Source of the DNA: Aeoliella mucimassa
GTDB taxonomy: Bacteria > Planctomycetota > Planctomycetia > Pirellulales > Lacipirellulaceae
NCBI RefSeq assembly: GCF_007748035.1
Contig: NZ_CP036278.1
Location: 124,001 to 188,000 of the forward strand
DNA length: 64,000 nt
Reading direction: 5' to 3'
Of this stretch, positions 1 through 64,000 are shown piece after piece. Numbering within the stretch: position 1 is the stretch's first letter; the number at the start of each line of letters is the position of its first letter. The notes under the pieces are model-generated. The model did no database searches, was not told the origin of the DNA, and saw nothing but the letters and a program-made list of their open reading frames with translations. The translations under genes and the position numbers were made by a program.

Positions 1-196
1 GTAGTCGTTGGTAGCACCGCAATTCGTTGAAGAAGTTCTCCTCGCGGTAGAAGGCTTTAATGGCCGATGGAATGGATGTTTTCCACACATGACCGTCTGT
101 TCCATGGCCCGGACTGTCTTGACGTAAAACCTGTCGCCCCTTACGTTTAGCGTAGTCGTAGCCATTCTTAAATAGCCTCTGATTGTCGGGAAGCAT
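1..196 (-). CDS. Partial protein of unknown function, runs off the left edge
   Basis: An open frame begins at an ATG at 196 on the minus strand and is still open at base 2, giving 65 residues. The visible part contains a GHVWKTSIPSAIKAF stretch followed by ELRCYQRL. From memory this resembles the N-terminal part of a planctomycete protein family of unknown function with a kinase-like feel (a basic strand followed by an E..CYQRL helix), but I cannot confirm this. A TGA lies two codons upstream in the same frame, so the start cannot lie further upstream. The start overlaps the end of the small upstream frame (168-374) by 29 bases, which suggests translational coupling or a frameshifted single gene. 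Confidence 0.45.
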   Translation of the reverse strand, partial: MLPDNQRLFKNGYDYAKRKGRQVLRQDSPGHGTDGHVWKTSIPSAIKAFYREENFFNELRCYQRL

Positions 197-374
197 GGCA
201 GCTCAAGCCAAGGGACATTCTGCGAAAGTCGGCATCACCCTGATTCAGGGCGGTCGGCGCATTCCTGTTGCCCAAGTGGGGAATAGTGGTTTGTTGGTGC
301 GTGAGCTCGATGCCCCAGTGCCAGCAGGCGAGGCGGTTCTGCTCGTCAAAATCGATCAGCAACAAAAGCGACAT
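168..374 (-). CDS. Small hypothetical protein upstream of the partial gene
   Basis: This is a 68-residue frame from an ATG at 374. The same frame stays open further upstream, with acidic protein-like sequence (LTLEEFDEAISLG) but no ATG, so the true start may be a non-ATG codon upstream. The product has a hydrophobic start, a CWHWGIEL motif and an H-L-G-N-R-N-A-P segment, and looks like real protein rather than noise. I do not recognise it. It runs directly into the partial gene at the window edge in another frame, so the two may be an operon pair or the halves of one frameshifted gene. Confidence 0.35.
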   Translation of the reverse strand: MSLLLLIDFDEQNRLACWHWGIELTHQQTTIPHLGNRNAPTALNQGDADFRRMSLGLSCHASRQSEAI

Positions 375-531
375 CGCATTCTGTTGCCCGAGGGAATTAC
401 CGAGGCTAATCGCTTCGTCAAATTCTTCTAGCGTCAGCTCCCAAGCAAAGTTGACGATACTCGGTATCGACCATCATAACCGAAGCAGTCGTGGTTCGGG
501 GTATGTAGGGAGTTTCACCGACACGCACCCC

Positions 532-1227
532 TTACCAGGCGACGTCGATCGCTTCGCAGAGAAACTTCATGTAGCCCTTGGCCGCTCGGTAGTGGTCGGT
601 CGCGATGCGAGCCAGGTTCTTGTCGAACAACAGGTCGTAGTCGAGGTTCGCGACGGCGATGTGGTCCTTTCGCTTCAGGTCGTCCACGTACTTGTGGTCG
701 GTGCCGAAGCCCCGCGGGGGACGCTTCAGGCTGTCGCCCGACAGTTCGAACCGCTGGCGGAAGGCTTTGCCATCGCGGGCACGCTTCCAGTCGCTGGGGT
801 ACTCGTCGATCGTCTCGCGAATCGCCCGCAGGGTCGTGTTATCGGGATGCCAGATACCGGCGGCCAGGAAGACCTGGTCGGTGTCGATGTGGAAGTAGTA
901 GCCAGGGCAGTGGACGTCCTTGCCGGTCTCGTGACGGAACTGGATGCCGACGTTGGTCTTGTAGGGCGACTTGTCGTTGGAGAAGCGGGTGTCGCGATGG
1001 ATTCGCATGAGCGAGCCTCCCACCTTCTTGGGCACCGCGGTCAGATGGGGCGAGATCTTCTTGAGCGGCTGCTCCATGGCCTCGATGAATTGCAGGGCGG
1101 GCTGACGCAATTCGGTTTCGTAGCGTTCGCGATTGGCATCGAACCACTGCTTGGTGTTGTGCCGCGACAGCTCTTCGAGAAAGTGCAGCAGGCCAAGCGG
1201 GAAGCCGGTAAACGGGGCGTGAGACAT
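532..1227 (-). CDS. DUF2461 domain-containing protein
   Basis: The product is about 231 residues and matches the DUF2461 (TIGR02453) family by pattern: an N-terminal GFPLGLLHFLEELSRHN helix, a WFDANRERYE motif, then R-I-H-R-D-T-R-F-S-N-D-K-S-P-Y-K-T, and a GYYFHID segment near the middle. The function of the family is not known. The frame extends upstream to 1314, but the ATG at 1227 begins the part that aligns with the family and the extra 29 residues are low-complexity, so I prefer 1227. The gene stands alone, divergent from the DUF1549 gene at 1857 across a 629-base gap. Confidence 0.85.
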   Translation of the reverse strand: MSHAPFTGFPLGLLHFLEELSRHNTKQWFDANRERYETELRQPALQFIEAMEQPLKKISPHLTAVPKKVGGSLMRIHRDTRFSNDKSPYKTNVGIQFRHETGKDVHCPGYYFHIDTDQVFLAAGIWHPDNTTLRAIRETIDEYPSDWKRARDGKAFRQRFELSGDSLKRPPRGFGTDHKYVDDLKRKDHIAVANLDYDLLFDKNLARIATDHYRAAKGYMKFLCEAIDVAW

Positions 1228-1856
1228 GGAGTCGCTCAGTTGTGGTGGGTTGTGGTAACCCGAGAATAGAAATATTGTTCCGACTGGTGGTTGTAACTGA
1301 GTTTCGAGCATCAAGCAATTGGCACACTTGTTGCATATTAGTAAATCATCTTCGACACCCCATCAGTCGAGCGACCAGGCGGTCGCGGGGCTGGAACAGA
1401 GAAGAGCTGGGGTCGGATTCGAAGAGGCAAACGCAGCGAATTGTTGGAAAACTTCGGTATCTCTAGCACTTAGCGAACTCGCTCCCTCCCCCACTAGAGC
1501 GTTCGCGACCATCGAAGTGACCAACATTTTTGGGCGGGTCGAAGCGACCGGAACACTCCGCTTCGGCCCGCCTGTTGCGTTTTGAGTGTATCGAAATTGC
1601 ACACCTGTTTAATTGTGATACATTCAGCGACACGATTTCCCGCACCACGCAATAGACTCGTCCCCTGGTAGCGAACTGTTTTTCTGGGTTTGTCCCACCG
1701 GTTTTCTGCAGGCGTCCCGCTGTGGGGCGCGATGGTTCCCCTCGCTTTTTTGACAAATCATTTGTCACCAAACTTTGGCAGCTTCCTGCTAGTTACGATA
1801 GAGTATCTACAGGTCCTTAATACTCGCGTCGCTTCGGCAACTCTTCAGGTCCTCGC
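1228..1856. other. Intergenic region with a 14-bp-stem hairpin
   Basis: No convincing gene lies in this 629-base gap between divergent genes; the short frames in it have no protein character. It contains a strong hairpin with arms at 1533-1546 and 1559-1572 (14 pairs including one G-T, 12-base loop). No clear T-run follows on either strand, so it is not a textbook terminator. The AT-richer stretch near 1745-1840, just before the DUF1549 gene, is the likeliest place for that gene's promoter, but I could not assign -35/-10 boxes with confidence. Confidence 0.5.
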
Positions 1857-3572
1857 ATGCATAGCTATTCCACTTCGCTTGTCGCTCGCCGCTCGTGCTA
1901 CGGGTTCCTCGTTGCGGTGCTGCTGGCTTCGCCAACGTTGGCTGCCGCGCCGTCGAGTGACTTTGGCGTATCGCAGGTGGCCGAGATCAATCGAGCGATC
2001 GCCGAAGGCTGGCAGGCCGCGGGGCTCAAGCCTTCGCCGGCCGCGACGGAAGCCGAGTGGTGTCGTCGGGTGTATCTCGATCTGATTGGTCGCATTCCGA
2101 CCGTCGACGAGTTGCGCGGCTACCTGAGTGATCGCAGCGAGAACAAACAGCAGTTGCTGGTCGATCGGTTGCTCGGCAGCGAGTACCGCGAAGAGTTCGC
2201 CCGTAACTGGACCACGCTCTGGACCAACACGCTGATCGGCCGCACCGGCGGTGTCGATCGCGGTTCGCTGGCCAATCGCAGCGGCATGCAGCAGTACCTA
2301 CGGCGGTCGTTTCAGAAGAACAAGTCGTACGATCAGATGGTCAGCGAACTGGTCACCGCGACCGGTAGCTGCCTGCCAGGCGACAGCGACTACAACGGGG
2401 CGGCCAACTTCCTGGCCGACAAGCTCGGCGAGAATGGTATTCAAGCCACGTCGAAAACGGCTGAGATCTTCCTCGGCATGGCGGTCGGCTGCACGCAGTG
2501 TCACAACCACCCATTCAACGAGTACAAGCAAAACCAGTTCTGGGAACTCAACGCGTTCTTCCGTCAAACCCGCGTGCGACGCATGCAGATGGAAGGCGAA
2601 GACAACAATCGCCGCTACGGTCAGGTGGTCGATACCGACTTCGCTGGCGAAGGGGGCGACCCCAGCAAGGCCGAGCTGTACTACGAACTGCGAAACGGCA
2701 AGCTCAAGGTCGCTTACCCGGTGTTTGTCGATGGCTCGTCGCTGGCCGACAAGTACTCCGACAAAGGCGAAGACTTTGGCGACAGCGGTTACCTGGAAGT
2801 CGTGAATCGTCGGCAGGAGCTGGCCGGGCTGATACTGAACTCCGACGAGTTTCCCCGAGCGGCCGTGAATCGCATGTGGAGCCACTTCCTCGGTTACGGG
2901 TTCACCAAGCCGATCTACGACATGGGCCCGCACAATCCGCCGACCCATCCCGAGCTGCTCGATTACCTGGCCAAGGAGTTCCGCGAGTCGAGCTTTGACC
3001 TCAAGCAGCTGATGCGGTGGATCGTGCTTTCGGAGCCGTATCAATTGTCGAGCCGCATGACTCGCGACAACCAGAGCGACGACCCGAACCTCGGCGCGCG
3101 GCCCAAGTTCAGCCACTTCTATCTGCGACAAATGCAGGCCGAGCAGCTGTACGAGTCGCTGCTCACGGCGACGTCGGCCGCCGATTCGATTGCCTACGAC
3201 CAGCGCGAAGAGATGAAACAACGCTGGCTGCGTCAGTTCAATACCGCGTTCGGTACCGACGATAATGCCGAGGCGACCACGTTCAACGGTTCGATTCCTC
3301 AGGCGCTGATGATGATGAACGGCGACCTGGTGAAGAAAGCCACCGAGTGCGAGCCCGGCAGCTTCCTGCATAAGATCGCCACGAGCGACGATTTGAACAA
3401 CGCCCAACGCGTCGACCACTTGTTCCTGGCGGCCCTGGCCCGCGAGCCCGCCCGCGAAGAACTGGTGATCTGCAACAAGCTGCTGGTGGCCCGCGAAGGG
3501 CAGGCCCCCGAAGCGCTGCGCGACGTGTGGTGGGCGCTACTGAACAGCAACGAGTTTATTTTGATTCACTAG
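1857..3572 (+). CDS. DUF1549/DUF1553 domain secreted protein
   Basis: The product is 571 residues with a signal peptide ending near LAAAPS (about residue 30). The DUF1549 part follows (EWCRRVYLDLIGRIPTVDE, residues ~66-85) and carries a CTQCHNHPF motif near residue 212, a c-type heme-binding pattern seen in this family. The C-terminal DUF1553 part includes FPRAAVNRMWSHFLGYG and the PTHPELLDYLA motif. The family is greatly expanded in planctomycetes; its role is unproven, though a role in degrading complex carbohydrates or in surface redox chemistry has been suggested. It is followed 215 bases later by a DUF1501 gene, the usual partner, on the same strand. Confidence 0.92.
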   Translation: MHSYSTSLVARRSCYGFLVAVLLASPTLAAAPSSDFGVSQVAEINRAIAEGWQAAGLKPSPAATEAEWCRRVYLDLIGRIPTVDELRGYLSDRSENKQQLLVDRLLGSEYREEFARNWTTLWTNTLIGRTGGVDRGSLANRSGMQQYLRRSFQKNKSYDQMVSELVTATGSCLPGDSDYNGAANFLADKLGENGIQATSKTAEIFLGMAVGCTQCHNHPFNEYKQNQFWELNAFFRQTRVRRMQMEGEDNNRRYGQVVDTDFAGEGGDPSKAELYYELRNGKLKVAYPVFVDGSSLADKYSDKGEDFGDSGYLEVVNRRQELAGLILNSDEFPRAAVNRMWSHFLGYGFTKPIYDMGPHNPPTHPELLDYLAKEFRESSFDLKQLMRWIVLSEPYQLSSRMTRDNQSDDPNLGARPKFSHFYLRQMQAEQLYESLLTATSAADSIAYDQREEMKQRWLRQFNTAFGTDDNAEATTFNGSIPQALMMMNGDLVKKATECEPGSFLHKIATSDDLNNAQRVDHLFLAALAREPAREELVICNKLLVAREGQAPEALRDVWWALLNSNEFILIH

Positions 3573-3621
3573 CCTGGCTTTACCCGGCAACGAAGGAGCA
3601 AGGCAACTTTCTCCTCTCGTC

Positions 3622-3644
3622 CCTCTCCCACGTGCGGGGAGAGG
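3622..3644. terminator. GC-rich hairpin between DUF1549 and DUF1501 genes
   Basis: CCTCTCCC at 3622-3629 pairs with GGGAGAGG at 3637-3644. A wider imperfect pairing of CTCCTCTC with GGAGAGGG brackets it. There is no U-run after the stem, so it may be an attenuating or RNA-stabilising element between the two genes, or a REP-like palindrome, rather than a full terminator. Confidence 0.45.
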
Positions 3645-3787
3645 TTAGGAGAGGGGGCCAACAACCGTCGCGAAAGTTGTGTTGCTCCGCAGTGGCCATC
3701 GAGATCGAGATTCCTAACCCTTTTCCTAGAAGCGGCTGTTGCTGACTACCCGTCAGCAACGACTCCGACGACTCTGGAGCCTTGTTT

Positions 3788-5056
3788 ATGATTCCTTTCC
3801 ACACGCCGACCGGAATGACTCGCCGTCACTTCATGACTCACCTGGCAGGGGCCAGCGCGCTGGCATTGCCGGCGTTGTCGCTCACCCGTTCGGTGTACGC
3901 GGCGGCCGACACCATGCGGCGGAATCATAAGAGCGCGATCCTGCTCTGGATGGGGGGTGGACCGCCGACGATCGACATCTGGGACCTGAAGCCGGGCGCG
4001 CCGACGGGTGGTCCCTCGCGGCCGATCGCCACCAAAGGCAATGCGCTGATCAACGATCGCATGCCGCTGTTGGCCGAGCACATGGACAAGCTGTCGGTCA
4101 TCCGCTCGATGAGCACCCGCGAAGCGGACCACGAGCGAGGACGCTACTACATGCACACCGGCTACGTGCCGAATCCCAACGTGCAGCACCCGAGCTACGG
4201 TTCGGTCGTGGCCCACGAGATGGAGAGCCAATTGTCGGACATGGAAATCCCGCTGTTCGTCTCCGTCGGCGGCGGCAGCGAAGGCCCAGGCTTCCTCGGC
4301 ATGGCCTACGCGCCGTTCCAGGTCGACTCGAATGGCCGCGTCCGCAATCTGAACATGGGCATCGAAGAGCAGCGTCTGGCCCAGCGGTTTGCGTTGCTCG
4401 AAACCATCGAAGGACGCTTTATCAATCAGCGTCGCGGGATGGCGGCGATCGACCACGCGAAGGTGCTTGGCAAAACCAACTCGTTGCTTACCAGCGAGCA
4501 GATGAAAGCGTTCGACGTCGGTAAAGAGTCGGACGAAACCAAAGAGTTGTATGGCGATAGCGGGTTTGGCCGCGGGTGCATGCTCGCCCGGCGGTTGGTG
4601 GAGCATGGGGTGCCGTTTGTCGAGGTGAACCTCGGCGGCTGGGACCTGCACCAAAACTGCTTTACCACGCTCGACAACAAGCTGCCTGAAATGGATAAAG
4701 GCATGAGCGGCTTGATGCAGGACCTGTCGCAACGCGGGCTGCTGGAAGACACCGTGGTGATCTGGATGGGCGAGTTCGGCCGCACGCCGCGCATCAATGC
4801 CACGGCCGGTCGCGATCACTACGCCAGGGCGTGGAGCGCCGTTGTCGGGGGCGGCCCCATCAACGGCGGGCTAACGGTCGGCGAAACCAGCGCCGACGGC
4901 AGCCGAGTCGAAAGCCAACCCTTCAGCAGCGAAGACCTGATGGCAACCGTGTGCCACGCCCTCGGCATCTCGCTGCAAACGACGTTCACCTCGAACAACG
5001 GCCGCCCGATGAAAATCGCCAACGGCGGCTCGGTGATTACGGAGTTGTTTGGTTAA
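3788..5056 (+). CDS. DUF1501 domain-containing Tat-exported protein
   Basis: The product is about 422 residues. The N-terminus has a twin-arginine-type signal (TRRHFMTHLAGASALALPAL) ending near VYAAAD, so it is probably exported folded. The body matches DUF1501: LLWMGGGPPTIDIWDLKPG after the signal, VIRSMSTREADHERGRYYMHTGY, then GEFGRTPRIN and GRDHYARAW. The family is related to the sulfatase/phosphatase superfamily and is regularly encoded next to DUF1549/DUF1553 proteins. I take the ATG at 3788 as the start because a GGAG lies about 8 bases upstream (3776-3779); a TTG at 3782 is also in frame. Confidence 0.92.
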   Translation: MIPFHTPTGMTRRHFMTHLAGASALALPALSLTRSVYAAADTMRRNHKSAILLWMGGGPPTIDIWDLKPGAPTGGPSRPIATKGNALINDRMPLLAEHMDKLSVIRSMSTREADHERGRYYMHTGYVPNPNVQHPSYGSVVAHEMESQLSDMEIPLFVSVGGGSEGPGFLGMAYAPFQVDSNGRVRNLNMGIEEQRLAQRFALLETIEGRFINQRRGMAAIDHAKVLGKTNSLLTSEQMKAFDVGKESDETKELYGDSGFGRGCMLARRLVEHGVPFVEVNLGGWDLHQNCFTTLDNKLPEMDKGMSGLMQDLSQRGLLEDTVVIWMGEFGRTPRINATAGRDHYARAWSAVVGGGPINGGLTVGETSADGSRVESQPFSSEDLMATVCHALGISLQTTFTSNNGRPMKIANGGSVITELFG

Positions 5057-5073
5057 TCGCGCATCGAATCCCC

Positions 5074-5125
5074 CAATCGTTTAGCCCCGAGCCGCAGGCG
5101 ACGGCTAGCGAGATGGAAGCACGCA
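5074..5125 (+). repeat. REP-like repeat upstream of the transposase remnant
   Basis: This 52-base stretch matches 5907-5958 on the other side of the transposase remnant at most positions, starting with CAATCGTTT and ending with AGCACGCA. An inverted relative of its core lies at 5961-5989. Such repeats commonly flank REP-associated tyrosine transposases (RAYTs) and serve as their recognition sites. Confidence 0.75.
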
Positions 5126-5282
5126 CCACCACTGTTTTTGGTTGTGGCTGAACCGCTGGTTGCGTATTCTGAAAGACCGTGTCACTGGTTGCGGTCGTTG
5201 GTCTGATCGACCGCCGAACCATCCTCGGCTTTATGGTGAGCGATGTGGCGTATGTGTTTCGATGCTTGGGGGAGCAGGGGCG

Positions 5283-5902
5283 ATGATTCATGGCTACCAT
5301 GTGGTCCTTGCCACTTACGGATTCTGGCTCCCCAACGATCCACGCGGGTCCTGGTCGAACATGGTGTGGAACTGGGAGCTCATTCGCTTTGGGAAGCCTT
5401 CAAGAGGTCAGCCTGCGAGAGCGAGCCAAGAGCTATCGCAAGATCAACGTGAGCAGCGGGCCGCATGGCTCTGAAGTACGAGCCAGTCAATCTGGATGGC
5501 CGCCAAGCCTAAGCTGTGGGTGCTGGGTTTGCCAAGCAGGCCGAGCGAAGCAAGTACTCGATCTGGGCTTGCGCCATTCTCCCCGAGCATACGCATCTTG
5601 TGTTAGCACGCCATCGATACCAAGTGGAACAGATGGTCAACCTGCTGAAAGGGGCAGCGAGCCGCGAGTTGTGTAACCGAGGACTGCATCCTTATCAAAA
5701 CTATGTACAGTCAGGTGGTAGACCGCCTCGCATGTGGGGAGAACATGCGTGGAAGACTTACCTGGATTCTGAAGAGTCGGTTGAGAACGCCATTCGATAC
5801 GTGGAAGAGAACCCCTTGAAAGAAGGCAAGCCACTGCAAGGGTGGTCGTTTGTTACTCCATTCGCTGGAATCGACAAAGGTGGCTGGCAAACCTACCATT
5901 AA
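5283..5902 (+). pseudogene. Broken REP-associated tyrosine transposase (IS200-like)
   Basis: The first half (5283 onward) reads MIHGYHVVLATYGFWLPNDP, typical of the N-terminus of IS200-like Y1 transposases of the RAYT type. This frame ends in a stop at 5472-5474. Homologous sequence resumes in a different frame at 5465 (MALKYEPVNLDG), then meets an in-frame TAA at 5510-5512. It continues to 5902 through CAILPEHTHLVLARH (the HxH-type metal motif) and VEQMVNLLKGAA, ending with YVEENPLKEGK and WSFVTPF. The gene therefore carries one frameshift, equivalent to one lost base near 5460, and one nonsense codon. It is flanked by REP-like repeats. Confidence 0.85.
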
Positions 5903-5906
5903 GCTC

Positions 5907-5989
5907 CAATCGTTTGGGCCGGAGCCGATGGCGACGGCCCACGAGAGAGTAGCACGCAGAGCCATCGCCTTCGGCTTCGGGCTAAACGA
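5907..5989. repeat. REPIN-like inverted pair of REP repeats
   Basis: The left half (5907-5958) is a direct copy of the repeat at 5074-5125. The right half (5961-5989) is an inverted copy of its core and ends in GGCTAAACGA, the complement of TCGTTTAGCC. Two REPs in inverted order with a short spacer are the definition of a REPIN. It lies directly after the transposase remnant and before the DUF1697 gene. Confidence 0.75.
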
Positions 5990-6031
5990 AGATGCGTGTT
6001 GTAAGTCATCCAAAGGGTAAATATCGTTTTC

Positions 6032-6583
6032 ATGGCTACTACCAAATACCTCGCCCTGCTCCGCGGTATCAACGTTGGTGGGAAGAACGTGATCGCTAAG
6101 GACGACCTGCGGCGGTGCTTCGAGGACCTCGGGTGCGAGACCGTCAGCACGTACATCCAGAGTGGGAACATCCTGTTTCGCTCGTCGACCAGCAGTGTTC
6201 GCCAGTTGACCGACGACGTGCAGGCCGCGCTCAGCGAGCGGTTTGCCTACGACGCCCAAGCGGTGGTGCTGCCCTATCGCAAGTACCAAGCGGCCGTTGC
6301 CGCCGCGCCCGACGGGTGGGGCGATGATCCCGCGCAAAAGCACAACGCGCTGTTCACCATGCGAGGGACGACTCCCCAGAAGGTGGTCGCCGCGCTGGCC
6401 GACCCGAAGCCCGGCATCGAAACCATCACCCTCGCACCCGGCGTGATCTTCTGGTCGGTCGTGAAGGCCGCGCAAACTAAAGCCACCTACGCCCGCATCA
6501 CCGGCACCAAGCCGTACCAGCAGGTGACCATCCGCAACAGCAACACGACGCGCAAACTATTGGAGTTGCTCGACGCGATGTAG
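6032..6583 (+). CDS. DUF1697 domain-containing protein
   Basis: The product is 183 residues, a normal length for the family. It opens with YLALLRGINVGGKNVIAKDDLRR (diagnostic RGINVGG), followed by TYIQSGNILF and, near the C-terminus, NSNTTRKLLEL. No enzymatic role is known for DUF1697. It appears cytoplasmic, with no signal peptide or membrane segment. It is a single gene that converges on thrS with only 14 bases between the stop codons and no room for a separate terminator. Confidence 0.92.
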   Translation: MATTKYLALLRGINVGGKNVIAKDDLRRCFEDLGCETVSTYIQSGNILFRSSTSSVRQLTDDVQAALSERFAYDAQAVVLPYRKYQAAVAAAPDGWGDDPAQKHNALFTMRGTTPQKVVAALADPKPGIETITLAPGVIFWSVVKAAQTKATYARITGTKPYQQVTIRNSNTTRKLLELLDAM

Positions 6584-6597
6584 TTACGGATTGCCCG

Positions 6598-8781
6598 CTA
6601 GTACTCGTTCCCCACGCCCTTATCGCTGATCTCGGCGCCGACGGTTTGTTCGGCCACTTGGCGGACCTGGCGGCTGGTGATTTCTTCTTGCAGCTTGGCC
6701 AGGGCGTCTTCGACGGTCATCGCGCCGAGGTCGCCGTCGATGCGGTCGCGCACGGTCACGGTGCCGTTGTCGCGGTCTTTTTCGCCGACCACGAACATGT
6801 AAGGCACCAACTCCAGCTGGGCTTCGCGGATCTTCGCGCCGAGCTTCGCCCCACGGTAGTCGCCAGAGGCCCGCAGCCCCGCGGCGGTCAGCTGCTTTTC
6901 GACCTGGCGGCCGTACTCTTCGCTCTTGTCGCTCACGGTCAGCACGCGGACCTGCTCGGGGGCGAGCCACAGCGGAAACGCCCCGGCGAAGTGTTCGATC
7001 AACACGCCAATGAACCGCTCCATGCTGCCGAGCGGCGCGCGGTGAATCATCACCGGGCGGTGCTGGGTGTTGTCGGCTCCGGTGTATTCCAGGGCGAACC
7101 GTTGCTCGCTCGGCAGGTTGTAGTCGAGCTGCACGGTGCCGAGCTGCCATTCGCGGCCGATGCAGTCGGTCACCACGAAGTCGATCTTCGGCCCGTAGAA
7201 CGCCGCCTCGCCGGCTTCCGGCACGCAGCCAGGCAGGTTCATTTCGCGGGCGACCTGCTCGATGGCCTTCTCGGCGCGGTCCCACTGCTCGGGGCTGCCG
7301 ACGTACTTGGTGCTATCGGGATCGCGGAAGCCGAGCCGCGCGCGGTAGTTCTCCATGCCGAGCGACTTGAGCACCTTCAGGGTGAACTCGATGCAGCCGC
7401 GTACTTCGTCGGCCACCTGATCTTCGGTGCAGAAGATGTGGGCATCGTCCTGGGTAAAGCCCCGCACGCGGGTCATGCCCGACAGCTCGCCCGACTGTTC
7501 GTAGCGATACACGGTGCCAAACTCGGCCAGGCGGACCGGCAGGTCGCGGTAGCTCCGTGGCTTCGACTTGTAGATCATGATGTGGTGCGGGCAGTTCATC
7601 GGCTTCAGCAAGTACCGCTCGTGCTGATGCGCCCAGGTGTTGAGCGCGGCGAGTCGCTCCTCGGCCGGGGAGTCGGCATCGATCTCGGCGTCGAAGCCCA
7701 TCAGCCGCGCGGCGTCGAGCAGCTTGGCCTCTCCTTCACGATCGAGGTTGCCCTCTTTCAATTGATCCATCCAGTACTCGACGAGCCCACCCGCGTCGTG
7801 TTCGCAGAGCGGCGCGAACTGCGACTCTTTGTAATACGGAAAGTGGCCGCTGGTTTCGTACAGCTCTACCCGACCGACATGCGGGGTGTAAACGGCTTCG
7901 TATCCGCGGTTCCGTAGCTCGGTGCGCAGGAACTCTTCGAGCAGCCCGCGGACGGTCGCCCCCTTCGGCAGCCAGAGGATCAAGCCCGAGCCAACGGTGG
8001 AATCGATGTGGAACAGCTCATGCTGCTTGCCGAGCACGCGATGGTCGCGCTTGCGGGCTTCTTCCAGCCGATGCAGGTGATCCTGTAGTTCTTGCTTGTC
8101 GAAGAACACGGTGCCGTACAGACGCTGCAGTTGTTCGCGATTCGCGTCGCCTTTCCAGTAGGCGCCGGCGATCGAGAGCAGCTTGAAGGCTTTGCCGATG
8201 TGGCCAGTGCTGGGGATGTGCACCCCGCGGCAGAGGTCAATGAACTCACCCTGGCGGTAGAACGACACGTGCGACTCTTCGCCGAGACCGGTTTTAATGT
8301 GCTCGACCTTGAACTTCTGATCGAGCTCGCTGCAGAGCTGCAGGGCTTCGTCGCGAGGCTGTTCGAGCCGCTCGAACTTCTGGTTCTCTTTGACGATCTT
8401 CTTCATCTCGGCTTCGATCTTGGGGAAGTCCTCTTCCTTGATCGGCTGCGGGGCAGAGATGTCGTAGTAGAAGCCAGTCGCGGTGGTCGGGCCGAAGGCG
8501 AGCTGCACGCCGTCGAATAGCCGCATCACGGCCTGGGCCATCACGTGGGCGGTGGAATGCCGCAGGATGCCGAGGGCTTCGGGATCGCGCTTGGTGAGAA
8601 TCCGCAGGTTCACCTCCCCCGATTCGGGGAGCTGGTAGCGGAGGTCGGCTGGTCGGCCGTCGACTTCTGCGGCGATCGCGCTCTTGGCTAGGCCGGTACC
8701 GATGTCGGCCGCGACATCGTAACAAGTGACCGGAGAATCGAACTTCTTCTGGGACCCATCGGGTAACACTACGGTAAGCAT
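6598..8781 (-). CDS. thrS: Threonine--tRNA ligase
   Basis: The product is 727 residues, longer than the usual ~640. It charges tRNA-Thr with threonine using ATP in the cytoplasm. Domains in order: TGS (1-62); editing domain with HxxxH (His75, His79) and the [11 protein letters not shown] zinc/editing motif; class II catalytic core with [11 protein letters not shown] and [13 protein letters not shown] (motif 3); then the anticodon-binding domain. A block of roughly 65 acidic, helical residues is inserted just before the MNCPHH motif compared with the E. coli enzyme and accounts for most of the extra length. The ATG at 8781 begins directly with the TGS domain. No T-box-like leader was recognised upstream. 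Confidence 0.96.
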
Positions 8782-9100
8782 CGTGCGTGTACAGCCAGTT
8801 TTCGGGGTGAGACGAGTTTATTGGTGGCGGTGAACCGGGCCGGAAATTGATCAGTATAAAGGGGCAGCCGGATAGTGACTATCCAAGCTAGATGGTCGAC
8901 AGCGACCGCTAGCACCTGCGGCTCAAGGCAATAATGGCGAATTTTGGATGAAATTCCTTGCAGGAACGACTCAGATGCTTTTCAATGGAATTAGCAAGGC
9001 GGTAACTGACGGTTTGGCAGGATTGCGACAAACTGGACAACCATTGGTGTGCGTCCGCCCTGCACTATCATTGACGACTGCAACGGTGAAGGATTGGTTC
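8782..9100. other. Intergenic region with a short hairpin and a REP-like fragment
   Basis: This 319-base gap lies between the divergent thrS and small PEP-CTERM genes. A small hairpin has arms at 8894-8898 and 8903-8907. The following bases up to about 8926 (GCTAGCACCTGCGGCTC) recall, on the other strand, the AGCCGCAGG core of the REP-like repeat at 5074, but similarity is short. A frame from 8948 reads into the downstream gene but its first 51 residues look random. No other gene is supported. Confidence 0.4.
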
Positions 9101-9415
9101 ATGGGTCGGCATCTTCTCTTCTGCGGCTTTGCCATTATCGCTCTTTCCTGCTCGGTAGCTTCAGCTGCCGTGGTGGATGATCGTGATTTAGATGATCTCA
9201 CCGACACGAGTGCTGTTGCCTTGGGCCAGCCTGAGGACGATCTGGTTGACTCGTACCTGTTGTCAGACGCTTCCACCAAGCGAGTGACCGAACCCCTAAG
9301 TGTGCAAGACACGACCGTCGACACCATGACCATCGCCGAACCCGGCACCCTGGGGCTAGTGGCCCTGGCTGGGCTCATGGGTGGAGCAGTCGCGATGCGA
9401 CGCCGTCTGGGCTAG
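9101..9415 (+). CDS. Small PEP-CTERM sorting-domain protein
   Basis: The product is 104 residues: a signal peptide (LLFCGFAIIALSCSVASA), a short acidic middle rich in Asp, and a C-terminal tail with AEPGTLGLVALAGLMGG followed by RRR. This is the PEP-CTERM layout of Pro-containing motif, hydrophobic helix and basic tail, although the motif here is E-P rather than P-E-P. It is a likely substrate of the exosortase encoded at 13458. With a mature acidic part of only ~55 residues it may be a minimal surface peptide. The frame extends upstream to 8948, but the signal peptide starts at 9101. Confidence 0.7.
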   Translation: MGRHLLFCGFAIIALSCSVASAAVVDDRDLDDLTDTSAVALGQPEDDLVDSYLLSDASTKRVTEPLSVQDTTVDTMTIAEPGTLGLVALAGLMGGAVAMRRRLG

Positions 9416-9473
9416 TTCCCCAGTGGGGGTATTAGCTGCGACCGGTTCTCAATAATTAGCACCTATCTGCTAG

Positions 9474-9496
9474 AAAATCCCTATCTAAGGGGTTTT
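9474..9496 (+). terminator. Terminator after the small PEP-CTERM gene
   Basis: AAAATCCCT (9474-9482) pairs with AGGGGTTTT (9488-9496) over nine pairs with a five-base loop, and CTTT follows. It sits 59 bases after the stop codon. Confidence 0.6.
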
Positions 9497-9819
9497 CTTT
9501 CCCCTAGCTCGAGAGTAGTGTGGGGACAATCTCTTGAATCGATACTCCGTGGGTGGTGCACTGCTGCCTGCGGATAAACCGCATAACTGCGGTGTCTTTC
9601 CCCGAATACCGCAGTTTCTGCGAGGCTTTCGTGTCCCCCCTACGCGAGAGCCTCGCCCCTTTTTATGCGGAAATTCAAGCCACTGGTGCGCTAGCTGTGG
9701 ATGCCCGTGGGACGACGGAAGTGCTACCCACCGCACATCTCTAAGCTATAGAATACTTGAGTATCGTAAATCGACTCCGATTTGCTTGGAATCTTTCACC
9801 CACGACTGGAGTATTCGAA
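9497..9819 (+). promoter_or_regulatory. Leader region before the Ni-SOD gene with two tandem hairpins
   Basis: No gene is supported in this stretch. Two hairpins follow one another: arms 9585-9593/9608-9616 (nine pairs, AACTGCGGT with ACCGCAGTT), then arms 9620-9627/9649-9656 (eight pairs, GCGAGGCT with AGCCTCGC) followed by CCCTTTTT. The second resembles an intrinsic terminator located about 160 bases before the Ni-SOD start. An antiterminator/terminator arrangement is possible but unproven; they could equally be the end of an unseen small RNA. Confidence 0.4.
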
Positions 9820-10392
9820 ATGAAGACACGCTTCATGCTATTTGCCGCCGCCCTGATCATGTCGCTTCCTACCGCTGGCCGGGTGCTGGCTCACTGCCAA
9901 GTGCCTTGCGGCATCTATGGCGACGAACGCCGCTTTGAGGAAATGCTGGAAGATACCCAGACCATCGCCAAGGCGATTACTCAAATCAAAGAACTCTCGG
10001 GCACCCACGACGCGAATGGCCACAATCAGTTGGCTCGTTGGGTAAGCACCAAGGAAGCCCACGCCAGCAACATCCAAGAGATTATTGGTCAGTACTTCCT
10101 GGCCCAGCGCATCAAGTCTGACAAGGAGAACTACGTCGATCAGCTCAAAGCGGCTCACGGCGTGATTGTAGCGGCCATGAAGTGCAAGCAGTCGGCCGAG
10201 CCCGCCACGGCCAAGGCCCTGGAGGAAGCGATTCACGACCTGTACCGCGCTTACGAAGGTAAGGAACCGGTACTAGGCGAAGCCGAGCACGCGGCTACCC
10301 ACGCGGTGACAACTGCCGTGGAAGCCGCTCACGAAGCCCATGCCGAACACAGCCACGAGGCTGGGCACGATCACGAACACGCTGCTCACTAA
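9820..10392 (+). CDS. sodN: Nickel superoxide dismutase homologue, exported, with His-rich tail
   Basis: The product is 190 residues. A signal peptide (residues 1-24, ending RVLA) precedes HCQVPCGIY, which matches the Ni-SOD nickel hook (His1, Cys2, Pro5, Cys6, Gly7, Tyr9). Predicted cleavage places His25 exactly at the mature N-terminus, where its amine and imidazole are needed to bind nickel. The helical body fits the four-helix-bundle subunit. The last ~36 residues contain ten histidines, absent from classical Ni-SOD, and could hold or store nickel. No sodX-type protease gene is adjacent, consistent with maturation by signal peptidase. Expected reaction: dismutation of superoxide outside the cytoplasmic membrane. 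The frame reaches back to 9757, but 9820 starts the signal peptide. Confidence 0.82.
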   Translation: MKTRFMLFAAALIMSLPTAGRVLAHCQVPCGIYGDERRFEEMLEDTQTIAKAITQIKELSGTHDANGHNQLARWVSTKEAHASNIQEIIGQYFLAQRIKSDKENYVDQLKAAHGVIVAAMKCKQSAEPATAKALEEAIHDLYRAYEGKEPVLGEAEHAATHAVTTAVEAAHEAHAEHSHEAGHDHEHAAH

Positions 10393-10428
10393 ATCAAGTA
10401 GCAAGCAGCGTGTTCGTTGAGCGTTTGC

Positions 10429-11355
10429 TTAGCGATTTCCGAACAAGCCAGCGGGCAGGTGCGGCGGTGTGTCGCCCAGTTCGCTGGCTTTTTTGCGTTG
10501 TTGGAATCCAGCGTTGCGGTTATGGCTGGTGCCGTTGGTGGTCGGAATCACCGAGGCTTGAGCCGGCTGGCTGGCCTGCGAGCGGCTGTCGGTCGCTGCG
10601 GCTGGTACTACCATCGAAGCGGTGGCTACTTCGTAGCGAGGCCGTGCGACTGCTGGCTGCGGTGCAGCCGGACGTGCAGATTGCATGCTAAACGGCAATT
10701 GCGGCGGTGCGTCGCGATTGGTCTTCGTGAGCGTGGTGCTGGCCGGCGGCAGAATCATGCCCGAGTCGAACAGTCCGCTGGGAGCCGCAGGTGGTTGGCC
10801 AAAAGGCAGTCCGCTACCAGGATTTTCGGCCGGAGCGGCTGGCTGACCCGGCAAGGCTGGTCCATCATCGCCAGGACCGCCGAATGGCAGCGAGTCTTCC
10901 ATGAACGCGGGACGCGGTGGTTGCAGCGGATTCGGCTCAGCCGCAGGAGCTGGACGATTTGGCCGAGCCGGGCGAGCATCGGTATCAAACTCTTCGTTGG
11001 TCGGCAGATCCATACCTTCGTCGGTGGCGGCCGGCTCGTCAGGCGTCGGCTCCAAGGCCTCGACCTTAGGTGGAGCCATCTTGTCTTCCGCTTCGGGTGC
11101 CGGATGTTTGTTGGGCCCAATAATGCCGGAACCCACCGGAGCTTCTTCGCCGGGTTGCGACTGTCCGGTCGTGGTGCCAGGCCAAGGCCGCCATTTCGTC
11201 TTGGTGTAACCCCAAGTCGGACGTTCTGGAGTGCAAACTCCTTCAGGCGAGCAAGGGGGTGGCGTAGGCTGACCGATGGGGGCGGCCAGCAAGCTGGCTG
11301 TAGCAACCCAAGGGACCAAAGCGGCACCAATTCTACGAAGACAGCGGGTAGTCAT
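10429..11355 (-). CDS. Proline-rich secreted protein of unknown function
   Basis: The product is about 308 residues. It has a signal peptide (RRIGAALVPWVATASLLAA), then PPCSPEGVCTPERPTWGYTKTKWRPWPG, a G-Y-x-x-T-x-W-R-x-W/F-P motif that I associate with planctomycete exported proteins of unknown role. The remainder is low-complexity, rich in Pro, Ala and Asp, with no recognisable domain. The ATG at 11355 is chosen because it begins the signal peptide and a GGAA lies upstream; the frame is open to 11439. It follows the Wza-like gene on the same strand after a hairpin. Confidence 0.6.
   Translation of the reverse strand: MTTRCLRRIGAALVPWVATASLLAAPIGQPTPPPCSPEGVCTPERPTWGYTKTKWRPWPGTTTGQSQPGEEAPVGSGIIGPNKHPAPEAEDKMAPPKVEALEPTPDEPAATDEGMDLPTNEEFDTDARPARPNRPAPAAEPNPLQPPRPAFMEDSLPFGGPGDDGPALPGQPAAPAENPGSGLPFGQPPAAPSGLFDSGMILPPASTTLTKTNRDAPPQLPFSMQSARPAAPQPAVARPRYEVATASMVVPAAATDSRSQASQPAQASVIPTTNGTSHNRNAGFQQRKKASELGDTPPHLPAGLFGNR
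10445..10494 (+). terminator. Terminator for the Ni-SOD gene
   Basis: AAGCCAGCG (10445-10453) pairs with CGCTGGCTT (10482-10490) and a run of T follows. It overlaps the last codons of the convergent proline-rich gene. Confidence 0.65.
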
Positions 11356-11427
11356 CGATCGAGTTCCTTCGCTTACATCGGGGCGTCTGGCGGATGCAGT
11401 GGCTCGCCAGGTTGGTATTCGAATCAG

Positions 11428-11459
11428 GCCACCCCGCACGACCCTGCGGGCGGGGTGGC
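11428..11459. terminator. Strong hairpin between the Wza-like and proline-rich genes
   Basis: GCCACCCCGC (11428-11437) pairs perfectly with GCGGGGTGGC (11450-11459). On the minus strand it lies 27 bases past the Wza-like stop but has only a weak T-tract; on the plus strand TCTAGTTTT follows. It probably separates the two minus-strand genes. Confidence 0.5.
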
Positions 11460-11485
11460 TCTAGTTTTAACACAGTTTCGCGTCG

Positions 11486-12550
11486 TTAGTTCAGTGAGCC
11501 TAAGCCGTACCGGGTAATTCGGTTGAGCGTGGCAGTACCGAGCGAGACGAAGCCGAACACACGTTCCATGGGCTGCGTGAATCGCGACAGCACCCCGTCG
11601 AACTTACGCATTCTGTCCTCGGCGATGAACAAGCGGTCGCCAGGCAGCAGTTGGTAGTTGGTTTCGGTCACCGCCCCTTGGGTGATGCCTTCGTAGTCGA
11701 CTTCGAGAATCTGCTCGCAATCCATGCCAGGTTGGGCAGGGCGGGCGATGTAGATTCGCGTGCTCGAAAGCTGGCTCAAACCGCCGATCGAGGCAATCGC
11801 GTCGAGCACCGTGTCGTTGCCCGTGATGGGGGCCGTCACGATGTTGTCGCCGAACCCAGCACCCTGAGTGATGATGTAGTATTTCTTGCTGTTGTAGCTG
11901 AAGATGTCGACCACCACTTCGGGGTCCACCAGGTACTCCGACAGCTTCTCTTCAATGCGAGCCTTGGCCTCTTCCACGGTGAGGCCGGTTACGTATACCG
12001 AACCGTAGGTGCCGAGATTCACGCGGCCGTCCATACCGACGAGGTGCTCGCCGACAATCTGCTGAGCCCCGGCCGATACGCCGAGCGACACCGACACTTC
12101 CACGCCGGGGTAGAGCTGCGACAGGTGGCGGCGAATCGATTCCTGAGCGTCGTCGATCGTCTGATTGGCGACTTCCACGCGGCCGTAGCTGGGGCCGAGG
12201 TCGATCTTGCCCTCGGGGTCCACAAAGTAGGCGTTGCCGATGGGATCGCGCTGATCGTCCGCACCAATGGCACGCACTAGCAGACCATCGAACGGTTCGA
12301 TGACGTGGGGCGGCTTGGGCACGATTTTCACCGCGTTAATCAGTAGAATATCGGGTGGTTCGATCACGTAAGGTGGCAAAGTCACCATGTCCTTCTCGCG
12401 GCCAGCCGGATTCACCGGGGGGCCTTGGACCGGGTTCATGGGGAACGGTTCGCGTGGTGCCATAAAAGCGGTACACCCGGTGGTCGCAAGAACCAGAAGC
12501 CCGAGGGCGGCCATCAATGGGCGGCGATAGGAAAAGTGGATGTTCGTCAT
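11486..12550 (-). CDS. Wza-like polysaccharide export lipoprotein
   Basis: The product is 354 residues. The N-terminus is a lipoprotein signal (LMAALGLLVLATTGC) with lipid attachment at that Cys, so it is likely anchored in the outer membrane. A YVIEPPDILLINAV segment starts the poly-export domain, and SLBB-type repeats follow around GQHxVG-like EHLVGMDGRVNLG and the ITQGAGFGDNIV stretch. It would form the outer-membrane channel for an exported polysaccharide. The frame is open to 12859, but the lipoprotein signal fixes the ATG at 12550. It is divergent from the exosortase and Wzc-like genes. Confidence 0.9.
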   Translation of the reverse strand: MTNIHFSYRRPLMAALGLLVLATTGCTAFMAPREPFPMNPVQGPPVNPAGREKDMVTLPPYVIEPPDILLINAVKIVPKPPHVIEPFDGLLVRAIGADDQRDPIGNAYFVDPEGKIDLGPSYGRVEVANQTIDDAQESIRRHLSQLYPGVEVSVSLGVSAGAQQIVGEHLVGMDGRVNLGTYGSVYVTGLTVEEAKARIEEKLSEYLVDPEVVVDIFSYNSKKYYIITQGAGFGDNIVTAPITGNDTVLDAIASIGGLSQLSSTRIYIARPAQPGMDCEQILEVDYEGITQGAVTETNYQLLPGDRLFIAEDRMRKFDGVLSRFTQPMERVFGFVSLGTATLNRITRYGLGSLN

Positions 12551-13457
12551 GGCCCCGTTTGCCTGTGGAAAAGGTGATTCTGCGTGAGGAGCGTGTTTTC
12601 GCGCCTGCAACAGTTCATGCGCAGGTGGGTCAATTCGACCGGCATAGTCGTCACATTCGTAATAATCGGTAGAGTCGCTCGCCAACTTTGCCTGCGATTC
12701 GGAAATCGCCACGATTCGAACGAAAGTTGTTTTTGCTAGCAGCCGGTGTGGTGGCAAAGAATTGCGGCAGATTCCCGCGAACCATCCGCTTGTGGGCTGC
12801 GTAACCAACAACCGGGCCACGGTACAGCCGCGATAATTGGCACGGCTGGCAAGCGGCAAAGATTAATAAAGCACGCTGTGCCGCTGCCTGCAGGCTCGTA
12901 GATCCCCGTTTCGTCGACCGGAAACACTTACTTTTCCACTGGATTGTGGCCTCTTCTCCCCGGAACGAGCACCATGCGACACCCGCTGTTCGACCGTTTT
13001 CCGCTGTTTGACAGAATTTTGCACCCCGCTTATCTTCAATTTCAACGCGACCGTTCCCAGGATCTACCCTTAGGGTGGGTAGATCGAGTCTGTCGATGGA
13101 TCTGGGGAGTGTTGCCTTCTCAGCGAGCAGGCTCGGGATTCGCCCCTTGGCGGTTCCCAGCGGGCTTGGTCCCGTTGACCCTGGTAGCCTTACCAGTGGT
13201 AGAGTCCAGGAAGACGGAACTTGCCTCGCGGACACCCAATTGGGGTCGAATCGAACGATGGGAGATATCGTTCGGCGAGGCCCACCAACGGCCGGCTACC
13301 CGGCGGGATGGTCCTGTTACGAGAGGCCCAGAATCGCCGCGGAGTTCGACCCAGAAACAACATTAGCCAATTTACACCCTTGTTTACGCAGCAAGGGTGA
13401 AATCATTGCGATACCCGTCATCCAGTCCCCAACGTTCAGACTCTCTCTTTTACCACT
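12551..13457. promoter_or_regulatory. 0.9-kb intergenic region with a cluster of hairpins before the exosortase gene
   Basis: No protein-like frame is present. Between about 13060 and 13320 several stems occur in close succession: GATCTACCC with GGGTAGATC (about 13060-13085, nine pairs), CTGGTA with TACCAG (about 13180-13196), and CGAACGAT with ATCGTTCG (about 13252-13275). This density suggests a structured RNA, either the 5' leader of the exosortase mRNA or an independent small RNA. I could not match it to a known riboswitch, RNase P, SRP, 6S or tmRNA pattern. Divergent promoters for the Wza-like and exosortase genes should also lie here. Confidence 0.45.
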
Positions 13458-14600
13458 ATGAGCAGCACCTCGGTTCCTCAAGGCGTCAGTTTCATCGGCA
13501 ATTCGTCGGAGTTGCAGCCCCAATCTCCTGCCGATCAGCGTTGGAGTTTGGTCGCTCTGTTGACCGGCATGGCTTTGTTGATTGGGATCTATTGGAATAG
13601 CTTCACGATTGTCAAAGACTTCTGGCTCGACGACACCTACTCGCACGGGTGGATAATCCCGCTGCTAGCGATTTTTCTGATGTGGTGCCAGCGTAAGCCG
13701 TTGGGGGGGGCGATTGATCGCGACCAGGAAAACAAAAACATGATGATCGTGGGGGTGCCGCTGGCGGTATCCCTGACCGTTTACATGCTGGGGTTCCACG
13801 CCATTGGCTGGGTGCTGTATGCCGTTTCGTTGCTCATTTGCCTGGGGGTCGTCTTCCGGTTCCACGAGTTCGAGGTATTCGGGCCAATGGACCGCTGGAT
13901 CGGCGCAGGGCTGGTGATGGTCTCCCTGGCCATACGGCTCTTCGGGACCTACCGAGATAATCTGCCGATCGACCGGTATACCTTCCTGCCAGCGATGGTC
14001 GGGGTGTTCTTGATGGTCGGGGGCATGCCGCTGATTCGGCGGATGTGGGCCTCGATCCTGTTTCTCTTCTTTATGATGCCGATTCCTTCGATCGTAGAAG
14101 GAAAGCTGCTGTGGAGTTTGCAGCGTGTCGCTGCGATGGCCAGCACGACGATTCTGCAGGTGCTCGGCGTTATCGCCCACCGCACTGGTTCGCAGATTCA
14201 CGTCGATGGGCTCGAGCAGACGCTGGAAGTAGTCGGTGCGTGTGCTGGCATGCGAATGGTCACCATCTTTTCGGCCATGGTCATTGCACTGGTGCTGATT
14301 ATCGAACGTCCCTGGTGGGAGAAGCTGATCCTGCTGATCAGCGCGCTGCCGATTGCCATTATTACCAATGTGATCCGCATTACTGCTACCGCCTTGCTTT
14401 ACCTGGCGGTGGAGCACTCGGCGGAGAAGGAATTCTGGCATCAAGTCATTCACGACTGGGCCGGGCTTGCCATGATCGGCGTGGCCTTCGGCATCATGTG
14501 GTTTGAATACAAGGTCCTTTCGTGGTTGTTTGTCGAGGAGTCGGGCGACGCCTTGCACTCGATGAATGTCCCCGGCGGTGTTCCCACGGCCAGGTCCTAA
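13458..14600 (+). CDS. xrt: Exosortase (planctomycete type)
   Basis: The product is 380 residues with about eight to ten hydrophobic segments. The three catalytic positions of exosortases are visible: Cys in EVVGACAGMRM (~residue 260), Arg in ITNVIRITATAL (~300) and His in VIHDWAGLAMIG (~336). Exosortases are inner-membrane proteases/transpeptidases that process the C-terminal PEP-CTERM signal of exported proteins. The early DTYSHGWIIPLL motif is typical. It fits the planctomycete XrtU group by context, though I cannot assign the subtype surely. It is followed 232 bases later by a Wzc-like gene and opposed by a Wza-like gene, the usual coupling of sorting with exopolysaccharide. Confidence 0.92.
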   Translation: MSSTSVPQGVSFIGNSSELQPQSPADQRWSLVALLTGMALLIGIYWNSFTIVKDFWLDDTYSHGWIIPLLAIFLMWCQRKPLGGAIDRDQENKNMMIVGVPLAVSLTVYMLGFHAIGWVLYAVSLLICLGVVFRFHEFEVFGPMDRWIGAGLVMVSLAIRLFGTYRDNLPIDRYTFLPAMVGVFLMVGGMPLIRRMWASILFLFFMMPIPSIVEGKLLWSLQRVAAMASTTILQVLGVIAHRTGSQIHVDGLEQTLEVVGACAGMRMVTIFSAMVIALVLIIERPWWEKLILLISALPIAIITNVIRITATALLYLAVEHSAEKEFWHQVIHDWAGLAMIGVAFGIMWFEYKVLSWLFVEESGDALHSMNVPGGVPTARS

Positions 14601-14832
14601 CTGCCCCGCGGGGTGTTGAATAAATGCCACAGGAGGTGGAAGTTTGGCAACATCTGCAGGCCATTGCTGGTTCCTGACCAATGATTGAAAGCCCTAATTC
14701 TCGGCGTTTAGAGAAGTTTCGAGAGTTTGGCTTCAAACTTGCTTTGTAACCAACACCAACGCAGTCTCCGTTCTGCAAGCTTCGTACACACCTAGTCTCG
14801 GCAGCCATTACCCCTGAGGAGAGATTATCGCA

Positions 14833-17223
14833 ATGGCTAATCACGACCCAAACGCTTCCTCGATGGATGGCGGGAACTCACCGATGGTTCCTGCACCGAT
14901 GAACAAGAACGATGTTCAACAATCGCTGATGATTCAGCAACCGTATGCCAGCCCCAACTTTGTCCGCACTCCATCGGTAGTCACCGGGGGGATGGACGCC
15001 TCGGGGTTTGTTAACGCCTTGCGCCGGCGTTGGATGCTGGCCACCTTCATGGGCCTGCTGCTAGCAGGTGGTGTCGGTGCAGCACTGTTCTTCCTGTTCC
15101 CCGAGTCCGACACCGCTGTCGCTCGCTTTATTGTGCGAGCCGACACCATGACCATTATCGAAGGCCCCAAAAACATTAGTGGGGCGAGAGACTTCGATAT
15201 CTTTCGGGCGACTCAAGTTGCCCAAATGAAGAGCTTTAACGTGATTAACACGGCTCTTAGTAATCCCAGCATCACAAACAGCAAATTGCTTAACGAAGCG
15301 GATAATGCGGCGATGTGGCTGGCCGACAACATCGATGTACGCTTTGAAGGCGACAGCGAATTGATGCGGATCTCGCTGACCCAAAGCACTGGTAGCGATG
15401 GCGACGAAATGAGAGAAGAGCTACGCAATATCGTGAATGCGATGTGCGACGCCTACAAAGAGCAAGTGGTGACCAAGAATCGCTACGAACGTAGCGAAAT
15501 CCGTGAAACCCTGATTGGTACCTTCAAGGAACTGAACGAAGATATTCGTGATAAGTGGGAAGAGTATCGCACGATTGCGAACGACTTGGGTATTGCAGCC
15601 GACGGTCAGTACGATCCTTCGGTGCGGATGCTTTTTGAGCAGCTCACCGCCAAGTTGAAAGAGCGACGCGACCTGGAGGAGCAGATTCGAGGGATTCAAC
15701 TCGAATACGCTCGCTGGAAGTCGTTTAAAGACAATCCTGATCTCAAAGAGCAGAACATCATTGCCCAGGTTTCCGCGGATGAAAACATCCTGATGATGGA
15801 ACAGGAACTGTTGTACCTGCAGATGCAAAAGCGGGACGCCGAGAAGCGTTCGCGAGGTCGGATGAACTCCGAAGTGCAGCGTGTCCAAACTCAGATCGAT
15901 CAGCAGAACCAATTGATTCAACGGGAACGTGCTCAATTGCGTCAGCAAATCGAACAACAAATGGCCAACGCTCCCGATATCGAGTTGGCTCTCTACACTC
16001 AAGAGTTTAATCGCCAGCTTCAAGTACTCGGTGGACGCCTGCAGCAGCTCAAGGATGGCTACGATGTACCTTCGAAAGATGGTGAAGTGATTCGCGAGTT
16101 GGGTATCTCCGAGATTGTCACCGAACTCGAAGCCAAGGCCCAAGGCTCCACCGAATTGGTGGTTCGCGAAGCCGAAATCAAGCAGCTTGAACAAGTGGCC
16201 GAAGACCTTGGCCGCCGTATTCAAGCTTGGGAAATCGAAGAGAAAGCCGAAGAGCGAATTGAGCTGTACGAAAGTGCCTACATTTTGCCAGGCATCAATA
16301 AGCTGCAGCACTATGCGATCACTGGTATCGGTAGCCTGGCCACCTTGGTGGTCGCCTGCCTGGGCATTGCTTACCTTGAGTTCCTTGGTCGTCGCCTGAA
16401 TGGCCCGAAGCAAGTGGACGAAGGTCTTGGCATCCGCGTGGTCGGTACCCTGCCAAAGCTCAAGGCACGTCATCAGGCTCAGATCACCGAATCGATCGAC
16501 AGTGTGCGTACCGCACTCATGCACGAATCGAGCTCCAAGCAGCGGCAAGTGGTGATGATCACCAGCCCGCGAGCGATGGAAGGTCGTACGACGGTCGCCA
16601 GCCAACTGGCTGGTAGCTTGGCTCGTGCCGGTCGTCGCACCTTGCTGATCGACGGCGACCTGCGTCGTCCTGCGTTGCACTCGCTGTTCAACGTGCCGCT
16701 CGAAGATGGTTTGTGCGAAGTACTGCGTGCCGAGGCCGATGTGTCGGACGTGGTGCGAGCCACTTCGGCCGAAGGCCTGTGGCTGATGACCGCTGGTTAC
16801 TGCGACGCCGAAGCGGTGCACGCCATGGCCACCGACCAGATTCAACCGATCTTCGACAAGCTTCGTTCCGAATACGACTTTGTGATCATCGACGGTGCCC
16901 CGGTGCTCGGTTTGTCCGACTCGCTGATGATGGGCCAACACTGCGACGGTGCTCTGCTGAGCGTGTTGCGGGACCACACCACGGTGCCCGACATCTATCA
17001 GTCGAGCGAACTGCTCCGCAGCGTCGGCGTCCGCCTGATCGGCTCGGTCGTCAACGGTGTCTCGGCCAAGTCGGACCGACGTGTCAGCCACCTGCAAGTG
17101 GCCGCTCCGAAGTCGAATCGCAAGCAGATCAAGAGCAAGCCGGCCGAAGCTTCGGTCGCCAGCGAGCCCTCGGCTGCCAGCGACGATAATGACTTCGATT
17201 TTAGCGACCTGTCCGACGACTAA
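14833..17223 (+). CDS. Wzc-like polysaccharide chain-length / BY-kinase protein with degenerate P-loop
   Basis: The product is 796 residues: a cytoplasmic N-tail, first TM (~68-92), a long periplasmic coiled-coil Wzz-type region rich in Gln/Glu (~150-480), second TM (~495-515), then a MinD/BY-kinase-like domain. In that domain Walker A' is intact (LLIDGDLRRP) and a Walker-B-like FVIIDGAP is present. The P-loop reads SPRAMEGRTTVASQLA, where the expected GEGK[S/T] has Met for Gly and Arg for Lys. The C-tail (ending FDFSDLSDD) is acidic and has no tyrosine cluster. It may therefore control polymer length without normal autokinase activity. GGAGAG precedes the ATG. Confidence 0.88.
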   Translation: MANHDPNASSMDGGNSPMVPAPMNKNDVQQSLMIQQPYASPNFVRTPSVVTGGMDASGFVNALRRRWMLATFMGLLLAGGVGAALFFLFPESDTAVARFIVRADTMTIIEGPKNISGARDFDIFRATQVAQMKSFNVINTALSNPSITNSKLLNEADNAAMWLADNIDVRFEGDSELMRISLTQSTGSDGDEMREELRNIVNAMCDAYKEQVVTKNRYERSEIRETLIGTFKELNEDIRDKWEEYRTIANDLGIAADGQYDPSVRMLFEQLTAKLKERRDLEEQIRGIQLEYARWKSFKDNPDLKEQNIIAQVSADENILMMEQELLYLQMQKRDAEKRSRGRMNSEVQRVQTQIDQQNQLIQRERAQLRQQIEQQMANAPDIELALYTQEFNRQLQVLGGRLQQLKDGYDVPSKDGEVIRELGISEIVTELEAKAQGSTELVVREAEIKQLEQVAEDLGRRIQAWEIEEKAEERIELYESAYILPGINKLQHYAITGIGSLATLVVACLGIAYLEFLGRRLNGPKQVDEGLGIRVVGTLPKLKARHQAQITESIDSVRTALMHESSSKQRQVVMITSPRAMEGRTTVASQLAGSLARAGRRTLLIDGDLRRPALHSLFNVPLEDGLCEVLRAEADVSDVVRATSAEGLWLMTAGYCDAEAVHAMATDQIQPIFDKLRSEYDFVIIDGAPVLGLSDSLMMGQHCDGALLSVLRDHTTVPDIYQSSELLRSVGVRLIGSVVNGVSAKSDRRVSHLQVAAPKSNRKQIKSKPAEASVASEPSAASDDNDFDFSDLSDD

Positions 17224-17306
17224 CGAAAACGGTGTGTACTCGACTCGATCGGCTCGCCGGGTATTGCGGCGAGCCGGTCGGTGTCACCCAACGGAAACTC
17301 TCCTCA

Positions 17307-17361
17307 GCGGGGTTTCGATTCGGCGGCTTTTTGAGCCCCGAAGCGAAACCCCGCTTTTTTT
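17307..17361 (+). terminator. Strong terminator after the Wzc-like gene
   Basis: GCGGGGTTTCG (17307-17317) pairs with CGAAACCCCGC (17344-17354) and seven T follow. It ends the exosortase/Wzc-like transcription unit. Confidence 0.88.
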
Positions 17362-17506
17362 ATGGCCTGCCGAGGCCGGGGACAGCCAAAGCCTCGCAAT
17401 TCATAGATTCTGCGAAGTGGCTGGCCCGTTTTGGGGCTCGTGGGGTAGAATGCAGCTCTGACCACCTTTATCGCACATTTATCCTATTTTCAGATGGTCT
17501 GCTGCC

Positions 17507-19636
17507 ATGGATCCTTACTCCCTCTGCCCTTGTGGGAGTGGCAAGAAGCTCAAATTCTGCTGCTCCGACCTGATCGGCGAGATCGAAAAAATACACCGGA
17601 TGATCGAGGGCGATCAGCCCCGTGCGGCCTTGCGCCATGTGGAGCAAACGCTGCAAAAGTCGCCAGGCCGAGCGTCGCTGCTCGACCTCCAGGCGATGCT
17701 CCAGCTTTCACTCGGCGAACTCGAATCGGCCGAGAAAACCGTTGCCGAGTTCCTGAAAGCCGATCCCGATAGCCCCTCGGCCCACGCCCACCACGCGATG
17801 GTGCTTGCCGAACGCGAAGACGCTAGCGGAGCCATCGCGGCCCTGCAGTCGGCGCTCGAGCGGGTAGAAGTGAACTTGCCACAGCGGGTGCTCGAAGCCA
17901 TTGGCAGCGTCGGCCATGCAGTGCTCTCGGCCGGCGACATCGTCGCTGCCAGGGCGCACCTTTGGCTGTACGAGGCCGTTTCCGGCGAAGCCGGCGACCA
18001 TCGTGCCCTCGAACTCCTGGTGCGGATGAACCAAGTGGCTGGCCTTCCGCTGCTGCTTCGCGATCGTTTGGCGCTCAAGAGCCTGCCCGAAGGCCATCCG
18101 GCCGCGGCCGAGATGCGGGTGGTACAACAGTTGGCCGCCGCGGGCAAATGGCGCATCGCCGAAGCCCAGCTCGACGAGATCCTACCCGACCATCTGGACG
18201 AGCCGCTGTTCTTCTACAATCGCGCGCTGCTCTCCGGCTATCTTGGCGACCCTAAGAACTTCGTGGCCGGCCTGCGTTTGTACGCTCGCCAGCAAATTGC
18301 GCTGGACGACGCCGTGGAGGCCGAGGCCATCGCCCAGTTGGTCGATACCGAACTGGAAGACAAGCTTAACAGCGCGGTTCGCGTGGTGTTCGAACTCAAG
18401 AACGAAGACACCTTTGTCGAGCGGATGAGCGACCATGCCCAGGTGTTGCCGTTGCCGCTGTCGCGCGAAGAGCTGGAATCGTTCGAAGGTCCCAAGCCGC
18501 GTACGTACTGGATGCTGCTTGATCGCCCCGAGCCCCAGGAAGTGGCCGACCTCACTCGCGAGGATGTGCCTCAGGTATTAGGTTTCATCTCGCATTACGG
18601 TCGCCAGACCGATCGGGCGGAACGCGTGGAGTTTGTGACCGACCGCGACGAGCGGTTCGCTAACATTCTCGATACCCTGCGCCAGGCAGCCGGCGATACG
18701 CTCGGCGAACAACTCGACGAGCAGGATCTCGGCCCCGCCCCCGGGCAGGGCGATCCCGCGTTGAGCTGGCGCTGGCACTTGCCGCAAACCGTGCCGGCGG
18801 AGAAGCGTCGCGAGCTGTTGCAGGCCGAGCATCGTGTCGCGTTGCTCGAGCGGTGGCCCGACTCGCCTCGGGCGGCACTCGGCGACAAAACCCCGCGCGA
18901 AGCATCTAGCAACGAAGAAATGAAGCTGCCACTGCTGGCGGCGATTTTGCTGCTGGAACTTGGTGTGGCGAACGCTTTGCAAACCGATATGTTCGTCGAG
19001 TTGCGGGACAAACTCGGTTTGCCCCAGCCCGAGAGCATCGCAGCCGACTCGGTGGATGCTGGGAGTGTTTCGATCGCTCGTATCCGCCGTATCGATCTGT
19101 CGGGCTTCAGCAACGACGACTTGATGTTGCTGTTCAAGCGTTGTGCGTTGGTGAACGCGACCCCGACGATCAACGCGATCATTCGCGAGGCGCTCACCCG
19201 CGACGATTTCGACCAGTACGTTCCCAAGGATCGGTTGTTCGAGCAATTGTTCTCGTCCGAGCCTGATAGCAACGCTGCCTTGGCGGTGCTCGACGACGCA
19301 CGTCGCTGGTCTGCGGGGCAAGGGCAGTCGTGCGGTGCGTGGGACCTGCTGGAGTTGCAGCTCTACATTCAGGAAGGCAATTCCGAGGGAGCGAACCGCG
19401 TGCTGACGCATCTTCGCGATGAGCACATGGACGAACCTGATATTGCCAATCAGGTTTATCAGCTGCTGTACATGATTGGTGCCATTCCCGAGAACATGGG
19501 AGCTGGTGGGCCGCATTCGATTCCCTCCTCGGCGGTAGCCGACGCTGCTCCTGCTGCGGAATCGAGCTCGGCCATCTGGACCCCAGGCGGCGAGTCCGGT
19601 TCGACCGGCAAGTCGAAGCTGTGGACTCCCGACTGA
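17507..19636 (+). CDS. SEC-C zinc motif and TPR-containing protein
   Basis: The product is 709 residues. It begins with LCPCGSGKKLKFCC, the SEC-C zinc-binding motif also found at the C-terminus of SecA, where it contacts SecB and ribosomes. TPR-like helical repeats follow (e.g. SLGELESAEKTVAEFLKADPDSPSA, ~residues 65-90) over the first half. The second half is helical without a domain I recognise and the last ~50 residues are low-complexity (Ala, Ser, Gly). It appears cytoplasmic. The function is unknown; a scaffold for protein-protein or ribosome/translocase contacts is an inference from the motifs. It lies 41 bases upstream of ribD on the same strand and may be co-transcribed with it. Confidence 0.75.
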   Translation: MDPYSLCPCGSGKKLKFCCSDLIGEIEKIHRMIEGDQPRAALRHVEQTLQKSPGRASLLDLQAMLQLSLGELESAEKTVAEFLKADPDSPSAHAHHAMVLAEREDASGAIAALQSALERVEVNLPQRVLEAIGSVGHAVLSAGDIVAARAHLWLYEAVSGEAGDHRALELLVRMNQVAGLPLLLRDRLALKSLPEGHPAAAEMRVVQQLAAAGKWRIAEAQLDEILPDHLDEPLFFYNRALLSGYLGDPKNFVAGLRLYARQQIALDDAVEAEAIAQLVDTELEDKLNSAVRVVFELKNEDTFVERMSDHAQVLPLPLSREELESFEGPKPRTYWMLLDRPEPQEVADLTREDVPQVLGFISHYGRQTDRAERVEFVTDRDERFANILDTLRQAAGDTLGEQLDEQDLGPAPGQGDPALSWRWHLPQTVPAEKRRELLQAEHRVALLERWPDSPRAALGDKTPREASSNEEMKLPLLAAILLLELGVANALQTDMFVELRDKLGLPQPESIAADSVDAGSVSIARIRRIDLSGFSNDDLMLLFKRCALVNATPTINAIIREALTRDDFDQYVPKDRLFEQLFSSEPDSNAALAVLDDARRWSAGQGQSCGAWDLLELQLYIQEGNSEGANRVLTHLRDEHMDEPDIANQVYQLLYMIGAIPENMGAGGPHSIPSSAVADAAPAAESSSAIWTPGGESGSTGKSKLWTPD

Positions 19637-19676
19637 CGCTTAGGCGGTATGTTGGCCACGATCTGAAAAGGGACTC

Positions 19677-20765
19677 ATGACAGACGATACGCTGTTCATG
19701 CAACGTGCCATCGACCTGGCCCGTCAGGGCGAAGGGCACGTGGAACCAAACCCGATGGTCGGCGCCGTGGTGGTTCGTCACGGCCAGGTCGTCGGCGAAG
19801 GGTACCATCAAAAGTTTGGCGGTCCGCACGCCGAGGTGCACGCGCTCGCAGCCGCTGGCGAATCCGCCCGCGGGGCAACACTGTATGTCACGCTCGAGCC
19901 TTGCTGTCATACCGGCAAAACACCTCCTTGCACCCAGGCGGTACTGGCGGCTGGCATCGCGCGAGTGGTCGTCGCGGTGGGCGATCCGTTTCCCCAAGTC
20001 GACGGTGGCGGCATCGCACAACTGCGAGCTGCCGGCATCGAGTGCGAAGTCGGAGTGTTGGAGCGCGAGGCTCGATACTTGCTTGCTCCCTATCTCAAGT
20101 TGGTTACCACCGGCAAACCTTGGGTGATTGCCAAATGGGCGATGACCCTCGATGGTAAAATGGCGACTCACACGGGGTCGAGTCAATGGATCAGCGGCGA
20201 ATCCTCTCGCGCTGTGGTGCATAAGATCCGCGGCCGCATGGATGCCATCGTCGTCGGGTCCGGTACCGTACATGCCGACGACCCGTTGCTCACCGCCCGA
20301 CCTGCTGGCCCTCGGGTACCGGTGCGGGTGGTGCTCGGCGACCTGACCACCGACACGAAGCTCGCCCAAACCATGGATGAAGCCCCGTTGATGGTGGTCC
20401 GCCAGCGCGACACCGAGGCCGACGAGTACCAATGGCTGCTCGACGGGGGAGGGGAGCTGTGGATCTCGGGCACCGACGATCGACTGACCCGCATCAACTT
20501 GCTGCTCGACGAACTCGGCAGCCGGCGGATGACCAACGTGTTGGTTGAAGGAGGGGGCAAAGTGCTCGGTGCGCTGTTCGACGCCCATGCGGTGGACGAG
20601 GTGCACGTGTTCATCGCGCCGAAGATCGTCGGCGGCGAGGGAGCCCCTACTCCGGTAGCTGGACTGGGACTGTCGGACATGGCCGCTGCCTGGCAGCTAG
20701 TCGACACACGCATCGAAACGCTCGGCACCGACATGTACTTATCGGGGCGGCTCCCGAAGTCGTAA
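19677..20765 (+). CDS. ribD: Bifunctional riboflavin deaminase/reductase RibD
   Basis: The product is 362 residues, normal for RibD. The N-terminal deaminase domain has the zinc motifs GGPHAEVHAL (His-Ala-Glu, ~residue 50) and LEPCCHTGKTPPC (~75-87). The C-terminal reductase domain begins near AKWAMTLDGKMATHTGSSQWIS (~158) and has the LVEGGGKVLGALF glycine motif (~285). It performs the second and third steps of riboflavin synthesis, deaminating and then reducing the pyrimidine intermediate with NADPH. No other rib gene is adjacent and no FMN riboswitch was recognised upstream. Confidence 0.96.
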   Translation: MTDDTLFMQRAIDLARQGEGHVEPNPMVGAVVVRHGQVVGEGYHQKFGGPHAEVHALAAAGESARGATLYVTLEPCCHTGKTPPCTQAVLAAGIARVVVAVGDPFPQVDGGGIAQLRAAGIECEVGVLEREARYLLAPYLKLVTTGKPWVIAKWAMTLDGKMATHTGSSQWISGESSRAVVHKIRGRMDAIVVGSGTVHADDPLLTARPAGPRVPVRVVLGDLTTDTKLAQTMDEAPLMVVRQRDTEADEYQWLLDGGGELWISGTDDRLTRINLLLDELGSRRMTNVLVEGGGKVLGALFDAHAVDEVHVFIAPKIVGGEGAPTPVAGLGLSDMAAAWQLVDTRIETLGTDMYLSGRLPKS

Positions 20766-20931
20766 GCGGCCAACCGCCCGAGCTTCACGATAAATTAATA
20801 CTTGTGTAAGCCATCGCACCGTCGGCAAAGCCCAGTAGCGGATACTATAATCGGACCCGATGGTCGGCAGGCGGAGTAAGCTGCCGCCGACCCTCACGCC
20901 CACCCCGTGTTGCATGCCCAGGAGTTTTCCG

Positions 20932-21342
20932 ATGAAGTCGCTGTTTGCGTTAATCGCTGTTACTACGTTGCTGGCCACTGGGTGTGGCGAGTCGACCACG
21001 ATCGATCCGTCGAGTACCGCTACTGCGGCTCCCGTGGAAGCAGTCGTGCTTTGCAAAGATTGTGGTCAGGTAAAAGGTAGCGAAGCCTGCTGTGCCGAAG
21101 GTGCCGAGATGTGCGACTGTGGCTTCCATCACGGCTCGCCTGCTTGCTGCAAATTAGAAAAATCCGGCGAAGACATCACGCTGTGCACCAAGTGTGGCCA
21201 GGCCGAGGGTTCCGAGAAGTGTTGTGCCGAAGGGGCCGACCTCTGCCCACTGTGCGGCCTGCAAGTTGGGTCGCCTGGTTGTGTGGTCGAAGAGTCGAAA
21301 CTGGTCAAAATCGAAGACGAATCGTACCCCGAGGACGAATAG
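20932..21342 (+). CDS. Cysteine-rich lipoprotein with two zinc-ribbon-like repeats
   Basis: The product is 136 residues. LFALIAVTTLLATGC is a lipoprotein signal with Cys18 as the lipidation site. The mature protein contains two similar ~50-residue repeats: LCKDCGQVKGSEACC ... CDCGFHHGSPACC, then LCTKCGQAEGSEKCC ... CPLCGLQVGSPGC. This Cys spacing suggests metal (zinc or copper) or Fe-S binding. The C-terminus is acidic. AGGAG sits about 8 bases before the ATG at 20932; the frame is open to 20860. I do not know the family's role; a metal-trafficking or redox role at the membrane is an inference. Confidence 0.75.
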   Translation: MKSLFALIAVTTLLATGCGESTTIDPSSTATAAPVEAVVLCKDCGQVKGSEACCAEGAEMCDCGFHHGSPACCKLEKSGEDITLCTKCGQAEGSEKCCAEGADLCPLCGLQVGSPGCVVEESKLVKIEDESYPEDE

Positions 21343-21370
21343 TCGCAGCTGCGGCAAACTAAAAACCACA

Positions 21371-21404
21371 AACCTCGGTCGCATTTGCGGCCGAGGTTTT
21401 TTAT
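21371..21404 (+). terminator. Terminator after the Cys-rich lipoprotein gene
   Basis: A 12-pair stem (21371-21382 with 21387-21398, ATTT loop, one G-T pair) is followed by a run of six T. Confidence 0.9.
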
Positions 21405-21513
21405 GCGCCAGCGATTTCGCGACTGCATGGCAACGTGCGGATCGCGGTGTTAAGCTGGAAGGCTTATGGTCGAAGCGTTCTTTTCGCGTAATCCTTATCG
21501 AGGCAGATTCACC

Positions 21514-22926
21514 ATGAAAACTCTCCTCCGTTGTTTGACCTTGTTGCTGATGTTCGCCCTGTCGGGGGGACAGGCTTTGGCCGAAGATGCCGAGCAGCCG
21601 AATATCATCTTCATTCTGGCCGACGACCTGGGATACGGCGACCTCGGTTGCTACGGGCAGAAGAACTTTGCGACTCCGCGGATCGATCAGCTGGCGAACG
21701 AAGGTTTGCGATTCACTCAGCATTACGCTGGCTGCACGGTTTGTTTTCCCTCGCGGTCGGTGCTGCTGACCGGTCAGCATATGGGGCACGTGTTGTGTCG
21801 GGCGAACGGCGACTACCAGTTCCCCGAAGATCCGCAAGAGATCACCATCGCGTCTCGGCTGAAGCAGGCAGGCTACCACACAGCGATGATCGGCAAGAGC
21901 GGACTGTCGTGTCGGTCGGACGATCCTAGCCTGCCGAATCGCAAGGGCTTCGACCACTTCTTTGGCTACCTGTCGCACGGGGCCGCCCACCGCTACTACC
22001 CCGAGCACCTCTATCGCAACGGTGAGCAAGTCGACTACCCGGGCAATCACGGGAAAGAGGGAGACACCTATTCGGGCGACCTGTTCCTGGCCGACGCGCT
22101 GCGCTACCTCGACGAGCGAGCGGAAGCCGGCGGGCCGTTCTTCCTGCACTTGTCGCTGCAGCAGCCGCACGCGGATTTGCAAGTCACGCAGAAGTACCGA
22201 GAGCAGTTCATTGGGCAGTTCGACGAGCAGCCCGCCAAGGGTGGCGGTTACCGCGACGAAGCCCATCCGAAGTCGACCTTCGCCGGCATGGTAACCTACC
22301 TTGATACTACCGTGGGGCAGGTGATCGACAAGCTCCACCAGACGGGCATGGCCGAGAACACGCTGGTGATTTTCTCGAGCGACAACGGAGCGATGAGCGA
22401 GGGAGGGTGGAGTGCCGAGTACTTTACGTCGAGCGGCCCGTTGCGCGGCGGCAAACGCGACATGTACGAAGGGGGACTTCGCGTGCCGACCATCGCGTAC
22501 TGGCCTGGCACCATTACCGCTGGCACCGAGAGCGACCACCAGAGCGCGTTCTACGATTTCGCCGCGACCGCGTGCGAACTAGCCGGCATCGCCCCGCCGG
22601 CGAACACCGACGGCATCTCCTACGTTCCCACGCTCACCGGCGCCGGCTCGCAACCAACGCACGAGTATCTGTACTGGGAGTTCTACGAGCAGGGGGGCAA
22701 GCAAGCGGTTCGCTACGGCGACTGGAAGGGAGTGCGGCTGAACGTGAACAAGAACCGCAACGCTCCCATCGAACTCTACAACCTGGCCGACGACCTCGGC
22801 GAGCAGCACGACATCGCTGCCAATCACCCAGAAGTAGTCAAGAAAATCGCAGCCATCATGGATGAGGCCCATGAGCCCTCGCCGCTGATCGACTTTGGCC
22901 AAGTAAGGAAGAAGCCGAAGAAGTAG
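21514..22926 (+). CDS. Secreted sulfatase (S1 family, Cys-type)
   Basis: The product is about 470 residues with a signal peptide (LLRCLTLLLMFALSGGQALA). It has NIIFILADDLGYGDLGCYG (metal-binding Asp pair) and CTVCFPSRSVLLTGQ, the C-x-P-S-R sulfatase signature whose Cys is converted to formylglycine. SSDNGAMSEGG and GGKRDMYEGGLRVP are further family motifs. It would hydrolyse sulfate esters, probably on polysaccharides, in the periplasm or outside; an anaerobic or FGE-type maturase must be encoded elsewhere. The usual GKWHLG-like motif is GKSGLSCR here, a modest deviation. The start at 21514 opens the signal peptide; the frame is open to 21466. Confidence 0.93.
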   Translation: MKTLLRCLTLLLMFALSGGQALAEDAEQPNIIFILADDLGYGDLGCYGQKNFATPRIDQLANEGLRFTQHYAGCTVCFPSRSVLLTGQHMGHVLCRANGDYQFPEDPQEITIASRLKQAGYHTAMIGKSGLSCRSDDPSLPNRKGFDHFFGYLSHGAAHRYYPEHLYRNGEQVDYPGNHGKEGDTYSGDLFLADALRYLDERAEAGGPFFLHLSLQQPHADLQVTQKYREQFIGQFDEQPAKGGGYRDEAHPKSTFAGMVTYLDTTVGQVIDKLHQTGMAENTLVIFSSDNGAMSEGGWSAEYFTSSGPLRGGKRDMYEGGLRVPTIAYWPGTITAGTESDHQSAFYDFAATACELAGIAPPANTDGISYVPTLTGAGSQPTHEYLYWEFYEQGGKQAVRYGDWKGVRLNVNKNRNAPIELYNLADDLGEQHDIAANHPEVVKKIAAIMDEAHEPSPLIDFGQVRKKPKK

Positions 22927-22946
22927 CGGATGGTTGGTTTGATGAG

Positions 22947-23516
22947 CTACTTTGCGAACTGCACTCGCTCGTACAGATCCTGCAGCGGTACTTCGGCTTC
23001 GATCGTACTCAGCGGAATGACTGCGTCGATCCCTTCGTAGAGTTCAATTTCAAATCCTTCGGATGTGCGACGGTGGACCGTTACGCACGGGGATTCGGTC
23101 TCGAGCACCAGATATACGTCGAGCGTAGGAATGGTTTGGTAGGCGGATCGCTTCTCCCCGTCATCAGTGCGGCGAGTCGATTCCGAGATCACTTCGGCGA
23201 TCAGGACGGGACGATCTTGAAACGTTTCTTCGGGATCGTTCGGGTCGCAAACTACCATGCCATCGGGGTAATAAAACCGCGGGTAAGCGGCTTGCTCGAT
23301 TCGCACTTTCGTATCGGAGTTGAACGGCTCGCATGGCTTACCGCGAAGCTGCGCATGGAGCACGCCAAGTAGGTTTGCAGCAACTCGATTGTGCACGTTA
23401 GTCGCGCCGGCCATGGCGTAGGCATAGCCGCCCAGATACTCGTGCTTCACATCGCTCACGAGTTCCTCAGCTAGGTATTCGTCGACCGAGATTGGTACAT
23501 GCTTGGTAATAGACAT
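22947..23516 (-). CDS. Uma2 family (DUF820) PD-(D/E)XK nuclease-like protein
   Basis: The product is 189 residues. Family motifs are an N-terminal VDEYLAEE, KHEYLGGYAYAMAGAT, an NSDTKVRI strand, YYPDGMVVCD and PVLIAEVISESTRRTDDGEKRSAYQ, which together give the Asp/Glu/Lys of a PD-(D/E)XK fold. The family is abundant in cyanobacteria and planctomycetes and its biological role is not settled. No signal peptide. It stands between the convergent sulfatase gene (20 bases away) and the heparinase-like gene on the same strand (23 bases upstream of its 5' end). Confidence 0.9.
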   Translation of the reverse strand: MSITKHVPISVDEYLAEELVSDVKHEYLGGYAYAMAGATNVHNRVAANLLGVLHAQLRGKPCEPFNSDTKVRIEQAAYPRFYYPDGMVVCDPNDPEETFQDRPVLIAEVISESTRRTDDGEKRSAYQTIPTLDVYLVLETESPCVTVHRRTSEGFEIELYEGIDAVIPLSTIEAEVPLQDLYERVQFAK

Positions 23517-23539
23517 GCAGCCTCAGGCAATTGCGGTGG

Positions 23540-25348
23540 CTATTTTCCAGCGGTGAGTTCGACCTTCAGGTCGTAGTTGCCGGAGTCGGGGGCTTTCGCG
23601 CTCCACACGATCAGGCGTGTGTCGCGTTTGGAGTCGCCGTACATGCCTTCGGGGGGCTCGCAAGGCGATACGCTCCATTCGCCGGGCGTGTCGCTGATGG
23701 CTGTTAGCTGGAGCGTCTTGCCCGACTGGGTCAGCTGTATTCGATGGCCGTCGATCGCGACATCGGCCTTGGTCACCATGGTCCAGTCGATGCTGGCTTG
23801 TGGTTTCACCCCTTGCAGGTGGTCGACCACGGTCACCTGGCGGTTCTTAGCATCGAACGTAAAGTCGCGGGTGGCCTTCTCTACTTTCGCCAGCGCTAGT
23901 ACAGGAGCCATGTCGACGCTTACCGATCCGGTCGACTGCTCCAGCGGTTTGTAGTCGGTAAAAGTCGATTGCCCGGTGACTTTGTAGGGCTGGTTATCGA
24001 CCGTAATCGTGTTGTGACCGAAGTTGGTGTAAGGGAAGATGTTCCAGCGATCGCCCGATTGTTTGTGATCGAACAGGTGGATACCGCGTTGTTCGTAGTC
24101 GTTGTAGTTCACCGCTCCGAGGTCGATCGCCCAGCGAATGCCGTCGGCTTCGAGCACGAACGAGCCCGAGTCCATATGGCCGTGGTTGATATTCGGACGG
24201 CCTGCCTTGGCGGCCAGGTACAACGCGTTGGGATCGGTCCACGAGGTGCGGAACATAGCCAGCGGCTGTTCGCCGCGCCCACACCAGCTTAGGTCGAGCG
24301 GCTTCGATGCTTGACTCTCCGGCGAACGCCATAGCACCGCGAACGGCAGCATGCGATCGCGGCGATTCGCGCCCGACAGTCGGGCGACTGCGTTCACGTT
24401 GTCGGGCGTGTTGGTTCGCGAAGCAAACCAGTAGAGCGCGGCCGGTGTGCCGACCTTGTCGCCGCCGTCGGCGTAGTTGTAAGCCAACCCGGTGGGGCCG
24501 GTCGCGTGGGCGACAAACTGACTGCTCGCCAGCAAGGCCGGCGTGGTAAGTCCCATGTCGGTACCGAGGGCTGTTTCGAGCGAGTCGATCAGCATCACCT
24601 GGTACGAGGTGCCATACACCCAGTAGCCGGGGCCTTCGGGATAGACGCCGTCGGGCTCATAGCAGCCAACAGCCCGCGGATTGTTCTTCTTCACCTCTTC
24701 GAGTACCAGGCGGGCGAGTTCCGGCTCGTCTTCGGCCAACGCGAGCGCGGCAATGGTCATGCCGCCGTAGCAGACGGAGTTCCAATTGTGGTTGCAGGTT
24801 TTCCACCAGTAATTGTTCTTGATGAGTCGCAACGCATGCTCACGCAACCCTGCGTGAATCTTCTGTCGCGAGTCATCAGGTAGGTACTCGTACAACCAGT
24901 CGTAACCAAGCCCCACGGCCGCGGCCATTTCGGCCACGTCGAGGTAGTGATTCGGGTTCCAGTCGCTAAACTGGCAAACGTTGAGCATCTCGGCTTCTGC
25001 CCGAGCGGCATAACGCTCGTCGCCGGTGGAGTGATACGCAACCGCCAGCGTGGTGATGCGAAGCAAAGCCTCGCGCGAGACGCTCAGCAATCGTTTGCCA
25101 GTCATCTTGCGTTCGAGTAGTGGGGCTTTCAGGTAGCTGTCGGCCGATTTCTCAATCTCTTTGAGAATCGAATCGAGTTCGGCATCCGTTTCCCGCTCGG
25201 TCGAAAGCTTCGCGAAGTCATCGCTCGTGGCCATGATTCGGGGGTGATCGGGTTTCAGCGATTGCAGGAGTGACTGTTGCGCGAAACTCGGTAAAGTGCA
25301 GAGCATCAGCAGGATGAACAGCGGCAGTACGCGACGTAAAATAGTCAT
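23540..25348 (-). CDS. Secreted heparinase II/III family lyase-like protein
   Basis: The product is 602 residues with a signal peptide (VLPLFILLMLCTLPSFAQ). The N-terminal half is an alpha/alpha-toroid-like region (WLYEYLPDDSRQKIHAGL, NNYWWKTCNHNWNSVCYGG); the second half is the heparinase II/III beta-sandwich (INHGHMDSGSFVLEADGIRWAIDLG, GHNTITVDNQPY). Such enzymes cleave uronate-containing polysaccharides (heparin, alginate and related) by beta-elimination; the substrate here cannot be told from sequence alone. The frame is open to 25738, but the signal peptide fixes the ATG at 25348. The nearby sulfatase supports action on sulfated or uronic-acid polysaccharides. Confidence 0.85.
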   Translation of the reverse strand: MTILRRVLPLFILLMLCTLPSFAQQSLLQSLKPDHPRIMATSDDFAKLSTERETDAELDSILKEIEKSADSYLKAPLLERKMTGKRLLSVSREALLRITTLAVAYHSTGDERYAARAEAEMLNVCQFSDWNPNHYLDVAEMAAAVGLGYDWLYEYLPDDSRQKIHAGLREHALRLIKNNYWWKTCNHNWNSVCYGGMTIAALALAEDEPELARLVLEEVKKNNPRAVGCYEPDGVYPEGPGYWVYGTSYQVMLIDSLETALGTDMGLTTPALLASSQFVAHATGPTGLAYNYADGGDKVGTPAALYWFASRTNTPDNVNAVARLSGANRRDRMLPFAVLWRSPESQASKPLDLSWCGRGEQPLAMFRTSWTDPNALYLAAKAGRPNINHGHMDSGSFVLEADGIRWAIDLGAVNYNDYEQRGIHLFDHKQSGDRWNIFPYTNFGHNTITVDNQPYKVTGQSTFTDYKPLEQSTGSVSVDMAPVLALAKVEKATRDFTFDAKNRQVTVVDHLQGVKPQASIDWTMVTKADVAIDGHRIQLTQSGKTLQLTAISDTPGEWSVSPCEPPEGMYGDSKRDTRLIVWSAKAPDSGNYDLKVELTAGK

Positions 25349-25627
25349 CGAAACCTCCGAGATAGGCGAAAAGTGCACGCGGTAAGTATAGCAGGTTACA
25401 TAACCGGGATGGTAAGCGCGAAGCGCATCTTGTGGGTATCGCTTGTTTAGGCGAGGGTGGAGAGGGTCTCGGAGCGAGATCCATCGATCCACCGCGCGAG
25501 CTTTCCGCATTCGTTCCGAAACCTTGCTTGACCCGTGCACCTCGCGCGGCAAGATAGCAATAGTCGAGATTGATGAAATGCACCCAACGTGCGCCATGTT
25601 AGTGATTTGCCCTGGGAGTGACTTGAA

Positions 25628-26485
25628 GTGACAAAGCCATCGAAACCGTGGATTGTAGTATTCGCCGCGATCACGTTGGGAGCGTTCGCCTCGCTGGCGA
25701 TTGATACCGAAGCACAAGACAAGCCAGCGACTTCGCAAGGTGACTCAACCGTATCGGACAGCGAATCACCAGCGACGGGACTCAAGGAAGTGGTGGAACT
25801 AGGGCGCGACATTGTGATGAATACCAACACCCATCCGCTCACAAAAGAGTTTGTGGGCAACGATCTCAAGTGCACCTCGTGCCATCTCGAAGGAGGCACC
25901 GATCCGAAGGCGGGCACGTTTATCGGTTTGGCCACCGCCTACCCCGCTTGGTCGCCCCGGGAACAGCGGGTAATCACGCTGGAAGATCGCATTCTCAATT
26001 GTTTCATGCGGAGCATGAATGGCACTCGGTTGCCAGTCGGTAGCAAAGCCTCGGTAGCGATGGCCACTTACATCACATCGCTGTCGGAGGGGATGCCGAT
26101 GAAGATGAACCAGAGCAAACCACTTGGGCCGAACCACGTACCGATGCTCGAGTACGATTTCGCGAAGGCCAACATCGAACGCGGCATGCAGCTGTATGCC
26201 GACGAGTGTGCTTACTGCCATGGCGACCAGGGCGAGGGGACCGACGATGGCCCGCCGGTGTGGGGCGACCGATCCTACAACAACGGGGCGGGGCTGTCGC
26301 GGGTGCCGAAGATGGCTAGCTGGTTGAAAGTTGCGATGCCGCTCGGCGATCCTTACCTGACCGAAGAGCAGTGCGCCGATATCGCCGCCTACGTGAACTC
26401 GAAACCACGGCCGGAGTTCAAGATGAAAGACCACTTGCCGCCGGCCGAGAAGATGGGGGAATACAACGGAGTGGTCGAAGAGTAG
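25628..26485 (+). CDS. Di-heme cytochrome c, TsdA-like
   Basis: The product is 285 residues starting at a GTG. An N-terminal hydrophobic helix (WIVVFAAITLGAFASLA) is a signal or anchor. Two c-type heme sites are visible, CTSCH (~residue 82) and CAYCH (~196). The first is followed by the L-x-D-R-I-x-N-C-F-x-R-S-M-N-G motif found in thiosulfate dehydrogenase (TsdA) and related proteins. A role in periplasmic electron transfer is clear; thiosulfate oxidation to tetrathionate is only a possibility, because the TsdA-specific Cys heme ligand cannot be verified by eye. Confidence 0.85.
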   Translation: MTKPSKPWIVVFAAITLGAFASLAIDTEAQDKPATSQGDSTVSDSESPATGLKEVVELGRDIVMNTNTHPLTKEFVGNDLKCTSCHLEGGTDPKAGTFIGLATAYPAWSPREQRVITLEDRILNCFMRSMNGTRLPVGSKASVAMATYITSLSEGMPMKMNQSKPLGPNHVPMLEYDFAKANIERGMQLYADECAYCHGDQGEGTDDGPPVWGDRSYNNGAGLSRVPKMASWLKVAMPLGDPYLTEEQCADIAAYVNSKPRPEFKMKDHLPPAEKMGEYNGVVEE

Positions 26486-26585
26486 ACCTCCCAGAACTGG
26501 TGGTAATGCACGGTTGGTGTGGTCCGCGACTCCGAGTTATGATGGCGGGTGCGATAGTCCCTCGTCCGCGGTTCACTCTCGGTTC

Positions 26586-27500
26586 ATGGGTGCGATGTCC
26601 GACGTTGTCAAAATCAAAACCTGTTGCCCGCATTGTGGTTCGGTCTTCAAGGTAGCCGCCAGGCATGTCGGCAAGGTGGCCAAGTGCCCTGCCGCGCGGT
26701 GTGGCAACCAATTTCGGGTGGTTGAGATGGACGCCGCCCCCGCCCGGACGCTCGATACTCCCTTCAACCGATCCTACGATGGCCATTTCGCGGAGGACGA
26801 TGCCGACCGGTTGAAGCTGCCTGAAGGCCAGGACGAGTCGCATGGGTTTACACTGTCGAATACCATGGCTTCGCACCCTGGCAACATCAAAGTGAACTAC
26901 TTGCGGTGGGTGCTGCACCAACCGAAGTGGCCATGCTTGTTTACGTTGGGCGAAGTCGCTTGCCTGGGACTGCTAGCTTGGGCATCCTGGTGGTGGTGGA
27001 TTCTGCTGCTACCAATCGCATTGCTCATGACGCTCGTCAACGTGTTCTATTGGTGGCGCTTGAGCAATCACTTTCAGTTTGGATGCGCGAACGTCGGCCA
27101 GGTGGTGTCGCTTGAACCCACGTTGCTGGCGGTCGACACAGACTTGTCGCATGGCGAAGGTGACTATCCCGTAATTAAGATCATCGAGATCTCCATCGAT
27201 CGCTCTGGCGGTAAGCCTTTGGAAATCGGCATGCATGTGCCGACCGTATCGTTGTATGCTCCCCCGCCAGAACCCGACGCGCCGCACTGGGCGAACTTTT
27301 TTCCCCTTCCAGCCGACTACGTTTGTGGCAAGCCGGAACAAATCGAACAACTGCTCGCCCGTTTGGATCGCGACGACTACGAGAACCTCGACAAGTGGCT
27401 CAAGTCGGTTCCGCAACCCTACAAGCCGGGACTCTATCTCATGTGGAGCGAGCCCGACAAAGCGATCGGGCGGTTGCCGGAGTGGAAGATCTACGACTAG
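26586..27500 (+). CDS. Zinc-ribbon, two-TM protein of unknown function (possibly DUF3239)
   Basis: The product is about 304 residues. It starts with a zinc-ribbon-like CPHCGSVFKVAARHVGK ... CPAARCGNQF module (~residues 10-40), then a linker and a hydrophobic hairpin with two membrane segments (LFTLGEVACLGLLAWASWWW; ILLLPIALLMTLVNVFYWW, ~residues 115-155). A globular C-terminal half follows (NVGQVVSLEPTLLAVDTDLS). The C-terminal part reminds me of DUF3239, but I am not certain. ATGs at 26586 and 26595 are both possible starts and neither has a strong ribosome site. The frame is open to 26514. Confidence 0.6.
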   Translation: MGAMSDVVKIKTCCPHCGSVFKVAARHVGKVAKCPAARCGNQFRVVEMDAAPARTLDTPFNRSYDGHFAEDDADRLKLPEGQDESHGFTLSNTMASHPGNIKVNYLRWVLHQPKWPCLFTLGEVACLGLLAWASWWWWILLLPIALLMTLVNVFYWWRLSNHFQFGCANVGQVVSLEPTLLAVDTDLSHGEGDYPVIKIIEISIDRSGGKPLEIGMHVPTVSLYAPPPEPDAPHWANFFPLPADYVCGKPEQIEQLLARLDRDDYENLDKWLKSVPQPYKPGLYLMWSEPDKAIGRLPEWKIYD

Positions 27501-27644
27501 CAGCAAGCAACGTTCAGGCTGCAAAACAAGGGGAATGACAATTCTTGCGAATCGGCCAAAAAGGGTCGCGGTCCAGTTTGTCGCGCGCTTACAATGGGGC
27601 ACCGCTTCTATCCCTCTCTGTGGTTAACATGCTGGAGGTTCGCG

Positions 27645-29003
27645 ATGAGTGTCACACGGACGAACGTAAGTCGTCGCCGATTCATGCAGGCTAGTGCCGT
27701 AGGAACCTCGGCTCTGTTGTTGCCGCAAGTGCATGTATCGGGGCAAGAAGCGAAGCCCGAACAGCAAAAGCTCAACATCGGCATCATTGGCACCGGAGGG
27801 CGTGGGCAGGCCAACCTGGGTGGTGTGCAGCACGAAAATATCTACGCCCTCTGCGATACGAATGGCAACGTGATCGATCAGGCGCGGAGCAATTATCCTA
27901 AAGCCAAAGTCACTAGCGACTGGCGAGAACTGGTGGAAGATCCCCAGATCGACGCGGTCGTCATCAGCACGGCCGACCATCATCACGCGCTCGCTTCAAT
28001 CGCAGCGATGCGGGCCGGCAAGCATGTGTACTGCGAAAAGCCGCTTGCTCACACAGTTCGCGAAGCCCGGTTGATGCAGCAGGTCTATGCGGAGCAGCGG
28101 GGTAAGATTGCCACGCAAATGGGCACCCAAATTCATGCGACCGACAACTATCGTCGAGTCGTGGAGCTCGTGCAGGCGGGGGCCATCGGGCCGATTCGCG
28201 AAGCCCATGTCTGGTGCGGGCGGACCATCAATCCCGTGGATCCGGTCGAGTTGCCGGAGCAGTCGATTCCAGCGAACTTCGATTGGGAAACCTGGCTCGG
28301 CCCCGCGGCCATGCGTCCCTACAACGGCGGCTACTGGCAAGGGGGCAACCTGAACTGGAACCGTCGGTGGGAGTTCGGCAACGGGGTGCTCGGCGACATG
28401 GGGAGTCATCTGATTGACCTGCCGTACTGGGCGTTGGAGCTAACCCATCCTGAGTCGGTAGAGTCCGAAGGCCCCGCGATCGATGAGTTTGCCTGCCCAC
28501 CATGGCAAGTCGTCACCTGGCAGCACCCTGCCCGATCGGGCAACGAGTACGTATCGGGGCCGCTGAAGGTGGTTTGGTACCACGGCAACGAAGGCATGCA
28601 GCGCCGTTCCGACCTACTGCAGCCGCAGCTCGGCGACGACACCAACCTGGCCGACTGGCACATCGGCGTGACGTTCGTCGGCGACAAAGGGTTGCTCACC
28701 GCCGACTACGGCCGGCATCTATTGAGCCCCAGCGGCGAGTTCGCCGATTACACTCCGCCGGCTCCGTCGATTGAAAAGTCGGCCGGGCATTACCACGAGT
28801 GGACCAACGCCTGCAAGTCGGGCGGCGAGTCGCTGTGTAACTTCGAGTACTCGGGCCGACTGATCGAACACAACTTGCTCGGCAACGTGGCTCACCGCGC
28901 CGGCAAGAAACTCACCTGGGACGCCGAGTCAGCAACCATTACCAACGTGCCGGAAGCGATGCAGTTTGTCGATAAAGAGTATCGCGACGGATGGAAAGTA
29001 TAA
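27645..29003 (+). CDS. Gfo/Idh/MocA family oxidoreductase, Tat-exported
   Basis: The product is about 452 residues with a twin-arginine signal (SRRRFMQASAVGTSALLLP). The Rossmann part has [16 protein letters not shown] (G-x-G-x-x-G) and VVISTADHHHALASIAAMRAGKHVYCEKPLAHTVRE, the EKP motif of the family. Such enzymes oxidise or reduce sugars and cyclitols with NAD(P); exported members are common in planctomycetes and are probably linked to sugar turnover. A GGAGG precedes the ATG. The DUF1080 gene starts 35 bases after the stop, so the two are likely an operon. Confidence 0.92.
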   Translation: MSVTRTNVSRRRFMQASAVGTSALLLPQVHVSGQEAKPEQQKLNIGIIGTGGRGQANLGGVQHENIYALCDTNGNVIDQARSNYPKAKVTSDWRELVEDPQIDAVVISTADHHHALASIAAMRAGKHVYCEKPLAHTVREARLMQQVYAEQRGKIATQMGTQIHATDNYRRVVELVQAGAIGPIREAHVWCGRTINPVDPVELPEQSIPANFDWETWLGPAAMRPYNGGYWQGGNLNWNRRWEFGNGVLGDMGSHLIDLPYWALELTHPESVESEGPAIDEFACPPWQVVTWQHPARSGNEYVSGPLKVVWYHGNEGMQRRSDLLQPQLGDDTNLADWHIGVTFVGDKGLLTADYGRHLLSPSGEFADYTPPAPSIEKSAGHYHEWTNACKSGGESLCNFEYSGRLIEHNLLGNVAHRAGKKLTWDAESATITNVPEAMQFVDKEYRDGWKV

Positions 29004-29038
29004 CGCGTGTTTCAAGCCAATCGGAGAATACAACAATC

Positions 29039-29791
29039 ATGATACGTTCCTGCACCTGGAGCTTACGCACCGCACTCGTTTGTCTGGCACTAGCCCTCCC
29101 CATTACCGCTGCACGCGCCCAAGAAGCTCCAGCCACCACCGACGCTCCCAAGGCGTTCATCGATGGCACCGGCGAGGGATGGCGTCCGCTCACGAAGGAC
29201 GACTTCGTGAACGTGAACTGCCATGACGATACTTGGACCTGGAACGACGAAGGGGTGCACTGCACCGGGAGTCCGACCGGGGTGATGCGCACCACGAAGA
29301 AGTTCACCAATTTCGAACTAGTGTGCGAATGGAATCACCGCAAGAACGCTGGTAACAGCGGCATCTTTGTGTGGACCACGCCCGAGTCGATTGAGCGACT
29401 CGCCGAAGCTGGCAAGCCAGGTTTGCCGCAAGGGATCGAAGTCCAGGTGCTCGACTTAGGCTACGCGGAACAGTACGAGAAGTCGTACAACAAGCCGGCC
29501 GACTGGTTTACCAGCCATGGCGACGTGTTCCCGGTTGGTGTCAAAATGAAGCCCTTTCCTCCCGTCGCCCCGGACGGAGTTCGCAGTTTCCCCAGCAAGG
29601 AACTCACCAAAGGTGTTGGTGAGTGGAACCACTACTACGTCCGCGCGATCAATGGCGAAGTGCGGCTGTGGGTCAACGGCGAAGAAGTCTCTGGCGGCAC
29701 CAGCTGCGAACCTAGCACCGGATACCTTTGTCTAGAATCCGAAGGTTCCCCAATCGATTTCCGTAACTTGCGGATCCGCGAATTGCCGTAA
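29039..29791 (+). CDS. DUF1080 (3-keto-disaccharide hydrolase domain) secreted protein
   Basis: The product is 250 residues with a signal peptide (LRTALVCLALALPITAARAQ). The body matches DUF1080, a concanavalin-like beta-sandwich: WRPLTKDDFVNVNC, NFELVCEWNHRKNAGNSGIFV, WNHYYVRAINGEVRLWVNGEEVSGG, and SPIDFRNLRIREL at the end. Members have been characterised as hydrolases of 3-keto sugars formed by partner Gfo/Idh/MocA-type or other oxidoreductases, which fits its position 35 bases behind one. Activity here is inferred. Confidence 0.92.
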   Translation: MIRSCTWSLRTALVCLALALPITAARAQEAPATTDAPKAFIDGTGEGWRPLTKDDFVNVNCHDDTWTWNDEGVHCTGSPTGVMRTTKKFTNFELVCEWNHRKNAGNSGIFVWTTPESIERLAEAGKPGLPQGIEVQVLDLGYAEQYEKSYNKPADWFTSHGDVFPVGVKMKPFPPVAPDGVRSFPSKELTKGVGEWNHYYVRAINGEVRLWVNGEEVSGGTSCEPSTGYLCLESEGSPIDFRNLRIRELP

Positions 29792-29940
29792 CTCTCGCCA
29801 GTGCGATTCGTTGCGTATTAGGCACCGGGAACTTGAGTTCGGGTGGTGCTCGGGAGTATAGTCACACGTCTGGCCGACTCATGTCTTCGGAGCAAGGTCG
29901 CTTCGAACGCGCTCGGCATCGGTTGTATCGAGGTAGGTGG

Positions 29941-30474
29941 ATGGCAGCAGTTGATTTTGCTTCGCTCGTTGCGGCGATACTCGAAGATTACGCACTTCCC
30001 ATCACGGGCTTTCATGGCGTTGCCCATTGGGCGCGGGTGTTCGAAAACGGCATGCGGCTCGCCGACGAGACCGACGCGCGACGCGAAGTAGTGCAGTTGT
30101 TTGCGGTGTTTCACGATTCGCGGCGGATCACCGAGCACTTTGATCCTGGTCACGGACAGCGTGGGGCCGAGCTGGCCAAGGCGATGCGAGGACAGTGGTT
30201 TGAGCTTCCCGACGAGGACTTCGAGCTGCTGTATCTGGCGTGCGCCGGACATACCGATCAACGGACGCACCCCGATGTCACCGTGCAAACTTGCTGGGAC
30301 GCCGACCGGTTGGATCTGGGCCGCACCGGTATCATTCCGCATGCCGATTACCTTGGTACCGAAGTGGCTCGCCGTCGTGATACGATGCACTGGGCCGACG
30401 GTCGGGCGAGTTTCCATCTGGTGCCCGACTGGATTTCGCAGGACTGGAAAGTCGACCTCGCGACATTCAGCTAA
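29941..30474 (+). CDS. HD-domain-like phosphohydrolase
   Basis: The product is about 177 residues. It has a GFHGVAHWARVFENG motif (first His), FAVFHDSRR (the His-Asp doublet), LACAGHTD (a further His) and WDADRLDLGR (metal Asp), the order seen in HD phosphohydrolases. No signal peptide. The substrate is unknown. The ATG at 29941 has an AGGTAGG just upstream, while in-frame ATGs at 29881 and 29833 begin sequence without domain features. It is 150 bases after the DUF1080 gene and convergent with the next gene. Confidence 0.7.
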   Translation: MAAVDFASLVAAILEDYALPITGFHGVAHWARVFENGMRLADETDARREVVQLFAVFHDSRRITEHFDPGHGQRGAELAKAMRGQWFELPDEDFELLYLACAGHTDQRTHPDVTVQTCWDADRLDLGRTGIIPHADYLGTEVARRRDTMHWADGRASFHLVPDWISQDWKVDLATFS

Positions 30475-30513
30475 CCACGATCGCTTGCGGATTGCGATCC
30501 AAGGGAAGCAGGA

Positions 30514-31449
30514 TTACCACTCGAGGCCAAATCGCATCCCGGTAGTGGTGTAAGCGACTTGATCGAAGAAGTTGGTATCCCATAGTTGCTTCTCGACCTG
30601 AAACTGAAACACAAAGTCGGATGCAGCCAAGTGGCGTCGATAGCGTATGCCAAGGTTGGCTTCGCTGATCGAAAGCGTACCATCGGCCCGCGAGTAGTTC
30701 ACGCTGTTATCCAGTTCGGCAGTGCCAGCGAGCATACTGATGCGCCCGCCGCCGAACACCCCCCACTCGCTGCAATAAGTGGTACGCAGGGGATGGTACC
30801 CCTCGGCAAATGCGGTAAGTCCTCCGCCGCCGATGGTGTCTTCGCTGTCGTCGGCAAACGTGAACCCGAGTCCGGCTCCCCGCCCACCGACCCCGAGCAT
30901 TAGTTCGAGCGTGTCGACTTGCAGCCGCTTGTAGATTTCGAAATCGATGATCGCCGCGCCGGTCTCCAGGTCCATCGGCGCTCCAGAACCTCCGGCGATG
31001 GCCTGCGGCTCCATGCCGGTCATCCACGCCTGCACGCGGAAGCCAAGCCCCTCGCTGTTTTCAAAGCCAATGTAAGGCCGGACCGATACCGAGGTGCGAT
31101 CTTCGTCGAGGGCGAACGCGCTGCTCGTGAACGACATGGTGGTGATACCAATGTCGGTGCCACCAAACCAGTGCGCCCGATAGTTAGTACTGCAGGCGAC
31201 CAGCGAGGGGGTGAGTTGTGGTCCGATGGCGGTCTCCTGGTACACCACCGCCGGATCGTACGAGCCAGGGGTCATGCTGCCAGGGGGAATGTAAACCATC
31301 TGGGGTTCGTCGCTCGCAGCAGGGGGGGCAAAACTGCTAGGGTTGGCAGCGGGGGCGATATCGAGCGAGTCGTAAGCCGGGTTGCTAGCAATGCTATCCC
31401 CCGCGGCCGCGCACGTGACCAACACCATTAACAGTAATACAACCCGCAT
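30514..31449 (-). CDS. Predicted outer-membrane beta-barrel protein
   Basis: The product is 311 residues with a signal peptide (LLLMVLVTCAAAG). The middle and end show alternating hydrophobic and glycine-rich strands (e.g. VSVRPYIGFENSEGLGFRVQAW, ANLGIRYRRHLAASDFVFQFQV) and it ends in an aromatic-terminated strand (MRFGLEW), the pattern of outer-membrane barrels. It resembles but is smaller than the BBP7-type protein at 58666. No specific function can be stated. It is convergent with the HD gene and on the same strand as, and downstream of, the rhamnosidase gene. Confidence 0.6.
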   Translation of the reverse strand: MRVVLLLMVLVTCAAAGDSIASNPAYDSLDIAPAANPSSFAPPAASDEPQMVYIPPGSMTPGSYDPAVVYQETAIGPQLTPSLVACSTNYRAHWFGGTDIGITTMSFTSSAFALDEDRTSVSVRPYIGFENSEGLGFRVQAWMTGMEPQAIAGGSGAPMDLETGAAIIDFEIYKRLQVDTLELMLGVGGRGAGLGFTFADDSEDTIGGGGLTAFAEGYHPLRTTYCSEWGVFGGGRISMLAGTAELDNSVNYSRADGTLSISEANLGIRYRRHLAASDFVFQFQVEKQLWDTNFFDQVAYTTTGMRFGLEW

Positions 31450-31596
31450 GATGACGTTTCCAAGCTATGAACCACTCGAATGATGATCTACAAAGTGGTT
31501 ATTAGCATTTCCCGTAACCGGTAGCCAGAGAACTTCCTCCTCAGAGTTCGAGTCGCTAGCTGACTGCGCAGTGCAAAGCGGGATTGCAGACCATGG

Positions 31597-34320
31597 TTAC
31601 TCGGCCCACGAGAACTCGTACTTGCCCGATTCCACGTAGATTGTCGTCGAATCGTCGGCCGTTTCCACTTCCAAATAGTCTTCGATGTTGTTTAGCGGTT
31701 TTTTCCCTTCGGTAATTTCTCCAGTGGTTGGTAGATAGATTTCGGCCATCGTGTTCGCAGGCACTTCGATCGATAGTGTCCGCTTGCCATCAGCACGACG
31801 CCAGGCAGAGCGAATCGTTCCCGTCGGGGCGTCGTAGCTAGCTTCGACCCAATCGAGCTGCGGCACGAAGGCCGGGCGGAGCGTGAACTCGGCGAAGCCA
31901 GCTTGCTCGCCGGGCGTGATGCCGGCCAGGCTCCGCAGCGGCCAGGCACCAACGTATAGATACGAGCTATGCAGGGCCGAGTGTCGACGGCCGACCGGAT
32001 CTTCCCAGCACTCCCAGATGGTGGTTGCCCCCTCGTCGAGCATATGTCCCCAACTCGGATAGTCGGTCTTCGAGGTCATCATCGCGATCAGATCGTCGCG
32101 GCCGTTTTCCATGAGCAGCTTGAACAGCATCGCCCCGCCGGTGATGCCAGCGTGGATGTGCCCTTCGCGAACTTCCACGATCTCGCGTTCCAGTCGCTTC
32201 CAAACGAGCGGGCGTTCGGACTCTGGCGGAAGATCCACCACCAAGGCCAAGGCCATCGGTGCTTGCATGCCGCGCGAGTAGCTATGGTCGTCGGCATCGT
32301 AGTACTTCGCGTGCACCGCCCGACGCACCTCGTCCGCCCGCGCGCGGTACTTTGCTGCCGCTTGCTCGTGCCCTAGCTGGTCGGCAATCGAAGCGGCGGT
32401 TTGCAGGTTGTAAATCCAGTAGCAACTATTGAAGAACAGCCGTTCGTCGAGTTCCTCGATCCCCTGAGACCCAGGCCAAAGCCAGTCGGCCAGGAACGAC
32501 CACTGCGGCGCGGTGCCGTTGCGATCCACGTGATACTCCAGCAGCATGTCGTTCTCACTATGGGCGTCGAGAAACGCGAGCCATCGCTCGATCACCGGCC
32601 AGCTCTGCTCGAGGATCCGAAGGTCGCCATACTGCTGGTACACTTCCCAAGGCAGCGTCACGCAGAATCCGCTCCAGCCCGGCCCGCCACCGCCCCAGAA
32701 CGTCGGCGCGGTGTGCGGTAGAAAGCCGTCGTCGTCCTGCGTGTCGTGCCAGTCTTGGTTCCACTTGGTGTAAAACGCCCCGACGTTGTAGTTCATCAGC
32801 GTGGTGTTGATGGTCGCGTGACCGTCGCCGCCGTACCCCATTCGCTCGCGCTGTGGGCAGTCGACCAGGTAGCCACCCAGGGCGAGGTTCTCCAAGGTCC
32901 AATTCGTGGTGTCGTAAATCTGGTTGAGCAGCGGATCGGAGCAGCGGAACTGACCACTCCGGGCGAAATCGGTTCGTACCAACTCGCCTCGAATGTCTTC
33001 GAGCTGCGGGGCCGAGGTCACTCCGCGGAGTGTGATCCAGCGACCGCTGTGGTAGTTGAATCGGCTGCGAAACGTCGCGTGGCCCTGCGCGTCGACGATC
33101 ACTTCGCTACGCAGGTTGTGCGTCAGCGCTTCGGCAGGATACTCCGACGAGAGGATTTCGATGATGCTGCCGGGCGTTCCGGTGAGATCTAGCTGCAACG
33201 TGCCGGCGAAGTTCACTCCCATGTCGGCCCGGTACTCGTTATCGGCGACCTGCTGGATTTCGATCGCTTGGATCGTCTTAACCGCACGGTTGCGCTCGAC
33301 CATCTCGGCCGACACCATGAGCTGCGGCTCGTAAACCGTGGCCGCTGACCAATCGTGATCGTCGTAGTCCACGCGATTCCACTCTGGTATATGGAGAGTA
33401 GGCGATTGATGCTCGCCGCCGAAGTTGCGGAACATCCAGCTGCCAAGCAAGCGATTGCCGCTCGGATGGATCTTCCACGACGCGTCGGTCGTGATGGCGA
33501 CCGTCGACTCATCTTGGCAATGCACGGTGCCTTGGGCCGCGACGATAGGCAGCGATGGTTTGTCGTCGGACTGGTAAAGCGGATAGGCCGCCCACGAAGT
33601 GCCGAGCCAGAGCCCGATGACGTTGTCGCCCTCCACAAGCAGCGAGGCGATGTCGTACGTGACGTACCGCGCCCGCTTGCGATGGTTCGACACCGCAGGC
33701 TCGAGCAGCGAGTCGTCGACCTTCTGCCCGTTGACGTACAGCTCGTGATAACCGACCGACGCTACATGCAGCTCCGCCCGTTCGGCAGGGCTGGTGAGCG
33801 TAACGTGCTTGCGCAGCCATGGATCCCACGAGTGGCCATCGGATTCGCCGGCAACCGCGCCAATCCACTTCGCGCTCCACTCGTCGGCCTGTGGGCCCAT
33901 GCTCCAGCGGGCGGGCTCGCTCCAGTCGGAGAGTTTGCCCTCGCGATCCGTGACGCGTACTTTCCAATAGCAAACCGTATCGCTAGCGAGCGGCTCGCCT
34001 TCGTACTCCACCAATTGCGTTTGCGGGCTGCAGACCTTGCCCGAGTTCCAGAGGTCCGCGGTTTCGGGAGTCAACAACTCAGGCGACGTGGCGACCAACA
34101 GCTGATAAGTGGTTTGCTTCAGCCCTCGCTGGTCGGCATCGATCGCCTGCACCTGCCAGCTCAACCGAGGATGCAGCACATCGATCCCCAGCGGATCGGT
34201 CAGGTACTCGCACCGCAAGTTGGCCACCTGCAGCGTGCCATCAGCAGCGGTTGCTGTTGGAAGGGAGCAACAGGAAACGAAAAGCAGAACCAGGCAAATC
34301 CAACGTCGAGCGATCACCAT
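31597..34320 (-). CDS. Alpha-L-rhamnosidase (GH78), secreted
   Basis: The product is 907 residues with a signal peptide (LVLLFVSCCSLPTATA). The N-terminal beta domains contain HPRLSWQVQA and DLWNSGKV; the catalytic (alpha/alpha)6 barrel contains DCPQRERMGYGGDGHA (the usual D-x-x-x-R-x-E-R-x-x-x-x-G-D motif with the acid residues) and GHMLDEGATTIWECWE; a C-terminal beta-sandwich follows. Members release terminal alpha-L-rhamnose from glycosides or polysaccharides such as pectin or ulvan. GGAGG lies just before the ATG. It may work with the sulfatase and lyase genes upstream. Confidence 0.95.
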   Translation of the reverse strand: MVIARRWICLVLLFVSCCSLPTATAADGTLQVANLRCEYLTDPLGIDVLHPRLSWQVQAIDADQRGLKQTTYQLLVATSPELLTPETADLWNSGKVCSPQTQLVEYEGEPLASDTVCYWKVRVTDREGKLSDWSEPARWSMGPQADEWSAKWIGAVAGESDGHSWDPWLRKHVTLTSPAERAELHVASVGYHELYVNGQKVDDSLLEPAVSNHRKRARYVTYDIASLLVEGDNVIGLWLGTSWAAYPLYQSDDKPSLPIVAAQGTVHCQDESTVAITTDASWKIHPSGNRLLGSWMFRNFGGEHQSPTLHIPEWNRVDYDDHDWSAATVYEPQLMVSAEMVERNRAVKTIQAIEIQQVADNEYRADMGVNFAGTLQLDLTGTPGSIIEILSSEYPAEALTHNLRSEVIVDAQGHATFRSRFNYHSGRWITLRGVTSAPQLEDIRGELVRTDFARSGQFRCSDPLLNQIYDTTNWTLENLALGGYLVDCPQRERMGYGGDGHATINTTLMNYNVGAFYTKWNQDWHDTQDDDGFLPHTAPTFWGGGGPGWSGFCVTLPWEVYQQYGDLRILEQSWPVIERWLAFLDAHSENDMLLEYHVDRNGTAPQWSFLADWLWPGSQGIEELDERLFFNSCYWIYNLQTAASIADQLGHEQAAAKYRARADEVRRAVHAKYYDADDHSYSRGMQAPMALALVVDLPPESERPLVWKRLEREIVEVREGHIHAGITGGAMLFKLLMENGRDDLIAMMTSKTDYPSWGHMLDEGATTIWECWEDPVGRRHSALHSSYLYVGAWPLRSLAGITPGEQAGFAEFTLRPAFVPQLDWVEASYDAPTGTIRSAWRRADGKRTLSIEVPANTMAEIYLPTTGEITEGKKPLNNIEDYLEVETADDSTTIYVESGKYEFSWAE

Positions 34321-34413
34321 CCACCTCCGCAGGGTTGAGAGTCCAAGATGTTCTCAGTGTAAGGCGGGGGGATGCGCGATGCCAGCAGGTGAATGTCAGC
34401 GTGGGAAAAGGCT

Positions 34414-35442
34414 CTAACTGTGTGCTGGTATCTCCTTAGTAACTGTTCTCGTTAGTGGTTCGAGGATAGGCACGATTGTCGGAGAGTCTCCGTCAGGGCC
34501 ATCGTACCCTGTTGGTCTACCAATGAAAGCAGCTTGTGCAGCTTGTACTAGAATCGCGTCCCTAATTTGCGTGTCGGTACTGCCTTCGACAAAAGCACGA
34601 AATGTTTTCAGGGCATCCGCTCGATGCTGATTTACCGTTTGATTGTGTCTTTCAGCTTTGTATTGTTTAGCACACCAAAACACACCATACGAGAGAGTTG
34701 ATAAAACAAACAGCTTAGCAACAACGAACTGAATAGCTTCGGGAACAGTAGTTGGGGTGTAGTAGAAGGAAATCACTAACAAGCCGGAAGAGGCTAGCAG
34801 AGTCATTGCCAACACAGCTACCGTTGCTATAAACCATTTGCCAGCGTTCTCTTTGTGTGATGCACATGCTTGTTCAAAAATGACAGCGCTAGTAGAAACT
34901 CCAGCTTCTGCTGCTTGCTCTTTTACGGCTTCCAGTGCCTGTGCAGCTTCATGCTTAACTTTATTTAAGCTCTTTTGCATATCTTCCGATTGCGACTTCA
35001 TTGTCGCGTGAAACCCTTTAGCTTCTCGCTCGATTTTCGTGAAGTCAGTTGCTTGCGTAGCGGTAAATGCCAACGGCAGTAGCAAATTCTCGGCGACACT
35101 ATCATAAGCAGTGTCAATTTCCTGAATGATCTGATTGCATGCATCCAGGGGCTTGTCTTGGTTTAGATCGAATGTTTGTACCTTGTCGACTAGTGATTGA
35201 AGTGTTTTGCACGCATTTCGAATGCGATCGGCCTGCTGGGAAGTGAGTCTCTTAAGGTCTCGGCCGGCCAATTCTTTACAGATATGTAACATTTCATCAA
35301 AGGCTGGTACTGACTCTGCAAAATTAATGCTTTTCGATAAGTCTTCAGTTCTTGCCAACCTGTTTGCGTCTATTTCAGCAAGTTCCTTCAGCGAGCTTTC
35401 GGCATCTAATATCTTTTCTTCTCTCGTTGCTGGTTCAGCCAT
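34414..35442 (-). CDS. Two-TM coiled-coil protein of unknown function, AT-rich
   Basis: The product is about 342 residues. The N-terminal half is charged and helical and probably forms coiled coils. Two membrane segments follow (WFIATVAVLAMTLLASSGLL; IQFVVAKLFVLSTLSYGVFW). The C-terminal part (NQHRADALKTFRAFVEGSTD ... GRPTGYDG) resembles a module I have seen at the C-terminus of many unrelated bacterial proteins of unknown role. Base composition is visibly AT-richer than its neighbours. GAGGG precedes the ATG at 35442; the frame is open to 35481. The groEL terminator upstream implies its own promoter. Transfer or a mobile-defence origin is possible but unproven. Confidence 0.55.
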   Translation of the reverse strand: MAEPATREEKILDAESSLKELAEIDANRLARTEDLSKSINFAESVPAFDEMLHICKELAGRDLKRLTSQQADRIRNACKTLQSLVDKVQTFDLNQDKPLDACNQIIQEIDTAYDSVAENLLLPLAFTATQATDFTKIEREAKGFHATMKSQSEDMQKSLNKVKHEAAQALEAVKEQAAEAGVSTSAVIFEQACASHKENAGKWFIATVAVLAMTLLASSGLLVISFYYTPTTVPEAIQFVVAKLFVLSTLSYGVFWCAKQYKAERHNQTVNQHRADALKTFRAFVEGSTDTQIRDAILVQAAQAAFIGRPTGYDGPDGDSPTIVPILEPLTRTVTKEIPAHS

Positions 35443-35480
35443 TACATCGCCCTCAGTAGTCGGTATTGACCTTAAGAACA

Positions 35481-35516
35481 TAAAAACCTCGGCAGCGCTT
35501 TCGCACTGCCGAGGTT
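35481..35516 (-). terminator. Terminator of the groES-groEL operon
   Basis: AACCTCGGCAG (35485-35495) pairs perfectly over 11 bases with CTGCCGAGGTT (35506-35516). On the minus strand TTTTTATG follows the stem. It lies 142 bases past the groEL stop and before the next gene. Confidence 0.88.
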
Positions 35517-35657
35517 ACTTATCATAAACCACTCACCCCTATCGCAAACTAACGGGGAGCAAGCGAGTGGGTTGTCGCTTCGGTGGGGTGGGCATTGTTA
35601 TCCGAGGTTCGTCATCAGTTGCCTGATCCCTGACCCCCGAGTCCTCACCCCTACCGA

Positions 35658-37710
<2,053 letters not shown>

Positions 37711-38112
37711 ATGAGTTTGCTCCTGTAAGTAAACGGTAAAAATGTAAGTTGCCAAGGCATCGACGGCCTTGGGCGGTTTGTATCGTTGGTCCCGTTGCCG
37801 GCTTGGCTAAGTGAGTGCCAGCCGAGGCAATCGGGCTCCGCAGCAAGGCTGGCCATGGAGGGTCTGGGAGGCTCGAAGCCAACCGCCTGCCACCCTGGCG
37901 CGCACCCGCTGCGTTCGGGGGACAGAATGCAACCTGCGCGCCAATTGTCCGTTTTCACGTAAGTGGTTGTTAAATAGCGACTTAGCAACCGAGGCGAGTT
38001 CCACCAGACTGCCAGAGTGACTGGGCCAAGCTCCCCAGCCCTCAAACCGAAGCTTGCCGAGGTGTCATTTTGGCAGGAGGGCAGCGGAGCAGTCTCCCCC
38101 ACGCCGAAATAC
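37711..38112. other. Intergenic region upstream of groES
   Basis: No gene is supported in this stretch. It holds the presumed groES promoter (not assigned) and GC-rich sequence with imperfect palindromes around 37800-37850 (TTGGCT ... AGCC). From 38113 the dispersed repeat begins. Confidence 0.4.
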
Positions 38113-38637
38113 GAATAGTTTCCCATCGCTCACGAATAGATTCCCAATTTACCCACCGATGGGAAAATTGATTCGGCACGCACTCTGCAAAACCAGCGGT
38201 TTTCGGCCACGAATAGATTCCCATTCCCCAAAACGCATCCGATGGGAATCTATTTTCCCACTGGGAAAGAATCGCAAGTCGTTTATGAGCAATGAGTTGC
38301 ATCAACACCTCCGCGATAGTTGCCCAAAATAGATTCCCACCCATGGGAAACTATTTTGGTTGGAAGTTGGGAGTTCTGCATGCGGAATGTCATTCTGAGG
38401 GAGCTTCCAGCGACTGAAGAATCTCGGCTTGCCACTTCGAGCGTGTTACCAACGCGCGCAGCAGCCAACGCCCACGCAACCGAACATTCGCCTGCGCGTC
38501 GCTTAGCTTTCGAGTTCAAAACAAGCATCACATCTCATTCACCTCCAATCACTGAAGAGCCAACAGCCGAAAGCTGATAGCCGACAGCCACACGCCTGTC
38601 CATTAGAACACCGGTGGTGGCCACTTTCCAGTGAAAA
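38113..38637 (+). repeat. Dispersed 0.5-kb non-coding repeat, copy A
   Basis: This stretch is closely similar, in reverse orientation, to 60777-61307, with the core (about 38180-38350) nearly identical. It contains many copies of an AATAGATTCCCA / TGGGAATCTATT motif. One perfect hairpin has arms 38212-38224 and 38242-38254 (13 pairs). It also has a GTCATTCTGAGGGAGCTTCC segment followed by GAAGAATCTCGG, recalling intergenic repeats seen in other bacteria. On the minus strand a ~65-residue frame rich in WE-x-I follows a GGAGG, but differences between copies are mostly non-synonymous. It looks like a non-autonomous mobile or structural element. Confidence 0.8.
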
Positions 38638-38897
38638 ATGGCCATTTGAGAAGCCGTTTCGCTTGTCGGGGCCAGAGAAGGAGAGGCCGCCGAACGCTCG
38701 TGCGGAGGTCCCACTACGGCAACGCCTGCAGCTTGGCGTCGGCAGCCGCCCAATCGGCTCGGCCGCCCAACGTTTTGGCCGGAAATCGGCATTTATGCCG
38801 GGTTCCCCCCGGCTCGCGAAGCGATTGTTAGATAGAGTAGTAGGAGGCTTGGTAGGAGAACTTTGGCGCAGCACGTGACTCAGCGAAGTGGATAGCA
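38638..38897 (+). promoter_or_regulatory. Upstream region of the first glycosyltransferase gene
   Basis: No gene. Near its end (about 38822-38897) it shares with the upstream region of the second glycosyltransferase a GATTGTTxGATAxAGTAG block (copy 2 near 40245) and an AGCGAAGTGGA just before the start codon. The duplication therefore included promoter-proximal DNA, and this block is the best promoter/leader candidate. Confidence 0.45.
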
Positions 38898-40100
38898 ATG
38901 GATCAATCGGGCAACGGACGCGCACGCGTGATGGTCGTCACTCCGACCGATCCGCGATGCAAGACAAACGGCGGCAACCAGCGAACCGCCCATCTGTGCG
39001 ACGCCTTCTCTCGCCATGCGGACGTGTTGGTGCTGTCGCTCACGAGCGACCAGGTCCGCACACCCGAGCTCGACCCCGAGGGCTACCTGCTGGGACCGAT
39101 TCACCTGTCGAAGCGATATGCCGAGCGAATGCCAGTGCGGGTGCTCAGGCGAGCGTGCGAAGTCGGGCTGCAGTTCTCGAAGGACCGGTCGCAACGCGCG
39201 GCCGTGGCGAAAGCAGTCGAACAGCACCAGCCCGATCTGTTGCTGTATCGCTATCTGAATCAAGCGGTCGTGTCGCATCCTCCGGGGCTCGACATGCCAT
39301 GCATCATCGACATCGACGATCGCATGAGCGACAAGTACCAGCAGATGGCAAACACCGCTGGCAATGCCTTGATGCGCGGATCGCTCCGACGCACCTCTCG
39401 CTACCTGCGGGCGCGGGAAGATGCTGCCTTGAAGATCTCCGACTGCGAACTGTTTGCCGATGCCAAGTCGCCGGAATCCGCGACTCGCTTTTACTTTCCG
39501 AACATTCCTATTTTCAACCCCGCGGAACCATCGCCGCTGCCCGAGAAGTTTGCTTTGGGGTTCATCGGCAACCTGCTGTATCGACCCAACATCGATGGCG
39601 TGCGGTGGTTTCTCGACGAGGTCTGGCCGCAAGTGCTCCAAGCGGTGCCCGACTGCCAGATACTATTGGCCGGCAGCGGGGCCGATCAGTTTAGCGGCCG
39701 CCCGGGCGTGGTGTCGCTCGGCTTTATCGACTCGGTCGCGTCGCTCTACGATCAGGCGTCGGTTATCCTGGTGCCGATCCGTTACGGCGGAGGCAGCAAC
39801 ATCAAGCTGCCCGAAGCCATGGCGCATGGCCGACCTTGCGTTGCGACTAGCCGCGCGGTCGACGCGTTTGGCACCGACGTCGAGGGCTGCGAAGGCTTGC
39901 TCTCCTGCAGCGACGCTCAGCAAATGGCCGCAGCCGTGATCCGTCTGGCCAGCGATCGCGAGCAGCTTCAGCAGGCCGCCGCGGCCGCCAAGCAGGTGGC
40001 CGACGCGAAGTTCTCGACCGAACGCCTGGCCCAGGTCGCCGGCAAGGCGCTCGGCATCGCCTGGCCGACCGCAACCGCGGCTCCTGCGACGGTCGAGTAA
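38898..40100 (+). CDS. GT4-like family glycosyltransferase (first of a tandem pair)
   Basis: The product is 400 residues, a GT-B fold enzyme. The N-terminal half has VVTPTDPRCKTNGGNQRTAHLC and IDIDDRMSDKYQQ; the C-terminal half has LGFIGNLLYRPNIDGVRWFL and PIRYGGGSNIKLPEAMAHGRP, the GT4-like nucleotide-sugar site. It would transfer a sugar from a nucleotide donor during polysaccharide synthesis; sugar and acceptor are unknown. No membrane segment. It is highly similar to the next gene, including DNA around the start codon, so it arose by tandem duplication. A pyruvyl-transferase-like gene follows. Confidence 0.9.
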   Translation: MDQSGNGRARVMVVTPTDPRCKTNGGNQRTAHLCDAFSRHADVLVLSLTSDQVRTPELDPEGYLLGPIHLSKRYAERMPVRVLRRACEVGLQFSKDRSQRAAVAKAVEQHQPDLLLYRYLNQAVVSHPPGLDMPCIIDIDDRMSDKYQQMANTAGNALMRGSLRRTSRYLRAREDAALKISDCELFADAKSPESATRFYFPNIPIFNPAEPSPLPEKFALGFIGNLLYRPNIDGVRWFLDEVWPQVLQAVPDCQILLAGSGADQFSGRPGVVSLGFIDSVASLYDQASVILVPIRYGGGSNIKLPEAMAHGRPCVATSRAVDAFGTDVEGCEGLLSCSDAQQMAAAVIRLASDREQLQQAAAAAKQVADAKFSTERLAQVAGKALGIAWPTATAAPATVE

Positions 40101-40314
40101 GTGCTCGGCGGTCGTCGCCCAAGCGTCCGTCCGCGGGGTTGGGCTGCGACGATCGTAGCGGATGTATCCCTGATGCTTGGCAAGGGAACCACGGGGTCGC
40201 GAGAGAAAACCGTTTTGTCACCGGTTCGTCGCACCCAAACGAGGATTGTTGGATAAAGTAGAGGGAAGTTCAGGCAGCGAACGACGAAGCAGGCGACCTA
40301 GCGAAGTGGAATCA

Positions 40315-41514
40315 ATGCATCAATCGGATCACAGACCTACGCGCATTCTGGTCGTCACTCCGACCGATCCGCGGCTCACAGGCAACGGGGGGAACCAGCG
40401 CACCGCCCACCTGTGCGAGGCGTTTGCACGCCACGGCGAGGTGAGCACGCTGGTGTTCTCGTCCGACGAAGCAGGTTTGCCCCAGAGCGAAGGCGAACGA
40501 TTCCTGGTCGGCCCCGCCCACTTCTCGCAACGCTACTCCCATCGCGTGTCGCATCCCCGCTTGAAGTGGGCGTGTGCGGTTGGACTGCAATACAATCGAG
40601 ACAAAACGCAGCGGGCGGCCGTGTTGCAGGCGGTAAACGATTACCAGCCCGATCTGATTGTGTATCGCTATCTCACCCAAGCCGCGGTGGCCCACCCGGC
40701 CAGCCTGAAGTTGCCGTTCATCATCGATATCGACGATCGCATGAGCGACAAGTACCAGCAGTTGGCGAAGACCAAGACCAACCCTCTCAAGCGGCAAGCG
40801 ATCCAGTTACTCGCCCGCTTCTTGCGAGTCCGCGAAGAGGCGGTACTCAAGCGTTCGAGCTGCGAGGTGTTCGCCGATGCCAAGTCGCCGGAGTCCGCAA
40901 CCCGTTTGTACTTTCCGAACATCCCATGGTTCCGGCCGACAGAGCCATCGCCATTGCCCGAGCAGTTTACCTTGGGGTTCATTGGCAATTTGCTATACCG
41001 CCCGAACTCCGATGGGCTGCGGTGGTTCTTGAGCGAGGTCTGGCCGCAGGTGCTCCAAGCGGTGCCCGATTGCCGGTTTGTGCTGGCCGGACTGGCGGCC
41101 GACAAGTTTGCCGACCACCCCGGCGTCGAGTCGCTCGGCTTTATCGATTCGGTCTCGTCGCTTTACGATCAAGCGTCGCTGATTCTGGTGCCGATCCGTT
41201 ACGGCGGTGGCAGCAACATCAAACTGCCCGAAGCCATGGCGCATGGCCGACCTTGCGTGGCCACCAGCCGCGCGGTCGGAGCGTTTGGCAGCGACGTCGA
41301 AGGCTGCGAAGGTTTGTTGCCCTGTAGCGACGCCCAGCAGATGGCCGAGGCCATCATTCGTTTGGCCAGCGATCGCGAACAACTTCAGCGGGCCGCTGCG
41401 GCCGCTAAGCAGGTGGCCGACGCGAAGTTCTCGCCCGACCGCCTGGCCCAGGTCGCCGACAAAGCGCTCCGCATCGCCTTGCCGAATCCCGCGCAGCAAA
41501 CCACCACTTCGTAG
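40315..41514 (+). CDS. GT4-like family glycosyltransferase (second of a tandem pair)
   Basis: The product is 399 residues, parallel along its whole length to the previous gene: VVTPTDPRLTGNGGNQRTAHLC, IDIDDRMSDKYQQ, LGFIGNLLYRPNSDGLRWFL, PIRYGGGSNIKLPEAMAHGRP. The ATG at 40315 lies at the same position relative to a shared AGCGAAGTGGA; the frame is open to 40177 but that extension has no counterpart in the paralogue. The N-terminal domain, which contacts acceptors, is the more divergent part, suggesting different acceptor specificity. The pyruvyltransferase-like gene follows 43 bases after the stop. Confidence 0.9.
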   Translation: MHQSDHRPTRILVVTPTDPRLTGNGGNQRTAHLCEAFARHGEVSTLVFSSDEAGLPQSEGERFLVGPAHFSQRYSHRVSHPRLKWACAVGLQYNRDKTQRAAVLQAVNDYQPDLIVYRYLTQAAVAHPASLKLPFIIDIDDRMSDKYQQLAKTKTNPLKRQAIQLLARFLRVREEAVLKRSSCEVFADAKSPESATRLYFPNIPWFRPTEPSPLPEQFTLGFIGNLLYRPNSDGLRWFLSEVWPQVLQAVPDCRFVLAGLAADKFADHPGVESLGFIDSVSSLYDQASLILVPIRYGGGSNIKLPEAMAHGRPCVATSRAVGAFGSDVEGCEGLLPCSDAQQMAEAIIRLASDREQLQRAAAAAKQVADAKFSPDRLAQVADKALRIALPNPAQQTTTS

Positions 41515-41557
41515 CGCAAAACTGAACTTGCCCGAATCCATTCACAGAGGAATCCAC

Positions 41558-42394
41558 GTGCCCGAACAAATTCGCACCTTCTGTTGGGACGATCAGAACG
41601 CCCCCAATCGACTGGCGTACTACAAGAAGCTGGCTTCGAAGAAGAACGCGTTCCTCGTCGGCAACGCGGGCGACTTGCTGTCGGGTTCTATCATTCAGCA
41701 CGCGTACAAGCTGCCGCATGTGAATGTAAAGAAAGAGGGCCACCGTCTACTGCTGGTTGGCTCGGTGTTTCACTTCGTGAAGCCTGGCGACATCGCTTGT
41801 GGTATCGGAGTGCGCGAAGGCCAGCCGGTGCAGACCGATTGTCGCATCATGGGATTGCGGGGGCCGCTGAGTTACGAAACGCTGAAGTCGGCTGGGTACG
41901 ACATGAGCGAATGCAAATTCCTGTACGATCCCGGGTTGATGATCCGCGAGTTGGCTCCGGCCACCAAGCCGGTCCGGCCGCGGGGGCAGATCTTCATTCC
42001 CCATTATCGCGAGCGGTTCAACTACCTGCTCAACACCCAGCTGATGCGCAAGCGGGTGTCGGTGGTCAGCATCGACGCCACGCCCGAAGCAATCGCCCAT
42101 CGCATTCGTCGCGCGGAGCTGGTGTATACCTCGTCGCTGCACGGGGTGGTGTTCGCCCACTCGCTGGGAGTGCCGTGCGTGTTCGTGCGACCCCAGACCG
42201 GCGAGCCGATGTTCAAGTACCAGGATTATTACGCGTCGATCGGAGTGCCCTACCCAACGCCGGCCGACAACATCGCCGCAGCCCTCAGCCAACCAAAGCC
42301 CGACTCGCCGACCGAAATCTCCTACCGCGACGGCGACATCCAACTCCCCAGCAAAGAAGTGCTCCAAGAGTCAGGGGCGCTGGAGGTGGGGTAG
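41558..42394 (+). CDS. Polysaccharide pyruvyl transferase family protein
   Basis: The product is 278 residues starting at a GTG with AGAGGA about 7 bases upstream. Family features: FLVGNAGDLLSGSIIQHAY near the start, GLRGPLSYETLKSAG, FLYDPGLMI, and ELVYTSSLHGVVFAHSLGVPCVFV (S-S-L-H-G, typical of the C-terminal domain). Such enzymes add ketal pyruvate to sugars of exported polysaccharides from phosphoenolpyruvate. The frame extends back to 41207 inside the glycosyltransferase, but the protein homology begins at 41558. It completes a three-gene surface-sugar cluster. Confidence 0.85.
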   Translation: MPEQIRTFCWDDQNAPNRLAYYKKLASKKNAFLVGNAGDLLSGSIIQHAYKLPHVNVKKEGHRLLLVGSVFHFVKPGDIACGIGVREGQPVQTDCRIMGLRGPLSYETLKSAGYDMSECKFLYDPGLMIRELAPATKPVRPRGQIFIPHYRERFNYLLNTQLMRKRVSVVSIDATPEAIAHRIRRAELVYTSSLHGVVFAHSLGVPCVFVRPQTGEPMFKYQDYYASIGVPYPTPADNIAAALSQPKPDSPTEISYRDGDIQLPSKEVLQESGALEVG

Positions 42395-42460
42395 GGGGGG
42401 AGGTGCTATGAGGTGCCGAAACTTCTCCACCCCCTAACAATCAATAGCCTGCGAAAGGTG

Positions 42461-42499
42461 CCATCACAACCCGGTTTACGAGCCCGGGCTGTGATGGCA
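42461..42499. terminator. Bidirectional hairpin between convergent genes
   Basis: GCCATCACA (42461-42469) pairs with TGTGATGGC (42491-42499), with additional inner CCCGG/CCGGG pairs. It lies between the pyruvyltransferase-like and PEP-CTERM stops. No strong T-run is present. Confidence 0.55.
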
Positions 42500-42522
42500 T
42501 TGGTGATGGCAGTCTTATCGCG

Positions 42523-43230
42523 TTACGACTTCACACGACGTCGGTAAACGACGACTCCGGTGGATAGCCCCAGAATGGTCCAAACCACCATCGTGGCAGG
42601 TTCCGGAACCACGGCCTCGTTGTAGTAGAATCCAGTAGCAAAGCTACTGCGATTGTAGCCGCTGTGCGATGAGCTTTGTGGAACCCCCGAAGGCCCGTTG
42701 AGTGGTTGCCACCCTGAGCCGATATTCGCTTCGATACTCCATGAGAGTGAGAAGTCCGAACCGGACGAGTTGTCCACAACGGCTCCCAGATCGCCGAACC
42801 CAGTATCCAATCCAATGCTTGCCAAATCGGTTATCCAAGGATTGGCACCCAGCCCCGACACGGTCATCACCAGACGAGTCGTTGCGGCGGTGGGTACATT
42901 CGTGACATCGTTGTACCAGGTGGTGTTAGCGGTCCACGTCGCGGTTTGACCACTAGCACTACTGAAGGTGAAGGGGGCAACACTGCCATCTAGACCGGCT
43001 CCATTGTCCCCGTAATCAAGCTGATTGAGGCCAAAATAGAGATCACTAAACGAATTCGTATCGAAATTTGAGTAATTCCAAACGGCAGTACCCTCGGTAC
43101 CGCTAATGCCATTGCCACTCCAATTGTTTCCCCCAGGGGCCGGATAAGTCGGTCCCTGAATCGCGGCATTGGCCATGCTTGCGGTAGCAACTAGTAAGGC
43201 TACCAAACTTAGTTTCATAGTAGTATGCAT
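42523..43230 (-). CDS. PEP-CTERM sorting-domain protein
   Basis: The product is 235 residues. It has a signal peptide (MKLSLVALLVATASMANA), a Gly/Ser/Asn/Thr-rich beta-type middle, and a C-terminal VPEPATMVVWTILGLSTGVVVYRRR tail (PEP motif, hydrophobic helix, basic end). It is a likely exosortase substrate. The mature part has no recognised domain but its repeated Trp/Asn/Ser pattern suggests a surface or matrix protein. AAGGA lies before the ATG at 43230. Confidence 0.85.
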   Translation of the reverse strand: MHTTMKLSLVALLVATASMANAAIQGPTYPAPGGNNWSGNGISGTEGTAVWNYSNFDTNSFSDLYFGLNQLDYGDNGAGLDGSVAPFTFSSASGQTATWTANTTWYNDVTNVPTAATTRLVMTVSGLGANPWITDLASIGLDTGFGDLGAVVDNSSGSDFSLSWSIEANIGSGWQPLNGPSGVPQSSSHSGYNRSSFATGFYYNEAVVPEPATMVVWTILGLSTGVVVYRRRVKS

Positions 43231-43314
43231 CGTTTCATTCCTTTACGAATGGTCTAAGTTCATTGGTTAATGAACGTGACAAAAATACCAACCCAATCAG
43301 GTGAGGGTGAGTTC

Positions 43315-43746
43315 TCACCCGTTACTCCGCATCCGCACGAACTGAGGCGGTCGCTGCAGAGACAAGGGAGGCGGTAAAGGAATATTCAACCATGTCTGCA
43401 GGCGTAGCCAACAAACCAGGGCATCGTCTTGAACCGGTGTGTTGGAACTGTGGGCGACTAAGTCGCTGTTGCTCAAGGATGGCGGAGCACTTCCACCCAA
43501 GTTGCTAGAGTCGGGCGCCAAGCAAAGGATGAGTTGCTGCAGAAGTGCTATTTGCTCGTAGGGGGATGTCGGTGGCGGTGAATCGGAGTTCTTCACTGCA
43601 GCTACCGACGACTGCTTGAAAGACGACAATATCTGCTCTTCCGAAACTCCATTCATTTCAGGGACTACGAGACTCGCATGCGACTGGCTATCTATCGCGA
43701 AGATGGCGATGCATGAGAGCAGCGCAGTCACATACCTTGCGGCCAT
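43315..43746 (-). CDS. Short secreted protein of unknown function
   Basis: The product is 143 residues with a signal-like N-terminus (YVTALLSCIAIFAIDSQSHA). The rest is rich in Ser, Pro and Leu with a CWLRLQTWLNIPLPPPLS stretch near the end; no family recognised and no PEP motif. GGGGGA lies just before the ATG at 43746; a TTG at 43758 is in frame. AT-richer than most of the window. It follows, in transcription order, an empty 425-base region shared with the divergent PEP-CTERM gene. Confidence 0.45.
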   Translation of the reverse strand: MAARYVTALLSCIAIFAIDSQSHASLVVPEMNGVSEEQILSSFKQSSVAAVKNSDSPPPTSPYEQIALLQQLILCLAPDSSNLGGSAPPSLSNSDLVAHSSNTPVQDDALVCWLRLQTWLNIPLPPPLSLQRPPQFVRMRSNG

Positions 43747-44171
43747 CGATTCCCCCAATCGAAGTAGATACGAACGCTTTGTTGAAGGAGCACCTTACCA
43801 AACGAGTCGCTACGGTCAACAACTTTGCAAAGTTTCTTTTCCGTTTTTCTCGAATAGCGCGGTGAGTATAAGCACTGTCGATTCTAGCCGTTGATTTGGT
43901 TATGGAAGATGCTTGTGAAACCGTTGCATACCGTAGAAGAGGTCAATCGGTTTGTGGTGTATCAAGTAAACGCAATGCCATCCCATCGACAGAGGTTTCG
44001 ACGTAGCATCGTATGTGCATAGTGAATGTTAGTGCATGTCGTAGGTGCGCGATGAACGATTCATCGTGTGCAAATAAATGAAGCCAATCTCATTGCACTT
44101 GAGACATGCCTTGGAATCGTGCTACAAGCCATTTGGTGGTTTATGTCCCTTTGCTCGTTAATGGCTTCGCT
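43747..44171. other. Divergent intergenic region, AT-richer
   Basis: There is no convincing gene in these 425 bases. Base composition is lower in GC than the flanking coding DNA. A short palindrome (GATGAACGATTCATCG near 44050) lies upstream of the plus-strand gene and could be an operator, but it is short and unverified. Confidence 0.35.
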
Positions 44172-45197
44172 ATGAAGATCTTCACTTTGCTAGCATGGTT
44201 TAGCATGTTCCTGGCATCCAGTATCGCCACCGCTGAAACCTTGGTGAGTATGGGATTCCAAGAGTACCAGCCAGGGGAGTGGGAAATCACATCTGACCTG
44301 TTCATGTATGGCCCGGGGCAGAACACACTAGGTCTCGCAGGAGCTACTTTTGAAGTGACTTCGCTCAATGGCTATGTGCCTGAACTGGAGATGCCTTACC
44401 TGAGTGGAACGAACGAAGTTGGTTTGCCCATCGGTTTCCTGGATTCCGTCATCGAACCAATTGCAGGATCAGAGCAAGGGTATCAAGTCAGTGTGAACCA
44501 AGCTTCTTACGAAGGTACCACCGAAGTGTTTGGAATTGGACTAGGAGAGATTGATATCGACGGCCCTGGCTTGGCGCATTTCCGGCGTGGGCGTCGGGCG
44601 CATCTAGGACTTTTATCCACTGTGCCGGGGCTAGACGAGAATGACTTCACGAATGTCTCCGTCGAACTTTTCCCGGAGGATTATGAGAATCTGGCGAGTA
44701 CCCCACTCATCCGATTGGATGCGGATGAAGACATCCTACTTCGTAGGTTAGATGTGGCTGTGATGCCACTGGCAAACTCCAGCACTTCTATTCTATGTGG
44801 ACCTTCGAGGGAAAGAGACCCTCAGTCGATTACTATTCCCGCTTTCACAAATGTACTTGAGGATGGAGTGGTTCTAAGTAGTACCGAAGATACTCCCATC
44901 ACGGTATTGGCACTCGAGTGGGCCGGCCGCAATCACTTCGTAGCTGAAGATGTGGTTGGAAAGACCTTCACGAGGACCAGTCCATTGATGATTGATTTGG
45001 AATATGTCAGCGATTCAAGATGGAAGCTTCCTGGAAGCGGTGCCATGGATTTTTTGAAGGTTAAAACCACCGACGGGACAGTTCGGTTCTTCGTTTTGGC
45101 AGCACCAGTTCCTGAAGCATCGTCTGCATTTCTTTTGGGGACTGGCTGTAGCGCTGCTTTCTTCGTGGGGATATTCCGCGCGAGGGGCGACTCCTAG
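44172..45197 (+). CDS. PEP-CTERM-like exported protein
   Basis: The product is 341 residues: signal peptide (IFTLLAWFSMFLASSIATA), a long beta-type region without a recognised domain, and a C-terminal VPEASSAFLLGTGCSAAFFVGIFRAR tail. The motif is P-E-A rather than P-E-P, a common variant. A second copy of the same layout of signal, beta region and sorting tail as at 42523, with no sequence repeat detected. The frame is open back to 44106; the signal peptide starts at 44172. Confidence 0.7.
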   Translation: MKIFTLLAWFSMFLASSIATAETLVSMGFQEYQPGEWEITSDLFMYGPGQNTLGLAGATFEVTSLNGYVPELEMPYLSGTNEVGLPIGFLDSVIEPIAGSEQGYQVSVNQASYEGTTEVFGIGLGEIDIDGPGLAHFRRGRRAHLGLLSTVPGLDENDFTNVSVELFPEDYENLASTPLIRLDADEDILLRRLDVAVMPLANSSTSILCGPSRERDPQSITIPAFTNVLEDGVVLSSTEDTPITVLALEWAGRNHFVAEDVVGKTFTRTSPLMIDLEYVSDSRWKLPGSGAMDFLKVKTTDGTVRFFVLAAPVPEASSAFLLGTGCSAAFFVGIFRARGDS

Positions 45198-45408
45198 CTC
45201 CCTCCGCGGCTGCACTTACCCGCAGCTTTCCCCCCTCTCCCCCCAGTTTCTCCATTATTTTCTCAAATTCTCGCCCTTTCGCTGTTACCAAACACTTGCG
45301 TGTCCTATACGACCGGTGGCATTATGCTATCCTTACAGCGTGGTGCGGCCGCACGGTTACGGTAATTTTGGGTTGGCACCACGAGATCAAGTTAAGGTTT
45401 TTTGAGTA

Positions 45409-45606
45409 ATGGCTGAAGGTACAATCAAGCGTTTGACAGACAAGGGCTTCGGATTCATCGACACTGGAAGTGGCAAGGACATGTTCTTCCACTCCTCGAA
45501 CGTCGAAGGAACCAGCTACGACGAACTTCGTGAAGGACAACAAGTCTCCTTCGTCGAAGGTATGGGCCCCAAGGGTCCTCGTGCCGAGCAGGTACGGCCT
45601 GTCTGA
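45409..45606 (+). CDS. Cold-shock domain protein (CspA family)
   Basis: The product is 65 residues, the normal size of CspA-type proteins, a single OB-fold that binds single-stranded RNA. The RNP motifs are visible: KGFGFI (RNP1) and DMFFHSS (RNP2). No signal peptide. The 210-base upstream region (45198-45408) could be a long leader, as is usual for cold-shock mRNAs, but I see no specific cold-box sequence. A strong terminator follows. Confidence 0.93.
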   Translation: MAEGTIKRLTDKGFGFIDTGSGKDMFFHSSNVEGTSYDELREGQQVSFVEGMGPKGPRAEQVRPV

Positions 45607-45636
45607 TCGTTTGTCGATCAATGAGCAAGTAACGCG

Positions 45637-45666
45637 AAAAGTCGACGAGCAATCGTCGGCTTTTTT
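45637..45666 (+). terminator. Terminator of the cold-shock gene
   Basis: A 12-pair stem (45637-45648 with 45653-45664, GCAA loop, one G-T pair) ends in a run of six T. Confidence 0.92.
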
Positions 45667-46312
45667 CGTGCGCCTTTGGCAAATCGTCGGGCTCCTGCGG
45701 CGATTGAGGTTCTGCTGGAAAACGGCCACCACATGTGTTCAAAAGAGAAGCGACTAAGATAGGCGCTTGTTCTTTGACAATCGATTCGCGCCTTCTCGAA
45801 AGCTTGCCCACCTCACCCGCCTGGCGAGTCATCGGTCCTCCAGGCGGCACGAAAATCGGTTCCCATCGATGGGAACATTGAAAACGCTGAGCAGAGAGAA
45901 GTAGGTAGCTTGCGGGCCAGGGGGCTCGCCTTGTTAGCCGACATGCCGACGCACTGCATGCAACCTGTGTATTGCCGCAGGTCGTAGCTCGCCATGGAAC
46001 TCAGCGCGAGCGCGTTGTCGAATCGCGCTCGACCGGACGTCGCGTCGCCCTGGCAGGGGACGCGTGAATCGCTGTGATAGCAGTGGTTTTTTCGGCGATG
46101 CGAATTTAAATTGGCGATCCGTTGTCGATCGTGCTAGAATCAGGCCCGACAACAAAGCACTTGCCTATCGGGCCCCCGCTGACGCCCGAGCCAACGATTC
46201 GATCCCACCTAGTTGAGTAAGTGAGGCAAACTGCTCTTATCCCACCGGCCCCCTCGCGAGGGGTCGCTGGCACCCTCCCACCCCCCTCCCTCCCAACACG
46301 GCGGATTCTCTT
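45667..46312. other. Intergenic region with an 18-bp perfect palindrome
   Basis: No gene is supported in these 650 bases before the secretin-N gene. It contains GTTCCCATCGATGGGAAC at 45859-45876, a perfect 18-base palindrome whose TTCCCAT/ATGGGAA arms resemble the motif repeated in the dispersed element at 38113 and 60777. The likely promoter of the downstream gene is in the AT-richer stretch near 46080-46150. Confidence 0.4.
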
Positions 46313-49000
46313 ATGTATCGCATGGTTCTTGCGCGACTAAGTATTTGCACGGTTTGTATGTTGCTGGTCGATAGCGCGCTGGCTCAAGAGCTTCTGGCCA
46401 CGAACGATTCGTTGCCGCCTGCAGTCACTGCAGCGAACACCGGCGCGGCCCAGGATGCCGAGAACGTACAACTGCAGTTTCGCTTCGCCGAGGCTCCCTG
46501 GCCGACCGTGTTGGAGTGGATTGCCGATAAGGCGAACCTGTCGCTCGACATGGCCGACGAGCCAACCGGCACGTTCAACTACATCGACGATAAGCAATGC
46601 ACAGTGACCGAAGCGATCGACGTGATGAACGGCTACTTGCTGCCTCGAGGATTCGTGCTGCTGCGTCGCGATCAGTTCCTGGTGGTCATGAAGACCGACA
46701 ACCCGATGCTGCCGAATCTGATTCCCACGGTGCCTGCTTCGCAGCTCAAGCGATATGGCAATAACGAGCTGCTGCGAATCGTGGTGCACGTGGAAGGCTA
46801 CACGCCGGAAGAGGTGGCGAATCAGGTGACCACGATCTTGGGTCCCAAGGGGGTGGCCTCGCCGCTCGATTCGTCGGGCGCGTTGGTGCTGCAAGGGTTT
46901 GGGCGCAGCTTGCGCGAGGCGGTCGACTTGCTCGACCAGACACAGGCGCCGCCGTCGGACAACGAGTTGATCTTCAAGTCGTTCACGTTGCGGAATATTC
47001 CTGCATCGGACGCGGAGCGGCAGATTCAAAACCTGTTTGGGCTCGGTGGCAATCCGTATCAAGCAGCCATGCAGCGACGAGCCGAGTGGTCGCGACGCGA
47101 GCGTGGGCGTGAAGGCGAGGAAGGCCAGCAGCGGCCCGATTCGCCGACGCCGTTGGTCGAGAATATTGCGATGAACATGAAGGTGTCGTCGCTCCGGCAA
47201 ACGAACAGCCTGCTGGTGACCGCCACGCCGGCAGCGATAACTCTGATAGAAGACATCCTCGCGACGATCGACGTAGAACCAGCAGGCAGCAAAGGGGGTG
47301 GCCCCGGGAGCAACATTCCTGAACTGCGGGTGTATACCGTGGACAATGCCGATGAAGACGACGTGGCCGAAACCGTGAACGCGGTGATCCCCGGTGTGGT
47401 GATCAACGAGGATCGTCGCAACAACTCGATTCACGTGCTGGCCACCCCGGCCGAGCACGATCAGGTCGACGAGCTGATCAGCACCATCAACTCCGGTGGC
47501 ATCGGCAGTGGTGTCGAGGTGATTCCCCTCACGCAGAACGACCCGACCTTCATGAGCGAGTATTTGTCGTCGTTGTTCAAAAACGAAAACCGCGACAACC
47601 GCCCGGTGATCACGCCCGGCTTCCAGAACCAATCGCTTATCGTCCGCGGTTCGTCGCGACAGTTGGGCGAGATTCGCAAGGCGCTCGCTTCGTTTAACGA
47701 AACTGGCGTCGACGACAGTCAGCTGGGCGACGGCAATCGGGTGCGACGGTTGCCGCTTGGGGCGAGTCGCGACGCGGAACGCATCGCGCGGACCGTGAAG
47801 GACCTGCTGGAAGACAATCGCCAGTTCGATAACAAGATTCGCGTGGTGGTTCCGTCGGACAGTTCCGATTCGCCAGCCGCTACGCCGGCGAATAACGGAG
47901 TGCGTCGGGTGCCGATCGAAGACCAGGAAGATCAGGAAAATCAGGCCAGTCGTGCACCGGCGGCGAACTTGATGCTCGCTGCTTACGAGCAGCCGGCTCC
48001 CGCGGCCGAAGAAGCAACCAGTGAGCAAACCGAGGTGCCGCAGGCTACCAGCGAGCAAACGCCGCAAAAAGTGGAAGCGGTAGAGCAAGCAACCGCTGAT
48101 GCGAATCAAGTTGCCGCGAAGCCTGGCACTCCTGCCCGGTTGCCGCGGGTGACGATTGAAGTGCAAGGGAGCGACCTATTGATGTACTCGGACGATGCGG
48201 TCGCGCTCGACAAGGTGGAGCAAACCGTTCGCGATCTGGTGCGGCAGATGCCATCGCGGACGGAGTGGACCGTGTTCTTCCTACGGGCAGCGCCGGCCGA
48301 CACCACCGCGCGAACGCTAGTCGACTTGCTGCGAAGCGACTCGACGACCGAGGTGGTCATTGGTTCCGCGGTCGACGTGAGCTATAGCAGCTTGGCCGAC
48401 GAAACCATGCGCATCGTTCCCGACGTGCGAACCAATGCGTTGTTCATCAGCGGTACCGACGAGCAGCTCAAGCGAACGGAGCAGTTCCTGGAGTTCCTTG
48501 ATACGAGCGAACTGCCGGGATCGCTTCGCGACCGGATTCCTCGTTCGATCGCGGTGGAATATGCGGACGTGAACGAAGTGGCTCAGATTATTCGCGAGCT
48601 GTACAAAGACTATTTGGTCGATCCCATGGCGGCTGCCGCTCGCGGAAGTCGCGACAGCCGCGAGGCGCAAGCTCGCATGGCTCGGGTGATGAACCAGTCG
48701 CAGAACTCAGGTCTTCGGCCGTCGGGGATTCAGCTCACGATTTCCGTAGACGAGGCTTCGAACACGCTGTTGATCTCGTGCAACGATACGTTGTTCACGC
48801 AGATTAGCCAGTTGGTCAAGCAGCGCGATCAGGCGGCTTATGAATCGCAGCCGGTGACGCAGATGATGCGGATCAGCCCTTCGTCGGCCGAGCAGGTGCG
48901 CTCGGTGCTCAGTGGCATGGAATCGGAAACCGTCGAGATTCAGATTTCGAACGAGCAGGATCGCCGCCGTTCGCGTTACAGTCGCGACCGCCGCCGATAG
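46313..49000 (+). CDS. Large exported protein with repeated secretin N-domains, no pore domain
   Basis: The product is 895 residues with a signal peptide (LARLSICTVCMLLVDSALAQ). The body holds several GspD/PilQ-type N-domains (KH-like alpha/beta modules, e.g. FTLRNIPASDAERQIQNLFG; VYTVDNADEDDVAETVNAVIPG; SIAVEYADVNEVAQIIRELYK), with a disordered Glu/Gln/Ala linker near residues 518-619. The C-terminal secretin pore domain (with its VPxLGxIPxLG strand) is absent, and the protein ends in a basic Arg-rich tail. It may act as a periplasmic scaffold of a type II secretion or type IV pilus-like machine. Cytoplasm-facing partners are not adjacent. Confidence 0.75.
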   Translation: MYRMVLARLSICTVCMLLVDSALAQELLATNDSLPPAVTAANTGAAQDAENVQLQFRFAEAPWPTVLEWIADKANLSLDMADEPTGTFNYIDDKQCTVTEAIDVMNGYLLPRGFVLLRRDQFLVVMKTDNPMLPNLIPTVPASQLKRYGNNELLRIVVHVEGYTPEEVANQVTTILGPKGVASPLDSSGALVLQGFGRSLREAVDLLDQTQAPPSDNELIFKSFTLRNIPASDAERQIQNLFGLGGNPYQAAMQRRAEWSRRERGREGEEGQQRPDSPTPLVENIAMNMKVSSLRQTNSLLVTATPAAITLIEDILATIDVEPAGSKGGGPGSNIPELRVYTVDNADEDDVAETVNAVIPGVVINEDRRNNSIHVLATPAEHDQVDELISTINSGGIGSGVEVIPLTQNDPTFMSEYLSSLFKNENRDNRPVITPGFQNQSLIVRGSSRQLGEIRKALASFNETGVDDSQLGDGNRVRRLPLGASRDAERIARTVKDLLEDNRQFDNKIRVVVPSDSSDSPAATPANNGVRRVPIEDQEDQENQASRAPAANLMLAAYEQPAPAAEEATSEQTEVPQATSEQTPQKVEAVEQATADANQVAAKPGTPARLPRVTIEVQGSDLLMYSDDAVALDKVEQTVRDLVRQMPSRTEWTVFFLRAAPADTTARTLVDLLRSDSTTEVVIGSAVDVSYSSLADETMRIVPDVRTNALFISGTDEQLKRTEQFLEFLDTSELPGSLRDRIPRSIAVEYADVNEVAQIIRELYKDYLVDPMAAAARGSRDSREAQARMARVMNQSQNSGLRPSGIQLTISVDEASNTLLISCNDTLFTQISQLVKQRDQAAYESQPVTQMMRISPSSAEQVRSVLSGMESETVEIQISNEQDRRRSRYSRDRRR

Positions 49001-49018
49001 AGGGGAAGCAACTGCTTG

Positions 49019-49837
49019 CTAGGAAGTCAGCAAGCGGAGCGGGTCGCTCTCCTCGCGACTCGCCCACGCAGTGAGCGTAGGTTGTTGCGCTTGCAGCCAT
49101 GCGGCGAGTCGCTCGACCGCAAAGCGTTCGCTGGCGTAGTGCCCGGTGAGCACCACGGCTACGCCGGCGGTGCGTGCTGCCAGCAGCGTGTGGAAAGTGG
49201 CCTCGCCGGTCACCAGGGCGTCGGCCCCGGAGTCGATCGCCGCATCGAGCAGCGAACCGCCGCTGCCGCAGGCCACGGCTACGCGGGCGATCGGCAGTTG
49301 GTCGTCGCCGACCACACGCACGTGATCGATCGACAGCAGTTGTCGGGTGTTCGCAGCGAGTCGCGCGAGCGTGGTTGGTTCGAGCACCGCCCCGCACCGT
49401 CCGGCGCCGAGCGGCGAGTCGGCGTTCGCCGGGTCGGCAGGAATCAGTGGATGGATCTCCGCCAGGTTCAAACCGGTCGCGAGTTGGTAGTTGATACCCT
49501 CGCCCGCCGAGTCGAACGCGGTGTGCGGGCTGTAGACCGAGATGCCGCTGCGGATGAGGTTCCAGAGCACCCGCCCTTCGCCGGTCGTGGTGGTGAGCCG
49601 CTTGAGCGGGCGGAACGGCAGCGGATGGTGCGTCACAATCAGCTCTACCTGGTTGTCGATGGCCTCGTGAGCGACATCCTCGGTGAGGGTCAGGCAGGTC
49701 ATCACCCGCTCTACCGGGTGAGCGGGGTCGCCGACCACCAGGCCGACGTTGTCCCAGTCCTCGGCCAAACCAACAGGCGCAAACGACTCGAGCAGGGCAG
49801 TAAGATCACGAACGGTCAAGCTAGCTTCGGCAGGCAT
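49019..49837 (-). CDS. Nif3-like dinuclear metal-centre protein
   Basis: The product is 272 residues and belongs to the NIF3 / GTP cyclohydrolase I type 2 family. Motifs: GLAEDWDNVGLVVGD, LIVTHHPLPFRPLKRL (metal His pair), ISVYSPHTAFDSA (metal His/Asp) and VVLTGHYASERFAV near the end (metal His). Members form toroidal hexamers with a two-metal site; the physiological reaction is not well established. No signal peptide. It converges with the secretin-N gene (18 bases apart) and is divergent from the ankyrin gene. Confidence 0.93.
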   Translation of the reverse strand: MPAEASLTVRDLTALLESFAPVGLAEDWDNVGLVVGDPAHPVERVMTCLTLTEDVAHEAIDNQVELIVTHHPLPFRPLKRLTTTTGEGRVLWNLIRSGISVYSPHTAFDSAGEGINYQLATGLNLAEIHPLIPADPANADSPLGAGRCGAVLEPTTLARLAANTRQLLSIDHVRVVGDDQLPIARVAVACGSGGSLLDAAIDSGADALVTGEATFHTLLAARTAGVAVVLTGHYASERFAVERLAAWLQAQQPTLTAWASREESDPLRLLTS

Positions 49838-49966
49838 GTTTATCGTATGATTGGTGGATCAAGCGGAAACCCAGCGGGGGAACTCCTTGGTATGATAAGC
49901 GGCAACGCGAACTTGCGAAACAACCCATCGATTTCGAGCCCTCTGCAAGCACGGAGAACGAGTGCC

Positions 49967-50941
49967 ATGCGACTTGTAAATACAACGTTACTGCTGTTGG
50001 GATTGCTGACGCTGATGCCGGCGGCCGGAGCGCAGGATTTCGAGCTCGAGACCGATGGCGATCGGCTTGCCGAGGCGATCGATTCAGGCAGCGTCGCGGC
50101 GGTGCGGCGGTTGCTCGACAGCGGAGTGTCGGCCAACACGTTGGTGTACGACTCGCCGCCGTTGCAGTGGGCGATCTGGGACGAGAAGTACTACGTGGTC
50201 AAACTGCTGATCGATCGCGGTGCCGACGTGAACCTGCCGGACGAGGATGGTTACACCTCGCTGATGTGTGCTTGTGATATGTCGAGTAAGCGGATCGTCG
50301 ATTTGCTGCTGGACAAAGGGGCCGACATCAACGCCGTGGAGTTGCTGTACGGTATGAGCGCACTGCAGTCGGCCTGCTCGGCCGGAGACGAAGCGATCGT
50401 CGATCTGCTGCTCGAACGCGGTGCCGACATCAATCACATCGACAAGTACAGCGGTAATTGTCTGGAGGAAGCGGCCTACTACGGTCACAAAGCGGTGGTC
50501 GAGAAGCTAAAAGCGAAAGGACTCAAGTCGGACTACCCGTTGCACATTGCTTGCGGGATTGGCGATGTGGAAGAGGTAAAGAAGCAACTCGCTGCTGGCA
50601 AAAAGGCCGACCAGCCGAACGAAGGGTGGAAGAATACTCCGCTGCACTTTGCTTCGGGGGGTGGTCACTTGGAGATCATCAAGTTGTTGGTCGAGAACGG
50701 TGCCAACGTCAATGCGAAGAATGTGCTGGGTACCACCCTATTACACGAAGCGGCTTCGGCCGACCATCTGGAGCTGGTAAAGTGGTTGGTCGCGCAGGGA
50801 GCTGATATCAACGCAAAGGACGAAGAGGGCAGCACTCCGCTCGATTGGTCGTCGGGCGAGTCGGCGACCTACCTCGAAGAAATCGGCGCCGAGTATGGCG
50901 AGTACGATGACTTCGAGCCCGAGGGCGATGTGAGCATCTAG
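49967..50941 (+). CDS. Exported ankyrin-repeat protein
   Basis: The product is 324 residues with a signal peptide (LLLLGLLTLMPAAGAQ). At least eight ankyrin repeats of ~33 residues follow: LLIDRGADVNLPDEDGYTSLM, LLDKGADINAVE, LLLERGADINHIDKY, LLVENGANVNAKNVLGTTLLHEA, LVAQGADINAKDEEGSTPLDW. It ends with an acidic tail. It is probably a periplasmic protein-protein interaction scaffold; a partner cannot be named. GGAG lies before the ATG at 49967. Confidence 0.88.
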   Translation: MRLVNTTLLLLGLLTLMPAAGAQDFELETDGDRLAEAIDSGSVAAVRRLLDSGVSANTLVYDSPPLQWAIWDEKYYVVKLLIDRGADVNLPDEDGYTSLMCACDMSSKRIVDLLLDKGADINAVELLYGMSALQSACSAGDEAIVDLLLERGADINHIDKYSGNCLEEAAYYGHKAVVEKLKAKGLKSDYPLHIACGIGDVEEVKKQLAAGKKADQPNEGWKNTPLHFASGGGHLEIIKLLVENGANVNAKNVLGTTLLHEAASADHLELVKWLVAQGADINAKDEEGSTPLDWSSGESATYLEEIGAEYGEYDDFEPEGDVSI

Positions 50942-50963
50942 TCGACCAAGCGAGGCATTTGCT

Positions 50964-51758
50964 TTAGTCGCCGAACAGGTTGCCAAGTCCACCGATCACG
51001 GAGCCTTCGCCGCGCGACGAGCCACCTGCGACCGGAGCGTGCTGCAGCACGCGATTGGCCAGTCGCGAGAAGGGCAGGCTTTGCAACAGTACGGTGCCGG
51101 TGCCGCTCAGCGTGGCGAGGAACATCCCTTCGCCGCCGAAGAACATACTCTTCAAGCTGCCCGCCCGCTGGATGTCGTAGTTGATGCCTTCGGTGAACGC
51201 GACGATGCAACCAGTGTCGACGCGAAGTGTCTCGCCGTTGAGCCGCTTCTTGATGATCGCCCCGCTGGCGTGGATAAACGCGTGACCGTCCCCCTCCAGG
51301 CGTTGCAGGATGAAGCCTTCGCCGCCGAAGAATCCAGCCCCGAGCCGACGCTGAAACGCAATGCCGATGCGGGTGCCAAACGCCGCGCAGAGGAACGCGT
51401 CTTTCTGGCAGGTGAGCACGCCGCCGATTTTGGCCATGTCGAGCGGAACAATCTTGCCCGGAAACGGGGCAGCAAAAGCAACCCGGCGTTTGCCATCGCC
51501 CTGGTTGGTGAAGTGGGTCATGAAGATCGACTCGCCGGTGAGGGTTCGCTTGCCCGCGTCCACCAGTTTGCCAAAGAATCCCTGGTTGGTCTTTGATCCG
51601 TCGCCCATGTGGGCTTCGAACACAATGCCATCTTCCACGTAGTTCATCGCGCCGGCTTCGGCAACAACGGTCTCGCCCGGGTCGAGTTCGACTTCCACGT
51701 ATTGCATGTCGTCGCCAAAGATTTGGTAATCCACTTCATGGCAGCGAGGTGCGTCCAT
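50964..51758 (-). CDS. AIM24 family (TIGR00266) protein
   Basis: The product is 264 residues: a [29 protein letters not shown] start, [25 protein letters not shown] in the middle, and [18 protein letters not shown], all typical of TIGR00266/AIM24 proteins. A low-complexity Gly tail ends it ([20 protein letters not shown]). The function in bacteria is unknown; the yeast namesake affects mitochondrial membranes. No signal peptide. It converges with the ankyrin gene 22 bases away. Confidence 0.92.
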
Positions 51759-51871
51759 CGTCGAGCTCCCGGGGGTATAAGGTTAGTAGTGACCTGTTGG
51801 TCCAGCATAAGCGATTCGCCAAATCTGCAACAATATTGGATACATCGTCCCCAGAAGCCGAGAAATCAACG

Positions 51872-52573
51872 ATGAATGCCGAGGACCTCAAGCAAATTGC
51901 TACCGAAGGGTACTGTTTGCTGCCGGATGTGGTGGATGCTCTGCAAGTGCAGCGGCTGGTATCGGCGGTCGGGCGGGGGGAAACCACGCGTGCAGGTTCG
52001 CGCAACGCGCGGCGTTTACTGGAGAGCTGTCCGACTGTCGCCGAGTTGGCCGATAGCCGTGCGATTCGAGAGGTCGTTGAGCCGGTGCTCGGGGCTGCTG
52101 CGTTCGTTGTGCGAGGGCTACTGTTCGACAAAGTCGAGGGGGCCAACTGGCAGGTTGCCTGGCATCAGGACTTGATGATTCCGGTCCGCCAGCAAATCGA
52201 AACGCCCGGCTTCTCGGCTTGGAGCTCCAAGCAAGGCGTGGTGCACGTTTGCCCGCCGGCCGAGGTGCTGGCCGGCATGCTGACCGTGCGAGTGCATCTC
52301 GACGATTGCCCGCAGGAGAATGGCCCGCTGATGGTGCTGCCCGGTACGCATCAGCGAGGCATCCTCTCTACGGAACAATCGCAGCAATTGGTCGCTGAAA
52401 GCGAACCTGAAGTGTGCCTTGCACGAGCTGGCGATGTGCTGGTGATGCGGCCGCTGCTCTTGCATGCTTCGCGACCAGCCAGCTCGGCGACTCATCGCCG
52501 CGTCGTGCACTTGGAGTACGCCACCCAGCCGCTGCCTGGGCTGCTGCAGTGGTGGCAATCCACGGCTACTTGA
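51872..52573 (+). CDS. Phytanoyl-CoA dioxygenase (PhyH) family protein
   Basis: The product is 233 residues. It is a non-heme Fe(II)/2-oxoglutarate oxygenase-like fold: VAWHQDLMIPV supplies the H-x-D part of the iron facial triad, the second His is in MRPLLLHASRPA, and the arginine for 2-oxoglutarate follows in THRRVVHLEYA. Substrate unknown. The start is at 51872, which begins the recognised EGYCLLPDVV N-terminus; the frame is open to 51593. Its 3' end overlaps the convergent DUF1559 gene by 8 bases. Confidence 0.88.
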   Translation: MNAEDLKQIATEGYCLLPDVVDALQVQRLVSAVGRGETTRAGSRNARRLLESCPTVAELADSRAIREVVEPVLGAAAFVVRGLLFDKVEGANWQVAWHQDLMIPVRQQIETPGFSAWSSKQGVVHVCPPAEVLAGMLTVRVHLDDCPQENGPLMVLPGTHQRGILSTEQSQQLVAESEPEVCLARAGDVLVMRPLLLHASRPASSATHRRVVHLEYATQPLPGLLQWWQSTAT

Positions 52574-53525
52574 GACTCGGCACCACCTCGTACCCGTTGC
52601 GCGAAGCAAAGGCTTGCAGCGTTGCCAGCTCGATGTCTTCGCTCACAAAGTGCACCGAGCCATCGGCGAATAGCACGTTCGCTCCGCCGGGATGGTCGGA
52701 GAGAATGTCTTCCTCGGCCCACGCGAGATCGGGATCGGAGTTCACCGGGTGCTCGATGCTCGAGACTCCTTTGCCGTTGGCCCACATGCCGACGTCTTCA
52801 CCGCGCCCGCTACACTCGGCAACCACCATGGTGTTCGACAGCCCGTCGATGATGTCCTTCGCACGAACCTTCGGCGGTTCGAGCAACCGGTTGCCGAACT
52901 TGATGTCTTTGAACGAGAGCAGCACTCCCCGGTTGGGGCCGTACTTCAGATTGCCATCAGCCGGGTTCAAGGCGTTCTTGTGAGGTCCTTTGATGCCGAG
53001 GTAGTCGGTGCAGGCCATGCCGTCGTCTTTGCCGATGTCGAGTCGGTCGCCATCGCTGTCGAGGTCGATCACGCGGTCGTCGAAGTCGCGACTCACGTGC
53101 GCCCGCGACTGACTGGGGCAAAGGTAGGCCGAAACCAGCAGCGTGACAGGTCCGGGAGCGTCGGCGGTTCCTTTGTTCTCGACCGCGTCGAGATCCTTAT
53201 CGAGTTTCAATAAGTCGTAGATGGCCGACTCTTCCATGTAGTCGAGCAGAAACACCGACCAGGCAAACTCGTCGCCGAACATCACGTACCGACGCTGCCC
53301 GGGCGGGAATTGCTTAGTGGTCGACTCGTAGTTGAGCATGGCCAACCCGATTTGCTTCATGTTGTTGACGCACTGCGTTCGGCGGGCCGCCTCGCGGGCG
53401 GACTGCACGGCCGGCAACAACAGGGCAACCAGAATGCCGATGATGGCAATCACCACGAGTAGCTCAACGAGCGTAAAGGCTTTTGGCGAATGCGATGGTT
53501 GCATCGCACGACGCGTTGGGATCAT
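52566..53525 (-). CDS. DUF1559 domain prepilin-like protein
   Basis: The product is about 319 residues. The N-terminus has KAFTLVELLVVIAIIGILVALLLPAVQSAREAARR... in form: a type IV prepilin-type cleavage/methylation site followed by the hydrophobic helix. The C-terminal part matches DUF1559, with WANGKGVSSIEHP and HPGGANVLFADGSVHFVSEDI. These pseudopilins are very numerous in planctomycetes. Function unknown but presumably assembled or cleaved by a prepilin peptidase. AAGG precedes the ATG at 53525; the frame opens at 53546. The secretin-N protein could be its envelope partner, an inference only. Confidence 0.92.
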   Translation of the reverse strand: MIPTRRAMQPSHSPKAFTLVELLVVIAIIGILVALLLPAVQSAREAARRTQCVNNMKQIGLAMLNYESTTKQFPPGQRRYVMFGDEFAWSVFLLDYMEESAIYDLLKLDKDLDAVENKGTADAPGPVTLLVSAYLCPSQSRAHVSRDFDDRVIDLDSDGDRLDIGKDDGMACTDYLGIKGPHKNALNPADGNLKYGPNRGVLLSFKDIKFGNRLLEPPKVRAKDIIDGLSNTMVVAECSGRGEDVGMWANGKGVSSIEHPVNSDPDLAWAEEDILSDHPGGANVLFADGSVHFVSEDIELATLQAFASRNGYEVVPSLK

Positions 53526-53584
53526 CTTGATACCTTGAGTGACCATGGATTAGGTAGATTCGCTTTTTCAGGAACGACAAAAAA

Positions 53585-54889
53585 CTATCGGCGAGCCCGC
53601 CAAAGCACAGTGGTTGCCAGCAGGCCGAGCAGCAGCGACGAGGGCTCGGGGACCTGACTCGCACCAACAGCACTTGTCATGCTGCTCAGACCCGCTGGAG
53701 TGGTGAAACCGGTGCCGAAACGCTCTTTCCAATACATGTAGTCGGCGGCGTCGACGACGTTGTCGCCGTTGCCATCAGCAGCCAGGTTAGTGGTGGAACC
53801 AAGGTTGTCGCGCCACACGGTGTAGTCGGCCAGGTCGACGACTCCGTCCTGGTTGTAGTCGCCATCGACGCTGCCGGTGAACCAGCTACGCAGCGCGGTG
53901 AAGTCTTGCGTATCGCCGAGGTCGTTCCAGAGATTGGGTTGGCCAAACGTGCTGGTTTCGCCATCTTCGTAGGCGCCGAAGTTCAGTGTGGAGTAGTCGC
54001 TCGTGGGATCGACTTGCAAGCGGGCGACCTCGCGGCTGCTGATGCCTCCCCCGCCCCAAAGCAGGTTCTCGGCGACTTCTTCGCCGAGCGGGCCAATCAC
54101 CGGAGTCGCGTTGTTATCGAGGATCGTGACTTGCCAGGCGTCGTTTGTGACGGAGAAATCGCCCGACTCGAACTCTTCGCCAACATCGGGAACGAAGTCG
54201 CCATTGTCGATGTTCGAAAGCGAAGTGGTAATCAGGGGAGTGTCGTTATTGGCTTCGTCCTCGGTGCTAACATGAATCCACCAGTCGCCGAGCACCGGGT
54301 TGAAACTAGTGTCGGTGTCGAGGTCGATCTTGTAGTCGCCTCCGTTCTCGGCGGTGATACCATCGGTGAAATTGCGGTCGTTCTCGATGTAGTCGGTGTC
54401 GACCCAGATGGTGTCTTCTTCGCTGATGGTGATGATGGTGCCAGCGCGAAGGTCGCTCCACAGTAAGTCGTCGGCGAACTGGATGAAGCCGCCGCGGCGA
54501 CCACCGGTTCCGGCCTGCGAGTTCTCGATGGTATACGCCTCGGACCACTCGAGGCTCCACCCGCGAATGTCGACGTGGTCCATGGTGACCACGAGCTCGA
54601 TCCAGTCGTCGCCGTTGCCTTGGATCCGCCCGTCAGGCGTGCCCTCAGCGACTCCCTCTGGCGAGTTTGCCGGTACTTGCAGCTCGGCGAACGTGGCGAA
54701 GTACTTGTCTTCCTTCTCATTTCGAGAGGAAACCGAGGTGCCGCCGTAGTTGTCGGTGTCGAGATACTTCGATCCGCCGACCGCGTTGTATTCGTTAATG
54801 ATCAGGGGAACCGACTGGGCCGAGGCAAACCCCGGCAGTACGAACATGGAAACCAGCAGGCACGAGTGGAACGTCTTTGAGTTCATCAT
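53585..54889 (-). CDS. PEP-CTERM protein with lamin-tail-like region and dockerin-type repeats
   Basis: The product is about 434 residues. Signal peptide ([19 protein letters not shown]), then IINEYNAV...LELV-like lamin-tail-type beta region, then [20 protein letters not shown] and [21 protein letters not shown], two EF-hand-like dockerin repeats with Ca-binding Asp/Asn ladders, then [22 protein letters not shown], the PEP-CTERM tail. Such proteins are probably anchored or released at the cell surface by the exosortase and interact via calcium. The GTG at 54901 and ATGs at 54889 and 54886 are all possible starts; no clear ribosome site decides. Confidence 0.85.
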
Positions 54890-55007
54890 CTTCAGCAGCA
54901 CAGGAGTAGGAGTTTTGTGGTGGATCGCAACGGCGGCCGACCTTCGCTTGTCGTGCGGGAAGGCCGGCCGCTGCGATGCATTCAGTACGCGCGATAGTGC
55001 GCGGTGT

Positions 55008-55736
55008 TTACGAAACGCGGCGACAGATGGCCATCATGCCCGCGAGGGCGAGACCCGCCAGTACGCAGGCGGCAGGTTCCGGCACCGCGGCATCCACGAT
55101 GCCAGGCGAGCCGAAATCGCCCGAAGTATCCGCGAACGAGCCGTACACGCCAGCGGCAGCCAGTTCGAACTCGCCGTCGGAGCCCGGAACCCAAACGGCC
55201 GATTGGTTTTCGTAGGTGTCGGAGCCATCGGTGTTACCAGCGGCCCAGTCGCCTGCGTGGGTTTCGTTAGGAGTGGTCAGGCCATAGGCAAGCTCGATAA
55301 TCAGGTTGTCGCTGGAGTCGAACAGCACGATGGCATCCCCTTTACCGAGACCTGCACCCCCTTGGTAGCCAACTTGCACGCCAGGTAGTCCGCCCCAGAA
55401 CGAACGGAACAGCTCGATCTCGCCGGCTGGATCGTAAGCGGGACTCAGCGGATCGTTTTCATCAAGCTGAAAGAACACGACCGACTCGCCAGGAGCGATG
55501 GTCGAGATGCCCATCAGCGGGGCGGCTTCGGCGATGTCGGCGCTTTCGTCGTCGAATTGCCAGCCAGTGATATCGGCTGGCGTATCGCCGAGGTTGGTGA
55601 GTTCGAAGTAGTCTTCGGGATTAGTTTGAGATTTCGAGCGAAGCTCGGTGATGATCACCTCGGCTTGCACGACGCGGGAACTAACCACCGCCAGTGCGGC
55701 AACCGCAACCGCCAAGCAGAGTTGTTGCAACTTCAT
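55008..55736 (-). CDS. PEP-CTERM protein with a lamin-tail domain
   Basis: The product is 242 residues. Signal peptide ([23 protein letters not shown]), lamin-tail-type domain ([33 protein letters not shown]), and a [23 protein letters not shown] tail. The second exosortase substrate in this pair; the gene order (53585, 55008, same strand, gap ~120) suggests a shared role or operon. The ATG at 55736 is chosen as the signal-peptide start, the frame being open to 55772. Confidence 0.85.
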
Positions 55737-56012
55737 GAGAACGCTTCCTTCCGTTGAATCACACGTTAGCACAGGGGGACCGCCCGCCTGTCGTGTTGAC
55801 TACTTGGAAAGAGCGCGGAGGTTCCCTGCCAGGGAAACCGAAGTTTATCCGGAGAACCTTGTCGCTTTATGCACGTTTGATTAAAAGACCGTTAAGAAGC
55901 CAAGAAGAATGCGCAAAGACTAGGTGCCGCTTGCACATTCATGTTCTCGCATGGCGGCCGTGATGCTTGCGATTCACCAACAATGGGCCCCAATGCCAGT
56001 GTTGGAAACGCC
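55737..56012. other. Intergenic region between PEP-CTERM gene and nitrite/sulfite reductase
   Basis: These 276 bases contain no recognisable gene, terminator or repeat. The AT-rich stretch 55850-55920 may include the promoter of the minus-strand PEP-CTERM gene. Confidence 0.3.
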
Positions 56013-57812
56013 CTAGGTGGCCAGTGCGTCTTTTCCCAGGCGGTGGCAAAAATCGCCGAACGTTTCGTTGGTCTGGCGGTCGTCGCGGAACTGGCGGAAC
56101 ACTGGCAGCAGCGTGCTTACCACTTCGTCCTCCGGCACCAGGTCTTTGAACACCCAGTTCAGCCGATCGCCTTGGCGGCGGCCGCCGAGGAAGATGGTGT
56201 ACTTGCCCTTGGTCTTGCCGACCAAACCGATATCGGCGTTGTACGGGCGTGAGCAGCCGTTGGGGCACCCGGTCATGCGGGTGGTGAATACCTCGTCGCC
56301 GAGTCCCAGCGAGGTGAGTTCGCGTTCCATCTCGTCCATGATGGTCGGCAGCATCCGCTCGCTCTCGGTGACCGCCAGCCCGCACATCGGCAGGGCAGGG
56401 CAGGCCATGCTCCACCGGCGCGTGGTCGAGATGTCGTCGGTCAGCACGACACCATGGTGCACGAGGATGCCTTCGAGTCGCTCGCGATCGTCGTCCGACA
56501 AGTCGCAGAAGATCAGGTTCTGGTGCGGTGTGATCCGCATCGGCGGGGCCATCGTTTTGCAGATCTCGGTCAACGCGGTCATCAGGTTCACATCGCCGGC
56601 GTCTTTGATGCGGCCGTTCTCGATGAACAAGCCATAGAACCAGCGACCATCCCCTTGCTCGTTCCAACCGAGCGCGTCGTTGTAGTCGATCACTTCCATC
56701 GGGCGTGGTGCCTGCAGGTCGTGGCCTAGGTACTCTTCCACTTTCTTGGTGAACTTCTCGAGTCCCCAGTTGCGAACCAGGTACTTCAGGCGAGCGGTCT
56801 TGCGATCGCTGCGGTTGCCGAAGTCGCGCTGCACCTTCAAGACTGCCTTGGCTACGTCGATGGCTGGCGTGTTGGTATCGGACACCGGGATGAATGCCAT
56901 CGGCATCGCGATTGCCGCGTAGGTCTTCGACGCGCTGGGAGTGACCCCAAACCCGCCGCCGACCAGCACATTGTAGCCGACGATGTCGAAGTCTTCGCAC
57001 ACGGCTAGGAAGCCGACGTCCTGCGAGTAGACATCGGCCGAGTTATCGCCAGGCAAGGCGACGCCGAGCTTGAACTTGCGCGGCAGGTAAGTCTTGCCGT
57101 AGAGCGGTTCGGTATCCTTGGTCTTGGTTTCGCTGGCGGGAGCGACGTTGGTTTTCTCGCCGGTCTCGCTATCGGTGAGCCAGATTTCGTGATAGGCGGT
57201 GGTATTCGGCTTCAGTTCGGCGGCCAGGTCTTCGGCTAGTTCCTGAAGCTTGTCGTACACCGGGTCGTTCTTGTACGGCGCGGGGTTGCACATCAGGTTG
57301 CGTCGCACGTCGCCGCAGGCGGCCAGCGTGGTGAGCTGCACTTCGTTGATGCGACGGATGGCTGCCTTGAGGTTGCTCTTCAGCACGCCATGCAATTGAA
57401 TGCCCTGGCGCGTGGTCAGGCGGAGGGTGCCATCGCCAAGGGTTTGGCCAAGCTTCAGGTGTTCGAGAAATTGATCACTGGTGATACGCCCACCTGGGAT
57501 GGCGGTACGCACCATGAAGCTAAAGTACTTGCCGCCTGGCACACCAGCCTTCTTGGCTTCGGCGCGGCGATCACGATCGTCCTGCTGGTAGCTGCCGTGG
57601 TGTTTGAGCAGCATGCCATTGTCGCTGGAGAATCCGGCCGAGTCGTCGGCCAGTTCTTCGGCAATGGTTCCACGGAGGAAGTTGCTATTCAGCTTGACAC
57701 CCTCGGCACCGCTTAGCTTGGGTTCGTCATCCGACGAGTCTTTCGACTTGGCAGCTTTCAGTTGATCGAGGGGGCTCGGCTTGGTGGACTTGGGCTTCGA
57801 CTTATCGGACAT
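56013..57812 (-). CDS. Ferredoxin-dependent nitrite/sulfite reductase
   Basis: The product is 599 residues. It is a siroheme and [4Fe-4S] assimilatory reductase: the N-terminal half has RTAIPGGRITSDQFLEHL, TTRQGIQLHGV and GDVRRN; the C-terminal half has ACPALPMCGLAVTE and TGCPNGCSRPYNADIGLVG, the C-x5-C and C-x3-C cluster ligands. Sequence alone does not separate sulfite from nitrite reductase. A Lys/Ser-rich N-terminal tail precedes the domain. The frame is open to 57983; the ATG at 57812 starts the SDKSKPKST tail. It is divergent from pgpA. Confidence 0.93.
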   Translation of the reverse strand: MSDKSKPKSTKPSPLDQLKAAKSKDSSDDEPKLSGAEGVKLNSNFLRGTIAEELADDSAGFSSDNGMLLKHHGSYQQDDRDRRAEAKKAGVPGGKYFSFMVRTAIPGGRITSDQFLEHLKLGQTLGDGTLRLTTRQGIQLHGVLKSNLKAAIRRINEVQLTTLAACGDVRRNLMCNPAPYKNDPVYDKLQELAEDLAAELKPNTTAYHEIWLTDSETGEKTNVAPASETKTKDTEPLYGKTYLPRKFKLGVALPGDNSADVYSQDVGFLAVCEDFDIVGYNVLVGGGFGVTPSASKTYAAIAMPMAFIPVSDTNTPAIDVAKAVLKVQRDFGNRSDRKTARLKYLVRNWGLEKFTKKVEEYLGHDLQAPRPMEVIDYNDALGWNEQGDGRWFYGLFIENGRIKDAGDVNLMTALTEICKTMAPPMRITPHQNLIFCDLSDDDRERLEGILVHHGVVLTDDISTTRRWSMACPALPMCGLAVTESERMLPTIMDEMERELTSLGLGDEVFTTRMTGCPNGCSRPYNADIGLVGKTKGKYTIFLGGRRQGDRLNWVFKDLVPEDEVVSTLLPVFRQFRDDRQTNETFGDFCHRLGKDALAT

Positions 57813-58006
57813 AGGGAGCAGAGTAAAAAGGAGGGCTAAATGGCAGGGTGGGGAGTGGTCGCCTAGTGTTGGGCGCAAACATCGAGGATATTTAGATAGT
57901 TCGTGATGTTTATTCCTGCAATCATAGCTCTCATCCAATCGAAGTGAAACGGCAGACGGGCTTTGAACACCCTCATTTCGCACGCCAAATCCCGACTCAA
58001 CTACTC

Positions 58007-58492
58007 ATGAATACAACCAATCCATCGGCTCCTCCACGACGAACTCTCGCGGTTTGGTTGGCTTCCGGCCTGGGAGTAGGGCTCGTGATGCCTGCGCCAG
58101 GCACGTTCGGCGCCTTATGGGGACTTCCGCTGCTCTGGATTTATGGAATGTTGCCAGGCGATTTGTGGTGGTGGACAGTCGCGATCGCCATGCTAGCGGT
58201 GGGGGTGCCAGTCTGCGGCCGCGCGGCCCGCGATCTGCAACGCAAAGACCCAGGCCCGGTGGTGTGGGACGAGTTCGCCACGGTTCCCTTGGTGTTCGCG
58301 TTTGTAGCGCCCAGCTCGCCTTGGCTGGTGCTGCTGGGATTTGCCCTGCACCGGGTGTTCGATATTTCGAAGCCCTGGCCATGTCGACAGTTGGAGTCCC
58401 AGCCTGGCGGCTGGGGCATCATGCTCGACGACGTGGTCGCGGCCTTCTATGCCGCCGCGGTGTTGTGGGCCATTCGCCATTTGGGCGGCTGA
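58007..58492 (+). CDS. pgpA: Phosphatidylglycerophosphatase A
   Basis: The product is 161 residues, a membrane enzyme that removes phosphate from phosphatidylglycerol phosphate. Conserved features: MPAPGTFGALWGLPLLWI, DPGPVVWDEFATVPLVF and FDISKPWPCRQLE..GGWGIMLDDVVAAFYA; about four membrane segments. The frame is open to 57944; the ATG at 58007 starts the soluble N-tail, and no strong ribosome site decides. The remaining phospholipid genes are not nearby. Confidence 0.93.
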   Translation: MNTTNPSAPPRRTLAVWLASGLGVGLVMPAPGTFGALWGLPLLWIYGMLPGDLWWWTVAIAMLAVGVPVCGRAARDLQRKDPGPVVWDEFATVPLVFAFVAPSSPWLVLLGFALHRVFDISKPWPCRQLESQPGGWGIMLDDVVAAFYAAAVLWAIRHLGG

Positions 58493-58517
58493 GCTTCGCA
58501 CGCAAGCGCAACAAGAA

Positions 58518-58555
58518 AGCCCCGACGACTTCAGGGAGTGAAAGTCGCCGGGGCT
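58518..58555 (-). terminator. Terminator between convergent pgpA and BBP7 genes
   Basis: Arms 58518-58531 and 58542-58555 pair with one internal A-C mismatch. On the minus strand TTTCTTGTT follows, so it probably serves the BBP7 gene; it can also stop pgpA transcripts. Confidence 0.6.
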
Positions 58556-58665
58556 GGAGGTCAGTGTGGTTGGGGGGCAACCACACTTGATGGGGGTCGG
58601 GTCGCAAGTCGCTCACCCACAGGGGCAAGCGGCTTCGTACACGCTACACGTCGGTGCAGCAGGTA

Positions 58666-60393
58666 CTAGTATTTCCATTCCACGCCGGTTTGCAGACCGT
58701 GCAGAATCATCGAGTCGTTGGTATCGATGGTCCGAGCAACGTAGTCGGAGTCGGACCACACCGAGGGAAGCTGCTCGTTGGCCAGGGCCACGCCGGTGAT
58801 GGCGATCACCCGGTAAGCCGTCGTGATCCGGCAGTTGCAGCCCACCTGGTAGCCAAGGCCAGCGCGAAGTTCGCCGAGGAACGACACGTCGGTCTTCTTC
58901 GCCAGTACGTTGACTGCGTTGCCAGAGCCATCCCAAGTAACCATGCCACCGCCACCGCCGTACACGGTTTGGTACACACTGGCGTTGTTGCCGTAGATAC
59001 CCATGCTGGTATCGCAGAAGGCACTCCACTTGCAACCGATGAGCCAGTTCATGTTGCTACCAATCTGGAAGCCAACCAGCTCGTTATCGGTGCTGATGTC
59101 GTGGAAGATGTTGTTGTCGTCGTTCAAGGGGAACCCGGTGTAGGCGGTCGGTTCGCCGGCGTTCGGGGTGCCGGTGCCATCGACGCCAACAAACATGGCC
59201 GCGTATTGCAGGTCCTCGTCGAGCTTCATGTATCGCACGCCGCACAGACCGTTCACGGTGAACCGCGGAGGAGCACACGCGTTGCAAGCATCGCCGCCGC
59301 CGGCAATCGGGAACCGCAGGAAGTTCAGTTCCAGGTTCTGGGCGCTGAAGTAGCTGCGAGCACGGAAACCAAGCACGCGAATGTCGTTCGTTTCATCGAC
59401 CGGCATGCTGTAATCCCAGTAGTCGTTCAGCGGACGGTCCGCGTAGGTACCACCAGCCGAACCATCGCGGTCGTAGTTCAGACCGTTGTAGTTGATCGCG
59501 CTATACATGCGATCGCCGTCGGTCCAAGCATCGGTGATCGTGGCCGACGAAGAATCTTCGGCCAGACCCCAGTAAACCACTTCCCAGGCGTAAGGACGCA
59601 GGCCCAGGCCAGGTCCACAAGGCGAGCCAAAGGTGCTGCCGAAGCGAATCTCGGCACCCCACTGCCAATCGGGTTCGATGTTCTCGGTCGACAGGACCGT
59701 GTCCATCGAGCTGGGGTAGTAAGGAGTCGAGGGAGCGGGCTCGTCGACTACCGTGGCGAAGCGGGTGTAGCTCGGGTTATCGCGGCTCATGAACAGGCTG
59801 TAGGCGCCGAAGAACCACTGGCGGCCACAGTTGTTAAACAGTCGACCACCCAAAGCCGAGCTGCTACCGCCGCCGAAGGTGCCGTAGTCGCAAGCAGCAC
59901 CGGTAGTGCAGTCGCCAGTTTCGCAGCCATAGCCCGAAGTGGGAGCTTGCACGTAGCCTTCCCAACCGGTTGCCGAGTCACCAGCAGGGTACTGACTCGC
60001 TTCGGTAGCTGGATCGCCCTCGGTGTATTCCTGAACCGGCGCGGTCTGCGGAAGACTCTCGGGGGCGGGCACGTGCTCGGGCGCAGCCGGCGTGGTGTCG
60101 TCGGCCATGGCGTAACGAGCCGCTGGGGCTGGCGCCTGATAGTTGGGCAACTGATACTGCGCGGTGCGATAGCTTGGCTGCGCCGTGGGGTACCCGGTTG
60201 GCTGCACTTGAATCGGCGGTACCGTGATCTGCGGCTGCACGGTTTGTGCGGTCGCTGGGTACTGCGCGTAAGCAGCTGCGGGTTGTTGTGTTTGATAGTA
60301 AGGGCCACTTTGGGCGAGGGATTGCGAAGTACCGGCAATCCCAAGTACTAACGCAGCCGCAATTCGCGTAGCTGCTGAACTTGAACGTGTCAT
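58666..60393 (-). CDS. BBP7-family outer-membrane beta-barrel protein
   Basis: The product is 575 residues: signal peptide, a long Pro/Gln/Tyr/Ala-rich linker (to ~residue 150), then a beta-barrel domain with CGRQWFFGAYSLFMSRDN, WQWGAEIRFGSTFG, LGYQVGCNCRITTAYRV and a final strand ending VEWKY. This matches BBP7-type proteins known from planctomycete outer envelopes. A pore or surface role is inferred from the fold. It converges with pgpA. Confidence 0.85.
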   Translation of the reverse strand: MTRSSSAATRIAAALVLGIAGTSQSLAQSGPYYQTQQPAAAYAQYPATAQTVQPQITVPPIQVQPTGYPTAQPSYRTAQYQLPNYQAPAPAARYAMADDTTPAAPEHVPAPESLPQTAPVQEYTEGDPATEASQYPAGDSATGWEGYVQAPTSGYGCETGDCTTGAACDYGTFGGGSSSALGGRLFNNCGRQWFFGAYSLFMSRDNPSYTRFATVVDEPAPSTPYYPSSMDTVLSTENIEPDWQWGAEIRFGSTFGSPCGPGLGLRPYAWEVVYWGLAEDSSSATITDAWTDGDRMYSAINYNGLNYDRDGSAGGTYADRPLNDYWDYSMPVDETNDIRVLGFRARSYFSAQNLELNFLRFPIAGGGDACNACAPPRFTVNGLCGVRYMKLDEDLQYAAMFVGVDGTGTPNAGEPTAYTGFPLNDDNNIFHDISTDNELVGFQIGSNMNWLIGCKWSAFCDTSMGIYGNNASVYQTVYGGGGGMVTWDGSGNAVNVLAKKTDVSFLGELRAGLGYQVGCNCRITTAYRVIAITGVALANEQLPSVWSDSDYVARTIDTNDSMILHGLQTGVEWKY

Positions 60394-60776
60394 CCGAGCG
60401 ACCTCCTAAACTCCATTTTGTGGGTGCATGGCCCGGGGGTAGGCCCTTGGCAATCTCGAATTGCCAATTGCACTGCGCGGTTCCAACCTCTCCCAGAGGA
60501 TGAGGCGACTCCCTGGCGAACCTGCAACGTCCACCTTCCGCCTAGTCCGCGCAACGCTTCCTACCCCCAACAATCGTCCCTCAATTGGCTACAGTCGCGA
60601 TAATCGTTGCCTGCGGACGCTTTTTGCCCGAGGGTGGGGCGTGCAATCGCTACTGCGGGCAAGGCCTCTGCAGTGCCCGTATCCCCCCTGGCCCGCAAAG
60701 CTTGCCACTGGCGTGCGGCGACAAACGCCTGCGGTGGGTAGCCGGTTCGATAGCGGGCAACGCCATTCGCGGCAGT
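60394..60776. other. Upstream region of the BBP7 gene
   Basis: There is no supported gene here; the short plus-strand frames are low-complexity. This is the leader/promoter region of the BBP7 gene on the minus strand. Confidence 0.35.
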
Positions 60777-61307
60777 TTTCGCTGGAAATTGGCCACTTGT
60801 GGTGTTCTAATGGACAGGTGTGTGTGGCTGTCGGCTATCAGCTTTCGGCTGTTGGCTATTAAGTGATTGGAGGTGAATGAGTGTGATGCTTGTTTTGAAC
60901 TCGAACGACTAGCGACGCGCAGGCGCGGGGTGCTGGCGTGAGCGTTGGCTGCTGCGCGCGTTGGTAACACGCTCGAAGTGGCAAGCCGAGATTCTTCAGT
61001 CGCCGGAAGCTCCCTCAGAATGACATCCCCTGCCCCCTGACCCCCGAATCCTGAATCCTCGCCAGAATAGTTTCCCACCCATGGGAATCTATTTTGGGCA
61101 ACTATCGCGGAGGTGTTGATGCAACTCATTGCTCATAAACGACTTGCGATTCCTTCCCCGTGGGAAAATAGATTCCCATCGGATGCGTTTTGGGAAATGG
61201 GAATCTATTCGGGTACGAAAACCGCTGGTTTTGTAGCGTGGGCGAAGATTCAATTTTCCCATCGGTGGGTAAATTGGGAATCTATTTGCAAGCGGTGGGA
61301 ATCTATC
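60777..61307 (-). repeat. Dispersed 0.5-kb non-coding repeat, copy B (inverted)
   Basis: This stretch, read on the minus strand, aligns with 38113-38637 over its whole length. The 13-pair hairpin is conserved (arms 61167-61179 and 61197-61209) with almost the same loop. The AATAGATTCCCA motif recurs several times. The main length differences are in the segment near 61025-61065. It lies between the BBP7 gene and NfeD, with the last part about 130 bases before the NfeD start. Confidence 0.8.
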
Positions 61308-61435
61308 CAGTTCTCCTAAGGGGAATCGTGCTTGCGCCCGACTATTTTGCTGGTTTCAGGCCAACACGAACCAAATTGCTATAATTTGACGCGGCCGGCG
61401 AATAACCCCCAGACATTCATCGAGGGTAGAGAACT

Positions 61436-62017
61436 ATGGAAACGATTGATCCACTCGTATGGGCAGGCTTGCTCGTGTTAGTCGGGTTGGCCCTGGTCGT
61501 GCTCGAGATTCTCATTCCTTCGGGCGGAATCATCGGCCTGCTGTCGTTGGGCTCGATGCTAGCAGGCATTGTCATGGCGTTTCGCGCTGGCGGTCCTACG
61601 GCCGGATTCAGCGTGCTGTCGTTCGTGGTGTTGATGACTCCCGTGTCGATGGGCATCGCGTTTTACGTGCTACCGCGCACTCCGATTGGTCGCATTTTGC
61701 TAGGTGAAGCTCCTAAGAGCACAGAAGTTGCCCCCGAAGACCCTCGGCGTCAGCTGATCGGCCGTATCGGAGTCGCCCGCAGTAAGATGCTGCCGAGCGG
61801 CACCGTGGAGATCGACGGCCAGATGATCGACGCGGTCGCCAAGGGGCAAGCCATCGAACCAGGCGAAAAGGTACAAATCGTCGAGGTGCGAGCCAACCGG
61901 GTGATGGTCCGCACGGCCCCTAAGGATATGCACCCTGGCACTTCGCGACCCGATGATCTGCTGAACCGCAGTATCGAAGAACTTGGCATCGAAAGCCTGG
62001 AGGATCCACTAGCATAG
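61436..62017 (+). CDS. NfeD family membrane protein
   Basis: The product is 193 residues: an N-terminal membrane part (WAGLLVLVGLALVVLEILIPSGG, then two further segments to ~residue 75) and a C-terminal OB-fold domain (LIGRIGVARSKMLPSGTVEIDGQMIDAVAKGQ). The short NfeD form lacks the ClpP-like serine protease domain of long NfeD proteins. NfeD and flotillin are usually neighbours, as here (floA starts 91 bases downstream), and act in membrane microdomain organisation. Confidence 0.92.
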   Translation: METIDPLVWAGLLVLVGLALVVLEILIPSGGIIGLLSLGSMLAGIVMAFRAGGPTAGFSVLSFVVLMTPVSMGIAFYVLPRTPIGRILLGEAPKSTEVAPEDPRRQLIGRIGVARSKMLPSGTVEIDGQMIDAVAKGQAIEPGEKVQIVEVRANRVMVRTAPKDMHPGTSRPDDLLNRSIEELGIESLEDPLA

Positions 62018-62108
62018 CTTGAGCGAATACCGCAAAAAGGCTTACACTGCACTTTCGAACCACAGCGTTCCCACATTCCAGCATCGTATTCAGAAGTAGG
62101 TCTCCGAA

Positions 62109-63116
62109 ATGGGTGGTCCTTTACTGACAATCATTGGCGTCGCGATCGTTGTCGCGGGGCTAGTGCTCATCACCATTTTCGCCCGCTATTTTCGGCTGTG
62201 GATTCAGTCGTTCATGACGGGAGCGGGAATTTCGCTCTTCGACCTGATTCGCATGACCTTCCGTAAGGTGAATCCCGCGGTGATCGTCCGCAGCAAGATC
62301 ATGGCCGTGCAGGCCGGCCTCACCGACGAAGAGGGGGTGACCACCCAAGCACTCGAAGCCCACTACATGGCCGGCGGCAATGTGCCGCTGGTGATTCGAT
62401 CGATGATCGCTGCCCGCAAGGCCAAGATCATCGACCTCGATATCAAACGGGCGACCGCCATCGACCTGGCTGGCCGGAATATTCTGGAAGCGGTGCAGAC
62501 CAGTGTTTACCCGCGTGTGATCGATTGCCCCAGCAAAGACAGCAAAAAACCGTCGCTCGACGCCGTGGCCAAAAACGGCATTCAGCTCAAGGTAAAGGCT
62601 CGCGTGACCGTGCGGGCGAACCTCGACCAGCTGATCGGCGGTGCTACCGAAGAGACGATTGTCGCCCGCGTGGGCGAAGGCATTGTGAGCGCGATTGGCT
62701 CGGCCGACACGCATGCCGACGTGCTGGAGAACCCCGATCGGATCTCCAAAGCGGTGCTGGCTCGCCGGCTCGACTCGCAAACTGCGTTCGAAATCGTTTC
62801 GATCGACATCGCGGATATCGATGTTGGCGACAACATCGGTGCCCGGCTCGAAGCCGATAAGGCCGAAGCCGACACCCGAGTGGCCCAGGCGAATGCGGAA
62901 AAACGCCGCGCGGCCGCGGTTGCCACCGAGCAAGAAAACATGGCCACGATCGAGCAAAACCGGGCCACGCTCGTGCAGGCTCAGGCCGAGGTACCCAAGG
63001 CCATGGCCGAGGCCTTCCAGTCGGGCCGGCTGGGAATTCTCGACTATTACAAGCTGGAAAACGTAAAAGCCGATACCGACATGCGAGACGCCATCGCCAA
63101 GGCGGGGCGAAAGTAA
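62109..63116 (+). CDS. floA: Flotillin-like protein FloA
   Basis: The product is 335 residues: an N-terminal membrane hairpin ([28 protein letters not shown]), then the PHB/SPFH domain ([71 protein letters not shown]), then a coiled-coil ([22 protein letters not shown]) with the Ala-Glu repeats typical of flotillins. It assembles at the inner membrane and forms lipid-raft-like domains. It lies between NfeD and an unknown gene, all on one strand, probably one operon. Confidence 0.93.
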
Positions 63117-63193
63117 CCTGTTCCGCCCTCCAGAAGCTGGACGCCTTTGGCTAGTTTCGCGAGTTTTTCCTTTCATCGACGTCTGATTCCATC

Positions 63194-63994
63194 ATGCCAT
63201 TCCTGTTCCAACCTGTGCTGGCAGACCTCGCCTTGTTGATCAAGGTGATATTCCTGCTGGTGATCATGGCTTCGGGCATCGTGCGTTGGATTCGCGAGGC
63301 GAAACAGCCGCCGGCCCCGCCGCAGCGACCGGGACGCCGGCCGGCGCGGGACCCGCTGGACGATCCGATGGAACACGACGAGCGACCTCGTCGACAGCCG
63401 CAGCAGGAAGAAATTCGCTCGGAAGTCGAGGAGTTTCTCCGCCGCATCGGCAAAGGAGAGCCGGAGCCAGGTCGCCGTGCCCAGCCGGTCGAAGCTCGGC
63501 AGACCCCGCCCGCTGCGGGTAGCCGACGTCCTCGGCAGATCGAGATGATCGACGAAACAGGTTTTGGCGTGGATGACCGGCCTCGCCAGACGCATCGTCG
63601 TACGCCGCCGCAACAAGCTCAGCCGAAGCCACTTTTTCCGCCGGTGCCGTCGACGCCGCCGCGCCAGGGTATCGAACGGGGCGAATCGGTGGCCGAACAT
63701 GTCGCGGTTCACCTGAACGAGGACCAATTCCGCGAGCGGGCCACCCACCTCGGGGAAGACGTCGCCCAATCCGACGAGCGGCTCGAAGCCCATTTACACC
63801 AGACTTTTGACCACGGGCTGGGCAGCCTGGCGGCTCGTCGCAAGGTTCGGGAGCAGGAAGATGCGGCAAAACGAACTGCCGAAGAAGCTCCCAATTTGGC
63901 CGAAACACTGCTTGGAATGCTCTCATCGCCTGCAGGCGTGCAGCAAGCGGTGATCCTGAACGAGGTGCTCCGCCGCCCCGACGACCGCTTCTAG
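63194..63994 (+). CDS. Unknown membrane-anchored protein in the flotillin operon
   Basis: The product is 266 residues. It has one N-terminal membrane segment (LADLALLIKVIFLLVIMASGIV), followed by a Pro/Arg/Gln-rich disordered region (residues ~35-150) and a helical C-terminal part (HLNEDQFRERATHLGEDVAQSDERLEAHL; ETLLGMLSSPAGVQQAVILNEVL). No family was recognised. Its position 77 bases behind floA on the same strand suggests co-expression and a role with the flotillin. It ends 6 bases before the window edge. Confidence 0.6.
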   Translation: MPFLFQPVLADLALLIKVIFLLVIMASGIVRWIREAKQPPAPPQRPGRRPARDPLDDPMEHDERPRRQPQQEEIRSEVEEFLRRIGKGEPEPGRRAQPVEARQTPPAAGSRRPRQIEMIDETGFGVDDRPRQTHRRTPPQQAQPKPLFPPVPSTPPRQGIERGESVAEHVAVHLNEDQFRERATHLGEDVAQSDERLEAHLHQTFDHGLGSLAARRKVREQEDAAKRTAEEAPNLAETLLGMLSSPAGVQQAVILNEVLRRPDDRF

Positions 63995-64000
63995 GCGTCG

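Follow-up and report, generated by a model that had tools for sequence, protein, structure and literature searches.

As judged from its sequence and that of its relatives, the protein described here is quite probably a Sec-exported nickel superoxide dismutase (Ni-SOD) of a SodX-independent subfamily, in which the nickel hook would be freed by signal peptidase, and it bears an accessory C-terminal tail. It is encoded in the window, the 64,000-nucleotide stretch of Aeoliella mucimassa DNA that was analysed. The first-pass annotation had viewed the protein by itself, as an unusual case; it belongs instead to a large subfamily, and was compared within a set of 81 distinct planctomycete Ni-SOD proteins, comprising 67 of the exported type and 14 of the classical type.

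The reading frame (Table 1) is complete from ATG to TAA, and its extent is exactly that first noted. On one side the gene is flanked by a PEP-CTERM-like protein and on the other by a convergent open reading frame. A promoter scan of the gene found nothing, and no nickel-supply gene was recognised as a recurrent Ni-SOD neighbour in the neighbourhood comparison. An exosortase/exopolysaccharide locus lies beside the gene (window positions 8948-9415 and 11486-17223), with a PEP-CTERM-like protein, a polysaccharide export protein, an exosortase (PF09721) and a large AAA-domain protein among its contents.

Table 1. Features of the Ni-SOD gene in window coordinates, with the basis for each assignment
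Feature	Position	Strand	Basis
GGAG, likely ribosome-binding site	9808..9811	+	direct reading; 8 bases upstream of ATG
Exported-type Ni superoxide dismutase gene, 190 aa	9820..10392	+	Pfam Sod_Ni, E 2.7e-33
Predicted signal peptide, 24 aa, V-L-A end	9820..9891	+	core hydrophobicity and -3/-1 motif; homologues agree in position
Nickel hook HCQVPCGIY, predicted mature N-terminus	9892..9918	+	H1, C2, C6 = nickel ligands by homology
Sod_Ni domain, four-helix bundle	9883..10257 (residues 22-146)	+	Pfam, AF2 model, structure comparison
C-terminal tail, last 36 residues, 10 His	10282..10389	+	sequence count; lower-confidence model

Fold and nickel site

The match to Pfam Sod_Ni (PF09055) scores 115.7 bits against a cut-off of 25, and the cut-off of the NCBIfam sodN equivalog (TIGR02753) is missed, at 38.6 bits against 90. 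The AF2 model is a confident four-helix bundle with a mean pLDDT of 88, the tail residues being modelled at lower confidence (pLDDT of about 68-80). Foldseek ranked a solved Ni-SOD first for this model, and structure comparison likewise placed the solved Ni-SODs first, with a Z of 14.7, the best-scoring bundle of unrelated type reaching 11.5. Streptomyces SodN (PDB 1T6U/1Q0D) has in common with the window protein not only this fold, but also the hook H1-C2-x-x-P5-C6-G7-x-Y9 and an N-terminal extension that needs to be removed, although in sequence it is very distant from the exported type (profile E of 0.0026).

Throughout the 67 exported proteins, the nickel ligands H1, C2 and C6 are invariant, as are P5 and G7, while position 9 is either Tyr or Phe. 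The exported type differs from classical SodN at Asp3, which is replaced by Glu or Gln, and in the columns of Arg47, which is invariantly His, and of Lys64, which is Met or Leu; the Tyr62 column is invariant Tyr. This second-shell mapping is tentative, because the alignment to the Streptomyces enzyme is weak in places, as its profile E value reflects. Nickel binding by the exported type is likely and dismutase activity probable, the latter not to be taken for granted since the second-shell residues are unlike those of the characterised enzyme.

These differences, together with the score under the sodN equivalog cut-off, raise the question as to whether the window protein, though exported and cut at His1, serves as a periplasmic Ni/Cu-binding or chaperone protein descended from Ni-SOD rather than as a dismutase. 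Metal binding by exported non-SOD proteins that start with His is on record (PMC12537917). Such a function is nevertheless rather improbable, given that every direct nickel ligand is kept along with P5, G7 and Y/F9 in 67/67 proteins, that the Tyr62 column does not vary, and that the fold is that of Ni-SOD. Furthermore, the classical planctomycete enzymes, too, have lost Arg47 and Glu17.

Leader, predicted cleavage site and SodX

The signal peptide of the window protein, MKTRFMLFAAALIMSLPTAGRVLA, occupies residues 1-24: the charged MKTR of the n-region is followed by the hydrophobic core, and V-L-A fills positions -3 to -1; residue 25 is the His of the hook, and HCQVPCGIY follows without a gap. 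The cleavage site was predicted by the -3/-1 rule and by comparison of homologues. In n-region charge, core and -3/-1 residues, the leader is by rule that of a protein exported through Sec and cut by signal peptidase I; it contains no twin-arginine motif, and S26 signal peptidase genes are present in the genome. The first-pass annotation had placed the hook directly behind a signal peptide, and this arrangement recurs in the 67 homologues.

All 67 exported-type proteins possess a hydrophobic leader (best 10-residue Kyte-Doolittle mean of 2.18-3.46), as against 1 of the 14 classical proteins by the same criterion. Although these leaders are otherwise widely different, a signal-peptidase motif ends exactly at His1 in 60 of the 67, so that the predicted export and cut at His1, too, extend well beyond the window protein. 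Among the exported proteins, 90% have A, G or S at -1 and 94% have A, G, S, V, T, C, L or I at -3, whereas A, G or S makes up 31% at -2 and 10% at -4. As read from the aligned leaders, the residue pattern before the hook is a signal peptidase I signature placed exactly at His1.

In seven of the 67 proteins, no usable motif precedes His1. Five of these belong to a single lineage, family f35, in which signal peptide and hook lie further apart; the other two are L026 and L054. In f35 (L058, L060, L061, L053 and L050), no small residue precedes His1, the endings seen being PPL|H, AW|H, AR|H, PR|H and AF|H. Signal peptidase alone therefore cannot free the hook in all members, and the rule is common rather than universal. 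These seven relatives, with their longer or unfit pre-hook stretches, would need trimming, which bears on the possibility that in the window protein signal peptidase cuts elsewhere and a second protease trims the product to His1. An alternative site, PTAG|RVLA, is formally allowed by the -3/-1 rule. For the window protein, however, trimming in two steps appears quite improbable, as the motif ends exactly at His1 in so many proteins despite their diverse leaders, and no SodX-like gene lies nearby.

The cysteine close behind the leader might also suggest a lipoprotein, lipidated at Cys2 by signal peptidase II. This is strongly disfavoured, to the point of being negligible: the invariant His before the Cys does not fit a lipobox, the pattern [LVI][ASTVIG][GAS]C is found in 1 of the 67 proteins, which is not the window protein, and lipidation would destroy a nickel ligand.

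Classical SodN is accompanied by SodX and has a short, mostly non-hydrophobic leader, in contrast to the window protein with its hydrophobic signal peptide, and the SodX model (TIGR02754) has no match in the whole window genome. Thirteen of the 14 classical genes have a SodX match no more than 1 kb away, some of these 13 matches scoring below the curated cut-off and being counted on adjacency, and the lone exception is at a contig end. Conversely, none of the 65 exported-type genes tested has a SodX match within that distance. Three genomes (G100, G169 and G191) carry both types, and in these SodX adjoins the classical gene only. In a tree of all 81 proteins, the two types are parted by one deep branch (support 98/96), and their hooks differ, with HCDGPCGVY and similar in the classical type (n=14) and HC[EQ][VI]PCG[IV][YF] in the exported type (n=67). 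Since both types amount essentially to a single clade each, the SodX-adjacency counts are not independent events, and the value of a Fisher test on them is too strong. On comparative grounds, the proposal of the first-pass annotation that signal peptidase replaces SodX is well supported for the exported type.

The SodX model also gave weak matches in control genomes without Ni-SOD, as expected if SodX is related to signal peptidases. Moreover, the leaders of the classical planctomycete proteins likewise end in A-x-A, with Ala at -3 in 13/14 and at -1 in 14/14. Together, these observations suggest that, for the cut to pass to the general signal peptidase, hardly more would be required than that the leader be hydrophobic.

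The sequence and the comparison thus suggest a route in which the precursor would be threaded through Sec and cut after VLA24 by the general signal peptidase I. Since the cut would itself free the amino group of His1, no SodX protease would be needed. Nickel would then be held by the amino group and side chain of His1, the backbone amide and thiolate of Cys2 and the thiolate of Cys6, and, from the known chemistry of Ni-SOD, would be bound outside the cytoplasm, with superoxide removed there.

Of 392 planctomycete genomes sampled, 55 contain Sod_Ni, and so do 23 of 59 near relatives. The protein nearest to that of the window is from Aeoliella straminimaris (Lacipirellulaceae; 70-72% identical), and the exported type is also carried by other genomes of the window's own genus. 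In Ilyobacter polytropus (Fusobacteriota), an exported-type gene is found on a large plasmid (MNKLVLILSLLILIPNYLFA|HCEVPCGIYDDE..., annotated superoxide dismutase [Ni]); this replicon has no SodX, and its Ni-SOD has no His-rich tail. The plasmid search returned this gene and two classical ones, and no relatives were found in viral contigs. A Paraburkholderia match (L037) was rejected, as it shared the DNA pattern of the leader only and contained no Ni-SOD. Two divergent, SodX-linked Ni-SODs with the hook HCDIPC, from a planctomycete (L013) and from Novosphingobium (L116:2991-3495), are both extended at the C-terminus by a stretch bearing the motif CPY.P...E.VYPVL. A further exported-type Ni-SOD (L064:48-1466, minus strand) runs on for about 300 more residues and is possibly a fusion protein.

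The histidine-rich tail

The first-pass annotation had counted ten His in about the last 36 residues and considered them a possible nickel store or loader that classical Ni-SOD lacks. The count is exactly ten, and the tail is the highest in His among 357 non-overlapping open reading frames (100 aa or longer) sampled over 464 kb of the window genome, in which His averages 2.7% of residues (about 1 in 36) and the next-highest C-terminus has 7. With the tail defined as the residues beyond mature position 118, His amounts to 13.5% in exported tails, compared with 3.9% in exported cores and 4.8% in classical tails, and HxH motifs occur in the tails of 30 of 67 exported but 0 of 14 classical proteins. 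A His-rich tail is restricted to the exported type, being found in 0/14 classical proteins. Its recurrence in related genomes, raised in the same annotation, holds in part: it reappears within the exported branch, but is absent or short in many members, and the tree calls for about 10 gains or losses, of which at least 9 are forced. Labile and missing in many relatives, the tail is therefore an accessory that the enzyme type can do without.

In one relative of the same genus (L032:5938-6546/L074), the tail contains a heavy-metal-binding domain (HMBD, PF19335; 25.8 bits against a cut-off of 23.6) in addition to HTHAKHSHE, whereas the tail of the window protein has neither an HMBD nor its Cys/Met motif. 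That metal-binding modules of different kinds were repeatedly acquired at this position suggests that the tail may aid in the supply or buffering of some metal, and the HMBD-tailed relative favours metal binding in general, rather than of nickel specifically. A His-rich terminal stretch on a nickel protein is also known from the chaperones HypB (Bradyrhizobium) and UreE (Klebsiella), for which a storage or buffering role has been proposed (PMC7055735). Yet while HypB and UreE are cytoplasmic, the tail of the window protein sits on the predicted exported enzyme itself. There, it might loosely bind a transition metal and thereby raise the local concentration near the hook, or it might buffer the hook against the wrong metal, in either case as an accessory that was repeatedly gained and lost.

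Tail length and His number vary widely, and this, along with the many tailless relatives and the number of changes on the tree, could also arise if the tail were drifting low-complexity sequence with no metal role. Drift is unlikely, however, in view of the enrichment of His over both exported cores and classical tails, the confinement of HxH to exported tails, the HMBD at the same place in a relative, and the rank of the window tail among the 357 genes. A metal-related role for the tails also enters a broader proposal, which is possible but put forward tentatively: that throughout the deep subfamily, which includes most planctomycete Ni-SODs and extends to Fusobacteriota, maturation would be by signal peptidase and nickel would be loaded outside the cytoplasm, with the help of recurrent metal-binding tails.

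Other superoxide dismutases, earlier work and implications

The window genome encodes three Fe/Mn-SODs, and no CuZn-SOD (SodC) was found in it. That the exported Ni-SOD fills the niche of SodC is not supported, SodC being no less frequent in relatives that have the exported Ni-SOD (4 of 23) than in those that lack it (6 of 36). The third Fe/Mn-SOD (G000:C1:4570722-4571021; L089:1021-1809) has a twin-arginine-like leader, MSHFSRRNFVFLSSGAAIG... (SRRNFVF...), which suggests that a Tat-exported enzyme loaded in the cytoplasm may exist beside the Sec-exported Ni-SOD. The Ni-SOD is thus not necessarily the only exported SOD of the genome, and its standing as the sole one was rejected.

Export of a planctomycete Ni-SOD is not in itself new, since the signal peptide of such a protein from Roseiconus lacunae (WP_230780104.1), a PF09055 member whose signal peptide ends directly at the His as in the window protein, served to seed a search reported in 2025 (PMC12537917). 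In the accessible part of that paper, only the signal peptide of the Ni-SOD is used, the terms SodX and signal peptidase are absent, and no discussion of a subfamily or tail was found. Cyanobacterial Ni-SODs have been described as cytoplasmic, and strains without SodX as possibly unable to use Ni-SOD (PMC8346466). In the literature covered, which excluded subscription papers, no description of a SodX-free subfamily or of the tails was found. The survey of Ni-SOD diversity by Dupont et al. 2008 (Environ Microbiol) may already refer to signal peptides.

Ni-SOD has hitherto been treated as a cytoplasmic enzyme in need of a dedicated protease. The exported branch is large and barely described, and its export and SodX-independence are well supported by comparison. 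If the exported enzymes do mature in this way, the absence of SodX would not imply an inactive Ni-SOD, the supply of nickel would have to come outside the cytoplasm, and a change in leader hydrophobicity would shift maturation from one signal-peptidase-like protease to another. Furthermore, with metal-binding modules built into the tail, one small protein would suffice for nickel delivery to be tested directly.
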